Assembly: GCF_900104535.1 (NCBI RefSeq)
Contig: NZ_LT629710.1
Location: 3,038,001 to 3,102,000, forward strand
Length of the DNA: 64,000 bases
Reading direction: 5' to 3'
DNA from: Nakamurella panacisegetis
GTDB lineage: Bacteria > Actinomycetota > Actinomycetes > Mycobacteriales > Nakamurellaceae
Made by a program: the position numbers and the translations under genes. Shown in pieces: positions 1 through 64,000 of this stretch. Below the pieces are notes generated by a model. The model saw only the letters and a list, made by a program, of their open reading frames with translations, had not been told where the DNA came from and did no database searches. Position 1 is the first letter of the stretch; each line of letters begins with the position of its first letter.

Positions 1-60
1 GTCGGTTCCCCGTGCCCCGTGGTGCCACGGTCACCGACGCCCGTCGTCCGCGCATTCCGG

Positions 61-1845
61 TCACAGCCCCTGATCGGCTTTGCCCTGGCCTTCGGCCGCC
101 CCGTCGACCCCGTGCCGCTCGCCGGGGGATTCCGCGCCGACCCGCACCTCCGGGGCGCCCATCCGGGCGGCATCGGCGGTCTGGTCGTCGGGCATCTGCT
201 GCGACTCGATCTCGGCCTTCACCCTGGCCCGGTAGTGCTCCACCTCGTTGGCGACGGCCGCGGCGTCCCAGCCGAGCAGAGGAGCGACCAGATCGGCAAC
301 CTCCTGAGCGACGGCCTCTCCGCGGTCCCAGGTGTCCACCGAGATGCGGGTGCGGCGGGCCAGGATGTCGTCCAGGTGCAGCGCCCCTTCGTGCGAGACC
401 GCGTACACCGCTTCGACCTTCAGATATTTCGGGGCGTGCTCGAGCGGGTCGCCGAGTTCGGGCCGCTCGGCGATCAGGGCGACGATCTCCCGGATCAGGC
501 TGCCGTACCGGCCGAGCAGGTGCTTGACCCGCGGCTCGTCCAGATGCACCTCGGCGGCCAGCTTGTCCTGGTTGTTGGCCAGCGCCGCATAGCCGTCGGC
601 GCCGATCAGCGGAACCCGGTCGGTGATCGACTTGCCGATCTTCCCGGGTAGCTGCTCCACCGCCTTGTCGACCGCATCCTTGGCCATCACGCGGTAGGTG
701 GTGTACTTCCCGCCGGCCACGATGACCAGACCCGGGACGGGGGACACGACGGCGTGTTCGCGGGAGAGCTTGCTGGTCTGGTCCTCCTCGCCGGCCAGCA
801 ACGGACGCAGGCCGGCGTACACGCCGACCACGTCGTCGCGGGTCAGCGGCTTCTCCAGCAGGCGGTTCGCGTGGTCGAGGATGTAGTCGATGTCGCTGCG
901 GCTGGCGGCCGGATGGGCCAGGTCCAGGTTCCACGGGGTGTCGGTGGTACCGATCACCCAGAAGTCGTCGCTCCACGGGCACGGGATGATGAAGAGCAGG
1001 CTCTTCTCGGTCTCGGTGATCAGTCCGGTGTCGGAGTCGATCCGGTCGCGCGGGATGATCACGTGCACGCCCTTGGACGCGGTGACCCGGAACTGGCCCT
1101 TGCCCCCGATCATGTGCTGGATGTCGTCGGTCCAGACGCCGGCCGCGTTGACCGTCGTCTTGGCCTTGACCTCGATGTCGCGGCCGGATTCGAGATCCTT
1201 GACCACGGCGCCGATCACGCGTTCGCCGTCACGCAGGAAGCCGGTGACCCGCGCGCTGGTGGCGACCAGCGCGTCGTAGGAGGCGGCCGTGCGGGAGATC
1301 ATCATGGTGTGCCGAGCGTCGTCCAGCTGCCCCTCGTAGAACATGATGCCGCCCTTGATCCCCCCGATCTTGCCGCTGCGGAAGGACTTCAGGGTCGACT
1401 TCTTGGACAGGTGGCGCAGGTGACTGGGCACGCCGCGGCCGGCCCCAAGAACGTCGTACACCCCGACCCCGGTGCCGACGTAGGCGCGGTCCCAGGCGGT
1501 CTTCTCCAGCGGGTAGATGAACTTCACCGGGCGAGCCAGGTGGGGACACAGCGTCTCGAGGATCAGCTTGCGTTCCCGCAGGGCCTCGAAGACCAGTGAG
1601 AAGTTGAGCTGCTTGAGATAGCGGAGCCCGCCGTGCACCAGTTTGGACGAACGGCTGGATGTGCCGGACGCCAGGTCGCGGGCTTCCACCAGGGCGACCT
1701 TCAACCCACGGCTGGCCGCGTCGAGCGCGGCGCCGGCGCCCACCACACCACCGCCGATGACTAGGACGTCGAACTGCGTCTCGGCCATCTGCCGGAGTGA
1801 TTCCTCACGGTTGGACGGGCTCAGAGCGGTGGACAGGAAACTCAT
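61..1845 (-). CDS. glpD: Glycerol-3-phosphate dehydrogenase (FAD), copy 1
   Basis: A 594-residue FAD-dependent dehydrogenase that oxidises sn-glycerol-3-phosphate to dihydroxyacetone phosphate and passes electrons to the respiratory chain at the membrane. The Rossmann FAD site is near residues 26-50 (VLVIGGGVVGAGAALDAASR), followed by the family motif SGTSSRSSKLVHGGLRYL. A DAO C-terminal domain follows. The length is normal apart from a charged, low-complexity tail of about 30 residues. The ATG at 1845 has GGAG seven bases upstream. It is transcribed away from the IclR regulator, and the operator pair at 2093-2135 lies in the shared upstream region. A second, clearly homologous copy lies at 4521-6275. 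Confidence 0.95.
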   Translation of the reverse strand: MSFLSTALSPSNREESLRQMAETQFDVLVIGGGVVGAGAALDAASRGLKVALVEARDLASGTSSRSSKLVHGGLRYLKQLNFSLVFEALRERKLILETLCPHLARPVKFIYPLEKTAWDRAYVGTGVGVYDVLGAGRGVPSHLRHLSKKSTLKSFRSGKIGGIKGGIMFYEGQLDDARHTMMISRTAASYDALVATSARVTGFLRDGERVIGAVVKDLESGRDIEVKAKTTVNAAGVWTDDIQHMIGGKGQFRVTASKGVHVIIPRDRIDSDTGLITETEKSLLFIIPCPWSDDFWVIGTTDTPWNLDLAHPAASRSDIDYILDHANRLLEKPLTRDDVVGVYAGLRPLLAGEEDQTSKLSREHAVVSPVPGLVIVAGGKYTTYRVMAKDAVDKAVEQLPGKIGKSITDRVPLIGADGYAALANNQDKLAAEVHLDEPRVKHLLGRYGSLIREIVALIAERPELGDPLEHAPKYLKVEAVYAVSHEGALHLDDILARRTRISVDTWDRGEAVAQEVADLVAPLLGWDAAAVANEVEHYRARVKAEIESQQMPDDQTADAARMGAPEVRVGAESPGERHGVDGAAEGQGKADQGL

Positions 1846-2166
1846 GACGGCACTCCATTGGCTTCGTTGGTGCTGCCCTCGGCGGCCGTGGGGTGATCAC
1901 GGCCGGGGAGGAGGTGGGATGAACGCAGCAAGGAGGCGGGCAGGCCGGGACCATCGGGGTTCTTACGCCGCAAGGTCATCGACGGATCCTCACTGATCAA
2001 TCGGGTTGGGCTCTTCCGCGGGCGCAGTACGACCGCCGAAAGTGCCTCGTGGTGCACCGTATCGGTGCCCCGCGGACCGGGACAACCTGTAGCGTTCGGC
2101 AATGCCGAACGGTTAAAGGTTCGGCATTGCCGAACGATGTGAAGTGCAACCGAGTACGCTGATCGA
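1846..2166. other. Divergent intergenic region between glpD and the IclR gene
   Basis: This 321-base gap separates the divergent glpD (minus) and IclR-type regulator (plus) genes. It holds the double palindrome at 2093-2135. It also holds a TACGCT hexamer at 2155-2160, six bases before the regulator's GTG, consistent with a leaderless regulator mRNA. I see no convincing small gene in it; the open minus-strand frames here look like chance. Confidence 0.6.
2093..2135. promoter_or_regulatory. Paired palindromic operator, probably for the IclR/GylR-type regulator
   Basis: Two near-identical palindromes occur here. The first is CGTTCGGCAATGCCGAACG at 2093-2111, with 9-bp perfect arms around one central base. 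The second is GTTCGGCATTGCCGAAC at 2119-2135, with 8-bp arms. Their centres are 25 bp apart, and the odd central base is A in one and T in the other, so the pair is itself an inverted repeat. The position, between divergent glpD and the regulator and 20-62 bp upstream of the regulator's likely -10, fits autoregulation plus control of glpD. IclR proteins commonly bind as dimers of dimers to such sites. Binding is inferred, not shown. Confidence 0.75.
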
Positions 2167-2930
2167 GTGTCCGCGACTGTGCAGTCCGTCGAGCGCGCGG
2201 CGGCCATGCTCCGGCTGCTGGCCGACGAGAACGAGCCGATCGGGCTGGCTCAGATCGCGTCGGCACTGGGTCTGGCCAAGGGAACGGCCCACGGCCTGCT
2301 CCGCACCTTGCAGGACGTCGGGTTCATCGAGCAGACCTTCCCGACCGGGCCCTACCGGGTCGCCCCCGAGATCTTCCGTCTCGGCTGGGCCCGCCTGGAT
2401 CTCAACGAGTTGCGGTCGAAGGCCCTGAACTGGACCGATGCGCTGGCCGCGCGCACGGGGGAGTCGGCCCGGGTGGCGGCCTTCGCCGACGGACAGGCGG
2501 TGGTCGCCCACCATGTCTTCCGGCCCGACCTCAGCGACCAGGTACTGCTCACCGGTTCCGCCGTACCACTGCACGCCAGCGCGCTGGGCAAGGTGCTGCT
2601 CGCCTTCGACCCGGGCGCGGCCCGCAGCATCATGGGCAAGCCGCTGCCCGGGTACACCTTTCGGACCATCATCGATCGTGTTGCCCTGCAACGGGATCTG
2701 GCCTCGATCCGTGATCAGGGCTGGGCCGCGGCGGTGGAGGAGTCGGCCGCCGGGGTCACCGGGGTCGCCGCCCCGATCCGCGATGGAGGAGGCTACGTGG
2801 TGGCCGCCGTCGGCATCGAAGGAGACACGAACCGGATGTGTGACGAACGCTCCCGCCCGCGCCCGGCCCTGGTGTCTCACGTGATCCGGGCCGGCCGGTC
2901 GATCTCCCGCGAACTCGGGCACGGTCGCGA

Positions 2931-2937
<7 letters not shown>
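2167..2937 (+). CDS. IclR-family transcriptional regulator, GylR-like, of glycerol genes
   Basis: A 256-residue IclR protein. The N-terminal winged helix-turn-helix covers about residues 5-65 (VERAAAMLRLLADENEPIGL then IASALGLAKGTAHGLLRTLQ). The C-terminal IclR effector domain covers about 75-250, with the usual LHASALGKVLLAF segment. The GTG start lies six bases after TACGCT, so the mRNA is probably leaderless. Its stop overlaps the glpK start, which suggests translational coupling. In Streptomyces the IclR-family GylR represses the glycerol operon and responds to glycerol-3-phosphate; the location here, between glpD and glpK, suggests the same role. The ligand is inferred. Confidence 0.9.
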
Positions 2938-4460
<1,523 letters not shown>

Positions 4461-4520
4461 CACCGGCGAACCAGCACAATCGAAGTGGATCAAACCCAGC
4501 AAAGGGGCGGTGAGGCGAGG

Positions 4521-6275
4521 ATGACGACGCAGACGAGCGACCAGCAGGGCGCCGACGGCGGGGGCGCCGGGGCGACCTGGGGGCAGGTCCACCGGGCCGA
4601 CAGCTGGCGGCGACTGGCCGCCGAGGAGTTCGACGTGGTGATCATCGGCGGCGGCGTGGTGGGCGCCGGGGCCGCCCTGGACGCGGTGACCCGCGGTCTG
4701 TCGGTCGCGTTGGTCGAGGCCCGTGACCTCGCGTCCGGCACGTCCTCCCGGTCGTCGAAACTCTTCCACGGTGGCCTGCGCTACCTGGAGATGTTCGAGT
4801 TCGGCCTGGTCCGCGAGGCCCTGCGGGAACGCGAACTGATGCTGACCAAGATCTGCCCGCACCTGGCCAAGCCGGTGTCGTTCCTCTACCCGCTGTCCAA
4901 GCCGCTGATCGAGCGGCCCTACGTCGGGGCCGGGCTGATCATGTACGACTCGATGGGCGGCGCGAGATCCGTTCCGCGACACAAGCATCTGACCAGGGCC
5001 GGTGCCCTCCGTCTGGTTCCCGGCCTGCGGCGCGACGCCCTGGTCGGCGGGATCCGCTACTTCGACGGGCAGGTCGACGACGCCCGTCACACCCTCACCG
5101 TGGCCCGGACGGCGGCCGCCTACGGCGCCGTCGTCCGCACGTCCACCCAGGTCGTCTCGTTCATCAAGGAGGCCGACCGGATCACCGGGGTCCAGGTCCG
5201 GGACGTCGAGACCGGGGACGAGACGCAGGTGCGGGGCAAGGTCGTGATCAACTCGACCGGCGTCTGGACCGATGAGTTGCAGCGGCTGTCCGGGGGCCGC
5301 GGCCGGTTCAAGGTCCGGGCGTCCAAGGGGGTGCACCTGGTGGTGCCGAGGGACCGGATCACCTCCGAATCCGGGATCATCCTCAAGACCGAGAAGTCGG
5401 TGCTGTTCGTCATCCCGTGGGGGGCGCACTGGATCATCGGGACGACCGATACCGACTGGAACCTCGACCTGGCCCACCCGGCGGCAACCAAGGCCGACAT
5501 CGACTACATCCTCGACCACGTGAACCGGGTGCTCGCCGTTCCGTTGACCCACGAGGACATCGAGGGCGTCTACGCCGGTCTCCGGCCGCTGCTGGCCGGG
5601 GAGAGCGAGCAGTCGTCCAAGCTGTCGCGAGAGCACGCCGTGGCCCGGGTCGCGCCGGGACTGGTGGCCATCGCCGGGGGCAAATACACGACGTACCGGG
5701 TGATGGGCGCCGACGCGGTCGACACTGCCGCCGAGGACCTGCCGGGCCGGATCAACCCCTCCTGCACGGCTGATGTGCCGCTGCTGGGCGCCGACGGGTA
5801 CCGGGCGCTGGTCAACCAGGCCGACCGGATCGCGGCCAACCACCACGTCCATCCGTACCGGATCAAGCACCTGCTCAACCGTTACGGCTCGGAGATCCAC
5901 GAGCTGCTCGCGCTCGCCTCGGCCGACCCCGAGTTGTGGAAGCCCCTGCCCGGCGCCGACGAGTATCTGCAGGTGGAGGCGTTGTACGCGACGACGCACG
6001 AGGGGGCCCTGCACGTCGAGGACGTGCTGGCCCGCCGGACCCGGATCTCGATCGAGTATGCACACCGGGGGACGGAGACCGCCCCCAGGGTGGCCGAGCT
6101 GATGGCGGGCGTGCTGGGCTGGACCGACGCCCAGCGCGATCAGGAGGTGGCCACCTATCTGGCCCGGGTGGAGGCCGAACGACGGTCGCAGACCGAGCCG
6201 AGCGACTCCTCGGCCGATCAGGTGCGCCGGCAGGCACCGGAGATCCGCGACCTGCTCGTCTCGCCGGTCGCCTGA
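4521..6275 (+). CDS. glpD: Glycerol-3-phosphate dehydrogenase (FAD), copy 2
   Basis: A second GlpD of 584 residues with the same layout as copy 1: FAD-binding DVVIIGGGVVGAGAALDAV, SGTSSRSSKLFHGGLRYL, and a DAO C-terminal domain ending with the ARRTRISIEYAHRG segment. I chose the ATG at 4521, preceded by a GAGG-rich stretch; an upstream in-frame GTG at 4485 would add 12 residues with no clear ribosome-binding site. It lies 60 bases after glpK, probably in the same transcript. The two copies may differ in expression or electron acceptor; the sequence does not say which one is principal. Confidence 0.94.
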   Translation: MTTQTSDQQGADGGGAGATWGQVHRADSWRRLAAEEFDVVIIGGGVVGAGAALDAVTRGLSVALVEARDLASGTSSRSSKLFHGGLRYLEMFEFGLVREALRERELMLTKICPHLAKPVSFLYPLSKPLIERPYVGAGLIMYDSMGGARSVPRHKHLTRAGALRLVPGLRRDALVGGIRYFDGQVDDARHTLTVARTAAAYGAVVRTSTQVVSFIKEADRITGVQVRDVETGDETQVRGKVVINSTGVWTDELQRLSGGRGRFKVRASKGVHLVVPRDRITSESGIILKTEKSVLFVIPWGAHWIIGTTDTDWNLDLAHPAATKADIDYILDHVNRVLAVPLTHEDIEGVYAGLRPLLAGESEQSSKLSREHAVARVAPGLVAIAGGKYTTYRVMGADAVDTAAEDLPGRINPSCTADVPLLGADGYRALVNQADRIAANHHVHPYRIKHLLNRYGSEIHELLALASADPELWKPLPGADEYLQVEALYATTHEGALHVEDVLARRTRISIEYAHRGTETAPRVAELMAGVLGWTDAQRDQEVATYLARVEAERRSQTEPSDSSADQVRRQAPEIRDLLVSPVA

Positions 6276-6355
6276 CCCTTGTCGAGCGCGACCACGACGC
6301 CCGCCGTGCCGCACGTGGGCGCCGCAGGCCATGATGAGCCGATGGGGGGGTCGAG

Positions 6356-7051
6356 GTGATCCGCAGCCGCCGGCCGACGCCGACCGCGCCGGTACGGGTC
6401 GGGCTGCTCGTGGCCACCGGCGTGCTCCTCACCGGGGCCGCCCTCTGGGCCGGGGCGAACGGACCGTGGACCGGACGTCCGGAACGCACCCGATCGGAGC
6501 CCACCGACCTCCCGACCTTGCCGACCTTCACCCCTCCGACGCTGCCGACCCGGGCGCCGGTCAACCCGCGGACCGGGACCGGAAGCTCCTTCGACCCCAC
6601 CATCGTCCTGCTGATCCTGGGTGGCGTCCTACTGGTGGCCCTGGTGCTGATGGCCGGCTCGATGATCCGGAACCGCTCGGACGGCGCCGGCCCGAAACGG
6701 CCGAAGAGCCCGGTCCGGGACGAGGTGATCCCATCGCCGTCCCAACCTGACCCGGCGCGACCCTTCGACACCCGCGAGGCGGCCGACTACGTGATCGCCA
6801 GTTGGGAGCAGGTCGAGCGGCAGGCCGGGGCCACCGGCTTCGGCCGCGGTCCCGCCCAGACGCCGACCGAGTTCCTCGACGCGCTGCGGGCGGCCTACCC
6901 GATGGACGAACGGGCCTGCGCCGAACTGCTGGCGCTGTACCAGCGGGCCCGGTTCGATCACGTGCGGCTGCGGCCGGACACGGCCGCGCGCGCCCGGGCC
7001 TGCGCCGACATCGTGCTCGGCGCGATCACCGCCTCGTGGTCCCCGCCGTGA
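6356..7051 (+). CDS. DUF4129-domain membrane protein
   Basis: A 231-residue protein with two predicted membrane segments: about residues 14-32 and 82-102 (PTIVLLILGGVLLVALVLMA). They are separated by a Thr/Pro-rich external stretch of about 45 residues. A cytoplasmic DUF4129 domain follows (YVIASWEQVERQAG ... PTEFLDALRAAYP ... ELLALYQRARF). DUF4129 domains usually occur at the end of transglutaminase-like membrane proteins or beside MoxR/DUF58 genes, as here. It starts at a GTG within GAGGTG. Its stop overlaps the next gene (GTGA). First gene of a five-gene operon running to 10513. Molecular role unknown. Confidence 0.8.
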   Translation: MIRSRRPTPTAPVRVGLLVATGVLLTGAALWAGANGPWTGRPERTRSEPTDLPTLPTFTPPTLPTRAPVNPRTGTGSSFDPTIVLLILGGVLLVALVLMAGSMIRNRSDGAGPKRPKSPVRDEVIPSPSQPDPARPFDTREAADYVIASWEQVERQAGATGFGRGPAQTPTEFLDALRAAYPMDERACAELLALYQRARFDHVRLRPDTAARARACADIVLGAITASWSPP

Positions 7052-7589
7052 CCGGGCCACCCCCGGCCTACCCGCCGACCCGGACGACCTCGCGGGGCGC
7101 GCACCTGGTCGTCGCGGCCGGCATCGGTCTGGTCGCCGCTCTCGTGCTCTACGTCATCCGGGCCCCGCTGTCCCGGTCCCTGGCCGCCGGCGTGGTCTTC
7201 GCCGTCGGTTCGTTCGTCCTGCTCCGGGCATCGGAGGTCCCCGCTCTCGCGTGGCCGGCCACACCGCCGTCGAAGGCGGACGAGCTCGGGCAGATCCAGC
7301 GATGGCGACTCAACGGGTTCGACGCCCTGACCCATCGGCCGCCCGGCCTGAGCCCGGACCTCCGCCGTCGCCTGGCCGCTCTGGCGAGCGCCATCGCCGC
7401 GCGTCGGCACGTCGTGATCGGGTCGCCGGCCGCGATCGCGCTGCTCGGCCGGGGCCATCACGACCTGCTGTTCCCGCCGGAACGGGCCGAGGGCGATCCC
7501 CGGCCGGACCCGCCGACCAGCGCGCAGCTGATCGACCTGATCGACCGTCTCCTCGAACTCGGCTCCAGCTCCCCCTCGGAAGGACCCTG

Positions 7590-7590
<1 letters not shown>
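7048..7590 (+). CDS. Small membrane protein of the MoxR/DUF58 operon
   Basis: A 180-residue protein with a hydrophobic hairpin at about residues 18-60 (LVVAAGIGLVAALVLYVI and LAAGVVFAVGSFVLL) and a soluble C-terminal region rich in Arg and Ala. The GTG start at 7048 overlaps the preceding stop as GTGA, and its own TGA shares one base with the ATG of the MoxR gene. I do not recognise a named domain. Its position between a DUF4129 protein and a MoxR ATPase suggests it is a structural member of the same membrane complex. Confidence 0.7.
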
Positions 7591-8639
<1,049 letters not shown>

Positions 8640-8645
8640 ACTCCG

Positions 8646-10043
8646 GTGAGCACCCCCGATCCGGGCCGTTGGCGCCCGACGGCGGCCCTGTACCGGGCCA
8701 CCGCCTTCGCGACCGCGGCCATCGGTCTCGGCATCGCGTTCGGCCGCCCGGACATCGCCGTGCTGGGAATCCCGTTCGCGTTGCTCCTGGTCCTCGCGCT
8801 GTCGGTCCGCCAGCCGGGTCCGGGGTTGCCCCGCGCATCGGCCCGCGTCGAAGGTGAGGTCTTCGGTGACCGGCCGGCCACGGTGGCGACCGACGTCGTC
8901 GGACTGGACGGAGTCCAGTTGGTGACGCTGCGGACACCGGACCAGGACGGCGCTCCCGGAGGCGGGTTCGGCACCATGGCCGGCGGAGCGGACGGCACGC
9001 TCAGCACCCGGACCCGGACCTCCGGGTGGGGGGTCATGCCGCTGGCGCGGCCCGATCTGGTCGCCGCCGGCCCGGACGCGCTCTACGTGGCCGGCCCGGT
9101 GATCGGGGAGGCGTTGCGGGTCACGGTGCCCCCGGCAGTGGAGAAGGTCGACGGTCTCCAGCTGCCGCCGATCATGGGGGGCTGGGCCGGCGAGCATCGG
9201 AGCCGGCGCCCCGGCCAGGGCGGTGATCTGATCGATCTGCGCGAGTTCATGCCGGGCGACCGCCTTCGCAGCATCCACTGGCGGGCCTACGCCCGGCACC
9301 AGCGGCTCTTCGTCCGGCGTACCCAGAGCGACGCGGACACGGAGTTCGTGCTGTGCCTGGACACCCGCTTCGAAATCCTGCCGCAGACCCGTGGGGCACT
9401 GACCGGTTGGCAACGATTCCGGCAGCGGACGGTGCGCAGCTGGTCGCGTCTGCGGCTCCTGCTCAGCGGATTGATCAGGGTGGCGGAGCCGATGGACGGC
9501 CGGGATCCGTCGATCCCGCGGTCTAGTATCGATTTCACGGTGGCCGCCGCGGCTGCCATCACCGCGACCCAGCTGCGGGCCGGGGACCGGGTCGGCGTCC
9601 TCGACCTGGCCCACGTGCGTCGGCACGTGCGGATGGGCAGCGGATCCCGCCACCTGCAACGGGTTCGGTACCAACTGGCGCTGGTGCGGGGATCCAAGCT
9701 CCGGTGGATGCCGATGCCGGAGCTCTGGGGACTGCCGTCCTCCGCCGTGGTGGTCCTGATCTCGCCAATGATCGACGACGTGGCCATGCAGGCGGGGCTG
9801 GATGCCGCCGGGCGCGGACATCAGGTGCTGGTGGTGGATGCGCTGCCCGTCCACGAGTTGGTGGCCGCAGCTCGTACGGATCATTTCCCGCACGCCGTCA
9901 AGGAGGTGCAACTCCTGTTGGCCGAGCGTGACGTGCGGCTGGATCGGTTGCGGGCCAAGGGGATTCCCGTGCTGACCTGGGACCAGGGACAGATCGCGAC
10001 CGATCTGGCCGCCGTCATGCGATTGCGCAGGCACCGCCGATGA
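8646..10043 (+). CDS. DUF58-domain protein
   Basis: A 465-residue protein with an N-terminal membrane hairpin (about residues 15-55). The DUF58 signature follows: GGDLIDLREFMPGDRLRSIHW then RAYARHQRLFVRR, and then a VWA-like fold (VLCLDTRFE ... DRVGVLDLAHVRRHVRMGSG). DUF58 proteins are the usual partners of MoxR ATPases. It starts with GTG seven bases after the MoxR stop, and its own end overlaps the next gene (ATGA at 10040). Family assignment is secure; biochemical role is not known. Confidence 0.9.
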   Translation: MSTPDPGRWRPTAALYRATAFATAAIGLGIAFGRPDIAVLGIPFALLLVLALSVRQPGPGLPRASARVEGEVFGDRPATVATDVVGLDGVQLVTLRTPDQDGAPGGGFGTMAGGADGTLSTRTRTSGWGVMPLARPDLVAAGPDALYVAGPVIGEALRVTVPPAVEKVDGLQLPPIMGGWAGEHRSRRPGQGGDLIDLREFMPGDRLRSIHWRAYARHQRLFVRRTQSDADTEFVLCLDTRFEILPQTRGALTGWQRFRQRTVRSWSRLRLLLSGLIRVAEPMDGRDPSIPRSSIDFTVAAAAAITATQLRAGDRVGVLDLAHVRRHVRMGSGSRHLQRVRYQLALVRGSKLRWMPMPELWGLPSSAVVVLISPMIDDVAMQAGLDAAGRGHQVLVVDALPVHELVAAARTDHFPHAVKEVQLLLAERDVRLDRLRAKGIPVLTWDQGQIATDLAAVMRLRRHRR

Positions 10044-10513
10044 CGGCACCACGGGAGGATCCCGCGGTGCCGGTCCAGCGTGAGGTGCCGACCCTGGTCC
10101 TGCCCAGCGGCGGCGCGTGGCTGCGCATCCTGCTCATCCTGGCCTGCGTGCTGATCATGGTGAACTTGTTCGTGCACGGGCAGGGCGGCGGGCAGAACTT
10201 CCTGCAGTGGACGATCGCCGTGTCCCTGACGCTGTGGGTGGCGATCCGGCCCGCGTCGTCGGCCCCGGTGGTCCTGTTGCTCCTGACCCTGGTGATGCAG
10301 GTCTTCTTCGGAAAGGCGCAGTTGGACGGTCGTCTCATCACCTTGGTGCTGCTGCTGCCCCTGGTGCACCAGCTGTCCGCGCTGGCCGCCGTCGTGCCGC
10401 TGCGCTCGGCCGTTCGGTGGCCGGCCCTGATCCCGAGTGTGGTCCGGTGCCTGGGGGCGGTTCTGGTCACCGTGCTCGGACTGCTGCTCAGTCACGGACT
10501 GGGCTGGTGGTGA
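10040..10513 (+). CDS. Small multi-pass membrane protein closing the MoxR operon
   Basis: A 157-residue hydrophobic protein with about four predicted membrane segments (WLRILLILACVLIMVNLFV; FLQWTIAVSLTLWVAI; APVVLLLLTLVMQVFF; and a C-terminal pair). The ATG at 10040 overlaps the DUF58 stop as ATGA, so it is likely translationally coupled. I do not recognise a family. The gene is convergent with the membrane-protein gene that ends at 10538. Confidence 0.75.
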   Translation: MTAPREDPAVPVQREVPTLVLPSGGAWLRILLILACVLIMVNLFVHGQGGGQNFLQWTIAVSLTLWVAIRPASSAPVVLLLLTLVMQVFFGKAQLDGRLITLVLLLPLVHQLSALAAVVPLRSAVRWPALIPSVVRCLGAVLVTVLGLLLSHGLGWW

Positions 10514-10537
10514 TATCCGGGTGATCCAGTCGCCGGG

Positions 10538-11071
10538 TCAGCCGACGGGAGCGGTTTCGACGGCCGTCGCGGGGGCGGTGAGCCGGGCGGCCCGCACGGA
10601 CCGGACGGCGATGACGGCGATGCGGGCGACGACCTCGGTCAGGGCCAGCAGCACGAGCGCGGTCTGCCAGGTCTCGCCGCTGGTGATGTGGTGGGCCACG
10701 GAGAAGTCGGCGATGCTGACCGCGCCGCTGTGGTGCGAGATCCAGATGATGAATCCGAGCCGGGCCGTCATGCTGGCTATCCAGAGCCCGGCGGCGGCCG
10801 GTCCGGCCTTGATGAACGCCGCGCCGTCGGCGCTCCGGACGCGGGTGAGCAGACCCCCGGCCAGTCCGAGCGCGATGCCCAGCGCCGCGGCCAGACCGAT
10901 CAGCAGCAGGTCGTTGCCGCCGGTGGGGAATGAGTGCAGGTAGGAGTGGGCGACGAAGGCGACGATGCCGGCCGGCAGCAGTACCACCCGGGCCGTGAAC
11001 TTCTCTTCGCGCATCTGCCGCACGACGATGAGGATGAGGACGATGTCGATGATCCAGTCGGAGGTTGTCAT
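10538..11071 (-). CDS. Multi-pass membrane protein of unknown function
   Basis: A 177-residue protein with five or six hydrophobic segments. They begin at the N-terminus (WIIDIVLILIVV), then VVLLPAGIVAFVAHSYL, LLLIGLAAALGIALGLAGGLL, AGLWIASMTARLGFIIWI and ALVLLALTEVVARIAVIAV. No catalytic motif is evident, although His residues sit in loops (HSYLHS, SHHSG, AHH). It stands alone on the minus strand, convergent with the MoxR operon. I cannot assign a function. Confidence 0.7.
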   Translation of the reverse strand: MTTSDWIIDIVLILIVVRQMREEKFTARVVLLPAGIVAFVAHSYLHSFPTGGNDLLLIGLAAALGIALGLAGGLLTRVRSADGAAFIKAGPAAAGLWIASMTARLGFIIWISHHSGAVSIADFSVAHHITSGETWQTALVLLALTEVVARIAVIAVRSVRAARLTAPATAVETAPVG

Positions 11072-11170
11072 GCCTCGAGCTTCGCCGGGCGGACCCGATC
11101 GCGCCTCAACCTCAGGGTGGAGGTCGGGTGGAACCTCGAGGTGGAGACGTCCACCGGAGCCGGTGGTGCG

Positions 11171-12481
11171 TCAGGCGACCTTGACGGCGACGATCCCGGT
11201 GGTGGTGCCGACGTAGACCAGGTTCCCGACCAGCATCGGGGTGGCGAACCGGGTCGTATTGCCGACGGCGATCGAACTCAAGGTCGCGCCGGTGCTGCCG
11301 CTGAGGGCGTACAGCCGTGTGCCACCCAATGAGTACAACGCACCGGGCCCGGTGATCGGCGAGCCCGGGATGTTCGCCGCCGTCCAGCGCTTGGTGAAGG
11401 TGCCGTCGGAATGCACATCCACCCGGGTGACTCCGTTGGTGCACGGCAGGTACACCGTGGAGCCGGTGACGGCCGAGACGCCGAACGCGCGGCACAGCGA
11501 GCCGGATCTGACCTGGCCGCCGATGCCGCCCAGGTGGCCGATCCGGACGGTGTAGGCGGTGCCGGACTTCCCGGCCTGCAGGATGTATCCGGCCGACGTG
11601 TAGGCCGGGGTCATCGAACCGAGGTCGAGGTCGTTCGCGTTGTCGTTGGCCCAGGACGACGGGGCGAAGAAGTCGACCCTGGTCATCGTCGCCGGATCGA
11701 GCTCGGTCACCGAATCGCTGTAGTCGTACGTGCTGGTCGACTCACCGTTGCCGACGGCGAAGAACACGCGTCCGTTGGGGGCCACGACCGGGCCGCCCGC
11801 CGCCCAGACGGCACCTTCCCGTGGAGTCGGGACGACGTAGGCCTTGCCCCCGGCGGCGCCGTTCGCCTTGATAGAGAGAACCGCCCCCTTGTACCGGCCG
11901 CAGTCGCCGATCAGGCCGCCGAACGAGATGTAGACGTTGCCGCGGTCGACGGCGAGCGCGGCCCGCTGCTGCTGCGCCTTGCTGTCGGTCCCGGGCACCT
12001 CGACCCGCTTGGACAGACCGACCTGGCCGGTGGCCGGATTCAGCCCCCACAACTCGTGGGTGACCCCCGTGGTGGCGTTGTACGTGATCGTGACGACGAA
12101 GACACGGTTCGTCACCGGGTCGTAGGCCGGCGTGCCGGTGATCCCGGTCGGGTCGATGTTCCCCGAGCAGGCCAGTACCGAACCGGTGTTGGTGATGGGG
12201 GACCGCAGGTGGTGGCTCCACTTCACCGCGCCGGTGGTCGGGTTCAGGGCGTAGACCGTGTTGTTCTCGGTGGCGACGATCACGTTGCCCCCGGCCATGA
12301 TCGGCGACCCGTACACCGCGCCGTCCAGCGTGCGGCCGAACGCCGCGCTGAAACTCCTGAAGGCGGCGGCCGACGTCGCATTGCCCGATCGCAGGTTGTC
12401 GCCGTGATCGGTCGGCCATCCGGCGTCCACCGAGACCAGCACGATCAACAAGGCAGACAAAGCCACCAGAATTCGTCGCAT
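11171..12481 (-). CDS. Secreted PQQ-repeat beta-propeller-like protein
   Basis: A 436-residue protein with an N-terminal signal sequence (RRILVALSALLIVLVSVDAG). It then carries repeats typical of PQQ-like beta-propellers, for example VIVATENNTVYALNPTTGAV then KWSHHLRSPI, VYISFGGLIG and LYALSGSTGATLSSIAVGN. Such propellers bind ligands or other proteins; enzyme activity with PQQ is possible but the catalytic Asp/Glu set cannot be confirmed by eye. Exported and probably extracellular. The ATG start at 12481 has no strong ribosome-binding site. It stands alone between a DUF1707 gene and a membrane-protein gene. Confidence 0.82.
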   Translation of the reverse strand: MRRILVALSALLIVLVSVDAGWPTDHGDNLRSGNATSAAAFRSFSAAFGRTLDGAVYGSPIMAGGNVIVATENNTVYALNPTTGAVKWSHHLRSPITNTGSVLACSGNIDPTGITGTPAYDPVTNRVFVVTITYNATTGVTHELWGLNPATGQVGLSKRVEVPGTDSKAQQQRAALAVDRGNVYISFGGLIGDCGRYKGAVLSIKANGAAGGKAYVVPTPREGAVWAAGGPVVAPNGRVFFAVGNGESTSTYDYSDSVTELDPATMTRVDFFAPSSWANDNANDLDLGSMTPAYTSAGYILQAGKSGTAYTVRIGHLGGIGGQVRSGSLCRAFGVSAVTGSTVYLPCTNGVTRVDVHSDGTFTKRWTAANIPGSPITGPGALYSLGGTRLYALSGSTGATLSSIAVGNTTRFATPMLVGNLVYVGTTTGIVAVKVA

Positions 12482-12628
12482 ACCGGAAATGCTGCGCCGA
12501 CCGTCCGGCCTTGTCCAGCCAACGCGACCGTGCGGAAGAATGACAAATTGTCACGAATGCGCGGGGTGTTTGCCGGGCGTAACAATCGCCGGGTCGGAGC
12601 GCCGTCGTTCCGGACGGCCGCAGTGGTT

Positions 12629-13114
12629 TCAGTCGCGCCCGTCCGGCCGCTTCCAGCTGTCGCCCCAGATACTGCCGGCCACGGTGGAGATTAGCGGGAT
12701 CAGCAGGAACCACCACCACTGGCCGGTCACGAAGAAGAGCAGCAGTGCGATGATCGCCGAGCTGGCCGACGCCGCGGCCACGAACTTCTGGGCCCGGCTG
12801 CGGTTGTCGGCGATGGACATCGCCGACCCGGTCGCGCCCTGGGTTGGCACGAACGCCGGCCTGGGGTTCAAGGGTTGGACCTGCGCCCCCGGGAGCACCG
12901 GGTGGGGCGCCGGCAGATCGGTGAACAGGGCCTGCAGGTCGCCGACGGTTCGGGCCGTGTTGGCGACGGCGCTGCGGGTGCCGTATTCGTCCAGGTCCAG
13001 CCGCCCGGTCGCCATGTGTTCACCGAGCGCGGTGACGGCGGCGTTGCGTTCGGCGTCCCCGACCCGAACGGCGGCCGGGTCTCCGCCGGGCGGTGTCAGG
13101 TGGCTGTTGGTCAT
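12629..13114 (-). CDS. DUF1707-domain membrane protein
   Basis: A 161-residue protein. Residues 10-65 are a DUF1707 domain (RVGDAERNAAVTALGEHMAT then GRLDLDEYGTRSAVANTART), an actinobacterial N-terminal domain of unknown role. The C-terminus has two adjacent membrane segments (FVAAASASSAIIALLLFFV and WWWFLLIPLISTVAG). I chose the ATG at 13114, preceded at six bases by TAAGGT, which looks like a -10 element of a leaderless transcript; a TTG two codons upstream is less likely. It lies nine bases after maf on the same strand. Confidence 0.82.
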   Translation of the reverse strand: MTNSHLTPPGGDPAAVRVGDAERNAAVTALGEHMATGRLDLDEYGTRSAVANTARTVGDLQALFTDLPAPHPVLPGAQVQPLNPRPAFVPTQGATGSAMSIADNRSRAQKFVAAASASSAIIALLLFFVTGQWWWFLLIPLISTVAGSIWGDSWKRPDGRD

Positions 13115-13123
13115 GAGCAAACC

Positions 13124-13789
13124 TTACGACCCTGCGCTCACGTCGGGCCGCACGCGCCAGAGATCGGTGACGCCGATCCCGACCTCGCGCAGCAGCCGCC
13201 GGGTCAGTGGCAGGGAAATGCCGATGACCGACGAGTGATCGCCGTCGATGCCGTCCACGAACCAGCCGCCGTACCCGTCGATGGTCAACCCGCCGGCCAC
13301 TTCCAGTGGCTCGCCGGTGGCCAGGTAGGCGGTGATCTCGTCGTCGGTCGGCGTCCCGAACCGGATACCGGTGCGCTCGTGCGCCGCGGCTCGCGCCACC
13401 ACCTGCCCGGCCCGGACGAGCACCACCGCGTGGCCGGTCAGCAGATCGCCGGTGGCCCCGGACATCTCGACCCAGTCCCGGCGTGCCTGCTGGTCGTCGG
13501 CCGGTTTGCCGCGCAACCGCCCGCCCAGCAGGAGCATCGAGTCGCATCCGATCACCACCGCGTCCGGGTGTGCGGCGATGACAGCCGGCAGTACGGCGTC
13601 GGCCTTGGCCTGCGCCAGCGCCACGACGATCCCGGCCGGCCCGAGATGCGCGCTGCTCACCTCGACGGCGGCCTCGTCCACGCCGGACACGAACACCTCG
13701 GGATCGATCCCGGCGGCGCGCAGCACGCTCAGACGCGCCGGGGAACGCGAGGCGAGCACGGTGACCAGCTCGGCGGTGTTCAGTGCCAT
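13124..13789 (-). CDS. maf: Maf-family nucleotide pyrophosphatase
   Basis: A 221-residue Maf/HAM1-fold protein that hydrolyses non-canonical or modified nucleoside triphosphates to monophosphates in the cytoplasm. Visible are the N-terminal LASRSPARLSVLRAAGI motif, VVIGCDSMLLLGGRLRGKP (catalytic Asp region) and the C-terminal GGLTIDGYGGWFVDGIDGDH segment typical of the family. The ATG at 13789 is preceded by AAGGAG at a long spacing. The gene is divergent from birA, and their likely -10 elements sit almost back to back at 13823-13836. In mycobacteria maf also lies beside birA and accD5. Confidence 0.93.
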   Translation of the reverse strand: MALNTAELVTVLASRSPARLSVLRAAGIDPEVFVSGVDEAAVEVSSAHLGPAGIVVALAQAKADAVLPAVIAAHPDAVVIGCDSMLLLGGRLRGKPADDQQARRDWVEMSGATGDLLTGHAVVLVRAGQVVARAAAHERTGIRFGTPTDDEITAYLATGEPLEVAGGLTIDGYGGWFVDGIDGDHSSVIGISLPLTRRLLREVGIGVTDLWRVRPDVSAGS

Positions 13790-13843
13790 GGGGTGATCCA
13801 CTCCTTCGATTGCGATGCCGGAACAGTAGCTACCATCACGGAA

Positions 13844-14671
13844 ATGAGCACCGACCTGTGGCGTGAGCCGATGGATCCGCACCGCGTCGCGGCGTCGGTG
13901 GCCCGGCCCGGGCGGTGGGACATCCGGTATGTGACCGAAACCGGTTCCACCAACGATGATCTCGCTCGCGGCGCGGCCGGCCCGGCCCCGGCCGGAGCCA
14001 TTACGGTCCTGATCACCGAGGAGCAGAGGGCCGGGCGTGGACGATCCGGGCGGCAGTGGGCGTGCCCACCCGGGGCCGGCCTGATGTTCTCGGTCCGGCT
14101 CGATCTCGCCGGCATCCCGGTCGGTCGCCGCGGCTGGACCGGGGCGGTGCTCGGACTGGCCATCGTCGGCGCGTTCGCCGAGGTCGCCGGGGTCGAGGCC
14201 GGACTGAAGTGGCCCAACGACGTTCTGATCGGGGGACACAAGGCCGGCGGCATCCTGGCCGAGATGGCCGGTGATGCCGTCATCGTCGGGGCCGGGCTGA
14301 ACATCTCGCTGCAACCGGAGGAACTGCCCCGACCGGACGCCACCTCGTTGTTGCTGGCCGGCGCGGCTCCGGTGGACCGCGATCGGCTGCTGGCCGCCGT
14401 TCTGGACCGGTTCGCCGTCCTGCTCGACGAGTGGACCTCGGCCGGTGGGGACGTCGACGCGGCCGGTATCCGGCGGCGGTACCTCGACAGCTGCGTCACC
14501 ATCGGGCAGACGGTCCGCCTTGACCTCCCGGATGGGGCGGCCGTGGTCGGGACGGTGGTCGATGTCGACCCGGACGGAGCGGTCGTCCTGTCGGTCGACG
14601 GACGCCCCGGCCGGTATTCGGCCGGCGACGTGGTGCACCTACGCCAGAACCCGACCACCCCCGTTGGCTAA
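13844..14671 (+). CDS. birA: Biotin-[acetyl-CoA-carboxylase] ligase
   Basis: A 275-residue biotin protein ligase that activates biotin with ATP and attaches it to the carboxyl carrier protein of acyl-CoA carboxylases. Motifs are the TGSTNDDLARG segment, the biotinyl-AMP loop GRGRSGRQW, KWPNDVLIGGHKAGGILAE, and a C-terminal SH3-like domain. There is no N-terminal DNA-binding domain, so it is a group I, non-repressor type. The ATG at 13844 follows TACCAT by seven bases, consistent with leaderless translation. A carboxylase beta subunit lies 1.5 kb downstream. Confidence 0.94.
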   Translation: MSTDLWREPMDPHRVAASVARPGRWDIRYVTETGSTNDDLARGAAGPAPAGAITVLITEEQRAGRGRSGRQWACPPGAGLMFSVRLDLAGIPVGRRGWTGAVLGLAIVGAFAEVAGVEAGLKWPNDVLIGGHKAGGILAEMAGDAVIVGAGLNISLQPEELPRPDATSLLLAGAAPVDRDRLLAAVLDRFAVLLDEWTSAGGDVDAAGIRRRYLDSCVTIGQTVRLDLPDGAAVVGTVVDVDPDGAVVLSVDGRPGRYSAGDVVHLRQNPTTPVG

Positions 14672-14681
14672 CCTTCCAGAC

Positions 14682-15413
14682 GTGCGTCCTGACGGTCCGG
14701 AAACGGACAACCCCGACCTGGTCCGGCTGCACGACGTGCGGCGCCAGGTGGCGTCCGCCGAACAGGCTTCCGGACGCGACGCGGGCAGCGTCCGGTTGTT
14801 GCTGGCCACCAAGACCATCGCAGCCGATCGGATCCGTGCCGTACTGGCCGACGGGCACCGCTTGATCGGTGAGAACCGGGCCCAGGAGGTGGTGGCCAAA
14901 GCGGCGGAGCTGGCCGGAATGGAATTCGAACAGCACTTCATCGGGCATCTGCAGGCCAACAAGATCAACCAGGTGCTCCCGTACGTCAGCTGCGTCCAGA
15001 CCGTCGACTCCTCCGAGTTGGCGGCCCGGCTGGACACCCGTGTCGCCGCCTTGAACCGCACTCTCGACGTGTTGCTGCAGGTGAACGTCTCGGGCGAATC
15101 GACCAAGTCGGGCGTCACCCTCCGGGAACTGCCCGAACTGCTGGCCGCCGTCGCCCGCCGGCCCCACCTGACCGTCCGCGGGTACATGACGATCGGGCTG
15201 AACTCGGCTGACCTCGGTGCCGTCCGGGCCGGATACCGGTCGCTGACCGATTTCCGCGACCATGCGGTCGCCGCCGGCGTCGAGGGGGCGCAGCAGGCAC
15301 TGGAGCTCTCGATGGGTATGAGCGGGGACTTCGCCGACGCCATCGCCGAGGGGGCGACGATAGTCCGGGTCGGCTCGGCCGTATTCGGGCGCCGACCGGC
15401 TCCGACCGGGTAG
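14682..15413 (+). CDS. YggS-family pyridoxal-phosphate homeostasis protein
   Basis: A 243-residue alanine-racemase-N-fold protein. The PLP-binding Lys is in LLLATKTIA. Further family motifs are GENRAQEVVAKAAEL, HFIGHLQANKINQVLPYV and LSMGMSGDFADAIAEGATIV. These proteins bind PLP and balance vitamin B6 and amino-acid pools; no enzyme reaction is established for most. The GTG at 14682 follows TAACCT by seven bases, so it may have its own leaderless transcript although it lies only 10 bases after birA. Confidence 0.92.
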   Translation: MRPDGPETDNPDLVRLHDVRRQVASAEQASGRDAGSVRLLLATKTIAADRIRAVLADGHRLIGENRAQEVVAKAAELAGMEFEQHFIGHLQANKINQVLPYVSCVQTVDSSELAARLDTRVAALNRTLDVLLQVNVSGESTKSGVTLRELPELLAAVARRPHLTVRGYMTIGLNSADLGAVRAGYRSLTDFRDHAVAAGVEGAQQALELSMGMSGDFADAIAEGATIVRVGSAVFGRRPAPTG

Positions 15414-15490
15414 TTTGATCACACCGCAGAGGCAGTTCTGCCGCTGCACCCGGCGCCGCGACCGGGAGGAATGACGAGAAGAGGGGCACC

Positions 15491-16066
15491 ATGGCCTACC
15501 CCGACAATCTGCTCTCCCGGGGCGAGAGTGTGGTGTTGCACAAGCACCCGCACTGGAAGGTGCTGATCCTTCCCACGGTGGCATTCGTCGTCTTCATCGG
15601 CGGGGGTTTCGCCCTGGCCGCGATCCTGCGGAACTGGTCCCATCACGGGATCGCATGGATCGCCATCGCGGTGGTGGCCGTCATCGGCCTGATCCTGCTC
15701 ACCCTGGTGCCATTCATCCGCTGGCGGACCGAGCACTTCGTGATCACCAACTTCCACGTCTTCTTCCGCACCGGCATCCTGCACCGGCGGGAACATCAGA
15801 TCCCGCTGGGCCACATCCAGAACATGGAGACCTCGGTGCCGTTCTGGGGCCGCCTGCTCGGCTACGGATCGCTGATCGTGGAGTCGGCGGCCGACCAGCC
15901 GCTGGAGTTCGAGAACGTGGCATCGCTGGCGAAGGTCCAGTCGACGCTCAACCAGCTGATCATGGACGACCGGAACCGGTACAACGTCGGCTCCGACGGA
16001 GTACCGAACGCCGCGCCGCGCGGGCGGTCGGACCAGCCGGACCAGACCTACCCGCCGCAGCAATAG
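15491..16066 (+). CDS. Membrane protein with bacterial PH (bPH2/DUF304) domain
   Basis: A 191-residue protein with two adjacent membrane segments (about residues 25-45 and 53-77), then a bacterial pleckstrin-homology-like domain (RTEHFVITNFHVFFRTGILH then RREHQIPLGHIQNMETSVPF and FGRLLGYGSLIVESAADQ-type ending) and a disordered tail. It resembles the Rv3278c-type protein that lies beside birA in mycobacteria. Function unknown; PH-like membrane proteins may organise envelope complexes. The ATG at 15491 follows a GAGGGG stretch. Confidence 0.85.
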   Translation: MAYPDNLLSRGESVVLHKHPHWKVLILPTVAFVVFIGGGFALAAILRNWSHHGIAWIAIAVVAVIGLILLTLVPFIRWRTEHFVITNFHVFFRTGILHRREHQIPLGHIQNMETSVPFWGRLLGYGSLIVESAADQPLEFENVASLAKVQSTLNQLIMDDRNRYNVGSDGVPNAAPRGRSDQPDQTYPPQQ

Positions 16067-16184
16067 GACCTGGGGCGACGCGGCCCGCCCGGTCGCACGC
16101 CGCCGGCGGCCCGACCCACGTGGATCGAGGCGCCGGAGGGACGCCGCTCGCGCAGGTCGAACACCGATCACCTACCGTGAAGCC

Positions 16185-17720
16185 ATGACCTCCGACGACG
16201 GCCGTCCCACCCTGTCCGAACTGCGAGCACGGGTCGGCCAAGGGGGCGCGCAGCGGTACCACGAGGCAAACGCAGCAAAGGGAAAGTTGTTCGCCCGCAA
16301 GCGGATCGAGCACCTCATCGACGCCGGCAGCTTCCGCGAGGACGGTCAGCTGGCCAACGCTCTGGCCGAGGGGTTGCCGGCCGACGGGGTCATCACCGGG
16401 ACGGCCACCGTCGCCGGTCGGCCGGTCGCCCTGATGGCCAACGACTCCACCGTGAAGGCCGGCTCCTGGGGGGCCCGGACCGTCGAGAAGATCATCCGCA
16501 TCATCGAGAAGGCCTACAACACGGGCGTTCCGATGATCTATCTGGTCGACTCGGCCGGAGCCCGCATCACCGACCAGGTCGAGCTGTTCCCGGGGCGGCG
16601 CGGGGCCGGAAAGATCTTCCACACCCAGGTCAGGGCGTCCGGGTCGATCCCGCAGGTGTGTGCCCTGTTCGGCCCCAGTGCCGCCGGCGGGGCCTACATC
16701 CCGGCCTTCTGCGACATCGTGGTCATGGTGGCCGGCAACGCCTCGATGTATCTGGGCAGTGACCGCATGGTGGAGATGGTGACGGGGGAGCGGACCACCC
16801 TGGAGGAGATGGGCGGCGCCAAGATGCACACCACCGTCTCCGGCGTCGGACACCTGCTGGTCGACACCGAGATTCAGGCCCTGGACGCGGTGGCCGCCTA
16901 TCTGGGCTACCTACCCTCCAACCACACCCAGTTGCCCCCGACCACCGAGCCGGCCGAGCCAGGGCCGGGTGACCTGCGTGCCCTGGTCCCGGCGTCGGAG
17001 CGTCAGGCGTTCGACATGCGGCGCTACGCGAGGGCCCTGCTCGACGCGGGTTCGATCTTCGAGATCCACCCGGGCTGGGCCAAGGAGTTGCTGGTCTGTT
17101 TCGGTCGGCTCGACGGCCGCGTGGTGGGCGTGGTCGGCAACAACTCGATGTTCAAGGGCGGTGTGCTCTTCGTCGACTCCGCCGACAAGGCAACCCATTT
17201 CGTCCAGCTCTGCGACGCGTTCAACATCCCCTTGATCTTCCTGGCCGACGTCCCCGGCTTCATGGTGGGTGCCGCGGTGGAGCGTCAGGGGATCATCCGG
17301 CACGGGGCCAAGATGATCAGTGCGGTGTCCGAGGCAACGGTGCCCAAGTTCTGCGTGGTGGTCCGCAAGGCGTACGGGGCCGGGCTGTACGCGATGGCCG
17401 GGCCTGGTTTCGATCCGGACGCGACGATCGCGCTGCCCACGGCCAAGATCGCCGTCATGGGCGCGGAGGCGGCGGTGAACGCGGTGTACGCCAACAAGAT
17501 CGCGGCGATCACCGACGATGCCGAACGGTCGGCCTACGTCGACGCCCTCCGGGTGGAGTACGAGCGCGACATCGACATCGTCCATCTGGCCGCCGAGCTC
17601 GTGGTGGACGTCATGGTGGAGCCGGAGGAACTCCGGTCGGAGCTGAGCCATCGCTTGACGGCCGCGCTGAGCAAGGACCGGAGCTTCTCCCGGCGTCGGC
17701 ACGGAGTTACCCCGGTCTGA
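16185..17720 (+). CDS. Acyl-CoA carboxylase carboxyltransferase beta subunit
   Basis: A 511-residue carboxyltransferase of the AccD/PccB type, which transfers CO2 from carboxybiotin to acetyl- or propionyl-CoA. The first crotonase-like half has the oxyanion region FGPSAAGGAYIPAF; the second has YGAGLYAMAGPGFDPDATIA and AKIAVMGAEAAVNAVYANKI. The start ATG lies six bases after TACCGT, again suggesting leaderless expression. In M. tuberculosis accD5 sits beside birA and is followed by accE5; no epsilon-like small gene follows here. The biotinylated alpha subunit is not in the window. Acyl-chain specificity is not predicted. Confidence 0.93.
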   Translation: MTSDDGRPTLSELRARVGQGGAQRYHEANAAKGKLFARKRIEHLIDAGSFREDGQLANALAEGLPADGVITGTATVAGRPVALMANDSTVKAGSWGARTVEKIIRIIEKAYNTGVPMIYLVDSAGARITDQVELFPGRRGAGKIFHTQVRASGSIPQVCALFGPSAAGGAYIPAFCDIVVMVAGNASMYLGSDRMVEMVTGERTTLEEMGGAKMHTTVSGVGHLLVDTEIQALDAVAAYLGYLPSNHTQLPPTTEPAEPGPGDLRALVPASERQAFDMRRYARALLDAGSIFEIHPGWAKELLVCFGRLDGRVVGVVGNNSMFKGGVLFVDSADKATHFVQLCDAFNIPLIFLADVPGFMVGAAVERQGIIRHGAKMISAVSEATVPKFCVVVRKAYGAGLYAMAGPGFDPDATIALPTAKIAVMGAEAAVNAVYANKIAAITDDAERSAYVDALRVEYERDIDIVHLAAELVVDVMVEPEELRSELSHRLTAALSKDRSFSRRRHGVTPV

Positions 17721-17851
17721 CACCCACCCCGCCCCAGCGGCCCGTACTCCCGGCACTGGGCCTCGAGCGGCGGTGGCTCGTCCGCCAGCTCCCATCCGTC
17801 TCCTACGCACGGACGCGCGTCGGTGAGAGCACTGCCCGTAAGGTGACCTTC

Positions 17852-18523
17852 GTGACCACCGTGCTTCTGGCCGAGGATGATTCGGCGATTTCCGAACCGC
17901 TGTCGCGCGCCCTCGAACGCGAGGGCTACCAGGTGCTGATCGCACCCGACGGGCACGCCGCGCTGGCTGCCGCGCTCTACAACGATGTTCACCTGGTCAT
18001 CCTCGACCTCGGTCTGCCCGGGGTCGACGGGCTCGAGATCTGCCGTCGGATCCGGGAGGCGGGCCGTGATGTCCTCGTGCTGATGCTGACCGCCCGCACC
18101 GACGAGGTCGATTTCATCGTGGGCCTGGACGCCGGCGCCGACGACTACGTGGGCAAGCCGTTCCGGCTGGCCGAGATGTTGGCCCGGGTGCGGGCCCTGC
18201 TGCGTCGGCGGGCGCCCGAGGTCATGGAGATCAACGGGGTGCGGCTCGAGTCGAAGGCCAGGAGGGTGGTGGTCGACGGCTACGAGGTGGCGTTGGCCAA
18301 CAAGGAGTTCGAGCTGCTCCGGGTGTTGATGAATCGGGCCGGCGAAGTCGTCCCGCGGGAGGACATCATCAACGAGGTCTGGCACGACCCGTCGCTGCTG
18401 ACATCCAAGACCCTGGACATGCACATCTCGTGGTTGCGCCGGAAGCTCAGCCCGGAGCCTGAGGGCGTCGATCACCGGATCGCCACCGTCCGCGGCGTCG
18501 GCTTCCGCTTCGACACGGACTGA
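17852..18523 (+). CDS. OmpR/PhoB-family response regulator
   Basis: A 223-residue response regulator. The receiver domain covers residues 3-115, with acidic pocket E8-D9-D10, phospho-acceptor D52 (VILDLGLPG) and the conserved Lys in GKPF. A winged-helix DNA-binding domain covers about 125-222, ending in VRGVGFRF. I prefer the GTG at 17852, seven bases after TAAGGT (leaderless), over the GTG at 17843 that is three codons longer. It lies eight bases before its sensor kinase. The signal and target genes are not evident. Confidence 0.93.
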   Translation: MTTVLLAEDDSAISEPLSRALEREGYQVLIAPDGHAALAAALYNDVHLVILDLGLPGVDGLEICRRIREAGRDVLVLMLTARTDEVDFIVGLDAGADDYVGKPFRLAEMLARVRALLRRRAPEVMEINGVRLESKARRVVVDGYEVALANKEFELLRVLMNRAGEVVPREDIINEVWHDPSLLTSKTLDMHISWLRRKLSPEPEGVDHRIATVRGVGFRFDTD

Positions 18524-18530
18524 CACCCCG

Positions 18531-19823
18531 GTGCGTCGCCGGATCCTGACCTCCATCCTGCTGGTCATCGCCGCGATCGTCGTCACGCTGGCCCTCCCGT
18601 TGGGAGTGGTCTCGTGGCGGCTGGTCGACGACCTCAAGCACCAGGAACTGGCCGGTCGGCTGCAGTCCATGGAGACCTCGATCTCCCTGCAGTCGGAGCG
18701 GGCCTCCGCGATCGATCTGAGTCGGCTCGAGGTGGCGATCCCGGAGGACGGCCGGCTGGTGATCCGTCAACCGGGAAAGCCCGACCGGGCGGTGGGCGCA
18801 CCAGCGTCGTCCGACTCCTACTCCGAATCCGTGGCCCTGCCCGGGGGCGGCCAGCTGATCCTGTCCGTGCCGATGGGCAACCTGCGGGCCGAACGCTGGC
18901 GGGCCGTCCTGCTGGTGGCGGCGGCCGTCGTGCTGTCGCTGTTGGTCGCCACGGCCATCGCGCTGATCCTGGCCCGTCGGCTGTCCACCCCGCTGTCCGA
19001 CGTCGCCCGCCGGGCGGCGCGGCTGGGGTCGGGCGACTTCCGCACGTTCCGACGCCGGTACGGGATCGCCGAACTGGACCGAGTGGCCGACGTGCTGGAC
19101 TCGTCGGCCACGGACATCGCGGCGCTGCTGAGCCGGGAACGCGACCTGGCCGGCGACATCTCCCATCAACTCCGGACCCGGCTCACCGGGTTGCGGCTGC
19201 GCCTGGAGGAGATCGCGCTGAACCCGGACCCGGCGGTGGTCGCCGAGGTGCACGCCGCGCTGGATCAGACCGATCGGCTGGTCACCGTGGTCGACGATCT
19301 GTTGGCCAACGCCCGGTCGCAGCGGGCCGCCGGTTCCACCGAACTCGATCTGTCGGCCGAACTGGAGGATCTGGCCACTGACTTCCGTCCCAGGGCCGCC
19401 GCCGCCGGACGGACCTTCCGGGTCAAGTGCCCCAAGGACATTTCGGTCCGGGCCACGGCGGTGCGCCTGCGCGAGGCGCTGGGCGCGCTCCTGGACAACG
19501 CACTGGTCCACGGCGCCGGCGCCATCCGGGTCACCGTGCGGCCAGACGCCGCGTCGGTGGTGATCGAGGTGTCGGACGAGGGGAACGGGGTGCCGACACC
19601 CTTGGTCGGACACATCTTCGAGCGGGGCATGTCAACGGCATCCTCGACCGGCCTCGGGCTCGGCCTGGCGCGAGCCCTGATCGAGGCCGACGGCGGTCGG
19701 CTGGAACTGCGCCGGGCCAGCCCGCCCGTCTTCGGGATCTTCCTGACCGCCGAGAACGCCGCCGACGAGTCACCGGTGCCGGTCGTGCCGAACGCGCCCG
19801 CGCCGCCCAGGACGGCCCGGTAA
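18531..19823 (+). CDS. Two-component sensor histidine kinase
   Basis: A 430-residue membrane kinase. Transmembrane segments lie at about residues 5-30 and 124-148, enclosing a short (~90-residue) extracellular sensor. Then come a HAMP region, a dimerisation box with phospho-acceptor His at about 212 (SHQLRTRLTGLRLRLEE, where most relatives have SHELRTPL), the N box LLDNALVHG, and ATP-lid glycine motifs (SDEGNGVP, GLGLGLARAL). A Pro/Ala-rich tail of about 20 residues follows. It pairs with the regulator at 17852-18523. The small sensor suggests it detects an envelope or membrane signal; the ligand is unknown. Confidence 0.92.
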   Translation: MRRRILTSILLVIAAIVVTLALPLGVVSWRLVDDLKHQELAGRLQSMETSISLQSERASAIDLSRLEVAIPEDGRLVIRQPGKPDRAVGAPASSDSYSESVALPGGGQLILSVPMGNLRAERWRAVLLVAAAVVLSLLVATAIALILARRLSTPLSDVARRAARLGSGDFRTFRRRYGIAELDRVADVLDSSATDIAALLSRERDLAGDISHQLRTRLTGLRLRLEEIALNPDPAVVAEVHAALDQTDRLVTVVDDLLANARSQRAAGSTELDLSAELEDLATDFRPRAAAAGRTFRVKCPKDISVRATAVRLREALGALLDNALVHGAGAIRVTVRPDAASVVIEVSDEGNGVPTPLVGHIFERGMSTASSTGLGLGLARALIEADGGRLELRRASPPVFGIFLTAENAADESPVPVVPNAPAPPRTAR

Positions 19824-19837
19824 CCGATCGCCCGAGA

Positions 19838-20362
19838 TCAGCGGGTGGTGTCAGCCTCAGCCGTCGGGCTCTCCACGGCGGGCAGCTTGCCTTCGTCCTT
19901 CAGGTCGTCCGGGAACACCCAGCGGCGGTAGGCCCAGTAGCGGAAGACCATGGCGATCAGGGTGCCGATGATGTTGGCCGCGATGAAGTCGGTGATGGAG
20001 ACGGTCAGGCGCGAGTAATGCTGCTGGTTGAATTCGAGCAGGTAGTGGGAGAACCACAGGGGCAACAGGTTCAGGCCCAGCGCCACCGCATTGAACAGGA
20101 AGAACAGCGACACCTCGTGATGCCGGGCCCGGCCGCCCCGATTGCTGAACGACCACTCGCGGTTGAGGATGTAGTTGACGATGGTCGAGATCAGCACCGA
20201 GATGAATTTCGAGGTGATGACCTTGCCGTCGAGGACGGTGTGCGACAGCAGGGTGAAGAGCCCGGTGTCCACGATCCACGACGTCCCGCCCACCACGATG
20301 AACTTCGCGAGTTCACGATGTTTGGGTGGTAGGACTTCGCGGACGCGGTCGATCAGATTCAC
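19838..20362 (-). CDS. GtrA-family membrane protein, copy 1
   Basis: A 174-residue four-pass membrane protein of the GtrA family, proposed to help move lipid-linked sugars across the membrane. Segments include FIVVGGTSWIVDTGLFTLLS, SVLISTIVNYILNREWSF, LFFLFNAVALGLNLLPLWF and FIAANIIGTLIAMVFRYWAY; the final FRYWAYRRWVF is typical. I chose the GTG at 20362, six bases after TACACT (a -10 element), giving MNLIDRVREV; a GTG at 20368 is also possible. It lies downstream of the sigma-factor fusion on the same strand. A GtrA gene also lies near purK in mycobacteria (Rv3277). Confidence 0.88.
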   Translation of the reverse strand: MNLIDRVREVLPPKHRELAKFIVVGGTSWIVDTGLFTLLSHTVLDGKVITSKFISVLISTIVNYILNREWSFSNRGGRARHHEVSLFFLFNAVALGLNLLPLWFSHYLLEFNQQHYSRLTVSITDFIAANIIGTLIAMVFRYWAYRRWVFPDDLKDEGKLPAVESPTAEADTTR

Positions 20363-20460
20363 CGCCACAGTGTACGGGCCGACCTTGTGTTGTCTGTGCT
20401 GGTCAGGGCCGGTGGCCGCACAGGCGTTGCTCACCTGGACCACACATGGGACTCTCGCAG

Positions 20461-23400
20461 TCAGCTGAGGCTGCGGACTACCAGAGTCGGGCCGACCCAC
20501 AATCCGTCCTGAGTGTTCTGCCCGGAGGGGACGTCGGCCAGCTCCTGGTTGAGGAACGTCAGAGCGTTGTCGCTGGCGCCTCCGACCGCACCCCCGGCGA
20601 CCAGGTCGAAGCCAGTTGTGTAGCCGGACGGACCCGAGCCGTCGGTTCCGGTCAAGAGGCCGGCCCCGTATTCGTTGGGCTTCGACGAGATCAACGGCGC
20701 ATCACCGCCCACCGACAGCGTCTTGTGGGCCCACGGATCGGCGGCCCACACGGTCACCGCGTAGCTCTGGATCTGCCGACCACTCGGACTGAGCGTGATG
20801 GCCTCCGGATTCAATGCGGAGATGCTGTACAGATTGTTGCTGTGTGCTTCGAGATGTACATCGGCGCCGGACGCGGCCATCCAGGTGACGGTCAGGGTCC
20901 AACCGCCCATCGGACTGGTGCCGGCGCTGGTGAGCTTCGCAGCCAGGCCAGAAACCGAGAGTTCATGAGTGCCCGGACCGGTCAGCAGATCCGTGACGTC
21001 CGCGACCCGCGCCGTGAACGTGTTGGCCGTTTCGGCGGCTCCGCTCGGTACCGCGCCGGTCACGGCCCGGGAGGTTCCGTCCACACCAAAGGTGACGGTG
21101 TCCAGCGAATGCGACTGGTCGAGGACGGCGGTCGCGGCCCACGTCAGGTCGGCGCTGAGAACCACGGCCCCGGTCGGCACGGTGATCGTCCCGGTGGAGG
21201 GGTCGACGGACGTCATCGAGTGTGAGGTGTTGCTGGTGCACGAACCACGGAAGGTGAGTGGATTCGAACACCTCATCGTCGTCGCTCCCGTCATCGCACC
21301 GCCGAACGTTCCGTCGAGCTCGATGGGGCCGCCGGGCGACCGGGCAACGATGCTGACGGCGCCGGACATCGGGAGCGTCCGGTCGCCATCGAGTTGAGCC
21401 GGGGCGACGCTGCCGCTGGCCGCGGTCGCACTGGGCAGGACCGCGACCGTCAGCGTGGCCGCCACGTGCGCGTTCGCATCCGGTGCGCAGACGAAAGTCG
21501 CGCCGCTGGGGGTGCACGCCGGGGACGTCGCCGTGACGACCAGGCCGTCCGACAACTGGCGGGGCACCGTGATCGATCCCGGCTCTGACACGTCCTGGGC
21601 CGGTGTGCCGCTCAACGTCAGGGTCCCCATCGTCCCTGCCGTCAGCTGGGGGGAGGTCAACGCGATCGATTCGTATCCGCTCAGGTGCGGGTCGACGAGG
21701 AGTTCGGTCCCCGGCACCAACCCGATCGGACTGTCACCGGTCGGCAAGGTCGCGTCAGACAGAGTCTGATCGCCCGATGCGGACGAACTGGCCTGCAGGG
21801 TCAGCGTCCAGTTGAGAGGGCCGCCATCGGTCGGTGTGCAGGTCACATCGGCGCCACCGAGCGCACAGCCGTCGGAGGCGGTGATGATCTTCAGTCCGGG
21901 AGTGAGCTGGACCGGCACTGAGACGACTCCGGGATTGATCACGCCGGTGTTGGTGCGCGTTCCGACGAGGTTCACGGTGGTCACGACTCCCGGCCGGAGG
22001 GGCTGGGACAAGCCGTCGAGTTGCACCGAGCTGAACCCGCCCGACGAGGCGCCGGACAGGACCGACAAGGTTGTCGTGAGGCCGACCGGGCGGGCCCCCT
22101 GGTCGGTCGCCCCCGATTCGAGCGTGGTGCTGGCCGACGTGGCCCTCGCATCGACGTGAACCGCCAGTTCGAGCCCTGTGAGGGCGGCTTGGGACGACGG
22201 ACACGTCAGCTGCGTCTCGTCCATCGTGCAGCCCGACACCGAGGATCCGCTCGTCGCCGGGGCCAGGCCGACGATCGTCATGCCGTCGGGTAGCGCTTGC
22301 TGCACGGCGCTGCGCGCGATCACCAGACTGCCGGCATCGGAGACTCCAGGCTTCAACTCCGCTGCGACCTTGACTCGATCCGTCGACGCCACAGCCAGTC
22401 CGGTGGCCGAGACGGCCACGGTGCGGTAACCGCTCGAAACCTTCGCGGCAATCGGCTGGGCTGTCCCACCGTCCAGCGAGACATCGATGGTGCCGTCAAC
22501 GGCTGACGGATCGGTCGTGATCGGGACGGTCAGGGTCACGCTGCCGTTGGCCTGGATGGCCGGAAGTTCGCAATGCAGGCTGCCCGTTGTGATCGAGCAC
22601 GAGGTGTCGCTCGGGACGAACGCACTGAGAGCTGCACGCAGCGCGGGACCAGAGTTCATCGTCGGCTGACCCAGGACGAATCCGCCAGGTGCCGAGACAT
22701 CGATGGTCTGCCCGGGTGTCGACGCCGACCCACCCGAGTTGGTGAGCTTCACCGTCAGGGAGCCCGAGCCGCCGGCAGCCAGGTCGGTGCTCACGGCGCT
22801 GCCCGTCGGGTCGACGGCGACCACCGGCCCGCTGGGTGGTGCGGTGCTGGTTGACGAGGTGGTCGTCTGAGTCGACGGTGCGCCAGCCGAGGTGCTGGTG
22901 GCCGGGGCGGTGGTGGCAGCCGGTGACGTGGTGCTCTGCCCGTTGCTGCTGGGCGAGGTCTGCGAGGTGACGCTGGTCGCCGAGGTGCCAGTCGGCGTCG
23001 GCGCGGTGTTCGGAACAGAAGACGGGACACCGCCGACGCCGGGTGAAGTCGGCGGGGGGACCTGGAGGGCCGGGGGAATGGTCGGCGTCGACGGGACGGG
23101 GTTGGACCCTCCGCTCGAACCGGAGCTGCCTGTCGGGATATGGGAGCCGCCACCCGCGGCATTCGTCGTTCCCGCGCTGGTGCCGTTGCTCCCGCTGGAC
23201 CCACCTGACGCGCTGGACCCGCCGGCGCCGTTCGCGCCCCCGGGTGCGGTTCCACCGCCGGGTGCGGCCCCACTCGCGCCACCGCCACCGCCACCGCCAC
23301 CGCCACCGCCACCGACGGTGGCGGCCACCGAGCTGCCGACACCGGCCGTGTTGGGGTTCGAGCCCGGCCCGGCGGTCAAAGCGATCGCCACCCCGACCAC

Positions 23401-24345
23401 CACGACGGCCGCTGCGGCGACGCCGGCCACCATCGCCCGGGGACCCCAACTGCCCACTTTGGCCAGCCCGGCGAGGTGCGAGCCGCCGTGTGCCGCGGCG
23501 CCGGCGGACGCGTGTCCGCCGCCCAGGACACCGAGCTGCGCCAACGGCGCCACCGGGCCCAGCGTGGAGATGTAGCCGGCGGCGGCGCCGCCCAGTAGCA
23601 GCGGCGCCAGCAGACCCCGGAGGCCGGTGTTGATCTCGGACAACTCCGCGGCCAGGGCCGGGCACCGGTCGCACTCTTCGAGGTGGGCGTCGACCTGGGC
23701 CTTCTCCCGCTTGGAGAGGCCGCCGCGGGTCCAGGCGCCGAGCCGGTCGACGGTGGTCCGGCAACGCTCCGCCGCCGTTTCGGCCAGGTGGGCCTGCAGG
23801 TACGCCTCGCGCAATCCCTCCCGAGCCCGGAATGCCAGCGACGAGACCGCATTGGGGGCCATGCCGAGCAGGATGCCGACCTCGGCCGCCGATTGCCCCT
23901 CGACCTGGGTGTGCCAGAGGACCGTCTGCCACCGCTCGGGCAGCCCGGCGAAGGCTTTGCCGATGAGACCCGTCTCCAGATCGGCGATGACCGGGTCGTC
24001 CCCTTCGACGGCGACGTCATGCGTCTCCATGTCGCCGGTGAATTGCAGGCGCTTGTCCTTACGGGTGCGGTCGTATGCCGTGTTACGGAGCGTGGTGAAC
24101 AGGTACGCGCGGAAGGCGGTGTCCGGGCCCTTGCCTTCGAGCATGCCGTCCAGCACCCGGGCAAAGGCCTCGGAGACCAGATCATCGGCCTCGGCCGACG
24201 ATCGGCCGAACTGGCGCGCCAGAGCCGACGCGGCACTCGCGTGGCGGGCATAGAGATCGCCGAAGGCGGTGCGGTCACCCGCGCGGACACGCGTGATCAG
24301 CTCGGCGTCACTCGCCAGCTGTGCGTGGTCCTCGACCGATGACAC
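20461..24345 (-). CDS. ECF sigma factor fused to zinc anti-sigma-like domain, membrane segment and large surface domain
   Basis: A 1294-residue single protein. Residues 16-96 are sigma-70 region 2 (AFGDLYARHASAASALARQF, then DDLVSEAFARVLD). Residues 133-186 are region 4 (LPERWQTVLWHTQVEGQSAA, then AEVGILLGMAPNAVSSLAFR). Residues 195-240 carry a zinc anti-sigma-type motif (C195, then H221-x3-C225-x2-C228 in HLEECDRC). A membrane segment lies at about 304-325. Then come 12 glycines (345-356) and a Ser/Thr/Pro/Gly linker to about 506. The last ~790 residues are beta-rich repeats of 110-130 residues and a C-terminal module with FTARVADVTDLL and GGWTLTVTWMA. Start: the GTG at 24345 has TTGGAG six bases upstream; an ATG at 24351 is possible. 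ECF factors with long C-terminal extensions are known in Actinobacteria, but this size and layout are unusual. A second hydrophobic stretch at 245-263 leaves topology uncertain. Confidence 0.9.
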   Translation of the reverse strand: MSSVEDHAQLASDAELITRVRAGDRTAFGDLYARHASAASALARQFGRSSAEADDLVSEAFARVLDGMLEGKGPDTAFRAYLFTTLRNTAYDRTRKDKRLQFTGDMETHDVAVEGDDPVIADLETGLIGKAFAGLPERWQTVLWHTQVEGQSAAEVGILLGMAPNAVSSLAFRAREGLREAYLQAHLAETAAERCRTTVDRLGAWTRGGLSKREKAQVDAHLEECDRCPALAAELSEINTGLRGLLAPLLLGGAAAGYISTLGPVAPLAQLGVLGGGHASAGAAAHGGSHLAGLAKVGSWGPRAMVAGVAAAAVVVVGVAIALTAGPGSNPNTAGVGSSVAATVGGGGGGGGGGGGASGAAPGGGTAPGGANGAGGSSASGGSSGSNGTSAGTTNAAGGGSHIPTGSSGSSGGSNPVPSTPTIPPALQVPPPTSPGVGGVPSSVPNTAPTPTGTSATSVTSQTSPSSNGQSTTSPAATTAPATSTSAGAPSTQTTTSSTSTAPPSGPVVAVDPTGSAVSTDLAAGGSGSLTVKLTNSGGSASTPGQTIDVSAPGGFVLGQPTMNSGPALRAALSAFVPSDTSCSITTGSLHCELPAIQANGSVTLTVPITTDPSAVDGTIDVSLDGGTAQPIAAKVSSGYRTVAVSATGLAVASTDRVKVAAELKPGVSDAGSLVIARSAVQQALPDGMTIVGLAPATSGSSVSGCTMDETQLTCPSSQAALTGLELAVHVDARATSASTTLESGATDQGARPVGLTTTLSVLSGASSGGFSSVQLDGLSQPLRPGVVTTVNLVGTRTNTGVINPGVVSVPVQLTPGLKIITASDGCALGGADVTCTPTDGGPLNWTLTLQASSSASGDQTLSDATLPTGDSPIGLVPGTELLVDPHLSGYESIALTSPQLTAGTMGTLTLSGTPAQDVSEPGSITVPRQLSDGLVVTATSPACTPSGATFVCAPDANAHVAATLTVAVLPSATAASGSVAPAQLDGDRTLPMSGAVSIVARSPGGPIELDGTFGGAMTGATTMRCSNPLTFRGSCTSNTSHSMTSVDPSTGTITVPTGAVVLSADLTWAATAVLDQSHSLDTVTFGVDGTSRAVTGAVPSGAAETANTFTARVADVTDLLTGPGTHELSVSGLAAKLTSAGTSPMGGWTLTVTWMAASGADVHLEAHSNNLYSISALNPEAITLSPSGRQIQSYAVTVWAADPWAHKTLSVGGDAPLISSKPNEYGAGLLTGTDGSGPSGYTTGFDLVAGGAVGGASDNALTFLNQELADVPSGQNTQDGLWVGPTLVVRSLS
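23278..23313 (-). repeat. Hexanucleotide microsatellite encoding 12 glycines
   Basis: Six perfect copies of GCCACC on the plus strand (GGTGGC on the coding strand) encode Gly345-Gly356 of the sigma-factor fusion, just after the membrane segment. Because the unit is six bases, slippage would lengthen or shorten the linker by two glycines without breaking the frame. Confidence 0.9.
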
Positions 24346-24695
24346 GGGCATCTCCAAATCAGTTGTCTCCGGCGACTTCGCCTCCGAGCACGTCCGGCTG
24401 GTTCCGGACGTGACCTGCGCTCTCCAGTGTGACGGCTGAGACGCCGTTTCATCACGCGCTGAACAGCTTTTATCACGGAGCGTGCCCCTTCTAGGGTGCC
24501 AGATCAGATCGGCGGGCGGAATCCTGCTACTCACAGTGACCGGATTGAGAGTCTGGCGGGTGCGTTCCCCCTTCCCGCCGGTTCAAAAGGCTGCAAAACC
24601 CGCGTGACGGGCCGCTCTCTGGTGCGTCTCATCTCCAAGAGCGATCACGGTGACCCATTCGGATCACCGGTGAGCGCCGGGTGAGAGGAGAGAGC
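24346..24695. other. Divergent intergenic region of the sigma-fusion and GGDEF-like genes
   Basis: About 350 bases separate the two divergent genes. It contains the 24-bp inverted repeat at 24389-24412 and an A/T-richer stretch around 24464-24476 (CTTTTATCACGG) that could hold the promoter of the sigma gene. The plus-strand gene is preceded by GAGGAGAGAG. I see no separate gene. In-frame extension of the sigma gene upstream to 24534 is open but lacks coding character and a ribosome-binding site. Confidence 0.5.
24389..24412. promoter_or_regulatory. Inverted repeat upstream of the sigma-fusion gene
   Basis: A perfect inverted repeat: arms CACGTCCGG (24389-24397) and CCGGACGTG (24404-24412) with a 6-bp spacer, 44-67 bases upstream of the GTG of the sigma-fusion gene. 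On the coding strand the spacer begins AACC, so the sequence reads GGAACC inside the palindrome, the type of -35 element ECF factors often use. It could be an operator, an autoregulated promoter element or an mRNA hairpin. No downstream -10 match of ECF type was convincing. Confidence 0.5.
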
Positions 24696-25451
24696 GTGGC
24701 CATCAGGTTTCCGGTCGTCGTGAGGTCCAGCACAGAGTTGAGTCGGCAGTGGAACGAACGAGCGTCCGCGTATGGCTGGGCGTTCCCGTCCGACTGGCAC
24801 GTCCCCGCGGTGGACGCCGTCTGCGATGCCATCGTCGCCGAGGCGGATGTGTGGGCGGCCGCCGAACGCCTGGGTCGCAGCCGCGCCGCCGCCGGAGTGT
24901 CCCTGGCCGAGGCTCTGGTCGACATCGACTCTCTGGCGGCCGTCGTCCCGCGTCGCTACACCGATCCGCTGCGCCGCGCCGTCTCCCTCGGGTGGGCTGA
25001 TCGCATCACCGCCCCGCCCTCGAGCGTCGCCGATCCGCTCACCGGGCTGGTCACCCCGGAGTATCTGCAGGTTCGACTGGGCGAGCTGTACCGCGGAGCC
25101 GAGGTGTCCGGGACGAGTGTCTCGACATCGTCAGCCCTGGTCGTCGTGCGGCTGGCTCTGCACGGCCAGGGCAGTTGGCAACGGACCCTGCCGATGATCC
25201 TGGTCGGCGACGGCATGCGGCGGGTGTTCGACGGCGGCCAGACGCTGGCCCTGTTGGGCGACTCGGTGGCGGTCGTTCTCGCCGAGCGGGACGCCATGCT
25301 GGCCCGTCGGGCCCGCTTGCTCTGCTCGATGATCACCGATCAGATCCAACTCGACTCCCAAGTGTCGATCCCGTCGCCGTCGGTGTGGATCGAGACGCTT
25401 CCACCCAAACACGCCGCCGCGATGGACCTGATCGCCGAGTTCGGTCGCTGA
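24696..25451 (+). CDS. Protein with degenerate GGDEF-like domain
   Basis: A 251-residue soluble protein. Residues 113-118 read DPLTGL followed by VTPEYLQVRLGELY, the typical entry to a diguanylate cyclase domain. The catalytic GGDEF loop is replaced by LGDSVAVVL (about 187-195), so cyclase activity is unlikely. The N-terminal ~110 residues are helical with no recognised domain. The GTG at 24696 has GGAG five bases upstream; an upstream GTG at 24681 is less likely. It is divergent from the sigma-fusion gene and 49 bases upstream of purK. It may act as a nucleotide-binding or regulatory protein; that is inference. Confidence 0.75.
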   Translation: MAIRFPVVVRSSTELSRQWNERASAYGWAFPSDWHVPAVDAVCDAIVAEADVWAAAERLGRSRAAAGVSLAEALVDIDSLAAVVPRRYTDPLRRAVSLGWADRITAPPSSVADPLTGLVTPEYLQVRLGELYRGAEVSGTSVSTSSALVVVRLALHGQGSWQRTLPMILVGDGMRRVFDGGQTLALLGDSVAVVLAERDAMLARRARLLCSMITDQIQLDSQVSIPSPSVWIETLPPKHAAAMDLIAEFGR

Positions 25452-25500
25452 CCGACCGGAATTGTCGCGGAAGGGAGCCGTCCGGCTACTGTCGTGCCTC

Positions 25501-26781
25501 GTGGATCCTCGGACTGGTATGCCCAGGGTCGGCATGGTCGGCGGCGGGCAACTCGCCCGGATGACCCATCAGTCGGCCATCGCCCTCGGACAGAGTCTGC
25601 GTGTGCTCTCCATCGGTGCCGACGAGTCGGCGGCTCTGGTCGCCGCGGACGTCGAGATCGGATCGCACCTGGATCTGGATGCGCTCCTGCGATTCGCCCA
25701 GGGCTGCGATGTCGTCACCTTCGACCACGAACACGTCCCGACCGAGCACATCCGCTCCATGGTCGCCGCCGGCCACGCCGTCTATCCGGGCGCCGACGCT
25801 CTGCAGTACGCCCAGGACAAGGGCCTCATGCGGCAACGTCTGGCGCGGGCCGGATTGCCGCTACCGCCGTACACGGTGATCCCGGCGGGTGGTGAACTCG
25901 TGGCCGCCGTCGAGCAGTTCGGCCGGAGCCACGGCTGGCCGGTGGTGCTCAAGACTGCGCGCGGCGGGTACGACGGACGCGGCGTGTGGATTCTGGGATC
26001 GGCCGCCGACGCGCAGCCGGTGGCGGCCGAACTGACCGGGGAACTCGTCCTGGAATCGTTCATCCGCATGAAGCGGGAACTCGCGGCCGTGGTGGCCCGC
26101 TCGCCGTTCGGTCAGGCCGCAGCCTGGCCGGTCGTGGAAACCGTTCAGCAGGAGGGCATCTGCGTCGAGGTGATCGCGCCCGCGCCGGATCTGGACCCCG
26201 ACCGGGCGGCGGCCGCGGCGGAGATCGCGCTGCGGATCGCCGGAGAGCTGGGCGTCGTCGGGGTGCTGGCGGTCGAGCTGTTCGAGGTCGACCCGTCGCC
26301 GGACGCGCCGGACGGTCTCCTGATCAACGAGCTCGCGATGCGCCCGCACAACTCCGGCCACTGGTCCATGGACGGCTCGGTGACCAGCCAGTTCGAGCAG
26401 CACCTGCGGGCCGTCCTGGACTACCCGCTGGGGCGCACCGACGCGGTGGCACCGTTCACCGTGATGGGCAACGTGATCGGCGGCCCGGCCGACCGCCCGG
26501 GGTCCGAGATAGGGCTCGACGAACGAGTCCACCACCTGGCCGCGCGGTTCCCGCAAGTGAAGATCCACCTGTACGGCAAGGGCTTCCGGCCCGGCCGCAA
26601 ACTGGGTCACGTCAACGTCATCGGCTCCGATCTGGCTGAACTGCGCCGGATCAGCCAACTCTCGGCCGCGTGGCTGAGCAACGGGGTCTGGGACGACGGT
26701 TACGAAGTCCACACCGGTGCGGCGCCGGCCGTGCGCGCCGGCGGCTCGCCCGAGGAACCGAACACGAGGAGCGCGTCATGA
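25501..26781 (+). CDS. purK: 5-(carboxyamino)imidazole ribonucleotide synthase
   Basis: A 426-residue ATP-grasp enzyme of purine synthesis: AIR + ATP + bicarbonate gives N5-CAIR. The N-terminal motif is [15 protein letters not shown]-grasp segments include [33 protein letters not shown] and the metal site [13 protein letters not shown]. The GTG at 25501 lies eight bases after TACTGT and is preferred; TTG 25462 and ATG 25519 are alternatives. Its stop overlaps purE (ATGA), so the two subunits' synthesis is probably coupled. Confidence 0.95.
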
Positions 26782-27299
26782 CGAACCCGACAACGCCGGT
26801 GGTCGGCCTGATCATGGGCAGCGATTCCGACTGGCCGGTGATGTCCGGGGCCGGCGAGATCCTGGACGACTTCGGCGTCGCCTACGAGGTGGGCGTGATC
26901 TCGGCGCACCGCACCCCGGACCGGATGCTCGACTACGCGAAGTCGGCCTACGACCGCGGCCTGCGCGTCATCATCGCGGGGGCCGGTGGCGCCGCCCACC
27001 TGCCGGGCATGGTCGCCTCGGCGACCGTTCTCCCCGTCATCGGCGTCCCGGTGCCGCTGTCCACCCTCGACGGGATGGATTCCCTGTTGTCGATCGTGCA
27101 GATGCCGGCCGGCATCCCGGTGGCGACCGTGTCCATCGGTGGGGCACGCAACGCCGGACTGCTGGCCGTCCGAATCCTGGCCAGCGCCGGGGACGAGGCG
27201 GGCCGAGCCCTGGCCGGGGAACTTGCCGCCTATTCCGACGACCTGCAGGCGATGGTCCTGGCCAAGGACCGAGCGCTCCACGAGCGCACCGGTCACTGA
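26778..27299 (+). CDS. purE: N5-carboxyaminoimidazole ribonucleotide mutase
   Basis: A 173-residue class I PurE that converts N5-CAIR to CAIR in purine synthesis. It shows the family signature [13 protein letters not shown] (phosphate/substrate loop), [14 protein letters not shown] with the key His, [13 protein letters not shown] and the C-terminal [20 protein letters not shown] segment. Full length. The ATG overlaps the purK stop by four bases. Confidence 0.96.
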
Positions 27300-27304
27300 C
27301 TACG

Positions 27305-27404
27305 GCGCATACCGAACGCCCCGGCGCATACGAAAGTGCCGGGTCCGGGCCGATTTTCGCGCCCAACGGGCAGAAGTGTCTGCGCACAGGACTTCCGTAT
27401 GCGC
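27305..27404. repeat. Three copies of GCGCATAC in the purE / subtilase gap
   Basis: The convergent gap carries GCGCATACCGAA at 27305-27316, GCGCATACGAAAGT at 27324-27337 and an inverted copy ACTTCCGTATGCGC at 27391-27404. The second and third could pair over 14 positions with one mismatch, about 53 bases apart. This may be a long-range hairpin downstream of purE or a remnant of a small repeat element. Confidence 0.55.
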
Positions 27405-27449
27405 GCACTCCACGCACGACGTGCACCAGAAGAAGAGGACAACGGAAGA

Positions 27450-27476
27450 GGGCCCCGGACGGAACGTCCGGGGCCC
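27450..27476 (-). terminator. Strong hairpin terminator downstream of the subtilase gene
   Basis: A perfect 11-bp stem (GGGCCCCGGAC and GTCCGGGGCCC) with a 5-base loop. On the minus strand it lies 21 bases after the subtilase stop and is followed by a pyrimidine-rich stretch (TCTTCCGTTGTCCTCTTC), as in a rho-independent terminator. It may also stop transcription from purE, but on the plus strand no U-tract follows. Confidence 0.8.
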
Positions 27477-27497
27477 TCCGCTCACTGCATCAGGGAT

Positions 27498-30400
27498 TTA
27501 CTTCGCCGGATTGGCCTGCACCACGGTGCCGGACCCGTCCACGTACTGAACCCAACCGAGATAGGACGTGTCGGCGTCCAGCCCGGAGGCGGTCGCCGTG
27601 ACGGTGACGGTCTGGCCGGCGGTGGTGCTGCCGGCGGCCGGGGTGACGGTGAAGCTCCCGACGTTCGGGTTGGCCCCGACCTCGTAGTCGCGGAAGGAGA
27701 ACGGCGTGGACGTGGTGCCGGCCGCGTCCTGGAACCCGTTGACCAGGGCGATGTACGTGCCGGCCTCGGGGGCCACCAGATCAACGGTCTCGTCCGCCAG
27801 TGACGTCCCGGAGGTCCCGACCTCGACCGCGGAACCGTTCTGGACGTAGTAGACGACGAGATCGATGTCCTGGGCGCCGTTGTCGTTGGCCACCCGGGTG
27901 GCGAACCGAGCAAGCTTGGTACCGGCCGGAACCGTCACCGCGAACTGCTTGCTGGTCGTCGAGGTGACCGACGACGCCTGCTGGTGACCGGCGGTCAACC
28001 CGTACCCGGTGATCGGGAACGCTCCGGTGATCCCGGACTTGACCTGCCAGCTGACACTGCCCCCGGTGCCGTTGATGTCAACGGAATCGGCGAAGCTGTG
28101 CAGCGCCACCGGCTGCAGGGCGATCGGGCTGCGCACCGTCGTGTGCGCCCCGTGCCAGGTGAGGAACCCGGTGGAGTACTCACCGAGCGGCGCGGTGGTC
28201 CGCGTCATGGTCACCCTGAACGACTTCGTCTGGCCCACCTTGCTGAATACCAGGATGGACGGGCTGACGGTGACCTTGAAGCCCGGCACCGATGCCTTGG
28301 CCACGTACAGGCCGGTCTTGACCGCCGTCACCGTGCGGGTGACGGTCAGGGTGGACACGAGCGAACCGGAGGCGATCGACGCCTGGTTGTAGTCCGACGG
28401 AGCGACGGCCGGAGCGCCGGTTCCGGTGTCGTATCCCAGACCCTCGATGTAGGACAGCCAGTCCTGGTCACCGGCGTTGTAGACCAGTGCCGGATTGAAC
28501 ATGGCCGACGGGTTGACCTCTCCGGCGCCCTGGGCGAACGGGTCGGTGTTCTTCGAGCCGTCGCTGTTCTTGGTGTCGGTGGCCGTGGTCATCAGGGCCG
28601 ACTTGATCTCCATGGGGGACCACTTCGGGTGCTTCTGGACGAACAGCGCGGCCAAGCCGGCGATGTGCGGCGCGGCCATGGAGGTACCGGACAGGAAGTC
28701 GGCCGTCCGGCCGCCGTCGAGCTGCGGCGAGATGGAGGCGAGGATGCCGACACCCGGAGCCGCGATGTCCGGCTTGAGGATGTCTCCGTTGTTCGACACC
28801 GACGGCCCCCGTGAGGAGAAGCCGGCGATCTGCGGGTACGGCGTGCTGATCTTGGTGGTGTTGCCCGGAACCAGGGTCGCGGTGGCGCCCGCGGTCGCCG
28901 CGTAGGCCTTGGCCGGGAGACCGAGATCGGAGTCCAGGTGCACGGTCGGGACGGTGTGCAGATCGGCGTCGGTGTCCAACGGGGTCAGGTTGACCAGCAC
29001 CATGCCGATGCCGCCGGCCCGCTTGACCTCGGCCGACTTGGCGACGCGGTCGACCACGCCGCGGTCACACTCGACGATCTTGCCCGCCGTGAGGGCCGGG
29101 TCGAGGGTGCCGGGTGTGCATCGTCCCGCGGCGACGGTGTCAGCCGCGGCGAGCTTGACCGAGGTGGCCGTGACGAACGGCGCCGGGCCGACGGTCTTGG
29201 TGACGGTGGTGCTGACTCCGGCGTACTTCTTGCCGTTGCCGAGAACGACCGTGCCCTCGTAGGGCTTCATGGTGCTGGCGGCGACCGTGGTGACCCATGG
29301 TGCCGAGTTGTCCAAGGTGGACGCACCGGGGCCGCTGTTGCCGGCCGAGGCGGACACGAAGATACCGGCCGACGCGGCGGACAGGAACGCCAGCGCGATC
29401 GGGTCGACCGTCAGCGACTCCGAGGATCCGCCGACCGAGTAGTTGATGACGTCGACGCCGTCCGCGACGGCCTGGTCGATGGCGGCGACGATGTCGGAGG
29501 TGGTGCCCCCGGACTGGGACGCGACCTTGCTGGTCCACAGAGCCTTGTAGACGGCGATCGCGGCGGCCGGCGCCACCCCGGAGATCTTCCCGAAGTCGAT
29601 ACCGTCGACGGTGGCCTGCACGCCGGGATTGCCCCCCGCGGTGGAGGCCGTGTGCGTGCCGTGGCCCTCGCCATCCCGTGGGGACACGAAGTCCTCGAAG
29701 TTGCTGCCCGCGCTGGCGATGAACGCGTCACCGAAGTAGCGGGCACTGATCAACTTGGTGTTGCAGTCGTTGGCGGTGAACTGCTCCCCGGTCTCGCACT
29801 TGCCGGTGAACGTCTGGCCGTTGGCCTTCTTCATCACGATCTGCGAGCCGCTGCGGTAGGCCAGGGTCGGATCGCTTGCGCTCGGCGCGTTCTTCAACGC
29901 GCTGCCGGCGAAGGACTTGGACTCCGGGTAGATGCCGGTGTCGATGACGCCGATGACGACGCCCTTGCCGGCGTTCTTGGTGCCGCCGAGGCCGGCCCAG
30001 ACGCCGTTCTTCCCGGCCAGCTTGAGGTAGTCGTAGTCGACCTTGTCGTCGTCGGCGTAACGCAGGGTGTCCTTGGCCACCGCGAGCACCCCGGCCGTGT
30101 GGGCCAGCTTGGTGGCCTGGGCCGAGGTCAGCGTCGCGCTGAAACCGTTGAGCGACACCGTGTACTTCTGCTTCTGCTGCGCGCCGACCGAGGCGGCGAT
30201 CTTGTTCTGGTCGGCGGTCAGGACCGATGCGTATTTCCGCGCCGAGGCGCTGGTGACCTCGACCTTGTCACCGGTCTTGGGCTTGGTCGCCGGAATGCCG
30301 GCTGTACCGCCGGTGTACGAAGCGATCGGGGCCTTCGACAGGACGACCACGTACTTGCCCGCGCTGTAGGTGGCGGACGGGATCTTCCCGTCCGGGCCGA

Positions 30401-30563
30401 CGGCGATCGGGGTTGCTTTCGCCGTGCTGGCCGCCGCGACCGTTGTCGAACCGGTGCGCGATGCGGGTTGCGCACCGGCCGGTAGGACGGACGCGACGAC
30501 GAGAGCGCCGACGGCGAGTGTGACGACGATCGGCCGTCTCGCCTTCGTCAGCGATGTGAACAT
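27498..30563 (-). CDS. Secreted subtilisin-family (S8) serine protease
   Basis: A 1021-residue exported protease. It has a signal peptide (residues 1-31, ending AGAQPA), an I9-type inhibitory propeptide (about 70-170) and a catalytic domain with D208 (GVIDTGIYPES), H301 (GHGTHTAS), oxyanion Asn near 409 (SAGNSGPG) and S628 (SGTSMAAPH). A protease-associated (PA) insert lies at about 465-560. The C-terminus has fibronectin-type-III-like beta domains and an Ig-like end. Layout resembles large actinobacterial and plant subtilases. No sorting signal or membrane anchor is visible, so it is probably released. The ATG has GGAGG four bases upstream. It probably degrades external protein; substrate unknown. 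Confidence 0.94.
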   Translation of the reverse strand: MFTSLTKARRPIVVTLAVGALVVASVLPAGAQPASRTGSTTVAAASTAKATPIAVGPDGKIPSATYSAGKYVVVLSKAPIASYTGGTAGIPATKPKTGDKVEVTSASARKYASVLTADQNKIAASVGAQQKQKYTVSLNGFSATLTSAQATKLAHTAGVLAVAKDTLRYADDDKVDYDYLKLAGKNGVWAGLGGTKNAGKGVVIGVIDTGIYPESKSFAGSALKNAPSASDPTLAYRSGSQIVMKKANGQTFTGKCETGEQFTANDCNTKLISARYFGDAFIASAGSNFEDFVSPRDGEGHGTHTASTAGGNPGVQATVDGIDFGKISGVAPAAAIAVYKALWTSKVASQSGGTTSDIVAAIDQAVADGVDVINYSVGGSSESLTVDPIALAFLSAASAGIFVSASAGNSGPGASTLDNSAPWVTTVAASTMKPYEGTVVLGNGKKYAGVSTTVTKTVGPAPFVTATSVKLAAADTVAAGRCTPGTLDPALTAGKIVECDRGVVDRVAKSAEVKRAGGIGMVLVNLTPLDTDADLHTVPTVHLDSDLGLPAKAYAATAGATATLVPGNTTKISTPYPQIAGFSSRGPSVSNNGDILKPDIAAPGVGILASISPQLDGGRTADFLSGTSMAAPHIAGLAALFVQKHPKWSPMEIKSALMTTATDTKNSDGSKNTDPFAQGAGEVNPSAMFNPALVYNAGDQDWLSYIEGLGYDTGTGAPAVAPSDYNQASIASGSLVSTLTVTRTVTAVKTGLYVAKASVPGFKVTVSPSILVFSKVGQTKSFRVTMTRTTAPLGEYSTGFLTWHGAHTTVRSPIALQPVALHSFADSVDINGTGGSVSWQVKSGITGAFPITGYGLTAGHQQASSVTSTTSKQFAVTVPAGTKLARFATRVANDNGAQDIDLVVYYVQNGSAVEVGTSGTSLADETVDLVAPEAGTYIALVNGFQDAAGTTSTPFSFRDYEVGANPNVGSFTVTPAAGSTTAGQTVTVTATASGLDADTSYLGWVQYVDGSGTVVQANPAK

Positions 30564-31014
30564 GTGACCTCCAGGCCGGGGAACACGGAAGCACCCTGGT
30601 GGGTGCCGGGGGAGTGGAGCCGGAGCCCCCGGACGCCACCGGGTCGGTGTTTCCGGGGTTGGAGCCAGGACCGCAACAGAGTGATTCCCCCGAGCGACGT
30701 CCGTAAGACATCGATGTGAGACATCTGTGGGGGAGTCAAGGCGTCATACTCGCTCGGCTCGGCGAGGGTTGCAACCCCTCGCCTTCGACCTCACCCTGTC
30801 GTCAGGGGCATGATCATTCGCTGACCGGGGGTGATCATCGGCGGAGCTCATCGGAATCACTCGTACGGCCTCGGTTTACCTGTTCTTGAAGGCAGCGCCA
30901 GTGGCGGACCGATACCGGACTGGGCCAAATGATCGAACATCGCCGAATCGGGGCGACCCGGGTGCACAGTCGTTATTGACGGGCATTCCGTGCGGTCGAC
31001 CCAGAGGAGATTGG
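30564..31014. other. Intergenic region between the subtilase and a small gene
   Basis: About 450 bases with no gene I can support. It should hold the subtilase promoter (minus strand) and that of the small gene at 31015. Around 30706-30725 is a short structured patch: ACATCGATGT (a 10-bp palindrome at 30708-30717) inside a 13-base-spaced direct repeat of AGACATC. It may be an operator or the relic of a transposon end. The A/T content is higher than its surroundings near 30810-30960. Confidence 0.45.
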
Positions 31015-31368
31015 ATGACGAGCCATAACCGTTCCGGATTTCGCCGCATTCCGGTCATTTCGCCCGAACCGGGCGAAGGGCCGGAAAAGCCGCCGCGTCC
31101 GGTCCGCCTCGAAGGTGTGGTGCGCGACGGGGTCGAGCGCGGCTCGGTGGTGTTGGTGGACGAGCAGGATGCCGTGCTGGCCCAGCTGATGGGCGGAGAT
31201 CAAGCGCTGCTGCGCGACGGGGTTCGCGTCACGGTGACCGGTCACTTCGTCACCGGCCTGATGACCACGGTGCAGCAGGGCCGGCCGTTTCGGGTGCTGG
31301 ATGTCGCTCCGGATGCGGATGCGGATGCGGAGGTACCCCCGGCGGCGAATCCGGCCGACTGCGAGTAG
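31015..31368 (+). CDS. Small hypothetical protein, possible OB-like fold
   Basis: A 117-residue protein. The central 65 residues (VRLEGVVRDGVERGSVVLVD, then LLRDGVRVTVTGHFV and FRVLDVAP) alternate short beta strands in a way that suggests a small OB-like barrel; no family is recognised with certainty. The tail is acidic, with an Asp-Ala repeat encoded by GATGCG copies. I chose the ATG at 31015 because AGAGGAGA precedes it; the frame is open to 30886. It stands alone. Confidence 0.65.
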   Translation: MTSHNRSGFRRIPVISPEPGEGPEKPPRPVRLEGVVRDGVERGSVVLVDEQDAVLAQLMGGDQALLRDGVRVTVTGHFVTGLMTTVQQGRPFRVLDVAPDADADAEVPPAANPADCE

Positions 31369-31509
31369 GAGCCGGTGGGTCCCCGGGTGCCGCCCTGATC
31401 CGGCCGACGCCGATCGGTCGGATGCGGTGTGCCTCGAGAGAATTCGGTCGACCCGCGGCCTACGGTGGGGTAACGAGCGAGCGCCGGGGTGAGGCGGGAG
31501 GGCGGCACG

Positions 31510-32502
31510 GTGGACGAAGGTTCGGTCATCCAGGTGGAAGGTCTGGTCAAGCGCTTCCAGGTGCCCGAGCGCGACGCCGGTCTCGCGGCGGCGGCCCGGA
31601 GCCTTGTCCGCCGCCGCACCCGCACCGTGACGGCCGTGGGCGGGATCGAACTGAGCATCGAGCGCGGCGAGGTGGTGGGGTTTCTCGGGCCGAACGGCGC
31701 CGGTAAGACCACCACCTTGAAGGTGTTGTCCGGTCTGCTGTTTCCCACCTCCGGACGGGTGCGGGTGCTCGGTTACGAGCCGCAGCAGCGGCAACGCGAG
31801 TACCTGCGGCAGATCGCCCTCGTCATGGGCAATCGCAACCAGTTGCACTGGGACATCCCGGCCGCAGACTCGTTCGAACTGAACCGGTCCGTCTACCAGA
31901 TACCGGCCGAGGCCTTCCAGCGCATCCGGGACGAATTGATCGAGTTGCTCGGCGTGGGCGATCTGGTCCGCAAACCGGTCCGAACCCTCTCGCTCGGTGA
32001 GCGGATGAAGGTCGAGATCATCGGCTCGTTGCTGCACCTGCCCAAGGTGTTGTTCCTGGACGAGCCGACCATCGGTCTGGACGTGGTGATGCAGAAGCGG
32101 ATCCGCTCGTTCGTCGCCGAGTACAACGAGCGGTACGGGGCCACCGTCATGTTGACCAGTCACTACATGGCCGACGTGCAGGCGCTGGCCCGGCGGGTGG
32201 TGGTCATCCACCACGGCACCCTCCTGTTCGACGGGCAGCTGTCCCAACTGGCCCACGATTTCGCGGCCTACAAGACGATCGAGGTGACGCTGGAGCGGCC
32301 GGCCGACCTGAGCGCGTTCGGTGAGGTAGTCGGCCAGGACGCCGAGCGGGTCACCCTCCGGGTGGACAAGGGCGAGACCGCCGCGGTCACGGCCCGCCTG
32401 CTGGCCGACCACTCGGTGCTCGACCTGACGGTCGAGGAGCCACCGATCGACGACATCATCGAGATGGTCTTCGCGCAACAGACGGGCCGGGGCGGGACGT
32501 GA
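31510..32502 (+). CDS. ABC-2 exporter ATP-binding protein
   Basis: A 330-residue ABC ATPase. Walker A is GPNGAGKTTT, the signature is LSLGERMKVEI, and Walker B is VLFLDEPTIGLD. The stretch ALVMGNRNQLHWDIPAADSF between them resembles ATPases that serve paired six-pass ABC-2 permeases of the DUF990 type. A C-terminal ~85-residue domain follows. The GTG at 31510 has GGGAGGG about eight bases upstream; a GTG at 31489 is less likely. Its stop overlaps the next gene as GTGA. Substrate unknown; relatives are annotated as multidrug or natural-product exporters. Confidence 0.9.
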   Translation: MDEGSVIQVEGLVKRFQVPERDAGLAAAARSLVRRRTRTVTAVGGIELSIERGEVVGFLGPNGAGKTTTLKVLSGLLFPTSGRVRVLGYEPQQRQREYLRQIALVMGNRNQLHWDIPAADSFELNRSVYQIPAEAFQRIRDELIELLGVGDLVRKPVRTLSLGERMKVEIIGSLLHLPKVLFLDEPTIGLDVVMQKRIRSFVAEYNERYGATVMLTSHYMADVQALARRVVVIHHGTLLFDGQLSQLAHDFAAYKTIEVTLERPADLSAFGEVVGQDAERVTLRVDKGETAAVTARLLADHSVLDLTVEEPPIDDIIEMVFAQQTGRGGT

Positions 32503-33329
32503 CGGCGCCGGTCGCCGTCGGTCGGGTGCGGAGCCTGACCGGGTTCTACGTCGCCACCATGAAGATCGCCCTGGCCACCCAGTTCCAGTACCGCACGGGC
32601 AACTACCTGTACATGATCGGAATGATCACCGAGCCGGTGATCTACCTGGTTGTCTGGACCACCGTCGCCCGGCAGTCCGGCGGCACGGTGGCCGGCCTGA
32701 CCGTCGGCAACCTGGCCGCCTACTACATCGTGTGGACCCTGGTGCGGAACATGAACCTGGTCTTCACGCCCTATGGGTTCGAGGAGCGAATCCGGTCCGG
32801 GCAGATGTCCGGATTGCTGCTGCAGCCGATCCACCCGGTGCACGGGGACATCGCCTACTTCGCCGGCTGGAAGTTCGCGGTGATCGTGTTCTGGCTGCCC
32901 ATCGCGGCGGTGCTCTCGCTGATCTTCCATCCGGCGCTGCATACGTCGGCGGCCCAGGTCGGGGTGTTCCTGATCGCCATCTGGGCCGCCTTCCTGATCC
33001 GCGCGCTCTTCCTGTGGGTGCTGGGTCTGATCTCGTTCTGGACCACCCGGGTGTCGGCGATATACCAGCTGTACTTCGCGATCGAGCTGCTGATGTCGGG
33101 CCGGCTGGTGCCGTTGCAGATCATGCCCGGCTGGGTCCAGCACCTGACGAGATTCTTACCCTTCGCCTCCACCTTCGGTTACCCGATCCAGTCCCTGACC
33201 GGGCCCATCAGCCCGGCTGCCCTGTGGGGCGGTCTGCTCGAGCAGTTCGTGTGGGTCGGGGTCGGGGCCGCCCTGGTCGCGCTCGTCTGGAAACGAGCGG
33301 TGCGGCGATACACGGCGGTGGGCAATTGA
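32499..33329 (+). CDS. ABC-2 exporter permease, subunit 1
   Basis: A 276-residue protein with about six membrane segments. Its N-terminus is a cytoplasmic amphipathic helix containing FQYRTGNYLYMIGMI, followed by VIYLVVWTTVA, AAYYIVWTLVRNMNLVF, FAVIVFWLPIAAVLSLIF and further segments. GEERIRSGQMSGLLLQPIHP-type loop residues (EERIRSGQMSGLLLQPIHPV) are typical of DUF990-type permeases. GTG start overlapping the ATPase stop. Forms a heteromeric transporter with 31510-32502 and 33326-34114. Confidence 0.88.
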   Translation: MTAPVAVGRVRSLTGFYVATMKIALATQFQYRTGNYLYMIGMITEPVIYLVVWTTVARQSGGTVAGLTVGNLAAYYIVWTLVRNMNLVFTPYGFEERIRSGQMSGLLLQPIHPVHGDIAYFAGWKFAVIVFWLPIAAVLSLIFHPALHTSAAQVGVFLIAIWAAFLIRALFLWVLGLISFWTTRVSAIYQLYFAIELLMSGRLVPLQIMPGWVQHLTRFLPFASTFGYPIQSLTGPISPAALWGGLLEQFVWVGVGAALVALVWKRAVRRYTAVGN

Positions 33330-34114
33330 CCGGCTCGTTGCGGGTGGTGCGCACGCTGGTGAAGATGAGCGTGCTGCAGGAGATGCAGTACCGGGTGAAC
33401 TTCTTCCTGTCGTTGATCCAGTCGATGATCGCGCTCGGCACCGGGCTGGTCGTGCTGGCCCTGGTGTTCGACCAGGTCAACGAGTTGCACGGCTGGAGCC
33501 GGCCGGAGTTGCTGCTCGTGATGGGTGTGTTCACGTTGATGGGTGGGGTGGTGCAGGCCGTCATCGCGCCGAACATGACCCGACTGATGCAGGACATCCA
33601 GAACGGTACGTTCGACTTCACGCTCACCAAACCGGTTGGGGCGCAGCTGTTTTCCAGCTTCCAGGCGGTGCAGATCTGGCAGGGTACGGACATCGCGGCC
33701 GGGCTGGTGGTGATCGTGGTGGCCATCGTCCAGCTCGGCGGCCGTCTCGAGGCCGCAGCCGTCGTCGGTTTTGTGGTGCTGCTCCTGCTCGGCGCGGTGA
33801 TCATCTACTGCGTCTGGATGCTGCTGACCACGACCGCGTTCTGGGTGGTGCAGATCGAACAGATCGCCGACCTGTTCGACGGGCTGTTCCAGGCCGGTCG
33901 GTGGCCGATCGTCATCTACCCGGGTTGGCTGCGGATCGGCCTGACCTTCGTCGTGCCGATCGGGTTCGCGATCACGGTGCCGGCCCAGGCGCTCACCGGC
34001 CGGCTGTCGATCGGAGCGTGGCTCCTGGCTGTCGGGTTGGCCGTCGTCCTGTCCGTGGTGACCCGGTGGTACTTCCGGCTCGGGCTGCGCCGGTACTCCG
34101 GCGCCTCGGCCTGA
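33326..34114 (+). CDS. ABC-2 exporter permease, subunit 2
   Basis: A 262-residue six-pass membrane protein homologous in layout to subunit 1: an N-terminal helix with EMQYRVNFFLSLIQSMIALG, the DIQNGTFDFTLTKPVGAQL loop, and further hydrophobic segments. I chose the TTG at 33326, which overlaps the previous stop as TTGA; the first ATG (33365) would remove conserved N-terminal residues. It is the last gene of the exporter operon, 11 bases from the convergent HNH-like gene. Confidence 0.85.
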   Translation: MTGSLRVVRTLVKMSVLQEMQYRVNFFLSLIQSMIALGTGLVVLALVFDQVNELHGWSRPELLLVMGVFTLMGGVVQAVIAPNMTRLMQDIQNGTFDFTLTKPVGAQLFSSFQAVQIWQGTDIAAGLVVIVVAIVQLGGRLEAAAVVGFVVLLLLGAVIIYCVWMLLTTTAFWVVQIEQIADLFDGLFQAGRWPIVIYPGWLRIGLTFVVPIGFAITVPAQALTGRLSIGAWLLAVGLAVVLSVVTRWYFRLGLRRYSGASA

Positions 34115-34125
34115 TCGCTGGGATG

Positions 34126-34578
34126 TCAGGCCGTGCGGAGCACGAGCATGAACTGGCCACCGCCCGGCTCGCCGCCGACCGTGAAGCTCAGGTCGGGCGC
34201 CAGCCGGGAGAGTCGGTCGATCAGCCAGGCGCCGGCCTCGTCGGCATCGGCACGGGTGGGGCAGCGGGCGACGACCTCGCGCCCGCCCTTGCGGCTCAGT
34301 CGCTCGACGACCCCGATGATCGGGGCCGGATCGACGACGAACAGCCGGTCGGGCCACGGCACAACGGCGGCGACGGCGCCCTTCTTGGTGTTACAGGACC
34401 GGTGGGCCAGCCGTTCGGTCACCGGGCGGCCCTTGGCCGCCTTGCCGGTGGCGATGCCGTCGACGCTCGGCCCGCGGGCGTCGTTGACCGACTTGGACGG
34501 ATCGACCGGCTCATCGCACAGCCAGCAGCGCCACCCGTCGCGATCGCCGACCTCGTCCAACTTGCTGCCGTTGTCCAT
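34126..34578 (-). CDS. HNH-like zinc-binding protein, active site incomplete
   Basis: A 150-residue protein with CWLCDEPVD near residue 18 and RLAHRSCNTKKG near 57-68, which match the zinc half-knuckles and final His-x2-Cys-Asn region of HNH nucleases. The leading catalytic His-His pair expected between them is not seen (the position reads PSVD), so nuclease activity is doubtful. The C-terminal 75 residues look like a separate alpha/beta domain. The ATG lies seven bases after TAGCGT on the minus strand, indicating a leaderless transcript. Function unknown. Confidence 0.7.
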   Translation of the reverse strand: MDNGSKLDEVGDRDGWRCWLCDEPVDPSKSVNDARGPSVDGIATGKAAKGRPVTERLAHRSCNTKKGAVAAVVPWPDRLFVVDPAPIIGVVERLSRKGGREVVARCPTRADADEAGAWLIDRLSRLAPDLSFTVGGEPGGGQFMLVLRTA

Positions 34579-34750
34579 TCGACAGACGCTACCGGCGGCC
34601 AGGCGAGGCTACGACCAGTGTGCCCGGCCCGGTCCACAGGGAGGGGTTAGCCTTGTGTCGATGGCGCTCGGTCAGGTCCGGATGACTGCTCGTGGCCGAA
34701 GGGATGCAACCCGGGTGGGCGCACACCGACATGAAGAGGGGGAATCTGTG

Positions 34751-35650
34751 ATGATCAGGCAACGCTGGACATTGTCGGCGCTCATGGCCGGGCTGTTGGT
34801 CGGCGCAATGGCGTTGACGGCGACGGCGGCCGGGGCAGCTCCGGCCGGTTCCGGAGCGGCACCGAGGTCAGCCGCGGGGCCGACGCCGGCCGCGCAGGTC
34901 AGCGAGGCGGTGGCCGGATGCTCGTCGAGTGCGCTCACCCAGGTGAAGCCGGGTCACGTGGCCGGGGTGACGTACGGCGTCACTTCGAAGGTCACGGCGG
35001 CCGGCCTGACCCCGGGCGTCCGGTACTGGGTGATCACCGGGAGCCACCCCTACAGCGGCGAGGACATCTACCCGGACCTGCGCGCGACGGCGTCGGCCGA
35101 AGGCACCATCTCGGCCACCATGTCCTCCGCCGGCTTCGACTGGGACAAGGGCAAGTACGGCGTCGCGGCGACCATGCACTGGTTCCTGTACAGCGTGTCG
35201 ACTCCCGAGCCGATTTCGGTGCTCGGCCTGGACACCCTGGGAACGCCGCTGGCCACCGGGTCGGTATCGATCTCGATCATGCCCTGCAATGTGCTCAAAG
35301 ACGCCGCCGGATACCGGTCCGGGATTGTTTCGCCGGACGGTCGCTCGAGCTTGACCATGCAGTCGGACGGCAACCTGGTGCTGCGTCAGAAGGGTAAGGC
35401 GGTCTGGTGGACCTCGACCCAGACCCGCTCCGGCAACTACGCAACGGTCCAGTCCGACGGGAATTTCGTCGTCCGTTCCGCGGGCGGAGCGGCCCTGTGG
35501 AATTCGCGAACCGGGAGTGCCGCCATCTCGTCCAGTGCGTCAGCCACCAACACGCTGACGTTGTACAACAACGGCAACCTGATTCTGCGGACCACGCAGG
35601 GCGGCGGCAACCGCGCCTTGTGGCAGACCTTCACCGGGAACCTCCGGTAG
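34751..35650 (+). CDS. Secreted protein with bulb-type (mannose-binding) lectin domain
   Basis: A 299-residue exported protein. Residues 1-31 are a signal peptide (IRQRWTLSALMAGLLVGAMA). The central ~140 residues contain two cysteines that may form a disulfide (AGCSSS, MPCN). The C-terminal ~105 residues are a B-lectin domain with three beta-prism repeats: MQSDGNLVLR, VQSDGNFVVR and LYNNGNLILR, each followed by an aromatic W motif; the first two keep the QxDxNxV mannose-site pattern, the third does not. The ATG 34751 or GTG 34748 follows GAGGGGGA. An in-frame ATG at 34661 sits seven bases after TAGCCT, so the transcript may begin there and a longer start is possible. Confidence 0.85.
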   Translation: MIRQRWTLSALMAGLLVGAMALTATAAGAAPAGSGAAPRSAAGPTPAAQVSEAVAGCSSSALTQVKPGHVAGVTYGVTSKVTAAGLTPGVRYWVITGSHPYSGEDIYPDLRATASAEGTISATMSSAGFDWDKGKYGVAATMHWFLYSVSTPEPISVLGLDTLGTPLATGSVSISIMPCNVLKDAAGYRSGIVSPDGRSSLTMQSDGNLVLRQKGKAVWWTSTQTRSGNYATVQSDGNFVVRSAGGAALWNSRTGSAAISSSASATNTLTLYNNGNLILRTTQGGGNRALWQTFTGNLR

Positions 35651-35868
35651 TCCGCGGGCCGGTTCGCACGGGATTCGGGCGAGCGGTCCCCTGCGGGTCG
35701 TGCGCACCGTGGCAGGGACGGTCGCGGTGCGAGACGGAAAGACGTTCGGGGCGCGCCTACACTGTGAAGTTACCGACCAGTAGGGTCGCGACGGACCCGA
35801 TCGGCGGCAGTCGGGGCCAGCCGGGCGCCGACTCTGAACAACGACGCCGTTGATCCGACAGGAGCATC

Positions 35869-37005
35869 ATGTTCAGTCTCTCCGAGGACCACCGAGCGGT
35901 CCGCGCGGCCGTTCGGGAGATCGCCGAACGCGAGATCCTGCCCTTCGCGGCGGAGGTCGATGAGAACGAGCGCTACCCGATCGAAGCCCAGAAGGCTCTG
36001 GAGACATCGGGTTTCGGCGCGGTCCACATCCCTGAGGCCTACGGTGGGGCCGGGGCCGACGCGGTGGCCACAGTGATCGTGATCGAGGAAGTGGCCAGGG
36101 TCTGCGCGTCGTCGTCCCTGATCCCGGCGGTGAACAAACTCGGCTCGATGCCGATTATTCTCTCCGCGTCCGAGGAGCTCAAGCAACAGGTGCTGCCGTC
36201 CATCGCCTCCGGCGAGGCGATGATCTCCTACGCCCTGTCCGAGCGGGAGGCCGGTAGCGATGCCGCCGCCATGCGGACCAGAGCCAGGGCCGACGGTGAC
36301 GACTGGATCCTCAACGGGACGAAGTGCTGGATCACCAACGCCGGCGTGTCGAGCTGGTACACCGTCATGGCGGTCACCGACCCGGACAAGCGGACCAACG
36401 GCATCAGCGCGTTCGTCGTGCACTCGGACGATCCGGGCTTCGTGGTCGGATCAAAGGAGCGCAAGCTCGGCATCAAGGGCTCACCGACCCGGGAGATCCA
36501 TTTCGAGAACTGCCGGATCCCGGGGGACCGCATCATCGGCGCCCCCGGCACCGGGTTCAAGACCGCGCTGGCCACCCTGGACCACACGCGTCCGACCATC
36601 GGGGCCCAGGCGGTCGGCATCGCGCAAGGGGCGCTCGACGTGGCGGTGGCCTACGTCAAGGAGCGGAAGCAGTTCGGCAAGAAGTTGGCCGAGTTCCAGG
36701 CCCTGCAGTTCATGATCGCTGACATGGCGATGGAGATCGAGGCAGCTCGCACGCTGATCTACCAGAGCGCCGCTGCCTCCGAGCGGGGCGACGCCAACAA
36801 GGGGTTCCTGGCCTCGGCGGCCAAGTGCTTCGCCTCCGACGTAGCCATGAAGGTGACGGTCGACGCCGTGCAACTACTCGGTGGCGCCGGGTACACCCGC
36901 GACTTCCCGGTCGAGCGGATGATGCGCGACGCCAAGATCACCCAGATCTACGAGGGCACGAACCAGGTCCAGCGGCTGGTCATGGCCCGGTCGCTGCTGC
37001 GCTGA
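35869..37005 (+). CDS. Acyl-CoA dehydrogenase
   Basis: A 378-residue FAD acyl-CoA dehydrogenase that oxidises acyl-CoA to enoyl-CoA, passing electrons to an electron-transfer flavoprotein. Family motifs are YALSEREAGSDAAAM, WITNAGVSSWYTV, FGKKLAEFQALQFMIADMAM and, at the C-terminus, YEGTNQVQRLVMARSLLR, whose Glu is the expected catalytic base. The ATG has AGGAG at seven bases. It lies near a TIGR03089 gene and an LCP gene, as fadE25 does in M. tuberculosis, so orthology with FadE25 is plausible. Confidence 0.94.
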   Translation: MFSLSEDHRAVRAAVREIAEREILPFAAEVDENERYPIEAQKALETSGFGAVHIPEAYGGAGADAVATVIVIEEVARVCASSSLIPAVNKLGSMPIILSASEELKQQVLPSIASGEAMISYALSEREAGSDAAAMRTRARADGDDWILNGTKCWITNAGVSSWYTVMAVTDPDKRTNGISAFVVHSDDPGFVVGSKERKLGIKGSPTREIHFENCRIPGDRIIGAPGTGFKTALATLDHTRPTIGAQAVGIAQGALDVAVAYVKERKQFGKKLAEFQALQFMIADMAMEIEAARTLIYQSAAASERGDANKGFLASAAKCFASDVAMKVTVDAVQLLGGAGYTRDFPVERMMRDAKITQIYEGTNQVQRLVMARSLLR

Positions 37006-37081
37006 GCCCGACCGGCACCTTGCGGGGATCGGCCGCCCGGGTTCGACGTCCGGAGGATCGGTGGTCCGGCGAGTTCTGCGG

Positions 37082-37810
37082 TCAGTCGAGTTCGGGCAGA
37101 CCGGGGACGGTGAACCCGGCCGTCACGGTCGCCCGCTCGGCGCGCGCCTGCTCGACCAGAGTGGCCCCGGTGGCGTCCGACCACAGCAGGGAACCGTCGA
37201 CGGCGAGCGTGGCCAGCAGCCCCGAGATCAGCCCGTCGGGCATGCTCCACGGCTCGATCGAGGCCAACCGTGACCCCGGTTCCAGCCCGACCGAAGACGC
37301 TGCCATCAGCAACTCGGTCACCGACCACTGGCCGTCGCCCGCCCGCAGGGCGATCGGTGCGGCCGCGCCGCGCGGCGCGAAACGATCGGCCTGGGGGAGT
37401 ACCGCGCCGGTGAAGTCGCGTTGATGGGGGGCCACCGACCGGCTGGGAGCGCCGAGCGGGTGACCGGAGACGACGAAGATGTCGTCCGCGCCGGAGTCCC
37501 CGCCGTCGGGCACGAAGGCCACCGCCGCGCCGTCTTCGACATCGAGCACGGTCAGGCCCGCCCACCAGCTGCCCAGCAGGATCGGGGCCGTCTGCCAGCC
37601 GGCGCCGACCGCGACCTGGACCCCGTCGCCGGGGCCCAGGCCGAGTTCGTCGACCAGCAGCCCGGCCACCTTGGCCGACCAGTTGGCCAGCGAGGCGGTG
37701 GACAACTCGGTCCGGAAGCCGCCGACGTAGGTGGTCAGCCGAGGCCGGTGCGGATCGCCTCGCAGCAGCGGGCCCAGCAGGGCCGCCGCGAGATTGGGGT
37801 CGCCCGTCAT
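37082..37810 (-). CDS. TIGR03089-family protein
   Basis: A 242-residue actinobacterial protein of the TIGR03089 family, which resembles part of an AMP-forming acyl-CoA synthetase N-terminal domain (RLTTYVGGFRTELSTASLAN, VAGLLVDELGLGPGDGVQVA). It lacks the adenylation motifs needed for catalysis, so it is probably not an active ligase. The ATG at 37810 overlaps the stop of the LCP gene (ATGA), so the two are coupled. In mycobacteria the homologue also sits beside an LCP gene. Confidence 0.85.
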   Translation of the reverse strand: MTGDPNLAAALLGPLLRGDPHRPRLTTYVGGFRTELSTASLANWSAKVAGLLVDELGLGPGDGVQVAVGAGWQTAPILLGSWWAGLTVLDVEDGAAVAFVPDGGDSGADDIFVVSGHPLGAPSRSVAPHQRDFTGAVLPQADRFAPRGAAAPIALRAGDGQWSVTELLMAASSVGLEPGSRLASIEPWSMPDGLISGLLATLAVDGSLLWSDATGATLVEQARAERATVTAGFTVPGLPELD

Positions 37811-39894
37811 CAGTTGACGCACTCCACGCCGGAGGCGTTGATCGGAGCCGTTGACGGAGCGCTGGCCGGGGCCCCGACCTGACCCTGGTCGATGCCGACG
37901 GCGCCCGCGGCCCGGAGGCCGGACGGGGCCGGCATGTCCTGACCGGCCGCGACCGAGATGTGACCGGACGCGATCGAGTCGTCCTTGACCAGCTTTCCCT
38001 TGCCGCCCAATGCCTTCCGCACCGCAGCGGCGGCGGCCTGGTTCGCGCCCGGGTAGGAGATGGTCGTGGTCGCGTGTGCGGTGGCCGCAGTGATACCGGG
38101 GAACGTCGTGATGTCCCCGGCCTTGAAACCGGCCGAGACCAGGGTCGCCGACACCGACGAGGCCAGGTTGTTGACCTTGGTCGCGTTCTGCACGTCGACC
38201 GTGATGGTCGACGGGTCGACCGCCGCGGCGGCACTGGTGGTCGGGTTCTTCGACGCGGACGTGGCGGCCGCACTTCCCGCCGACCCGTCGATCTTCCGGA
38301 AGAACGCCTGGATCTCGGCCGGATCGGTGGCCAGCGCGTCAGTGCCGCTGGTGGTCGCCGCGCCGTGCGTGGGGATGGTGGTGAAGGTGACGTTGCCGCC
38401 GGAGAGGTTCGCCATCTGCTCGGCGAAGGTGACCAGCTCGAAACCGGAGTCCAGGATGACGGCCTTGCTGGCCGCGTCGACCAGGCTGTTCAGCTTGCTG
38501 GTCGAGGTCAGGGTGCCGGCCGAGAGCATCTTGCTGGTCGCGCCGGCCAGGAAGGCCTGCTGGCGCCGAACCCGATCGAGGTCGCCGTTGGGCAGCCCAT
38601 GACGCTGCCGGACGAAGGACATCGCGGCACTGCCCGAGATTTCCTGGACGCCGGCCTTGAAGTTCGCGCCCGAGAACGGGTCGCTGACCGCCTTGTTCAG
38701 ACATACCGGAACCCCGCCGATGGCCAGGGACAGCGTGTAGAAGCCGATCAGGTTCACCTCCGCGTAGTGGTCGATGCGCAGCCCGGTGAAGGCCTGGATG
38801 ATGGCCTGCAGTTCGGTTCGGCCGGCGTTGTTGGAGTCGACCTCGCGCTGCGCGGCCGTCATGCCGCCCTTCTTGACGTCGTACTCCTGGGTGTAGAACT
38901 TCGCCGTGCTGTAGAAGGAGTTGACCTTGTTCGGCTTGTAGGTGCCGGACGTCCCGTCGTTGTAGGGGCCCTTGACCTGGTTGGTCACCGACGCCGGGAT
39001 CCAGGTGTCACGAGGGATGGAGACCGCCGTCGCCTTCCCGCCGCCCTCCGGGATGTGCACGATCATGATCGTGTCGGTGTTGACGCTGCCGCCGTCGTCC
39101 TGGGTGCTGACCTCGGCCAGCTGGGCCGCGCTCAACGGGTTTCCGGAGGAGTCGGTGCGGGAGTCCGAGCCGATCAGCAGGATGTTGGTGCCGCCCTTGA
39201 ACAGCACGCCGGCCGTCCCCGCCTTGGATGCGCTGTTGCCCTTGGGGATCTTGGAGTCGATGCTGCCCAGCAGGGTGGACCCGAAGGCGCACAGGGCCAG
39301 GACCGCCACCGACAGGGCGGCGGCAACGATGCGGCCGGCGATGATCCCGCCGTGGGTGCGGCGGTGCGACTCTCGCGACGGGTCGACCAGGGCGTTCGGC
39401 CCGGCGTCCCGGCCACGCGGCGGTACCGGCCGCTGCGAGCGCGGGTCAGCTACCGGATCGAACGGGATACCCCCTGGGTAGACCGCCGTCCGGTCGGACG
39501 GGACGTCGGACCACGCGCCCCGGGCGTCGGGCGTCGGGCGCTGAGCCGACGGACGGCCGGAACCGGGCAGCCCGGTCGGGACGCGGCCGGGCGGGATGGG
39601 GCGACGGACCGGTTGACCGGCCGGAATGCTGCCCGGGGGAATGTTGGCCGGGGGAACTGCGCCGGGTCCGGCGTTGCGCGGTCCAGCCGCACCCGGTCCA
39701 ACCGCGCCAGGGCCGAACGGGCCAGGGCCGAACGGACCAGGGCCGTTGGGCCCGGCCGGCGGCCAGGGCGGTCCGGCAGCACCCGATGCTCGCGGACCGG
39801 GACGGTGTGGATCCTCACCGGACGGATCACCCGGGCGGCTGGGTCCGTAACGACGCGGCCCGCGCTGCGGATCGGGGTCGGAGGGCCAGTTCAT
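37810..39894 (-). CDS. LytR-CpsA-Psr family glycopolymer ligase with LytR_C domain
   Basis: A 694-residue LCP enzyme, which joins lipid-linked glycopolymers to peptidoglycan at the outer face of the membrane. Residues 1-170 are a cytoplasmic Pro/Gly-rich region with GPxGPGPFGP repeats. A membrane segment follows (IVAAALSVAVLALCAFGSTL). The LCP domain has ILLIGSDSRTD, SIPRDTWI, LIGFYTLSLAIGGVPVCLN and FVRQRHGLPNGDLDRVRRQQ with the conserved Arg set. The C-terminus (about 560-650) is LytR_C. The neighbouring rml genes suggest the substrate is a rhamnose-containing wall polymer such as arabinogalactan-like glycan. The ATG 39894 has AAAGGG at ten bases. Confidence 0.93.
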   Translation of the reverse strand: MNWPSDPDPQRGPRRYGPSRPGDPSGEDPHRPGPRASGAAGPPWPPAGPNGPGPFGPGPFGPGAVGPGAAGPRNAGPGAVPPANIPPGSIPAGQPVRRPIPPGRVPTGLPGSGRPSAQRPTPDARGAWSDVPSDRTAVYPGGIPFDPVADPRSQRPVPPRGRDAGPNALVDPSRESHRRTHGGIIAGRIVAAALSVAVLALCAFGSTLLGSIDSKIPKGNSASKAGTAGVLFKGGTNILLIGSDSRTDSSGNPLSAAQLAEVSTQDDGGSVNTDTIMIVHIPEGGGKATAVSIPRDTWIPASVTNQVKGPYNDGTSGTYKPNKVNSFYSTAKFYTQEYDVKKGGMTAAQREVDSNNAGRTELQAIIQAFTGLRIDHYAEVNLIGFYTLSLAIGGVPVCLNKAVSDPFSGANFKAGVQEISGSAAMSFVRQRHGLPNGDLDRVRRQQAFLAGATSKMLSAGTLTSTSKLNSLVDAASKAVILDSGFELVTFAEQMANLSGGNVTFTTIPTHGAATTSGTDALATDPAEIQAFFRKIDGSAGSAAATSASKNPTTSAAAAVDPSTITVDVQNATKVNNLASSVSATLVSAGFKAGDITTFPGITAATAHATTTISYPGANQAAAAAVRKALGGKGKLVKDDSIASGHISVAAGQDMPAPSGLRAAGAVGIDQGQVGAPASAPSTAPINASGVECVN

Positions 39895-40091
39895 GTTCGG
39901 CGAACCCTTTCGTTGGTCAAGCACAGGCTCTTCGCGCGCTGAACTCGCTTTCTCGGGACGTGCGGCCACAGCGTGCGGTTGCGCCGGCCGTCTCCCAGAC
40001 CCGAGGGTAACGACCGTCGGGGCGATCCACGGGTCAACCGACCGACGACGACGCGGTTTTGTACGCCGAGCGGATGGCCGCGTTGGTCCTG

Positions 40092-40130
40092 GGTGACCGT
40101 GTGCTCGGTGACCGAGCACGTTCGGTCACC
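40092..40130. promoter_or_regulatory. Nested inverted repeat in the rmlB upstream region
   Basis: Inner arms GTGCTCGG (40101-40108) and CCGAGCAC (40112-40119) surround a TGA loop. Outer arms GGTGACCG (40092-40099) and CGGTCACC (40123-40130) can also pair, leaving a small asymmetric bulge. GGTGACCG occurs again across the loop at 40107-40114. The element lies 54 bases upstream of rmlB, in the gap to the divergent LCP gene, and may be an operator or a leader hairpin. Confidence 0.6.
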
Positions 40131-40183
40131 GCTGACGCGGAGGTGGCGGAGGACGTCGGTTCAGTGCGGCACAATGACCGACC

Positions 40184-41179
40184 ATGCGCATCCTTGTGAC
40201 CGGCGGAGCCGGATTCATCGGCTCGGCCTTCACCCGAAACGTCCTGGCCGACGCCTATCCGGGTCTGGAGGGGGCCCAGGTCACCGTTCTGGACAAGTTG
40301 ACGTACGCCGGCAACCTGGCCAATCTCGCCAGCGTCGAGGACTCGGACCGTTACAGCTTCGTGCACGGCGACATCTGCGACGCCGAGCTGGCCACCAAGC
40401 TGGTCGGTGAGGCCGACGCCGTCGTGCACTTCGCGGCCGAGTCCCACGTCGATCGGTCGATCCTGGGCGGCGCCGACTTCGTCCTGACGAACGTGCTGGG
40501 CACCCAGACCCTGCTGCAGGCCGCCCTGGCCACCGAGCTGACCAAATTCGTCCACGTCTCGACCGATGAGGTCTACGGCTCGATCGACGAAGGATCGTGG
40601 GACGAGAACTGGCCGCTGCAGCCCAACTCGCCGTATTCGGCCTCGAAGGCGTCGTCGGACCTGATCGCCCGGGCCTACGCGAAGACCCACGGGGTGCCGG
40701 TGGCCATCACCCGTTGTTCCAACAACTACGGCCCGTATCAGTTTCCGGAGAAGGTCATCCCGCTGTTCGTCACCAACCTGATGGACGGGCAGCGTGTGCC
40801 GCTCTACGGCGCGGGGGCCAATGTGCGTGACTGGCTGCACGTCGATGATCACTGCCGCGGCATTGCGTTGGTGCTGGCCAAGGGTCGGGCCGGTGAGGTC
40901 TACAACATCGGGGGCGGCACGGAGCTGACCAACGCCGAGCTGACCTTCCGCCTGATCGAGGCGACCGGCCGGGACGAATCGTTCATCGAGCGGATCGAGG
41001 ACCCACGCGGCGGCGGCCACGACAAGCGGTACTCGGTGGACATCACCAAGATCCACACCGAGCTCGGGTACACCCCGCAGGTCCCGTTCGAACAGGGTCT
41101 GGCGGACACGGTTCGTTGGTACCGGGACAACCGCGACTGGTGGGAGCCGCTCAAGGGCCGAGCGGCGATCGACCGTTAG
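40184..41179 (+). CDS. rmlB: dTDP-glucose 4,6-dehydratase
   Basis: A 331-residue extended short-chain dehydrogenase that converts dTDP-glucose to dTDP-4-keto-6-deoxyglucose, second step of dTDP-L-rhamnose synthesis. NAD site GGAGFIGSAF; catalytic STDEVYGSI and YSASKASSDLIARAY; RCSNNYGPYQFPEKVIPLF is diagnostic of RmlB. The ATG at 40184 follows CACAAT by eight bases, suggestive of a leaderless start. rmlD follows 10 bases after the stop. Confidence 0.96.
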   Translation: MRILVTGGAGFIGSAFTRNVLADAYPGLEGAQVTVLDKLTYAGNLANLASVEDSDRYSFVHGDICDAELATKLVGEADAVVHFAAESHVDRSILGGADFVLTNVLGTQTLLQAALATELTKFVHVSTDEVYGSIDEGSWDENWPLQPNSPYSASKASSDLIARAYAKTHGVPVAITRCSNNYGPYQFPEKVIPLFVTNLMDGQRVPLYGAGANVRDWLHVDDHCRGIALVLAKGRAGEVYNIGGGTELTNAELTFRLIEATGRDESFIERIEDPRGGGHDKRYSVDITKIHTELGYTPQVPFEQGLADTVRWYRDNRDWWEPLKGRAAIDR

Positions 41180-41189
41180 GGTTTCGCCC

Positions 41190-42107
41190 GTGAGCACCCC
41201 GATCGCGCTGTTCGTCACCGGAGCTCGCGGACAGCTCGGCTCCGACCTGATGGCCGGGGCCGCCGAGGCCGGGATTCCGGCCATCGGCGCCGGCTCGGGC
41301 CGGCTGGACATCACCGACGCGGCGGCCGTCGAGACCGCTCTGGCCGAGTTCGCGGCCGGCCTTCCCGTCGGTACCCGCGGCATAGTGGTGAACTGCGCCG
41401 CGTACACGGCGGTCGACGCGGCCGAGACCGATGAGAGTGGGGCATTCGCGGTCAATGTCACCGGGCCGGAGAATCTGGCTCGGTCGGCCGCCGCCCACGG
41501 CCTCGGGATGATCCACGTGTCCACCGACTACGTCTTCCCCGGTGACGCGACGTCGCCCTACGAGGTCGACGATCCGACCGGCCCGCGCAGCGTCTACGGC
41601 GTCACCAAATTGGCCGGCGAGCAGGCTGTGCGCGCTGCGCACCCCGGAGCGCACGTCGTCCGGACCGCCTGGGTGTACGGCGCCGGCGGCCCGAACCCCA
41701 ACTTCGTCAAGACCATGGCCCTGCTGGAGTCCAAGCACGACACCATCACGGTGGTCGATGACCAGCGCGGTTCGCCGACCTGGTCGGCCGACCTGGCCTC
41801 CGGCTTGCTGGAACTGGCCGCGGCCGATCTGCCCGGCGGGGTGCTGCACGCCACCGGCGGTGGCGAGACCACCTGGTGGGGACTGGCGCGGGCGGTCTTC
41901 GCCGAACTCGGCGCCGACCCCGACCGAGTGCGGCCGACCACCAGCGACCAGTTCGTCCGTCCAGCACCCCGCCCGGCGTACTCGGTGCTGTCGCCGGCCG
42001 CCTGGGTGGCGGCTGGACTGTCGCCGCTGCCGCCGTGGCGCGATGCGCTGGCGGCCGCCTTCGCCGCTCATGGGGACGAGTTCCGTCCCACGCCGCCCGC
42101 GTCCTGA
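41190..42107 (+). CDS. rmlD: dTDP-4-dehydrorhamnose reductase
   Basis: A 305-residue reductase catalysing the last step of dTDP-L-rhamnose formation with NAD(P)H. It shows the nucleotide motif GARGQLGSDL, HVSTDYVFPGD and the active-site YGVTKLAGEQAV, followed by RTAWVYGAGG and FVKTMALL. The GTG at 41190 lies seven bases after TAGGGT, and that hexamer overlaps the rmlB stop codon, so rmlD may have its own leaderless promoter within the operon. Confidence 0.95.
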   Translation: MSTPIALFVTGARGQLGSDLMAGAAEAGIPAIGAGSGRLDITDAAAVETALAEFAAGLPVGTRGIVVNCAAYTAVDAAETDESGAFAVNVTGPENLARSAAAHGLGMIHVSTDYVFPGDATSPYEVDDPTGPRSVYGVTKLAGEQAVRAAHPGAHVVRTAWVYGAGGPNPNFVKTMALLESKHDTITVVDDQRGSPTWSADLASGLLELAAADLPGGVLHATGGGETTWWGLARAVFAELGADPDRVRPTTSDQFVRPAPRPAYSVLSPAAWVAAGLSPLPPWRDALAAAFAAHGDEFRPTPPAS

Positions 42108-42419
42108 CCGCCGCGACTCGTCACCGGGCGCTTCGCGTCCGCGGCCCCTCATCTCTGGCGCGCGGTGGGCATCTGCGATCGGTGACTCCCGGTAGTCGAA
42201 TCGGACCCCGCACGGGTAGGTCGGAGGCCGCCAAGGGTGCCATCGATCGATCGTTAGCCGAAGTGCGGCAATTTACCGTCACCATGGGTAGTACTCCGGG
42301 ATCGGCTCGGCCTGATTCTTCACCCCGCTGACGACTGTCACTCCCCGTGCACCGCCAACTACACTCGGTGCAATAGAGATAGCGGATATCTCTTACACAG
42401 AGTGACTGGAGTGATCAGA
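42108..42419. other. Upstream region of the CAP-domain gene
   Basis: About 310 bases without a supported gene. A TACACT hexamer at 42360-42365 is a possible -10. An inverted repeat GAGATA...TATCTC (42376-42392, 5-base spacer) would then lie close to the 5' end of a leader of about 48 bases. I looked for a c-di-AMP (ydaO) riboswitch, common upstream of actinobacterial wall-protein genes, and did not recognise one. Confidence 0.4.
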
Positions 42420-43535
42420 GTGCACAACGGCAAAGAGCGCGTCCGCGCGAGGCTGCTGCGACTGACGGCGATGGTCGGGGCCACGGCCCTGGCTGCGGTT
42501 GCCGTGGTGGCTCCGGCCGACGCGGCGGCTCCGGCTCCGGCGGCGGTCATCGCCCCGGCGGCGGCCTCGGCACAGATGGTCAGCTTCGACCAGCAGATGA
42601 TCACGCTGATCAATGGGGCCAGGGTCAAAGCCGGTGTCGGCGCTCTCACCGAGGCGAAGGGGCTGACCTCGTTGGCCGTCTGGTGGTCGAACCAGATGAG
42701 CAACGGCGCCACCAGCTACAACCTGGCCCACAATCCGAACGCCTGGACCATGGTCACCCAGTACGGCGCCTCGAATCGGACCTCCTGGGGCGAGAACGTC
42801 GCCTGGTCGTCCTCGACCGCCACCACGGCTCAGCAGATCTTCACCGCCTACATGAACTCGCCGGGTCACAAGGCGAACATCCTGTCGTCGAGCTTCCACT
42901 ACGTGGGGATGGGTACGGTCGGCGGCACGCACGGCCTGTTCAACACCACTGAGTTCACGGACAAAGTGGAGGCCGGGCAGGCCGTCGCCCCGGCCCCGGT
43001 CACCACCACCGTCGTCAACAACGGCGACTTCATCCGTGACGTGGTCGGACCGGCTGTGTACGTGGTCGTCGGTGGAGCACCGGTATACGTGTCGAGCTGG
43101 GCGCCGTTCGGCGGGGTCAAGCGGGTCAAACTGGTGACGGACGTGACGTTCAAGAAGCTCCGTCAGTACCCGGCCGACGGCACGTTCATCCGGACTCCTG
43201 GTTCCGGCGCCGTGTACCGGATCGCCGGTGGCGCACCCCTGTACGTCAGTAGCTGGGCGCCTTTCGGTGGCCCGAAGCCCGTCCTGAACGTCGATCCGGC
43301 CGCGGTGGCCAAGGCCGGACAGGCCGGCTGGTACTCGCACCTGCGGTGGCAGCCGGCCGACAACACGCTGATCAAGGGTGGTTCGGCACCGAAGATCTAC
43401 CGGGTGATGGGCGGCAAGGCGACCTGGTTGACCTCCTGGTCGCTCGTCGGCGGCCCGAAGCCGTTCACGGTCGTTGACCCGAAGGCGATCACCCTGGCCG
43501 GCAGCAACACGTTCTACGCGCACCTGGCCAAGTAG
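42420..43535 (+). CDS. Secreted CAP/SCP-domain protein with three beta repeats
   Basis: A 371-residue exported protein. It has a signal peptide with an Ala-rich end (LLRLTAMVGATALAAVAVVA). A CAP (SCP/PR-1-like) domain covers about residues 50-180 (MITLINGARVKAGVGALTEA; GENVAWSS; AYMNSPGHKANILSSSFHYV, with the usual Glu and His). Three ~55-residue repeats follow, each with a GGAPLYVSSWAPFGG-like core; the third is diverged (GGKATWLTSWSLVGG). I chose the GTG at 42420 with GGAG eight bases upstream; GTGs at 42402 and 42411 are alternatives. Probably a cell-surface or released protein; the target is unknown. Confidence 0.88.
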   Translation: MHNGKERVRARLLRLTAMVGATALAAVAVVAPADAAAPAPAAVIAPAAASAQMVSFDQQMITLINGARVKAGVGALTEAKGLTSLAVWWSNQMSNGATSYNLAHNPNAWTMVTQYGASNRTSWGENVAWSSSTATTAQQIFTAYMNSPGHKANILSSSFHYVGMGTVGGTHGLFNTTEFTDKVEAGQAVAPAPVTTTVVNNGDFIRDVVGPAVYVVVGGAPVYVSSWAPFGGVKRVKLVTDVTFKKLRQYPADGTFIRTPGSGAVYRIAGGAPLYVSSWAPFGGPKPVLNVDPAAVAKAGQAGWYSHLRWQPADNTLIKGGSAPKIYRVMGGKATWLTSWSLVGGPKPFTVVDPKAITLAGSNTFYAHLAK

Positions 43536-43555
43536 TAGTCCCGATCGCAGCCGGA

Positions 43556-43590
43556 GTAGGGCGTGTCCGAGAGCCTCGGACGCGCCCTAC
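43556..43590 (+). terminator. Rho-independent terminator after the CAP gene
   Basis: A 16-bp stem (one G-T wobble) with a 3-base loop: GTAGGGCGTGTCCGAG, AGC, CTCGGACGCGCCCTAC, followed by TCTGGTTTG. It lies 20 bases after the CAP-gene stop. A TACTCT hexamer at its 3' edge (43588-43593) may serve as the -10 of the next gene, whose ATG is 10 bases further. Confidence 0.85.
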
Positions 43591-43603
43591 TCTGGTTTGC
43601 GTC

Positions 43604-44701
43604 ATGTCAGAGGAACCCCCCGCCCCGGTGATGTTTCCGCCGGACACGCCGATGGCCTACTTCAACGGCCTGCTGGCCACCGATCTGGCCGAGACGGTCG
43701 ACCTGGCGAAGGATCCGGACGCCCTTGATCGCGGTGGCTGGTGGGCCGTCGTCGCGACGTTCGAGGGTGGCCTGAACGCGTACCGCTTCCGCGACGTCCG
43801 TCCGTCTCCCCGGCCGGTGCCGTCGGGTCCGTGGCTGGGTCCCGCTCCCGGATCGTGGCGGAGTTCCCTGGACGAGGACGGGTACCGGAGCCGCGTCCTG
43901 GCCATCAAGGAGCGGATCGCGGCCGGCGACGTCTATCAGGTCAACCTCTGCCGGATGCTGTCCGCCCCGTTGCCCGCGCAGGCGCAGGCGCTCGCCCTGG
44001 CGGCGGTGCTGGCCACCGAGAACCCCGCTCCGTACGAAGGCATGTTGCACACGGGTACGGACTGGGTGGTGACCGCCTCGCCGGAGTTGTACCTGTCCCG
44101 GGCGGGTCGCCTCGTGACGAGTTCCCCGATGAAGGGCACGGCCGCCCCCGGCGAGGAGTTCGCGCCCAAGGACTATCCGGAGAACATCATGATCACCGAC
44201 CTGGTCCGAAACGACCTGGGTCGGGTCGCGGCCGCGGGCACGGTCAGGGTGGTCGCCCTGCTGGATCGCCAGGAACACCCGGGTCTGGCCCACCTGGTGT
44301 CCACGGTGGTTGCCGAACTGCGGCCGGGCGTGGGGTGGCGCGATCTACTGGCCTCGACATTTCCGGCCGGATCGATCTCCGGCGCACCCAAGCACACAGC
44401 GCTCCGGATCATCTCCGAGCTGGAGCCGGTGCCGCGCGGACCCTACTGCGGGGCCGTCGGCTACGTCGACGCCGACGCCGGGACCGGTGTCCTCGCCGTC
44501 GGTATCCGGACGTTCTTCACCAGCACCACGCCGCACGGTGCCCGGCTGAATTTCGGGACCGGCGCCGGCATCACCTACCCGTCCGATCCGAGTGCCGAAT
44601 GGGCCGAGACCCAACTCAAGGCGGCCCGGCTGATCGCGCTGAGCAGTGCCGTTGGCGATGCTGGGGTCGGGCCGACCCCGTCCCGGTGGGCCGGAACGTG
44701 A
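43604..44701 (+). CDS. pabB: Chorismate-binding enzyme, aminodeoxychorismate synthase component I-like
   Basis: A 365-residue chorismate-utilising enzyme; PabB makes 4-amino-4-deoxychorismate for folate. Motifs are AGDVYQVNLCRML, the active-site Lys region SSPMKGTAAPG, ENIMITDLVRNDLGRVA, GSISGAPKHTALRIISELE, GPYCGAVGY and the C-terminal AEWAETQLKAA. It lacks much of the N-terminal tryptophan-binding domain of E. coli PabB, as many actinobacterial versions do. An anthranilate synthase-like role is less likely because no glutaminase partner is adjacent. No ribosome-binding site; probably leaderless. Confidence 0.88.
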   Translation: MSEEPPAPVMFPPDTPMAYFNGLLATDLAETVDLAKDPDALDRGGWWAVVATFEGGLNAYRFRDVRPSPRPVPSGPWLGPAPGSWRSSLDEDGYRSRVLAIKERIAAGDVYQVNLCRMLSAPLPAQAQALALAAVLATENPAPYEGMLHTGTDWVVTASPELYLSRAGRLVTSSPMKGTAAPGEEFAPKDYPENIMITDLVRNDLGRVAAAGTVRVVALLDRQEHPGLAHLVSTVVAELRPGVGWRDLLASTFPAGSISGAPKHTALRIISELEPVPRGPYCGAVGYVDADAGTGVLAVGIRTFFTSTTPHGARLNFGTGAGITYPSDPSAEWAETQLKAARLIALSSAVGDAGVGPTPSRWAGT

Positions 44702-44726
44702 GCCTCACCTTGATACGGTCAGGGCC

Positions 44727-47015
44727 ATGACCTCCAGCATGCTCACCGGGGACGCCCGATCGACCGGTACGCGCGCCCGGACGTCCTGGTTGGCCGCGGC
44801 CGTGATCTCCGTTCCTGATCGCGCCCTGGTCTTCTCGCTCTGCGCCATCGTGGCAACCGCGATCACGGTGCAGCTCAACGTCTTTCATCCCTATACGCTG
44901 TTCCCCCTGCTCGTCGTCCTGATTGCCGCGACCTGGAAGCTGACCCCACCGCCGTTCGCCGGCGTACCCGTTCGGTGGCACCGTCGCCGGCCCCATGCGG
45001 CATCCGTGGGCGACGGCGAGGCCCCCGATCGGGCGATGGCGACCGGCGAGGCCGGTCCGGAGGTGACCGGCGACGACGTCCCTCCCGGGGAGGTCGCCTC
45101 ACCCGGAGCCGGAATGCGGCAGACCGTCCGCGTGGCCTGGATCAGTGTCGCGATCACCGTTCTGCTGTTGCTGGCCTGGATGGCTGTACAACACAACTAC
45201 TTCTCCGAACTGCTGTCGGTCCGCCGCGACCCGGCGATCTACACCCTGCGCGGGATCTGGCTGATGAATCACGCCAGCCCGGACGTGGTGCTGCCGCAAC
45301 AGCTGGTCGACATCGCCCGGGCTGTCCCAGGCGTCGGACTCGACTTCGGAGGTGAGACCTTCCGGACGACCCGCTACTTCCAGAGCACGACGGTGGTACC
45401 CGGCCTGATCGCCGTAGCCGGTTGGTTCGGCGGCGTGCCGCTGCTGCTCAAGGCGGACGTGTTCATCGGCGGCATGGCCTTGCTGAGCATGTACGCGGTC
45501 GCCCGCCGGATGGCCGGTCCGCGACTGGGAATGCTGCCGGTTGCCGCGCTGGCGTTGTCCATGCCGATGGTGTCCTTCACCCGGGTCGCCTACACCGAGC
45601 CGCTGTCCATGATCGCGGTGATGGCGTGCCTGCTCGGGCTCTGGCAGGCCGCGCTCACCAAGCGCCGATCCATGTGGATCCTGGCCGGGCTCGGCGCCGG
45701 ATGTGTCCCGGTGACCAGGATCGACGGCTGGATCGTCGTGCTCGGCGCCCTGGTCGGCATCGGTATCTGGGGCGCGTTCGCGACGTCGGCCCCGGTCCGC
45801 CGGCAGATCAGGGCCGGATGGGGCTGGTTCTGCCTGTCCGCCTTCCCGGTCGCCGGGTTGGGATACACCGACCTGCGCTTCCACAGCCCGGACTACCTGC
45901 ACATCCTGGCCCCCAGCTACGAACCGCTGGTCCTGGCCTCCCTCGCCGCGGCCGTACTGGTTCTGGTCGTGATCGTGCTGCCCGGCGTGCCCCGCGTCGC
46001 GCTGTGGTTCCGTCGGCGTTCCACCCTCCTCGGACGGGCGCTGATGGGCGTGGTCGGTGCCCTGATCGTGCTGGTCATGCTGCGGCCGCTGTACTACACG
46101 GGCCACCACATCACCGACGCCCCGACGCAGACCGAGGTCCGGATCCGTCAGGCTCGCGAGGGTTTGCCCAGCGATCCGACCAACAGCTACGACCAGGAGT
46201 CGGTCAACTGGATCGCTTGGTACCTGGGCTGGCCGGCCGTGATCATGGCCTCGGCGGCCGGACTGTGGGCGATCCGCGAAGCGGTGCGCCGCCTTCGGGC
46301 CGAGCTCGTCCTGGTGGTATCGGTGATCGCGGTCAACGCGGCCTTGTACCTCAGCGTCGTGAGTATCACGCCGGACCAGATCTGGGCGATGCGTCGCTTC
46401 CTGCCCGTCATCCTGCCCGGCGGCCTGCTGATCATGGCGTGGGGACTGGGTCAGCTCTACGACCGTCGCGCCGTGATCGCCGCTCGTCTGGCGCCGCGCC
46501 TCCGCCCGAGATTGTTGACTCGGGGGGTGACCGGTCTGGTGTCCGTGGCCAGCCTGCTCGTCCTGGCCTTCCCGATCGCCGGTTGGAGCGGGCTTTCCCT
46601 GTTCCAGGCCCGAGAGGGGGCCGGGCAGTACGACTTCGTGCAGAACGCCTGTACGCAGTTGGAGAACCAGCACGTGCTGATCGTCGGGGCCATTCCGCCG
46701 ATGGGGTACTACCAACCCACGTTCCGGAATCTGTGCAACAGCACGGTCATCAACGTGCCGAACTCGACGCCGGCCAAGGAGCAGGCCCAGATCGCCAAGA
46801 TCGTCTCGATGTGGGGTCCGCAGCCGGTGAAGGTCGCCGTGTTCAACGTGACCGGGGTGCCGTGGGCCAGTGCGCCCCCGAAGGTCCCCACCTACCAGGT
46901 CACGTACGCGATGTGGGAAAGCGTGCTGTCGCACCCGCCGCAGCACACGGTGACCGAGAAGACCACTCTGTGGATCGGGACCGCCAGGGCCGACGGAATG
47001 GTCGTCCCCCGGTGA
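44727..47015 (+). CDS. Large multi-pass membrane protein, GT-C glycosyltransferase-like
   Basis: A 762-residue protein with roughly 11-13 membrane segments and a soluble C-terminal domain of about 150 residues. The extracytoplasmic loop after the third segment has SVRRDPAIYTLRGIWL, whose early acidic residue resembles the catalytic Asp of GT-C lipid-sugar transferases. A Lys/Arg cytoplasmic loop (about 95-135) is low complexity. The ATG at 44727 lies seven bases after TACGGT (leaderless). Its end overlaps a GT4 gene. It probably adds a sugar from a polyprenyl carrier to a wall glycan; donor and acceptor are unknown. Confidence 0.75.
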   Translation: MTSSMLTGDARSTGTRARTSWLAAAVISVPDRALVFSLCAIVATAITVQLNVFHPYTLFPLLVVLIAATWKLTPPPFAGVPVRWHRRRPHAASVGDGEAPDRAMATGEAGPEVTGDDVPPGEVASPGAGMRQTVRVAWISVAITVLLLLAWMAVQHNYFSELLSVRRDPAIYTLRGIWLMNHASPDVVLPQQLVDIARAVPGVGLDFGGETFRTTRYFQSTTVVPGLIAVAGWFGGVPLLLKADVFIGGMALLSMYAVARRMAGPRLGMLPVAALALSMPMVSFTRVAYTEPLSMIAVMACLLGLWQAALTKRRSMWILAGLGAGCVPVTRIDGWIVVLGALVGIGIWGAFATSAPVRRQIRAGWGWFCLSAFPVAGLGYTDLRFHSPDYLHILAPSYEPLVLASLAAAVLVLVVIVLPGVPRVALWFRRRSTLLGRALMGVVGALIVLVMLRPLYYTGHHITDAPTQTEVRIRQAREGLPSDPTNSYDQESVNWIAWYLGWPAVIMASAAGLWAIREAVRRLRAELVLVVSVIAVNAALYLSVVSITPDQIWAMRRFLPVILPGGLLIMAWGLGQLYDRRAVIAARLAPRLRPRLLTRGVTGLVSVASLLVLAFPIAGWSGLSLFQAREGAGQYDFVQNACTQLENQHVLIVGAIPPMGYYQPTFRNLCNSTVINVPNSTPAKEQAQIAKIVSMWGPQPVKVAVFNVTGVPWASAPPKVPTYQVTYAMWESVLSHPPQHTVTEKTTLWIGTARADGMVVPR

Positions 47016-48202
47016 CCCAACGCATCGTGGCCCACGAGCCCGAGGCCATGCCCCACGTGCTGCTGGATGCCACCGCCCTCCCGCCGGACCGGGGCGGGGT
47101 CGGGCGGTACGTCGACGAGCTGGCCCGCGCCCTGGATGCGGCCGGTGTGCCGTTGACGGTGGTCTGCCAGGGTCGGGACGCCGAACACTTCACGGCCACC
47201 ACGCCGTCATCACGGATCGTCCCGATCGCCGAGGAGCTGCAGAGCCGTCCGGCTCGGTTGGCCTGGGAGCAGATCACCCTGCCCCGGCTGGCCGGCCGGT
47301 TGGGCGTCGATCTGGTCCACGCGCCCCACTACACGATGCCGCTCGCCTCGCCCGTTCCGGTCGTCGTCACGCTGCACGACGCATTGTTCTTCTCCGAGCC
47401 GGGGCTGCATCTCGGAGCCAAGGGCCGGTTCTTCCGGAGTTGGACGCGACTGTCGCTGCGTCGGGCGGCCCACTGCGTGGTCGACAGCCAGGCCACGGCC
47501 GACGAACTCGTGCGGTACGCACGGGCGGACCGAGAGCGGATGACGGTGATTCCGCTGGGCGTCGACCCGGCTCGTTTCAAGATTCCGTCGGAACTCGAGA
47601 TCCGTGCTCTCCGTGAGCATCTCGATCTCGGCGAGCAACCGTACGTGGCTTTCCTGGGCACCCTTGAGCCTCGCAAGAACGTGCCGGCTCTGATTCGCGG
47701 CTTCTGTGCCGCGGTGCGGGACGAGGAGAACCCGCCGGCCCTGGTGCTGGCCGGCGGCGCCGGGTGGGACGACGACGTGGAGCCGGCGTTGACCGCCGTG
47801 CCCGCCGGGATCCGGGTCATCCGCGCCGGCTACCTGCCGATGGATCTGCTGGCCGCGTATCTCGGCGGGGCCGCGGTGGTGGCGTATCCGAGTCTGGGGG
47901 AGGGCTTCGGCCTTCCGGTGTTGGAGGCCATGGCCTGTGGGGCCGCCGTGCTGACCACCCGCCGACTGTCGTTGCCCGAAGTGGGCGGTGACGCGGTCGC
48001 CTATTGCGGCGTGAGCGCCCAGGAGATCGAGGCGGCGTTGCGAGAGTTGCTGGCCGACCCGGTCCGCCGGGCCGAACTCGGCCGGCAAGCCGTGCTGCGC
48101 GCAGCCGGATTCACTTGGTCCGGACATGCGCGCAGTTGCCTGGCCGTGTACCGCCGCGTGGTCGGTGCGCGGGCCACCCAGCGAACCCGGTCCGCACGGT
48201 GA
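47012..48202 (+). CDS. GT4-family glycosyltransferase
   Basis: A 396-residue GT-B-fold glycosyltransferase. N-terminal acceptor domain: LLDATALPPDRGGVGRYVDE. C-terminal donor domain: FLGTLEPRKNVPALIRGF, VIRAGYLPMDLLAAYLGGA, and the signature PSLGEGFGLPVLEAMACGAA. It starts at the GTG overlapping the previous stop (GTGA); the ATG at 47048 is an alternative that begins directly at the domain. It lies between the GT-C-like gene and wbbL, so it probably builds the same glycan. Confidence 0.88.
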   Translation: MTQRIVAHEPEAMPHVLLDATALPPDRGGVGRYVDELARALDAAGVPLTVVCQGRDAEHFTATTPSSRIVPIAEELQSRPARLAWEQITLPRLAGRLGVDLVHAPHYTMPLASPVPVVVTLHDALFFSEPGLHLGAKGRFFRSWTRLSLRRAAHCVVDSQATADELVRYARADRERMTVIPLGVDPARFKIPSELEIRALREHLDLGEQPYVAFLGTLEPRKNVPALIRGFCAAVRDEENPPALVLAGGAGWDDDVEPALTAVPAGIRVIRAGYLPMDLLAAYLGGAAVVAYPSLGEGFGLPVLEAMACGAAVLTTRRLSLPEVGGDAVAYCGVSAQEIEAALRELLADPVRRAELGRQAVLRAAGFTWSGHARSCLAVYRRVVGARATQRTRSAR

Positions 48203-49092
48203 CCGCTCTGCTGGGCATCGTGGTTGTCACCTACTCACCGGGGGAGACCCTCGCTGCGTTCCTGGATTCCGTCCCGGCCGCCTACGCGGGCCCGACCGAC
48301 ATCGTGCTGGCCGACAACGGCTCCACCGATGGCTCGGTCGAACAGGCCGCCGAGCGCCCCGGCGTTCGTCTGCTCCGCACCGGAGGCAACCTGGGGTTCG
48401 GCACCGGGGCCAACCGCGGGGCGGCGGTGATCGACCCGAAGGCGGATTTCCTGCTGGTCGTCAACCCTGACGTGGTCCTGCACCCCGGATCGATCGACGT
48501 GCTCCTCGAGGCGGCGGTCCGGCATCCCGAGGCCGGGGCGCTCGGGCCGGCCATCGTCACCCCCGACGGCACGCTGTACCCGTCGGCCCGGCGCCTTCCC
48601 ACCATCGCGCTGGGGGCCGGCCACGCCGTGCTGGGCTGGGGGTGGCCGAAGAACCCCTGGACCAGGGCCTACCGTGCGGAGAACTCGGGCGTGCACGAGC
48701 GGGTGGCCGGGTGGCTGTCCGGGTCGTGCCTCCTGCTGCGTCGGAGCGCGTTCGAGCAGATCGACGGATTCGACGAGCACTACTTCATGTACTTCGAGGA
48801 CGTCGACCTCGGTCGGCGTCTGAGCGAGGCCGGGTGGACCAGCGTCTACGTCCCCGACGCGGTGGTCACGCACATCGGGGGGCATGCGGCCGAACGAGCG
48901 GGATCGGCGATGGTGGTCGAGCATCACCGGAGCGCCTACCGCTACCTGGCTGCCCGTCATCCAGCGTGGTGGCAGTTGCCGATCCGCGTCGGGTTGCGGG
49001 TTGCCCTCAAGGCGCGGCAGGTGATCGCCGTCCGGTCCGGCAAGGTGTCTGCCGGCGCTCGGCTGGACGGCCGGCGGCTGGGCGACGAGTGA
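48199..49092 (+). CDS. wbbL: WbbL-like rhamnosyltransferase (GT2)
   Basis: A 297-residue GT2 enzyme. The GT-A fold motifs are VVVTYSPGETLAAFL, DIVLADNGSTDGS and LLVVNPDVVLHPG (DxD-type site). GSCLLLRRSAFEQIDGFDEH, then YFMYFEDVDLGRRLSEAGW and THIGGHAAE are typical of WbbL, which transfers L-rhamnose from dTDP-rhamnose to GlcNAc-PP-polyprenyl to make the wall-polymer linker. rmlB, rmlD and rmlA in the neighbourhood supply the donor. The GTG at 48199 overlaps the previous gene. Confidence 0.88.
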   Translation: MTALLGIVVVTYSPGETLAAFLDSVPAAYAGPTDIVLADNGSTDGSVEQAAERPGVRLLRTGGNLGFGTGANRGAAVIDPKADFLLVVNPDVVLHPGSIDVLLEAAVRHPEAGALGPAIVTPDGTLYPSARRLPTIALGAGHAVLGWGWPKNPWTRAYRAENSGVHERVAGWLSGSCLLLRRSAFEQIDGFDEHYFMYFEDVDLGRRLSEAGWTSVYVPDAVVTHIGGHAAERAGSAMVVEHHRSAYRYLAARHPAWWQLPIRVGLRVALKARQVIAVRSGKVSAGARLDGRRLGDE

Positions 49093-49103
49093 TGCCCGGT
49101 GAA

Positions 49104-49367
49104 TCAGGCCGGATCCCGACGGCGGGCATCGGCGGGAAGTGGCCGGCCGGCCGCCGCGTCGAGCATGCCCTGATCGACAACCGGTTCGCCTTGCGGCCCT
49201 TGCGATCGGGCGTCGACCTCGTCCAGGCACTCGGCGATCACCTGCGCCGCGACCTCGATCGTCGGATTGCAGTCCATTGGGGAGACGGCAGCCTCGGGTA
49301 GCAGGACGCGTCCGCGCCGATCGCGGGCCCGGCTGAGTTCGTCTCGCATGCGCTCCAACGGACCCAC
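49104..49367 (-). CDS. Possible small hypothetical gene
   Basis: An 87-codon minus-strand frame starting at GTG 49367, in the 400-base gap between wbbL and rmlA. Third-position G/C is high and the product is not low complexity (EVAAQVIAECLDEVDA near the middle), so it may be real; no family is recognised. A GGGGT element is the only ribosome-binding hint. It is equally possible that this is a chance frame in a leader region. Confidence 0.35.
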   Translation of the reverse strand: MGPLERMRDELSRARDRRGRVLLPEAAVSPMDCNPTIEVAAQVIAECLDEVDARSQGPQGEPVVDQGMLDAAAGRPLPADARRRDPA

Positions 49368-49462
49368 GCCGTACCCCGTTCCATCTCTGCTGAGGAAACC
49401 CAGGGTACGGCCCGGCGACGGGCCGATCGGGGATGGCGCGCCAGGTATGGTTTCCGAGTTGC

Positions 49463-49481
49463 TCGGCCCCTGAGGGGCCGA
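49463..49481 (+). promoter_or_regulatory. Leader hairpin upstream of rmlA
   Basis: A perfect 8-bp stem, TCGGCCCC and GGGGCCGA, with loop TGA, ends four bases before the GGGAGGAG ribosome-binding site. A TATGGT hexamer at 49446-49451 is a possible -10, so the mRNA would begin just before this hairpin. It may stabilise the 5' end or tune ribosome access. Confidence 0.6.
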
Positions 49482-49498
49482 CGCGGGAGGAGATCGGT

Positions 49499-50389
49499 AT
49501 GAAGGGCATCGTCCTGGCCGGCGGTACGGGATCGCGGCTGTGGCCCATCACGTTGGCCACCTCGAAACAACTGCTTCCGGTGTACGACAAGCCGATGATC
49601 TACTACCCGCTCTCCGTGCTGATGCTGGCCGGCATCCGCGAGGTCCTGGTGATCACCACGCCGCAGGATGCCGAGCCTTTCGCCCGGCTGCTCGGCGACG
49701 GCAGCCGGTGGGGTATGCAGATCAGCTACGCCGTGCAGGCCGAGCCCAACGGCATCGCCCAGGCGTTCATCATCGGAGCGGACTTCATCGACGGCGACGA
49801 TGTCGCGTTGGTGTTGGGTGACAACATCTTCCACGGACCGGGTCTGACGCGGATCCTGCAGAAGGCCCGGGACGAGGTCGACGGTTGCGTGCTGTTCGGC
49901 TACGCCGTGGCCGACCCCGAGCGGTACGGGGTGGGGGAAGCCGACGCGGAGGGGCGGTTGCTCTCGATCGAGGAGAAGCCGGCCGTGCCGCGCAGCAACC
50001 GGGCGATCACCGGGCTGTACTTCTATTCCTCGGATGTGGTCGAGATCGCGCGAGCCCTGAAGCCGTCGCCCCGGGGTGAACTCGAGATCACCGACGTCAA
50101 CAAGGTCTACCTGGCCCAGGGCCGCGCCCGGCTGGAGGACCTTGGCCGCGGATTCGCGTGGCTGGACACCGGGACCTACGACTCGCTCAACGAGGCCGGC
50201 CAGTACGTGCAGGTCATCCAGCACCGGCAGGGCGGCCGGATCGCCTGCCTGGAGGAGATCGCCTTACTCGAGGGGTGGATCACCCCTGAGCAGTGCGAAC
50301 AGGCCGGGCTCGACCTGGGCAAGAGTTCCTACGGGCAATATGTCGTCGAACTGGCCCGGGCGGCGGCCGGTAACGCAGCCCGGAACTGA
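49499..50389 (+). CDS. rmlA: Glucose-1-phosphate thymidylyltransferase
   Basis: A 296-residue nucleotidyltransferase that makes dTDP-glucose from glucose-1-phosphate and dTTP, first step of dTDP-rhamnose synthesis. Motifs are the N-terminal GIVLAGGTGSRLWPIT, SKQLLPVYDKPMIYYPLSVL, LVLGDNIFHGPGL and the C-terminal FAWLDTGTYDSL. The ATG at 49499 has GGGAGGAG at a seven-base spacing. It stands as a single gene away from rmlB-rmlD and convergent with a GT4 gene. Confidence 0.96.
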   Translation: MKGIVLAGGTGSRLWPITLATSKQLLPVYDKPMIYYPLSVLMLAGIREVLVITTPQDAEPFARLLGDGSRWGMQISYAVQAEPNGIAQAFIIGADFIDGDDVALVLGDNIFHGPGLTRILQKARDEVDGCVLFGYAVADPERYGVGEADAEGRLLSIEEKPAVPRSNRAITGLYFYSSDVVEIARALKPSPRGELEITDVNKVYLAQGRARLEDLGRGFAWLDTGTYDSLNEAGQYVQVIQHRQGGRIACLEEIALLEGWITPEQCEQAGLDLGKSSYGQYVVELARAAAGNAARN

Positions 50390-50410
50390 TCGGCCGATCG
50401 GCCGGGGCAG

Positions 50411-51535
50411 TCAGCTCAGCGCGGCCCGGTAGGCCTGCATCGTGGCCTCGGCGCACCGTTCCCAGGTGAATTCCCGGGCCCGGGCGCGCCGAACGGCCTC
50501 ATCCGGGACATCGCCCCGCACCACCTGGTGCAGGGCGTCGGTCAGCGCCTGAGCGTCGCCCACGGGAAAGCGGATCCCGGCGTCGCCGGTGACCTCGGCC
50601 AACACCGGTATGTCGCTGGTGATCACCGGGACACCTGCGGCCAGTGCTTCGATGGCCGGCATCCCGAAGCCCTCTTCGATGCTGGGCAGCACCAGGCCAC
50701 GGGAGGCCGCGACGACCGACGGCAGCAGTGCCTGAGGCAGATACCCGGCCAGTCGGACGCCGCCGGCCCCGGCGGCGGCGTGGTCGGTCCCCCAACCGGC
50801 CGGTCCGACCACCAGGAGGTCCGGACACCCGGCTCCGACCTGGGCCCGCAGCTCTCGGTGGGCGGCCAGCAGGGTGTCCAGACCCTTGCGGGGCTCCCGG
50901 GTGCCGACGAAGACGAAGTAATCGGCCGGGATGCCGTTCATGGCGCGTTCGTCGATGGTGAGCGCGGGTGGATCGAACCAGTCGGGCCCCACGCCGGGCG
51001 GGGCGACGAAGATTCGATCCAGCGGGAAGCCGAACTCGTCGGCGATGGCTCGCTTGGTCACGGCTGCCAGGGTGGTGACCGCGGCGGCCCGCCGGAGGGC
51101 TCTCGGGACCAGCACCGCCAGGTCCTGGTTCTCCGTCCGGAGGGTGCCGTGGTGTGTGTGCCAGACCAGATCGTGCACCGACACAACGCCGGCGGCGTGT
51201 CGACTGGGCGGGAGCACGAAGTTGGTGCCGTGGACCACGTCGGCCCGACCGGCGAGCCACTCCACCGGCGGGAAATCCATCCGCTGCCAGGCCTTTCGCA
51301 GCAATCTGGCGGGGAAGGGGCGGGACCGAGCAGCCACGCCGGGGGGCAGGGTGCGGGCCAGGTCGCGCCAACCACGCAGGGTGAACGCGGTCGCGGCCAC
51401 CGACACGTCGGTCCGCCCGGCCAGCGTGGACATGAGGTGCTCGGTGTAGCGCCCGATGCCGGTGCGCTGGCCCAGGAGGGGGGTCGCGTCCATCAGAACC
51501 CGGGGAGCGGTGGACCGACCGGCGACGCGTGACAT
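50411..51535 (-). CDS. GT4-family glycosyltransferase
   Basis: A 374-residue GT-B glycosyltransferase. Acceptor side: VLMDATPLLGQRTGIGRYTE; donor side: FVFVGTREPRKGLDTLLAAH, VRLAGYLPQALLPSVVAASR, and LPSIEEGFGMPAIEALAAGV. The ATG follows TAAGTT by eight bases on the minus strand (leaderless). It is divergent from a related GT4 gene that starts at 51628. It probably adds a hexose to the surface glycan; sugar specificity is not predictable. Confidence 0.88.
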   Translation of the reverse strand: MSRVAGRSTAPRVLMDATPLLGQRTGIGRYTEHLMSTLAGRTDVSVAATAFTLRGWRDLARTLPPGVAARSRPFPARLLRKAWQRMDFPPVEWLAGRADVVHGTNFVLPPSRHAAGVVSVHDLVWHTHHGTLRTENQDLAVLVPRALRRAAAVTTLAAVTKRAIADEFGFPLDRIFVAPPGVGPDWFDPPALTIDERAMNGIPADYFVFVGTREPRKGLDTLLAAHRELRAQVGAGCPDLLVVGPAGWGTDHAAAGAGGVRLAGYLPQALLPSVVAASRGLVLPSIEEGFGMPAIEALAAGVPVITSDIPVLAEVTGDAGIRFPVGDAQALTDALHQVVRGDVPDEAVRRARAREFTWERCAEATMQAYRAALS

Positions 51536-51627
51536 TCTTCAGTAACTTACCGGCCGCGGATGGTTCGGTGTGCGGCTCGCCCTGGGTGGGCCGTCCGGCG
51601 CGGCCGACAGATCTGGAGGGTGCGGGA

Positions 51628-52773
51628 GTGGACGACCGGCAAACGACCGTCGGAGGTGGGGTGCTGACCCTCGTCACGGAGCAGGCACTGGCGCGGATCC
51701 CCGGCGGGACCGGGCGGTACACCCGCGAGGTGGGCCAGGCCCTCGGGGCCCGGATCCCCTTCGGATGGCGCGTCCGGGGGGTGACGGCCTGGCACCGCGA
51801 CATCGCGTCGGCTCGGATTCCCGGCGTCGCGGGCCCCCGACGTCTGCTGCTGGACCCCCGCGTTCTCGCCCGATTGTGGGAACGCGGCCTGGGCCCCAGG
51901 CTCGGCGGAACGGTCGTACACGCCCTGACGCCATTGGCGCCGGCCCGGTTGCGGCACCGGCAGGCACTGGTGATGACGGTGCACGACGCCGTGCCCTACA
52001 CCCACCCGGAGACACTCACACCGCGGGGCGCGGCATGGCACCGGTTGATGATCGAGCGTGGCGCGCGGCTGGCGTCAGCACTGGTGGTACCGACAGCGGC
52101 GGTGGCCGCGGACCTCGAATCGGTGGGGATCCGGGCCCGGATCGAGGTGATCGGGGAGGGGACTGCGCGGGCACTGAACGGGCCGATATCGGCGACCGAG
52201 ATCGAGCGGATGCGGACGGCATTCCGGTTGCCGGGCCGGTACGTGCTGGCCGTAGGCACCCTGGAGCCCAGGAAAGGACTGGACGTGCTGCTGGACGCGC
52301 TCACCGCCGGTGACGCCGCAGCGGTTCATCTGGCGGTGGTCGGGCAGCCCGGCTGGGGCGGTGCCGACCTGGCAACGGCCGCCGAGAAGCGGGGGATCGC
52401 CGATCGGGTGCACGTACTGGGCCGGATACCCGACGCGGAGCTCGCCGCCGTGTTGGCCGGGGCGGAGGTCTCGGTGGTGCCCAGCCGGTCGGAAGGTTTC
52501 GGCCTGCCTCTGCTGGAGGCGATGAGCCGCGGCATCCCGGTCGTCCACACCGACGCCCCGGCCTTGCTGGAGGTGGCCGGCGGCGCGGGCCTGGTGGTGC
52601 CGGTCGGCAATGCGGCCGCCCTCGGCGCCGCCATCACCTCGGTGCTGGCCGATCCGGATCTGGCCGCCCGCCTGTCCGAGGCCGGACGGGTCAGGGCGGC
52701 GGCATATTCCTGGGACGCCGTGGCCGACCGCCTGTGGGACCTGTATCAGGACGTTGCCGCGGCGCCGGCCTGA
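51628..52773 (+). CDS. GT4-family glycosyltransferase
   Basis: A 381-residue GT-B enzyme related to its divergent neighbour. N-terminus TEQALARIPGGTGRYTREVG; donor domain VLAVGTLEPRKGLDVLLDAL, VHVLGRIPDAELAAVLAGAE and VPSRSEGFGLPLLEAMSRGI. The GTG at 51628 is preferred because GGAGGG lies seven bases upstream; the frame is open to 51529, which would overlap the divergent gene. Donor unknown. It is convergent with the Wzt-like gene, and a weak hairpin (52784-52817, 7-bp stem) lies after its stop. Confidence 0.87.
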   Translation: MDDRQTTVGGGVLTLVTEQALARIPGGTGRYTREVGQALGARIPFGWRVRGVTAWHRDIASARIPGVAGPRRLLLDPRVLARLWERGLGPRLGGTVVHALTPLAPARLRHRQALVMTVHDAVPYTHPETLTPRGAAWHRLMIERGARLASALVVPTAAVAADLESVGIRARIEVIGEGTARALNGPISATEIERMRTAFRLPGRYVLAVGTLEPRKGLDVLLDALTAGDAAAVHLAVVGQPGWGGADLATAAEKRGIADRVHVLGRIPDAELAAVLAGAEVSVVPSRSEGFGLPLLEAMSRGIPVVHTDAPALLEVAGGAGLVVPVGNAAALGAAITSVLADPDLAARLSEAGRVRAAAYSWDAVADRLWDLYQDVAAAPA

Positions 52774-52900
52774 TGCCCGGCCCTACCGCGTCGAGCCTCG
52801 AGACGGAACGCGCGGTATGCCGTGGCGAACCCTCGGCGGCACAACGCCTTCGAGCCGAGCGTTCTGGCGCCCATCGTCCGGGCCTACTGTCGAATGCGGG

Positions 52901-54220
52901 TCAGGGGGCTGACGCCGCCGGGCGCACGAGGTCCGACTCAGCGACGATCAACTCGGTGCGGGCGTTCACGAAGCCGATGCAGTCGCCGCGGGCGTAGACC
53001 GCGAGGGACGCTGCGTTGACCAGCCGATGCAGTTCGACCCCGCCGTCGCGGGCGATGGCGGTGTGGACGAAGTACTGACCCTCGCCGAGCCAGAGTTCCG
53101 GAAGCCGGAAGGTGAACGTCGACGACCCGCTCAGCGGCGGAAGCTCGATGTTCATCAGCTTGGTGTTGGTACCGAAGACAACCTGGCCGAGCGCGGAGTC
53201 GATTCCGATGCCGATCACGGCGTCGTCGATGACCCCGTCGACCTCGGCGGTCACCGTGACGTCCAGCGCCTCGCCGGGGCCGATGGAGACCAGGGCATTG
53301 CCGTCCGGATCGGTCAGCGTGACCGACAGCATCCGGGCCCCTGCCGTCGCACCGCTGGAGATCACGGGCACCGGGAGATCCCCATCCGGGCCGGGGGTCA
53401 TGTCGGCCGCGGCCGAGCTGTCCACCGCCTGAGCGGCCGCGGCCGCAACCGCCACCGAGCGCTGTCGCTCGATCTCGTCCTGCCGCGTCAACTCGAAGTC
53501 GGCCCGCAGGTGACGCAGTGCCTGGAGCGGATCGCCGTCGACCTGGACGACACCCTTCTCCAGCACGATCGCCCGATCGCACAACTCGGCCACCTGGTCG
53601 AGGGCGTGCGTGACCAGGATGATCGTGCGGCCGTCCTTCTGGAATTCCCGGATGCGGTCCATGCACTTGCGCTGGAACGGTTCGTCACCGACCGCCAGGA
53701 CCTCGTCGACCAGGAGCACATCGGGGTCGACGTGGACGGCGACCGCGAATGCCAGCCGGACGTACATGCCCGACGAGTAGAACTTCACCTGGGTGTCGAT
53801 GAACTGCTCGATACCGGAGAAATCGACGATCGGGTCGAAGAACTTCTCGGTCTGCTTCTGGGACAACCCGAGGATCGAGGCGTTCAGGAAGACGTTCTCC
53901 CGGCCGGTGAGGTCCGGATGGAAACCGGCGCCGAGTTCGAGCAGGGCGGCCAGCCGGCCACGATGTTCGACCGTGCCGGTGGTCGGCTGCAGAATGCCGC
54001 CGATCAGCTTGAGCAGCGTCGACTTGCCGGACCCGTTGGGCCCGATCAGTCCAACCGTCGAACCGCTGGTGATGTCCAGGTCGACGTCGCGCAGCGCCCA
54101 GAAGTCGTCCTTGTGCTGATTGGACCGGCCCAGGTTGACCAGCCGCTCCTTGAGGGACTTGTCCTTGCGGATGACGAAGCGTTTGGAGGCGCCGGTGACC
54201 TTGACGACCGATGTGCTCAT
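52901..54220 (-). CDS. Polysaccharide ABC exporter ATPase with Wzt-like C-terminal domain
   Basis: A 439-residue ATPase of the Wzt/TagH type. ATPase domain: Walker A GPNGSGKST, signature YSSGMYVRLAFA, Walker B VLLVDEVLAVGD, and the subfamily motif RLAALLELGAGFHPDLTGRE. An Ala-rich linker (about 268-300) leads to a C-terminal Ig-like domain (about 305-420) resembling the glycan-recognition domain of Wzt. Such domains select a modified glycan end for export. The stop of the permease overlaps its ATG (ATGA). Last gene of the five-gene operon that begins at 59448. Confidence 0.92.
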   Translation of the reverse strand: MSTSVVKVTGASKRFVIRKDKSLKERLVNLGRSNQHKDDFWALRDVDLDITSGSTVGLIGPNGSGKSTLLKLIGGILQPTTGTVEHRGRLAALLELGAGFHPDLTGRENVFLNASILGLSQKQTEKFFDPIVDFSGIEQFIDTQVKFYSSGMYVRLAFAVAVHVDPDVLLVDEVLAVGDEPFQRKCMDRIREFQKDGRTIILVTHALDQVAELCDRAIVLEKGVVQVDGDPLQALRHLRADFELTRQDEIERQRSVAVAAAAAQAVDSSAAADMTPGPDGDLPVPVISSGATAGARMLSVTLTDPDGNALVSIGPGEALDVTVTAEVDGVIDDAVIGIGIDSALGQVVFGTNTKLMNIELPPLSGSSTFTFRLPELWLGEGQYFVHTAIARDGGVELHRLVNAASLAVYARGDCIGFVNARTELIVAESDLVRPAASAP

Positions 54221-55140
54221 CAGATCTCCTGCGCGAAGTTGCTCTGGAGGCGGGCGAAGACCCGCTGACACAGCCACAACGCGATCAGCCCGGCCGCGAA
54301 GTTCAACCCCATTCGCAGGGGCAGGTCGGTGACCGGGGTCTGGAAGCCGTCGACCCAGAACGCACGGTGGAAGGCCAGCACCGCCAGCGTCACCGGGTTG
54401 GCCATGTAGATGCCGTTGACCAGACCGTTCGTCAGGTGTTCCTGGACGGCCGACAGTTGGTAGACCACGGGGGACAGCCAGAACCCGAACAGCAACACGA
54501 TCTCCACCAGGTAGGCCACGTCACGCAGGTAGACGTTCACCGCGGAGAGCAGGAAGGCCAGCGCGGTGGCCCAGACCAGCACGAGCAACGTTCCGGCCAA
54601 GGCCCAGATCAGGGTCTGGGGTGTCGGATGAAACCGGGTGAACCAGGTGGCGATGTACAGGATCACGATCTGGATCAGGAAGTTGAACAGGGCCGATCCG
54701 ATGACCGACAGCGGAAACACTTCACGGGGAAGGTAGATCTTCTTGACCAGCCCGCCGTTGTTGATGATGGCCCCGGTGCCGACCCCGACGATCTCGGAGA
54801 AGAGATTCCAGACGGTCAGACCGGCGAAAATGTAGACCGGGAAATCGACGGTGCCGGTCTTGGTGATCGAGTTGTACGAGGCGCCGAGGAAGAGGCCGAT
54901 GGCCACCACGTAGACGATCATCGTCATCAACGGACGGACGAGGCTCCAGAGGAAGCCGAGAGCGCTGTCCTTGTACCGGCTCTTGAGTTCCCGGCGGACC
55001 AGCAGTCCGAGGAGTTCCCGGTACTCCCAGACCCCCTTGACCGAACCGAGGGTGCCGCGGACGAAGCCGCTCTTCGGGCCGGACGGAACCAACGGCAGCT
55101 GGGCCAGCCTTGCCGCGCGGGTGATACCTGCGTCGCTCAT
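54220..55140 (-). CDS. Polysaccharide ABC exporter permease, Wzm/TagG type
   Basis: A 306-residue ABC-2 permease with six membrane segments after a cytoplasmic N-terminus. Family features are LVRRELKSRYKDSALGFLWS, VYIFAGLTVWNLFSEIVGVG, LVKKIYLPREVFPLSVIGSA and FWLSPVVYQLSAVQEHL. It exports a lipid-linked polysaccharide with the ATPase at 52901-54220. The ATG at 55140 overlaps the stop of the preceding glycosyltransferase (ATGA). Confidence 0.93.
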   Translation of the reverse strand: MSDAGITRAARLAQLPLVPSGPKSGFVRGTLGSVKGVWEYRELLGLLVRRELKSRYKDSALGFLWSLVRPLMTMIVYVVAIGLFLGASYNSITKTGTVDFPVYIFAGLTVWNLFSEIVGVGTGAIINNGGLVKKIYLPREVFPLSVIGSALFNFLIQIVILYIATWFTRFHPTPQTLIWALAGTLLVLVWATALAFLLSAVNVYLRDVAYLVEIVLLFGFWLSPVVYQLSAVQEHLTNGLVNGIYMANPVTLAVLAFHRAFWVDGFQTPVTDLPLRMGLNFAAGLIALWLCQRVFARLQSNFAQEI

Positions 55141-56765
55141 ATGGTGGTGTTTCCGTTCGATCGGCGGACCGGTGCGTCCTCGTGCATCAGCGCCGCCCAG
55201 GTCTCCGTGGCGTAATCGTCCCACGTCCGGACCGGGCGGTTCTCGGCTTGGCGGGTGAGCTCGGCGAGCAGGGCGTCGTCGGTCAGGAGCCGACGCATCG
55301 CGTCGACGATCGAGCTGTCGTCCCGCGGGTCCACGAGCAGGGCGCCACCTCCGGCGTCGGCAATCTCCTTCATCGACCCGAAATTCGACGTGATGACGGG
55401 GGTGCCGCACACCAACGACTCCGCGACCGGAAGACCGAAGCCTTCGTTGATGGAGGGGAACACCGTGAAGCGGGCCACCCTCAGCCCACCGAACAGCAGG
55501 TCGTCGTCGGCGGCCGAGATCGCTTCGATCGGGCGACCGGCCGCCTGCAGGCCGGCGAGGCCGTTGGTGAAATCGTCGCTGTTCCAGGAATTGCCGCCGA
55601 TGAACGTCAAGCAGAACCGCTGACCTTCCCGCCACAGCAGCTCGGCGGCGTGCAGCACCGCCACATGGTTCTTCCGCGGTTCGTGACTGCCGACCACCAT
55701 CACCAGCGGGAGTCCGCCGACCTGCAGGCGGGCCCGGGCCTTGTCGATGGCTTCCGCACTGACCGGGTGGGCGGCGGCCGGCAGGACCACGGGTTCGATC
55801 CGTGGTCCGGACAATCCTGTGCCGGCCAACATGTCGCGCCAACCCAGGTACTCCCCGGCGGCCCCGACCGAGATCGGCACGACGTTGCGGGCATAGCGGG
55901 CCGCGGCCAGATTTCCGGCAAAGCCCGGGATCAGCCCTTCGTGGGACGTCTCCGACGTGGTCACCGGCACCAGGTCGTAGCCGATGATGTTCATCGGGTT
56001 GCCCGAGTGCTCGGCCATGGACAGCAGGTACCCGGTCCGGGTCACCTCGGCCGCCAGTTCCGGAAGGATGTAGGTGCAGTGCCACGGCACGAGGACCGGC
56101 CCGTCGTCCGGAACCGTCACCGCGGGACCGCCCCAGCAGGCGCGGTGCACCTCCTTCGGGGTCAGCTGACGCATCGAGGTCATCCCCGGCCGCCAGCCGA
56201 TCAGGGTCGCGTCGTGCGCGGCCAGCCAGCGACGGGTGGCCTCACGAGTGACGCGCTGGATGCCGGTGGCGAAGTCGGTCTGGGCGGTGTGGTGGACGTC
56301 GACCAGGACACGATCGGTGACGACCTGGACCGGATGCCATGGTCCCGCGTCCAGATAACGGGGGAGCGGGCCGTTCCACAGCGCGAGGCGAACGGCGGCC
56401 GTCGCTCCGTCCAGAGCGGCCGCGCGTACGGCACTTCGCACCTTCGCCGAAGACGGAAGCTCACCTTCCAGGACGGCCAGCAGCAGCCACGCCTTGGCCG
56501 GCGTCACTTCGGCCAGCGTCGCCACCAGGCGGTCGAGCAACTCCGGCGTGCTCTGGGTCGGGGTCGACGGTTGCCATTGCCGCCCGACTGGTGTGCGGTC
56601 CCCGTTCAGGGCCGCGATCAGCTCGGCGATCCGTTGGCGCAGACCGTTCCTGCGTCGGCTCCCGTGGTGGTCGATGGACCGGGCGAGGCCCTGGACACTG
56701 GAGTCGACGGGACGGATCCGGCGGACCGTGGTGCGCAGGTTCTCGGCCATGTTGGCGAGGGTCAT
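55137..56765 (-). CDS. GT4-type glycosyltransferase with N-terminal helical extension, paralogue B
   Basis: A 542-residue protein. The first ~145 residues are helical and not a known domain. A GT-B fold then begins at VLVDVHHTAQTDFATGIQRV. The donor domain has MVVGSHEPRKNHVAVLHAAE, FTVFPSINEGFGLPVAESLV and CGTPVITSNFGSMKEIADAG. It is clearly paralogous to the upstream gene at 56762-58330. The ATG at 56765 overlaps that gene's stop. It presumably elongates the polymer exported by the Wzm/Wzt pair. Confidence 0.88.
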   Translation of the reverse strand: MTLANMAENLRTTVRRIRPVDSSVQGLARSIDHHGSRRRNGLRQRIAELIAALNGDRTPVGRQWQPSTPTQSTPELLDRLVATLAEVTPAKAWLLLAVLEGELPSSAKVRSAVRAAALDGATAAVRLALWNGPLPRYLDAGPWHPVQVVTDRVLVDVHHTAQTDFATGIQRVTREATRRWLAAHDATLIGWRPGMTSMRQLTPKEVHRACWGGPAVTVPDDGPVLVPWHCTYILPELAAEVTRTGYLLSMAEHSGNPMNIIGYDLVPVTTSETSHEGLIPGFAGNLAAARYARNVVPISVGAAGEYLGWRDMLAGTGLSGPRIEPVVLPAAAHPVSAEAIDKARARLQVGGLPLVMVVGSHEPRKNHVAVLHAAELLWREGQRFCLTFIGGNSWNSDDFTNGLAGLQAAGRPIEAISAADDDLLFGGLRVARFTVFPSINEGFGLPVAESLVCGTPVITSNFGSMKEIADAGGGALLVDPRDDSSIVDAMRRLLTDDALLAELTRQAENRPVRTWDDYATETWAALMHEDAPVRRSNGNTTI

Positions 56766-58330
56766 CGCGTGCCTTCCATCCGCCGTGAGTCCGCCGCGGC
56801 AACGGTGCAACGAGCCAGTTCCGGCTCGACGAGCGCGGCCCAGAGTTCGTCGGCGTACTCCGCCCATCCGCGTTCGGGCCGGTCGGCGATCTCCTGCCGC
56901 AGGCGGTTGATGCGGTCGGGATCGGTCAGCAGTGAGCGCATGGCGGCGACCAGTTGCTCGTCGTCCCGCGGGTCGATCGTCACCGCGCCCCCGTCGGCCG
57001 CGATCTCGGCCATCGATCCGAAGTCCGAGGTGATCACCGGTGTGCCGTGGGCCATCGACTCGGCGACGGGAAGCCCGTAGCCCTCGTGGAGCGACGGAAA
57101 CACGGTGAACAGCGCGTCGGTCAGCGCCCGGTTCAGGTCGCGGTCGCTGACCCCCTTGCGCACTTCCAGTGGTCGCCCGGCTGCCTTCAGATCCGCCGCG
57201 ACCCGGGGGAACTCGTCGCCCCAGCCGCTACCTCCGATGAACTGCAGCGAGAAGGCCAGACCCTCTCTCCACAGCCGTTCGGCGGCAAACAGGATCGCCA
57301 GGTGGTTCTTGCGGGGCTCGTGACTCCCGACGGACAGCACCATCGGGACCCGGGCGTCGCGACGGGAAGAATCCCTCGCGGACGGATCCTGACGGCCGGC
57401 GGCCGGCAGCGACACCTCACTCACGACCGGACCGGTCAGGCCCTGGGTCGGCAGCATCCGGGCGAAACCGCGCATCTCGGCGGTGGCCGCGGCGGAGATC
57501 CCGGCCATCCGGGAGGCGAACTTGACCGCGGTGAGGTAGCGCGCGAACTTCATCGATTCGACCGGAGGTACGGCGTCGGCGGAGACGATCGGAATGACGT
57601 CGTAGGCGATGCCGACCAGGGCGTTGGTGGACTTGGACCCGATAGCGGCCAGGCGGTCGTTGGCCGGGCCCGGCGGCACTTCGACCAGGACCACGACGCT
57701 GCGCCACGGGACGACCACCGCCGGCGGCTCCGCCGTCACCGGCTCGGCCACGTCGATGGTGGCCGCGGTGGTGGGGGTCACGGTGCCCCAGCGGATGACG
57801 CGACTGGTCTCCGCGGGGGACAGCCGCCGAAGGGCGGTGTTGTCCAATGACCAAACGACCGGGACGATCGACCGTTCGGTGTCCCACCTGGGCAGTAGAT
57901 TGCGCGTCACCCGCTGGATGCCGGTGTGCAGATCGTGCTTGGCCGAGTGGTCGACGTCGACCAGAACCTCCCCGACGACCACTTCGATCCCGGTGGTCGC
58001 CGTCCCGGCGGCCTGCACCCGGGCCAGAGCGGTGTCGAGCAGGTGCATCCGCAGGTCGATGGCGGAGTCGAGTTGGAAACGTCGGCGTGTGGCGTCGACC
58101 TCGGCCCGTGTGGGCAGGATCGCCGACAGCGCGGCCATCAGCAACCAGACCCGTTCGTCGGTGAGGTCGTCCTCGACGGCCGACACGACGATCTCGAACA
58201 GGATGGCCGCATCGACCGCGGGGTCGGCCGCGGTGTCCGGGCCCGAGGTACCGGCAAGGATCGGCGTGACGGCACGTAGCCGCCCGGCCAGCGCCGCCTG
58301 CGCGGCGGTCGCGAGGTCAGGAGCGGTCAC
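56762..58330 (-). CDS. GT4-type glycosyltransferase with N-terminal helical extension, paralogue A
   Basis: A 522-residue protein with the same plan as paralogue B: a ~125-residue helical start, VLVDVDHSAKHDLHTGIQRV, then VLSVGSHEPRKNHLAILFAA, FTVFPSLHEGYGLPVAESMA and HGTPVITSDFGSMAEIAADG. The GTG at 58330 overlaps the FkbM stop (GTGA). The copies have diverged strongly at the N-terminus and in the acceptor domain but little in the donor domain, suggesting the same or a similar sugar donor with different acceptors. Confidence 0.88.
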   Translation of the reverse strand: MTAPDLATAAQAALAGRLRAVTPILAGTSGPDTAADPAVDAAILFEIVVSAVEDDLTDERVWLLMAALSAILPTRAEVDATRRRFQLDSAIDLRMHLLDTALARVQAAGTATTGIEVVVGEVLVDVDHSAKHDLHTGIQRVTRNLLPRWDTERSIVPVVWSLDNTALRRLSPAETSRVIRWGTVTPTTAATIDVAEPVTAEPPAVVVPWRSVVVLVEVPPGPANDRLAAIGSKSTNALVGIAYDVIPIVSADAVPPVESMKFARYLTAVKFASRMAGISAAATAEMRGFARMLPTQGLTGPVVSEVSLPAAGRQDPSARDSSRRDARVPMVLSVGSHEPRKNHLAILFAAERLWREGLAFSLQFIGGSGWGDEFPRVAADLKAAGRPLEVRKGVSDRDLNRALTDALFTVFPSLHEGYGLPVAESMAHGTPVITSDFGSMAEIAADGGAVTIDPRDDEQLVAAMRSLLTDPDRINRLRQEIADRPERGWAEYADELWAALVEPELARCTVAAADSRRMEGTR

Positions 58331-59448
58331 CGGCCGACCAGCCGACCGAGCCGGCGGACCTTGCGCAATGGCGCCGTGATCCGCCACGACAGGGTGTTCC
58401 GCATGGCCGCGAGTTCCATGGTGACCGCATGTGTGTGGTTGCGGAGGAAGGTCAGTTCCTCGCTGCTGGCGACCCCGGTGACGGTGGCCGAACTGGTGGC
58501 GGCTCGGCTCCAAGCGCCGAAGGCGGCCGCACGCCAGCGGACGATCGCATCCGTCGCCTGTTGATCGCGCGCGGCACTGGCCCGCTCGAATTCCCTTGCC
58601 GCAGCGGCGATCCGATCGCGGTCCACGGCGATCGCGTCGCGCGACGCCCGGATCAGGTCACGATCTTCCGACGTCACGCGCAGTGCCTCGTTCAGATCGA
58701 CCGTGGCCTGGCTCAGCCGCTCGAGCTCGGTCTCCCGCTCCATCGAGCGGTAGGTGACGTAGTTGTCGAGCACATTCGCGGGGGCGCTGATCCGGTCGCC
58801 GTACTCGTCCCACTTCTCGGCGGCCAGGTAGAAGCGCGACAGCCCGTCGAACACCGCGAACCGGTAGTCGGCCGCCAGCAGCAGGTGTTCCCAGTCCCCG
58901 TGGGAGGCTTCGGTGCTCTGCGGCTTGGTCGCCTCGACCAGGATCACCCACGGCCGGAAGCGCGACAGGTCGATGCTCCGCAGCACAGCTTCCTCGGCCC
59001 CCTCGGTGTCGATCGAGAGGAAGTGGATCGTCTCGTTGCCCCAGCCCGCCTCATCGAGGACGGCGTCCAGGCGACGGCTCGGCACCTGGGTCCGGGAGAC
59101 CTCCCAGCCGTTGCGCTCGTGACCCTCCGCGATGTCGGCCACCAGCGTCGAGAGCCGTGCGTCACTGACCTCGAGGAACTCGACGGTGCCGCCTTCCTGC
59201 TCGTTGATCGCGGCCTCCACGACGATGTCTCGCGGCCGCTCGGCCCGCTGGCGCTCGGCGAACTCGTGTACCGGCTCGACCGTGACGCCGGACCAGCCCC
59301 GGTCGTAGAAGGCCTTGCTCACCGAGTCCTCGACGGGGTCGTTCGCCCCGACATCGACGTATCGACCGGTCGTGAGGTCGCCCAGTACCCGATGAAGGAT
59401 GACGTCCTCTCGGTTCTGGGCATAGGAGACGAACGGAGCGGTGGTCAC
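58327..59448 (-). CDS. FkbM-family methyltransferase with C-terminal coiled coil
   Basis: A 373-residue SAM-dependent methyltransferase. The FkbM domain covers about residues 5-215 (YVDVGANDPVEDSVSKAFYD for SAM binding; FLSIDTEGAEEAVLRSID). FkbM enzymes O-methylate sugars and polyketides. Residues 245-340 are a charged coiled coil, and the end reads TLSWRITAPLRKVRRLG, a short motif often found at the ends of glycan-assembly enzymes. The GTG at 59448 lies seven bases after TAGGAT (leaderless). First gene of the export operon; it may cap or modify the glycan that the Wzt domain recognises. Confidence 0.9.
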   Translation of the reverse strand: MTTAPFVSYAQNREDVILHRVLGDLTTGRYVDVGANDPVEDSVSKAFYDRGWSGVTVEPVHEFAERQRAERPRDIVVEAAINEQEGGTVEFLEVSDARLSTLVADIAEGHERNGWEVSRTQVPSRRLDAVLDEAGWGNETIHFLSIDTEGAEEAVLRSIDLSRFRPWVILVEATKPQSTEASHGDWEHLLLAADYRFAVFDGLSRFYLAAEKWDEYGDRISAPANVLDNYVTYRSMERETELERLSQATVDLNEALRVTSEDRDLIRASRDAIAVDRDRIAAAAREFERASAARDQQATDAIVRWRAAAFGAWSRAATSSATVTGVASSEELTFLRNHTHAVTMELAAMRNTLSWRITAPLRKVRRLGRLVGR

Positions 59449-59653
59449 GGCCGCAATCCTAGTGGCTGCTCGCGATCGGCCGGTCCGGCACGACGGCCGG
59501 GCCGGCCGGAGATCCGGGCCTCGGCAACGCTCTGAACGGCGCCGACGGTGCGGCATGGGCGCGCGGCCCCGGTTCGGCGGCTACGATGGCGCGGTTGTCC
59601 GCGGTCGGATCGACCGCGCGCAGAACAGCTGACGTCTACCTTCGAGGAGCACC

Positions 59654-60640
59654 ATGCCACGCGCCCTGATCACCGGAATCACCGGACAGGACGGCCTGTA
59701 CCTGGCCGAACTGTTGCTGTCCAAGGGATACCAGGTGTTCGGACTGATCCGTGGGCAGAACAACCCCAAGCGGGCGCTCGTCGAGGCCGAAGTTCCGGGC
59801 GTGACGCTCCTGACGGGTGACATCACCGACCTCTCCAGCCTGATCCGGGCGTACAACGTGGCCAAGCCGGACGAGGTCTACAACCTCGGCGCCATTTCGT
59901 TCGTCGCCTACTCCTGGGAGAACGCCGCCCTGACCAGCGACGTCACCGGGATCGGCGTCCTCAACATGCTCGAGGCGACGCGCCTGTACTGCGGGGACGA
60001 TCTGACCAAGGTGCGCTTCTACCAGGCGTCGTCGTCGGAGATGTTCGGCAAGGTTCAGCACGTGCCGCAGAGCGAATCGACCCTGCTGTGGCCGCGCTCG
60101 CCGTACGGCGTGGCCAAGGTCTACGGCCACTACATGACGATCAACTACCGCGAGTCGTACGGCATGCACGCCAGCTCGGGCATCCTGTTCAACCATGAGT
60201 CGCCGCGGCGCGGCAGCGAGTTCGTCACCCGCAAGGTGACGCGGGCCGTGGCGCGGATCAGCCTGGGACTGCAGGACAAGATCTCGCTCGGAAACCTCGA
60301 TGCCAAGCGCGACTGGGGTTTCGCCGGTGACTACGTCGACGCCATGTGGCGGATGCTGCAGGCCGACGAGGCCGACGACTACGTGATCTCCACCGGTGAG
60401 ACGCACTCGATCCGTGAGTTGCTGGAGGTCGCGTTCGCCCGGGTCGGCATCACCGACTGGGAGCAGTACGTGTTCATCGATCCGAAGTTCTTCCGCCCGG
60501 CCGAGGTCGATCTGCTGATCGGCGACTCGACCAAGGCCAAGGAGAAGCTCGGCTGGACCCCGAAGGTCTCGTTCACCGAACTGGTGAACATGATGGTCGA
60601 CTCGGATCTGGCCGAGCAGCGCGCCCTTTCCGGCAAGTAG
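59654..60640 (+). CDS. gmd: GDP-mannose 4,6-dehydratase
   Basis: A 328-residue enzyme that converts GDP-D-mannose to GDP-4-keto-6-deoxymannose. Motifs are the NADP site [30 protein letters not shown], the catalytic [11 protein letters not shown], and the diagnostic Gmd loop [20 protein letters not shown]. Full length. The ATG has GAGGAG at six bases. It is divergent from the FkbM operon, and a similar gene follows 10 bases after the stop. Confidence 0.94.
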
Positions 60641-60649
60641 AGCTGCCGT

Positions 60650-61612
60650 ATGGCCAAGGTCTTCATCACCGGTGTCTCCGGGCAGGACGGCGGATACCTG
60701 GCCGAGCAGTTGCTCGCCGCCGGGGACGAGGTACACGGGCTGGTCCGGGAGCAGGACCGCCCGACCCCCGACGGATCAGGGCCGCAGCTGGACGCGGCGC
60801 ACCTACACGTGGCCGATCTCACCGACGGAGCCGCGGTGACCGGCCTGATCAACGAGATCGACCCCGACGAGATCTACAACCTGGCCGGCATGTCATCGGT
60901 GGCCCGATCCTGGGCCGAACCGGTGGCCACCGGCCTGGTGTCCGGCCTGGCGGCGGCGACCGTTCTCCAGGCGGCCTGGGAACTGTCGGAACGGCGAGGC
61001 CGTTCGGTCCGCGTCGTCCAGGCGGCGAGCGCCGAGATCTTCGGCAATCCCGCCGTCAGCCCACAGGACGAGTCGGCGCCGATCGCGCCGGTGACCCCGT
61101 ACGGGGCGGCGAAGGCCTACGCGCATCACATGGTGCATGTGTACCGGGGGCGCGGGCTGCACGCGGTGTCGGCGATCCTCTACAACCACGAGTCCCCGCG
61201 GCGTCCCGCCACCTTCGTGACCCGCAAGATCACCCGGACCGCCGCCCTGATCGCCCGTGGTGAGGCGGACGAGCTGGTCCTGGGCAACCTCGACGCCCGT
61301 CGTGACTGGGGTTGGGCGCCCGACTACGTCGATGCCATGGTCCGGGCGGCTCGGGCCGAGACGCCGGATGACTACGTGGTGGCGACCGGCGTCTCCCGTT
61401 CGGTCTCCGAGTTCGTCGCCGCTGCGTTCGACCGGGCCGGGATCCAGGACTGGGCCAAGTACGTCAGGGTCGATCCGGCGTTCGTCCGGCCGGTCGACGC
61501 CGTCGATATGGTCGGGGATGCCTCGCGAGCACGGAACCGGCTCGGTTGGAGTCCGACCAAGTCGTTCCCGGAGATCGTCGCGGCGATGGTGGACACGGAT
61601 CTGTCGAATTGA
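60650..61612 (+). CDS. Second Gmd-type GDP-sugar dehydratase or reductase
   Basis: A 320-residue extended SDR enzyme homologous to the preceding Gmd: [41 protein letters not shown] and [20 protein letters not shown]. The retained NHESPRR loop indicates a Gmd-type dehydratase rather than the GDP-fucose synthase or GDP-rhamnose reductase that normally follows gmd. It could have a reductase or epimerase activity on the Gmd product; that is inference. ATG start 10 bases after gmd; its stop overlaps the next gene. Confidence 0.85.
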
Positions 61613-62115
61613 CGACGGGGAACCCAGGGCCGGACGGGGATGACGCCCCCACCGTGCCGGAGCAGGGCCTACTGCTCCGGTTGGTTCACGACCAACGGTT
61701 GGCTTTCGCCGTGGTCGGTGGGCTCAACACCGTCATCGGGTTCGTCGCTTTCGCGTTGTTCAGCCGCTGGACGTCGGCCTGGGGTGGCGACGTGGCGGTG
61801 TTGCTGGCGCAGGCGGTCGCCATCCCGATCGGGTTCACCATGCACCGGCGGTTCGTGTTCAAGGTGACCGGGCACGTCGCTCGTGATCTCGGTCGGTTCG
61901 TGATGGTCAACCTGATCCCGATCACCGTCAACCTGGTGGTGCTCCCCGTGCTGACCAAGGGGTTCGGCTGGCCGGTGCTGTGGTCCCAGGTCGGGTTCAC
62001 CCTCTCCTGGGTGGTGTCGAGCTTCTTCCTGCACCGGTCCTTCTCCTTCCACCGCTCCGAGGCCGACCAGTTGGCGGCCGGAGCGCATCCGAAACCGCCG
62101 CGGAGGGCGACATGA
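61609..62115 (+). CDS. GtrA-family membrane protein, copy 2
   Basis: A 168-residue four-pass GtrA protein (FAVVGGLNTVIGFVAFALFS; VLLAQAVAIPIGFTMHRRFV; FVMVNLIPITVNLVVLPVLT; FTLSWVVSSFFLHRSFSF). GtrA proteins are proposed flippases for polyprenyl-phosphate sugars. The TTG at 61609 overlaps the previous stop (TTGA) and is the likely start; a GTG at 61654 would still keep all membrane segments. Its stop overlaps the GT2 gene. Confidence 0.82.
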   Translation: MTTGNPGPDGDDAPTVPEQGLLLRLVHDQRLAFAVVGGLNTVIGFVAFALFSRWTSAWGGDVAVLLAQAVAIPIGFTMHRRFVFKVTGHVARDLGRFVMVNLIPITVNLVVLPVLTKGFGWPVLWSQVGFTLSWVVSSFFLHRSFSFHRSEADQLAAGAHPKPPRRAT

Positions 62116-62966
62116 ATCCCGGTGATCGTCTACCGCGCGTCTCGGTGGTCGTTCCGGCCTACAACAACGTGCGGCACATCGATGCGACCGTGCATTCGAT
62201 CCTGTCGCAGACCTACACGGACTTCGAACTCATCCTGTCCGACCACTCCTCCACCGACGGCACCTGGGAGCGACTGCAGTCCTTCGCAGGCGATCCGCGG
62301 GTCCGGTTGATGCGGGTTCCGACCGGCGGTGGAGCACCGGCCAACTGGAACGCGGTGACGGCGGCGGCCCGGGGTGAACTGCTCAAGCTGGTCTGCGGTG
62401 ACGACCTTCTCTACCCGACCGGCCTGGCCGAGCAGGTAGCGGCGTTCGACGAGCACCCGGAGGCGGTGTTGGTCGCCGGTCAGCGCGACGTGGTCGACGA
62501 AACAGGAGTTCCCGTGATCAGAGCCCGCGGGTTGCAGCACCTGCACGGCCTGATCCAGGGCCCGACGGCGATCCGTCGCACGGTCAGAGCCGGTACGAAC
62601 GTGTTCGGCGAGCCGGCCTGCGTGCTGTTCCGCCGGACGGCGCTTCTGGCCGACGGGGGCTGGGATGCCCGCTCGCCCTATCTGATCGACCAGGCCACCT
62701 GCGCCCGGGTTCTGCTGCGAGGGCCGATGGTCGCGATCCGCCGTTCCCTGGCCGGGTTCAGGATCAGCGCCCAGCAGTGGAGTGTCTCCCTGTCCAAGGA
62801 GCAGTCCGAGCACGCCCGGATGTTCCACAAATTGATCAGGACCGAACATCCGGAGGTGCTCAGTCCGTGGGACGTGCGGCTCGGGGACGCCAGGGCCACG
62901 TTGATGGCCTACAAGCGGCGAGCGGCCTACATCTGGCTGCGGCGGCGGATGGGGCACTCGGGCTGA
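62112..62966 (+). CDS. GT2-family glycosyltransferase
   Basis: A 284-residue GT-A enzyme. The nucleotide-binding part reads VSVVVPAYNNVRHIDATVHS then ILSQTYTDFELILSDHSSTD, with a CGDD metal site. A C-terminal ~120-residue region carries a receptor-like part. No membrane segment. The ATG at 62112 overlaps the GtrA stop (ATGA), so it may supply or use the lipid-linked sugar handled by that protein. Confidence 0.88.
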   Translation: MNPGDRLPRVSVVVPAYNNVRHIDATVHSILSQTYTDFELILSDHSSTDGTWERLQSFAGDPRVRLMRVPTGGGAPANWNAVTAAARGELLKLVCGDDLLYPTGLAEQVAAFDEHPEAVLVAGQRDVVDETGVPVIRARGLQHLHGLIQGPTAIRRTVRAGTNVFGEPACVLFRRTALLADGGWDARSPYLIDQATCARVLLRGPMVAIRRSLAGFRISAQQWSVSLSKEQSEHARMFHKLIRTEHPEVLSPWDVRLGDARATLMAYKRRAAYIWLRRRMGHSG

Positions 62967-63034
62967 GAACGAGGACATCCGCGCGATGCTCGGCATCGGT
63001 CTGCCGGTCGACGTCGGTCTGACAGACTGGACCG

Positions 63035-63682
63035 ATGACGCAACCTACGGCCGATGACTCGTCCGCCGCCGGGCCGGGCGGCTTCGGTGAGAAGACCGCG
63101 GGTGAGGCCTACGCGGAACGGCTCAACACCCTTCAGAGCAAGAAGTGGAAGAAGTGGCTCAACGTCCAGGCGCCGTACCGGGCGAATCTGCGCCGATACC
63201 GGCTCGGGCGCACGCTCGACGTTGGCTGCGGCAACGGACGCAATCTCGCGGCTCTGGGCGCCGGGTCCGTTGGCGTCGACCACAACCCTCACCTGGTCCG
63301 TGCGGCTCGTGAGATCGGCCTTGAGGCCTACACCTCGGACGAATTCTTCGCCGATCCGGCATTGTCGGCCGCCGGCGCGTTCGACGCGATCCTGGCGTCC
63401 CACCTGATCGAGCATCTGCGGTACGACGAGGCGGTCGAGGTGATGCGTTCCTACCTGCCGTGTGTGCGGCCGGGCGGTCGCGTACTGCTGATCACTCCCC
63501 AGGAGCGCGGGCACGCGTCGGATCCGACCCACGTCGCGTTCTCCGATTTCGCGGTCCTTCGGCGCCTGGCCGTCGAACTCGGGCTGCAGCCGGTCCGCAG
63601 CCGCTCGTTCCCGTTTCCGCGAGCGCTCGGAAAGGTGTTCATCTACAACGAGTTCAACGTCGAAGCGATCGTCCCGGCCTGA
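63035..63682 (+). CDS. Class I SAM-dependent methyltransferase
   Basis: A 215-residue methyltransferase with the SAM motif TLDVGCGNGRNLAAL, the acidic VGVDHNPHLV, and LASHLIEHLRYDEAVEVM plus RPGGRVLLITPQERGHASDP. The N-terminal 40 residues carry a Lys/Trp-rich patch (SKKWKKWLN). It probably modifies a sugar or lipid of the surface glycan; target unknown. Single gene with a short upstream gap of 68 bases; the start at ATG 63035 has a weak CAGACT -10 six bases before it. Confidence 0.85.
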   Translation: MTQPTADDSSAAGPGGFGEKTAGEAYAERLNTLQSKKWKKWLNVQAPYRANLRRYRLGRTLDVGCGNGRNLAALGAGSVGVDHNPHLVRAAREIGLEAYTSDEFFADPALSAAGAFDAILASHLIEHLRYDEAVEVMRSYLPCVRPGGRVLLITPQERGHASDPTHVAFSDFAVLRRLAVELGLQPVRSRSFPFPRALGKVFIYNEFNVEAIVPA

Positions 63683-63694
63683 TCGGCGATCGGA

Positions 63695-64000
63695 TCAGGA
63701 CGCCGCACCGACGATGCGGGCCGCGGCCCGCGCCCGCTCAGTGGGGCTCATCTCGGTGGCCACCTCGGTGAGTTGCCGGCTCAACGAGTAGTAGGCCCAC
63801 TCCTGGTTCGTACTGACCAGCAACGGCGCACCCAGCTGGCTTTGGAGCTTGGCCTCGAGCGCACTCCCGTTGTCGGCGGTCATGTCCCGGTCGACCAGAA
63901 TGCCGACGAACCCGGCGATGGCCAGATTCCGGACCATGGTCGCGACCGGCTGCTTGACGACCGCCGCCGGCCAGTTGGTCTGCGGACGTCCTTTGATACC
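63695..64000 (-). CDS. C-terminal part of a larger gene, running off the window
   Basis: The minus-strand frame is open from the stop at 63695 to the right edge and gives 101 residues with no need for the internal ATG at 63937. The sequence (GIKGRPQTNWPA, then AIAGFVGILVDRDMTADNGS, then LEAKLQSQLGAPLLVSTNQE and YYSLSRQLTE) resembles the soluble C-terminal end of large multi-pass glycan-assembly proteins in actinobacteria. I infer a membrane glycosyltransferase-like protein; the body of the gene is outside the window. Confidence 0.6.
   Translation of the reverse strand, partial: GIKGRPQTNWPAAVVKQPVATMVRNLAIAGFVGILVDRDMTADNGSALEAKLQSQLGAPLLVSTNQEWAYYSLSRQLTEVATEMSPTERARAAARIVGAAS

Follow-up and report, generated by a model that had tools for sequence, protein, structure and literature searches.

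A one-chain ECF sigma factor with a zinc anti-sigma-type domain, a predicted membrane segment and a long adhesin-like ectodomain

The stretch of Nakamurella panacisegetis DNA that was analysed (64,000 nucleotides, hereafter the window) contains a gene that joins ECF sigma, zinc anti-sigma-type, membrane and ectodomain parts in one protein, a layout that was confirmed at the level of the predicted chain. This protein is probably of the ECF52/ECF53 kind, an ECF sigma factor made in one piece and held at the membrane, which would be released upon contact and would read promoters of the type GTGA-N17-CGTC. A preliminary description regarded the join as unusual in kind, but this did not stand, since the fusion plan itself is already known from SCO4117 (ECF52) and from groups ECF48/52/53, for which this plan has been published together with a model of proteolytic release (PMC5826349, PMC8999054). 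New here are the conserved divergent partner gene, the GtrA neighbour and the candidate GTGA-N17-CGTC promoter.

Reading frame and domain layout

The gene runs as a single stop-free frame of 1294 residues on the minus strand (24345..20461), from a GTG start, with GGAG 6 nt upstream of it, to a TGA stop; further in-frame starts lie upstream (i.e., ATG 24351 and GTG 24534). Sigma regions 2 and 4, a zinc motif, a membrane segment, a linker and a long tail had been proposed to lie in one frame at exactly these coordinates (strand not stated), and all were recovered there:

20461..24345 (-), entire gene, encoding the 1294-aa fusion of ECF sigma, zinc anti-sigma-type, membrane and ectodomain parts (ORF and Pfam)
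24049..24255 (-), sigma-70 region 2, residues 31-99 (Pfam PF04542 Sigma70_r2, 7.4e-13)
23818..23964 (-), sigma-70 region 4, residues 128-176 (Pfam PF08281 Sigma70_r4_2, 5.1e-6)
23662..23763 (-), zf-HC2 zinc anti-sigma-type domain, residues 195-228 (Pfam PF13490, 6.9e-9)
23560..23616 (-), conserved hydrophobic stretch 1, about residues 244-262, taken not to span the membrane (homologue comparison, by eye)
23365..23433 (-), predicted transmembrane segment (stretch 2), residues 305-327 (hydropathy peak 2.71, positive charges on the N side)
22828..23364 (-), low-complexity linker, residues 328-506, with a 12-Gly run at 345-356 (composition)
22438..22827 (-), ectodomain repeat R1, residues 507-636, Cys 583/592 (self-comparison; boundaries set by the analyst)
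22054..22437 (-), ectodomain repeat R2, residues 637-764, Cys 706/715 (self-comparison)
21682..22053 (-), ectodomain repeat R3, residues 765-888, Cys 827/836 (self-comparison)
21334..21681 (-), ectodomain repeat R4, residues 889-1004, Cys 944/953 (self-comparison)
20464..21333 (-), DUF3344-like C-terminal module, residues 1005-1294, Cys 1026/1036 (hhalign)

The profile search of each part that had been suggested earlier matched the sigma and zinc domains, each above the Pfam curated cut-off, and returned no Pfam match at E<=1 for residues 229-1294. With a TIGR02937 match of 2.7e-18 and no sigma-70 region besides 2 and 4 above cut-off, the protein has the regions sigma2 and sigma4 only that define ECF sigma factors. 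The H-x3-C-x2-C motif noticed earlier corresponds to H221-x3-C225-x2-C228 and is completed by C195; as in the sequence definition of a ZAS protein, this zf-HC2-type motif adjoins the sigma part. All four zinc ligand columns were invariant in two homologue alignments, i.e., A1 with 36 sequences (the window protein and 35 of 40 loci, leaving out the open-ended L065 as well as L069, L071, L072 and L074) and A4 with 18 (of 20 loci, leaving out L084 and L092). A structure model of residues 1-337, built with one relative, was too poor (mean pLDDT 47.1) to judge docking of the zinc domain on sigma.

After the zinc motif, 1066 residues remain. Gly, Ser, Thr and Pro make up 73% of residues 327-506 (24 Pro of 180), and the 12-Gly run reported earlier lies within this linker. 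The approximately 790 residues beyond it can be divided into four repeats, 116-130 residues long and with a single C-x8-C pair apiece, followed by the C-terminal module. Self-comparison gave a z of 11.7 for R3/R4, 0.0 for R1/R2 and -0.6 for R1/R3. The window repeats yielded no Pfam match to DUF11 (PF01345), and the window protein itself none to DUF3344 (PF11824) at E<=1. Its C-terminal module aligned with the corresponding modules of homologues (hhalign 97%, E 2.9e-11), three of nine of which match DUF3344; an NCBIfam search of these nine gave no match, comparison of the window module with solved-structure profiles gave nothing credible, and a single-sequence structure model of the C-terminal 288 residues reached a mean pLDDT of only 31.9. 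Taken as sequence likeness, these data support an outer part built as an adhesin-like stalk and tip, with repeats resembling those of relatives that bear DUF11, CARDB or NEW3 domains and a DUF3344-like tip, in line with the adhesive surface type suggested before. Fibrillar adhesin-like proteins similarly present a stalk of repeated domains with an adhesive region, DUF11 being counted among the stalk domains and a cluster that overlaps DUF3344 being listed with ambiguous function; unlike for the window protein, the relevant parts of that source make no mention of a sigma factor (PMC9210967).

Neighbouring genes and the candidate promoter

The sigma gene is found among GtrA, HK/RR, divergent partner and purK/purE genes, with the following features next to it:

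24428..24456 (-), CGTGA-N17-CGTCACA, upstream of the sigma gene and a candidate promoter for its autoregulation (motif counts)
24603..24631 (+), candidate promoter CGTGA-N17-CGTCTCA, upstream of the divergent gene (motif counts)
24681..25451 (+), conserved divergent partner gene with a weak GGDEF-like segment, DPLTGL...YL..RL (synteny)
19838..20500 (-), GtrA-family membrane protein gene, downstream and on the same strand as the sigma gene (PF04138, 1.4e-23)

The partner gene gave no Pfam match. As listed, the GtrA gene shares 40 nt with the sigma gene, so it probably starts at a more internal position.

The GTGA-N17-CGTC motif was first spotted by eye in the sigma/partner region and counted afterwards (L001, the same contig as L037 judging by their equal length of 710306, was dropped from these counts and from the charge and cysteine counts below). 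It is enriched there, as the 11.3 kb between sigma and partner genes contain 28 sites vs. 80 in the 569 kb remainder of the same 40 loci, although 22 of the 40 loci, including all nine such loci outside the order, have no intergenic site. Sense-strand sites also occur upstream of purK (1/31) and purE (2/30). AAC-type and SCO4117-type (CSGYN17SRHA) promoters gave scattered matches in the upstream regions, with no visible pattern; the motif given for SCO4117 is not the one predicted before as the ECF52 signature, and both are described as theoretical (PMC5826349).

Within the genus, the motif also precedes an SsgA-family gene in 11 of the 13 sigma-bearing genomes (missing in G032 and G129), or in 11 of 14 when counted by gene, G019 having two such genes, one with a site of 16-base spacer and one without a site. 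Sigma-less genomes of the genus showed the site in one of three cases (G042, vs. none in G108 and G115), with G122 excluded for having just 13 nt upstream of the match. Outside the genus, 30 SsgA-family genes were examined (out of 34 matches listed across 18 of 20 genomes; four of the 30 from sigma-less genomes), and a single one carried a site, at the atypical place of -298 and with an 18-base spacer, suggesting that the link is essentially absent there. In the SCO4117 mutant, ssgB was at 0.09 of wild type (PMC5826349).

The element could instead be the target of a different regulator or sigma factor acting on this locus as well, a tangible possibility to which we nonetheless give less credence than to reading by the fused sigma factor. 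Several f14 sites are palindromic (GTGACG...CGTCAC), which would fit a dimeric DNA-binding protein; one sigma-less genome retains the site before its SsgA-family gene, and the association between sigma presence and SsgA-gene site is not significant (Fisher p 0.136; 13 sigma-bearing and three sigma-less genus genomes). Against this, CGTC is a usual ECF -10 element, the spacer measures 17 bases in 16 of 17 same-genus sites, and sites face both the sigma gene and the partner gene.

Some further sites were set aside: those found at the response-regulator gene in antisense direction (7 of 22 rows) were discarded as lying, by eye, mostly within the neighbouring inositol-phosphatase-like coding sequence, and G000:4011252, in a coding sequence named by eye as glgX-like, was taken as chance. 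Two others were kept as leads, namely site G000:4114960, 193 nt upstream of an RbpA-like gene, and site G000:1153833, near an RskA-like anti-sigma gene.

Membrane topology and release of the sigma part

Under the preferred scheme, the N-terminal sigma domains would reside in the cytoplasm, held back by the zinc anti-sigma-type domain that follows in the same chain, and a single transmembrane helix (residues 305-327) would lead into the Gly/Ser/Thr/Pro linker, which would cross the wall and carry a stalk of four disulfide-braced repeats with the DUF3344-like tip. When this tip touches a surface or wall polymer, or when such contact is lost or comes under tension, cleavage (or a conformational change) would be triggered and would free the sigma part, which in turn would read GTGA-N17-CGTC promoters and switch on its own gene, the divergent partner and, in the genus, the SsgA-family gene. 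That release would need either proteolysis or a conformational signal, as argued previously, follows from the fused layout.

SCO4117 of Streptomyces coelicolor (ECF52) likewise combines sigma, zinc finger, membrane segment, low-complexity linker and extracytoplasmic domain in one chain, with proteolytic release proposed and ssgB among the dependent genes (PMC5826349). The window protein shares the ECF52 traits of a zinc finger, a membrane segment and a long low-complexity linker, whereas its tail has DUF11-like repeats and a DUF3344-like tip in place of the carbohydrate-binding module (smart00776) of SCO4117, and its gene adjoins GtrA/purK/purE instead of atrA as in Streptomyces (PMC5826349). 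In a tree of the sigma part, the window protein stood apart from SCO4117 with a support of 90/95, long branches being a caution for this placement. Compared by description, ECF53 and ECF48 similarly show a C-terminal anti-sigma fusion that includes a zinc finger plus one or two membrane helices, although with extensions of up to 400 residues vs. the 1066 after the zinc motif here (PMC8999054). In IutY of Pseudomonas putida (ECF243), a sigma factor and a membrane anti-sigma factor are also fused; this protein senses the siderophore aerobactin via iron-starvation surface signalling, and an adhesin-like tail does not figure in the description drawn upon (PMC8999054).

With the same topology, the signal might also pass through a conformational switch set off by loss of zinc, by phosphorylation or by membrane tension, leaving an uncleaved sigma factor active while tethered. 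SCO4117 indeed has phosphorylation sites at Ser15 and Thr231, and conformational change is named as one route (PMC5826349), yet we consider this rather unlikely, as a fused system with characterised cleavage exists in IutY, activated by stepwise cleavage involving Prc and RseP (PMC8999054), and as the truncated SCO4117 sigma part still acts: a strain with this part alone showed a milder effect than the deletion, with SCO4117 expression activated (PMC5826349). An M50 site-2-protease-type gene is present, but likewise in all 14 control genomes, giving no special support for the cleavage favoured here.

The second hydrophobic stretch pointed out in the preliminary description does exist, at about residues 244-262 (stretch 1), and it might form a second membrane helix: it lies closely behind the zinc motif, is hydrophobic in the 56 homologues measured (best 19-residue mean 1.2-2.4), and R243, Gly252 and Tyr258 are invariant in A1. 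If both stretches crossed the membrane, the long tail would be cytoplasmic and serve as an internal scaffold or regulator. This consequence, also raised earlier, is disfavoured and seems improbable to us. In 36 of the 56 homologues, the 15 residues before stretch 2 contained more Lys and Arg than the 15 after it, whereas 8 showed the reverse and 12 had equal numbers. Tail cysteine numbers were mostly even, with 43 homologues having an even number, 10 an odd one and 3 no cysteine at all; L071 and L072 did not have the length needed for this survey, which also missed L069, L074 and L092. Moreover, the low-complexity linker is long, and the tails of relatives contain lectin, NPCBM, Ig and adhesin-type domains. 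Charge bias, cysteine parity and the lectin/adhesin-type relatives thus point to a tail located outside.

Family distribution and exchange of the outer part

Relatives spanning the full protein were found in 13 of 17 genomes of the genus (best E 7.6e-93 or better), whereas the best E in the other four was only 7.3e-9 to 7.8e-7. At E<=1e-20, 105 of the 296 genomes examined from the class contain a relative of the sigma/zinc core. The window fusion is not a chance frame: 12 loci of the genus, that of the window among them, were read at length, and 11 keep sigma, zinc motif, hydrophobic segment and long tail in one closed frame. The exception is L038, broken inside the linker repeat; in G129, the thirteenth sigma-bearing genus genome, the sigma part sits at a contig end (open frame of 339 aa). 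That a sequence or assembly error fused a sigma/anti-sigma gene to an adhesin gene is hardly credible, for although the break in L038 and a similar split described in S. clavuligerus (PMC5826349) could be cited for it, the join in these 11 loci comes from independent genomes, which contradict an error.

The survey of homologues called for earlier found the join kept and a variable outer part set on a conserved core, this outer part comprising NPCBM, ricin-type lectin plus Ig, DUF642, DUF11/CARDB or DUF3344 domains. Much more tentatively, such proteins may be widespread actinobacterial one-chain receptors, in which an exchangeable adhesin-like tip directly commands a sigma factor and converts contact into transcription without any partner, with a conserved core and divergent partner gene, and with a genus promoter coupling contact to an SsgA-family cell-division/morphogenesis gene. 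If true, this would be a surface sensor encoded by one gene, with an output that can be read and a tip that evolves while the switch stays constant, and contact sensing in a non-Streptomyces relative would be tied to an SsgA-family gene. The candidate promoter offers a testable output, a gap for such sigma factors.

Tail domains in the 18 homologues outside the order (A4) were NPCBM (5), ricin B (2), Ig (2), DUF642 (1) and DUF3344 (1), while a Pfam search of residues 229-1294 found no carbohydrate-binding domain in the window protein. In the 36 sequences of A1, they were DUF11 (6), NEW3 (3) and CARDB (2). Even the closest relative of the window protein (L035) carries a different tip.

Architecture of the fused protein and its published counterparts

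The fused sigma factor is encoded by a gene with the following layout:

24345..20461, minus strand: window protein gene, a single 1294-residue reading frame with a GTG start and a TGA stop

A GGAG sequence sits 6 nt ahead of the GTG start. The protein matched the Pfam families Sigma70_r2, Sigma70_r4_2 and zf-HC2, all passing curated cut-offs, with no Pfam match past residue 228. All ligands of the zinc motif are present (C195, H221, C225 and C228), the hydrophobic peak lies C-terminal to this motif (residues 305–327), and Gly, Ser, Thr and Pro make up 73% of residues 327–506, with a 12-Gly run at residues 345–356. The preliminary description of a one-frame fusion of sigma domains, zinc motif, linker and ectodomain was thus a correct and good one.

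With regard to topology, 36 of 56 homologues carry more K/R in the 15 residues preceding the second hydrophobic stretch than in those following it; 8 show the opposite bias and 12 none. Tail cysteines are even in number in 43 homologues, odd in number in 10 and absent from 3. The corresponding sign tests (1.3e-5 for charge bias and 2.8e-6 for cysteine parity) are guide values, since the homologues are non-independent. Together with the kinds of tail domain, these features favour a single membrane crossing with the tail outside. The first hydrophobic stretch (LRxLLAPLLLGxAAAGYL) might, at a guess, form the final helix of the anti-sigma domain and rest on the sigma part or the membrane face.

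The same preliminary description regarded the join itself as notable, but it is of a kind already in print. PMC5826349 describes SCO4117 (ECF52) as joining a sigma domain and a zinc finger to a membrane region, a proline-rich extension and a carbohydrate-binding module. The paper considers proteolysis or conformational change as ways of freeing the sigma part, and reports that a strain with the truncated sigma part alone is less affected than the deletion. ECF48, ECF52 and ECF53 are grouped as fused, probably protease-activated proteins in PMC8999054, which gives IutY as the sole experimentally characterised case of such fusions. Some ECF52/53 members carry predicted glycosyl hydrolase and carbohydrate-binding domains (PMC10766802).

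Five NPCBM-tailed loci (L075–L078 and L080) look like SCO4117 orthologues, and comparison of L075 with L076 revealed a conserved TetR-like gene directly upstream (identified by eye), matching the statement for atrA. A 58-row tree built on the sigma/zinc part put these NPCBM-tailed loci and the window protein on opposite sides of its midpoint (support 90/95, with a long-branch warning), and in view of this separation the window protein does not look like an SCO4117 orthologue. It would nevertheless work in the same way as ECF52, and its group may be ECF53. A partial literature search, with key papers missing, found no report of an adhesin-type or DUF3344-like ectodomain on a sigma factor, nor of the GTGA-N17-CGTC candidate promoter. 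What is new is the adhesin-type, changeable outer part on a known one-chain sigma receptor plan, together with a concrete candidate output promoter.

Spread of the fusion and variation of the ectodomain

A search with residues 1–242 gave a best E-value of 7.6e-93 or better in 13 of the 17 genus genomes, and the other four (G042, G108, G115 and G122) yielded only matches of 7.3e-9 to 7.8e-7. Among 296 genomes of the class, representing 115 genera, 105 genomes and 27 genera matched at E ≤ 1e-20; the check for a membrane part or tail covered some of these matches. Up to 15 kb was extracted around each of 60 matches. The zf-HC2 domain was present in all members of both homologue alignments (36/36 and 18/18). 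The tails matched DUF11 (6), NEW3 (3) and CARDB (2) among the 36 members from the order, and NPCBM (5), Ig (2), ricin-B lectin (2), DUF642 (1) and DUF3344 (1) among the 18 from other orders; numerous tails lacked any named Pfam domain.

The closest relative, L035, is 93% identical in the sigma part and can be aligned with the window protein up to residue 981 (52% identity). Since its C-terminal end consists of a DUF642-like and a DUF11-like piece (read from sequence, not Pfam matches), the outer tip differs between sister genomes.

The tail of the window protein shows regular cysteine spacing (583/592, 706/715, 827/836, 944/953 and 1026/1036) and comprises four blocks of 116–130 residues (R1–R4, limits chosen by us), each with one C-x8-C pair. 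Local alignment against shuffles gave z-scores of 11.7 (R3/R4), 6.5 (R2/R4), 5.1 (R1/R4) and 4.8 (R2/R3), with no signal for R1/R2 and R1/R3. Alignment of the final ~275 residues with six relatives from the genus gave a profile that matched one built from nine modules of other families (hhalign probability 97%, E 2.9e-11); three of these nine modules match Pfam DUF3344 (best E 2.2e-8). Profile searches against solved structures revealed no structure related to this module. PMC9210967 counts DUF11 among the stalk domains of fibrillar adhesins; it also lists one adhesin-like cluster that overlaps DUF3344, its function being rated ambiguous.

Several homologues depart from this layout. L071 and L072 are sigma/anti-sigma-type fusions ending directly after the zinc motif (258–259 residues as extracted), without membrane segment or tail; a GtrA-like gene lies downstream in L071. 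In the same-genus homologue L038 (G087, 5977–7617 and beyond), the frame breaks within a TTAPTT-type linker repeat and the ectodomain continues in a different frame, resembling the split reported for S. clavuligerus; this reflects either a sequence error or linker slippage/phase variation. Another same-genus homologue, L039 (G073), has ~2336 residues and a far longer tail with 27 tail cysteines.

Neighbourhood of the sigma gene

The following genes surround the sigma gene:

24681–25451, plus strand: divergent gene, no Pfam family match
18531–19823: histidine kinase adjoining the sigma locus, with a DraK-type sensor domain
27498–30563: large S8 subtilase with PA, fn3_6 and weak PPC domains

A tblastn search of the window proteins against 41 loci (L001 and L037 being one genome) located the GtrA gene in 33 rows, downstream of the sigma gene and in the same orientation. 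The divergent gene appeared in 32 rows, with a different arrangement in L072. Response regulator and kinase were kept in 14 of 16 rows of one group (f14), and the divergent gene was found in 9 of 20 loci from other orders. Of four divergent-gene homologues scanned, one matched GGDEF_2 weakly (8e-4, under the cut-off), and the sequence DPLTGL...YL..RL is mostly kept among them. The divergent gene product has a degenerate GGDEF-like segment and may act inside the cell as a partner of the sigma factor.

The subtilase gene lies near the sigma gene both in the window and at L035, and was not seen in the remaining loci, many of which stop short of its position. It could conceivably be the first protease acting on the window protein.

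Candidate promoters and the SsgA-family gene

The 335-nt space separating the sigma gene from its divergent partner contains two candidate promoters:

24456..24428, toward the sigma gene: CGTGA-N17-CGTCACA
24603..24631, toward the divergent partner: CGTGA-N17-CGTCTCA

In 40 divergent-pair loci, GTGA-N16/17-CGTC occurred 28 times in 11.3 kb of intergenic space vs. 80 times in 569 kb elsewhere, this comparison DNA being mostly coding and palindromic sites being counted twice. At least one site was present in 18 of the 40 loci, including 11 of 12 same-genus loci, and in none of nine loci outside the order; the spacer was 17 nt in 16 of 17 same-genus sites. Sense sites at most 300 nt upstream were found for the sigma gene in 12/61 rows and for the partner in 15/39, compared to 1/31 for purK, 2/30 for purE and 0/99 for PH, ACC, RR, HK and GtrA controls. 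The strict form occurs five times in the 5-Mb genome of the window, where its reversed control is absent (up to 4 per genome among 17 genus genomes), and the short form GTGA-N17-CGTC 168 times vs. 99 for its control. One palindromic strict motif (G000:C1:4114960–4114988, L099/L103) lies 193 nt upstream of an RbpA-like gene, encoding an RNA polymerase-binding protein (gene identified by eye).

The same-genus motif scan also reached an SsgA-family gene (PF04686, 3.7e-26). In 11 of the 13 genomes that carry the sigma gene (all but G032 and G129), a candidate site lies 77–115 nt ahead of the approximate start of this gene. Among sigma-less genomes, the site was present in one of three (G042, not G108 or G115), G122 being left out for want of upstream DNA. 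Since shuffling predicts only 0.65 hits among 18 rows, the site occurs far beyond chance in the genus. It is a candidate target of the sigma factor, its association with sigma presence (13 sigma-bearing, 3 sigma-less genomes) not being significant (Fisher p 0.136). Beyond the genus the link fails, with a site at 1 of 30 genes, 4 of these genes coming from sigma-less genomes. PMC5826349 gives S. coelicolor ssgB at 0.09 of wild type in the SCO4117 mutant, a fall that, as an analogy implying no promoter relation, would agree in kind with the site before the SsgA-family gene in the genus.
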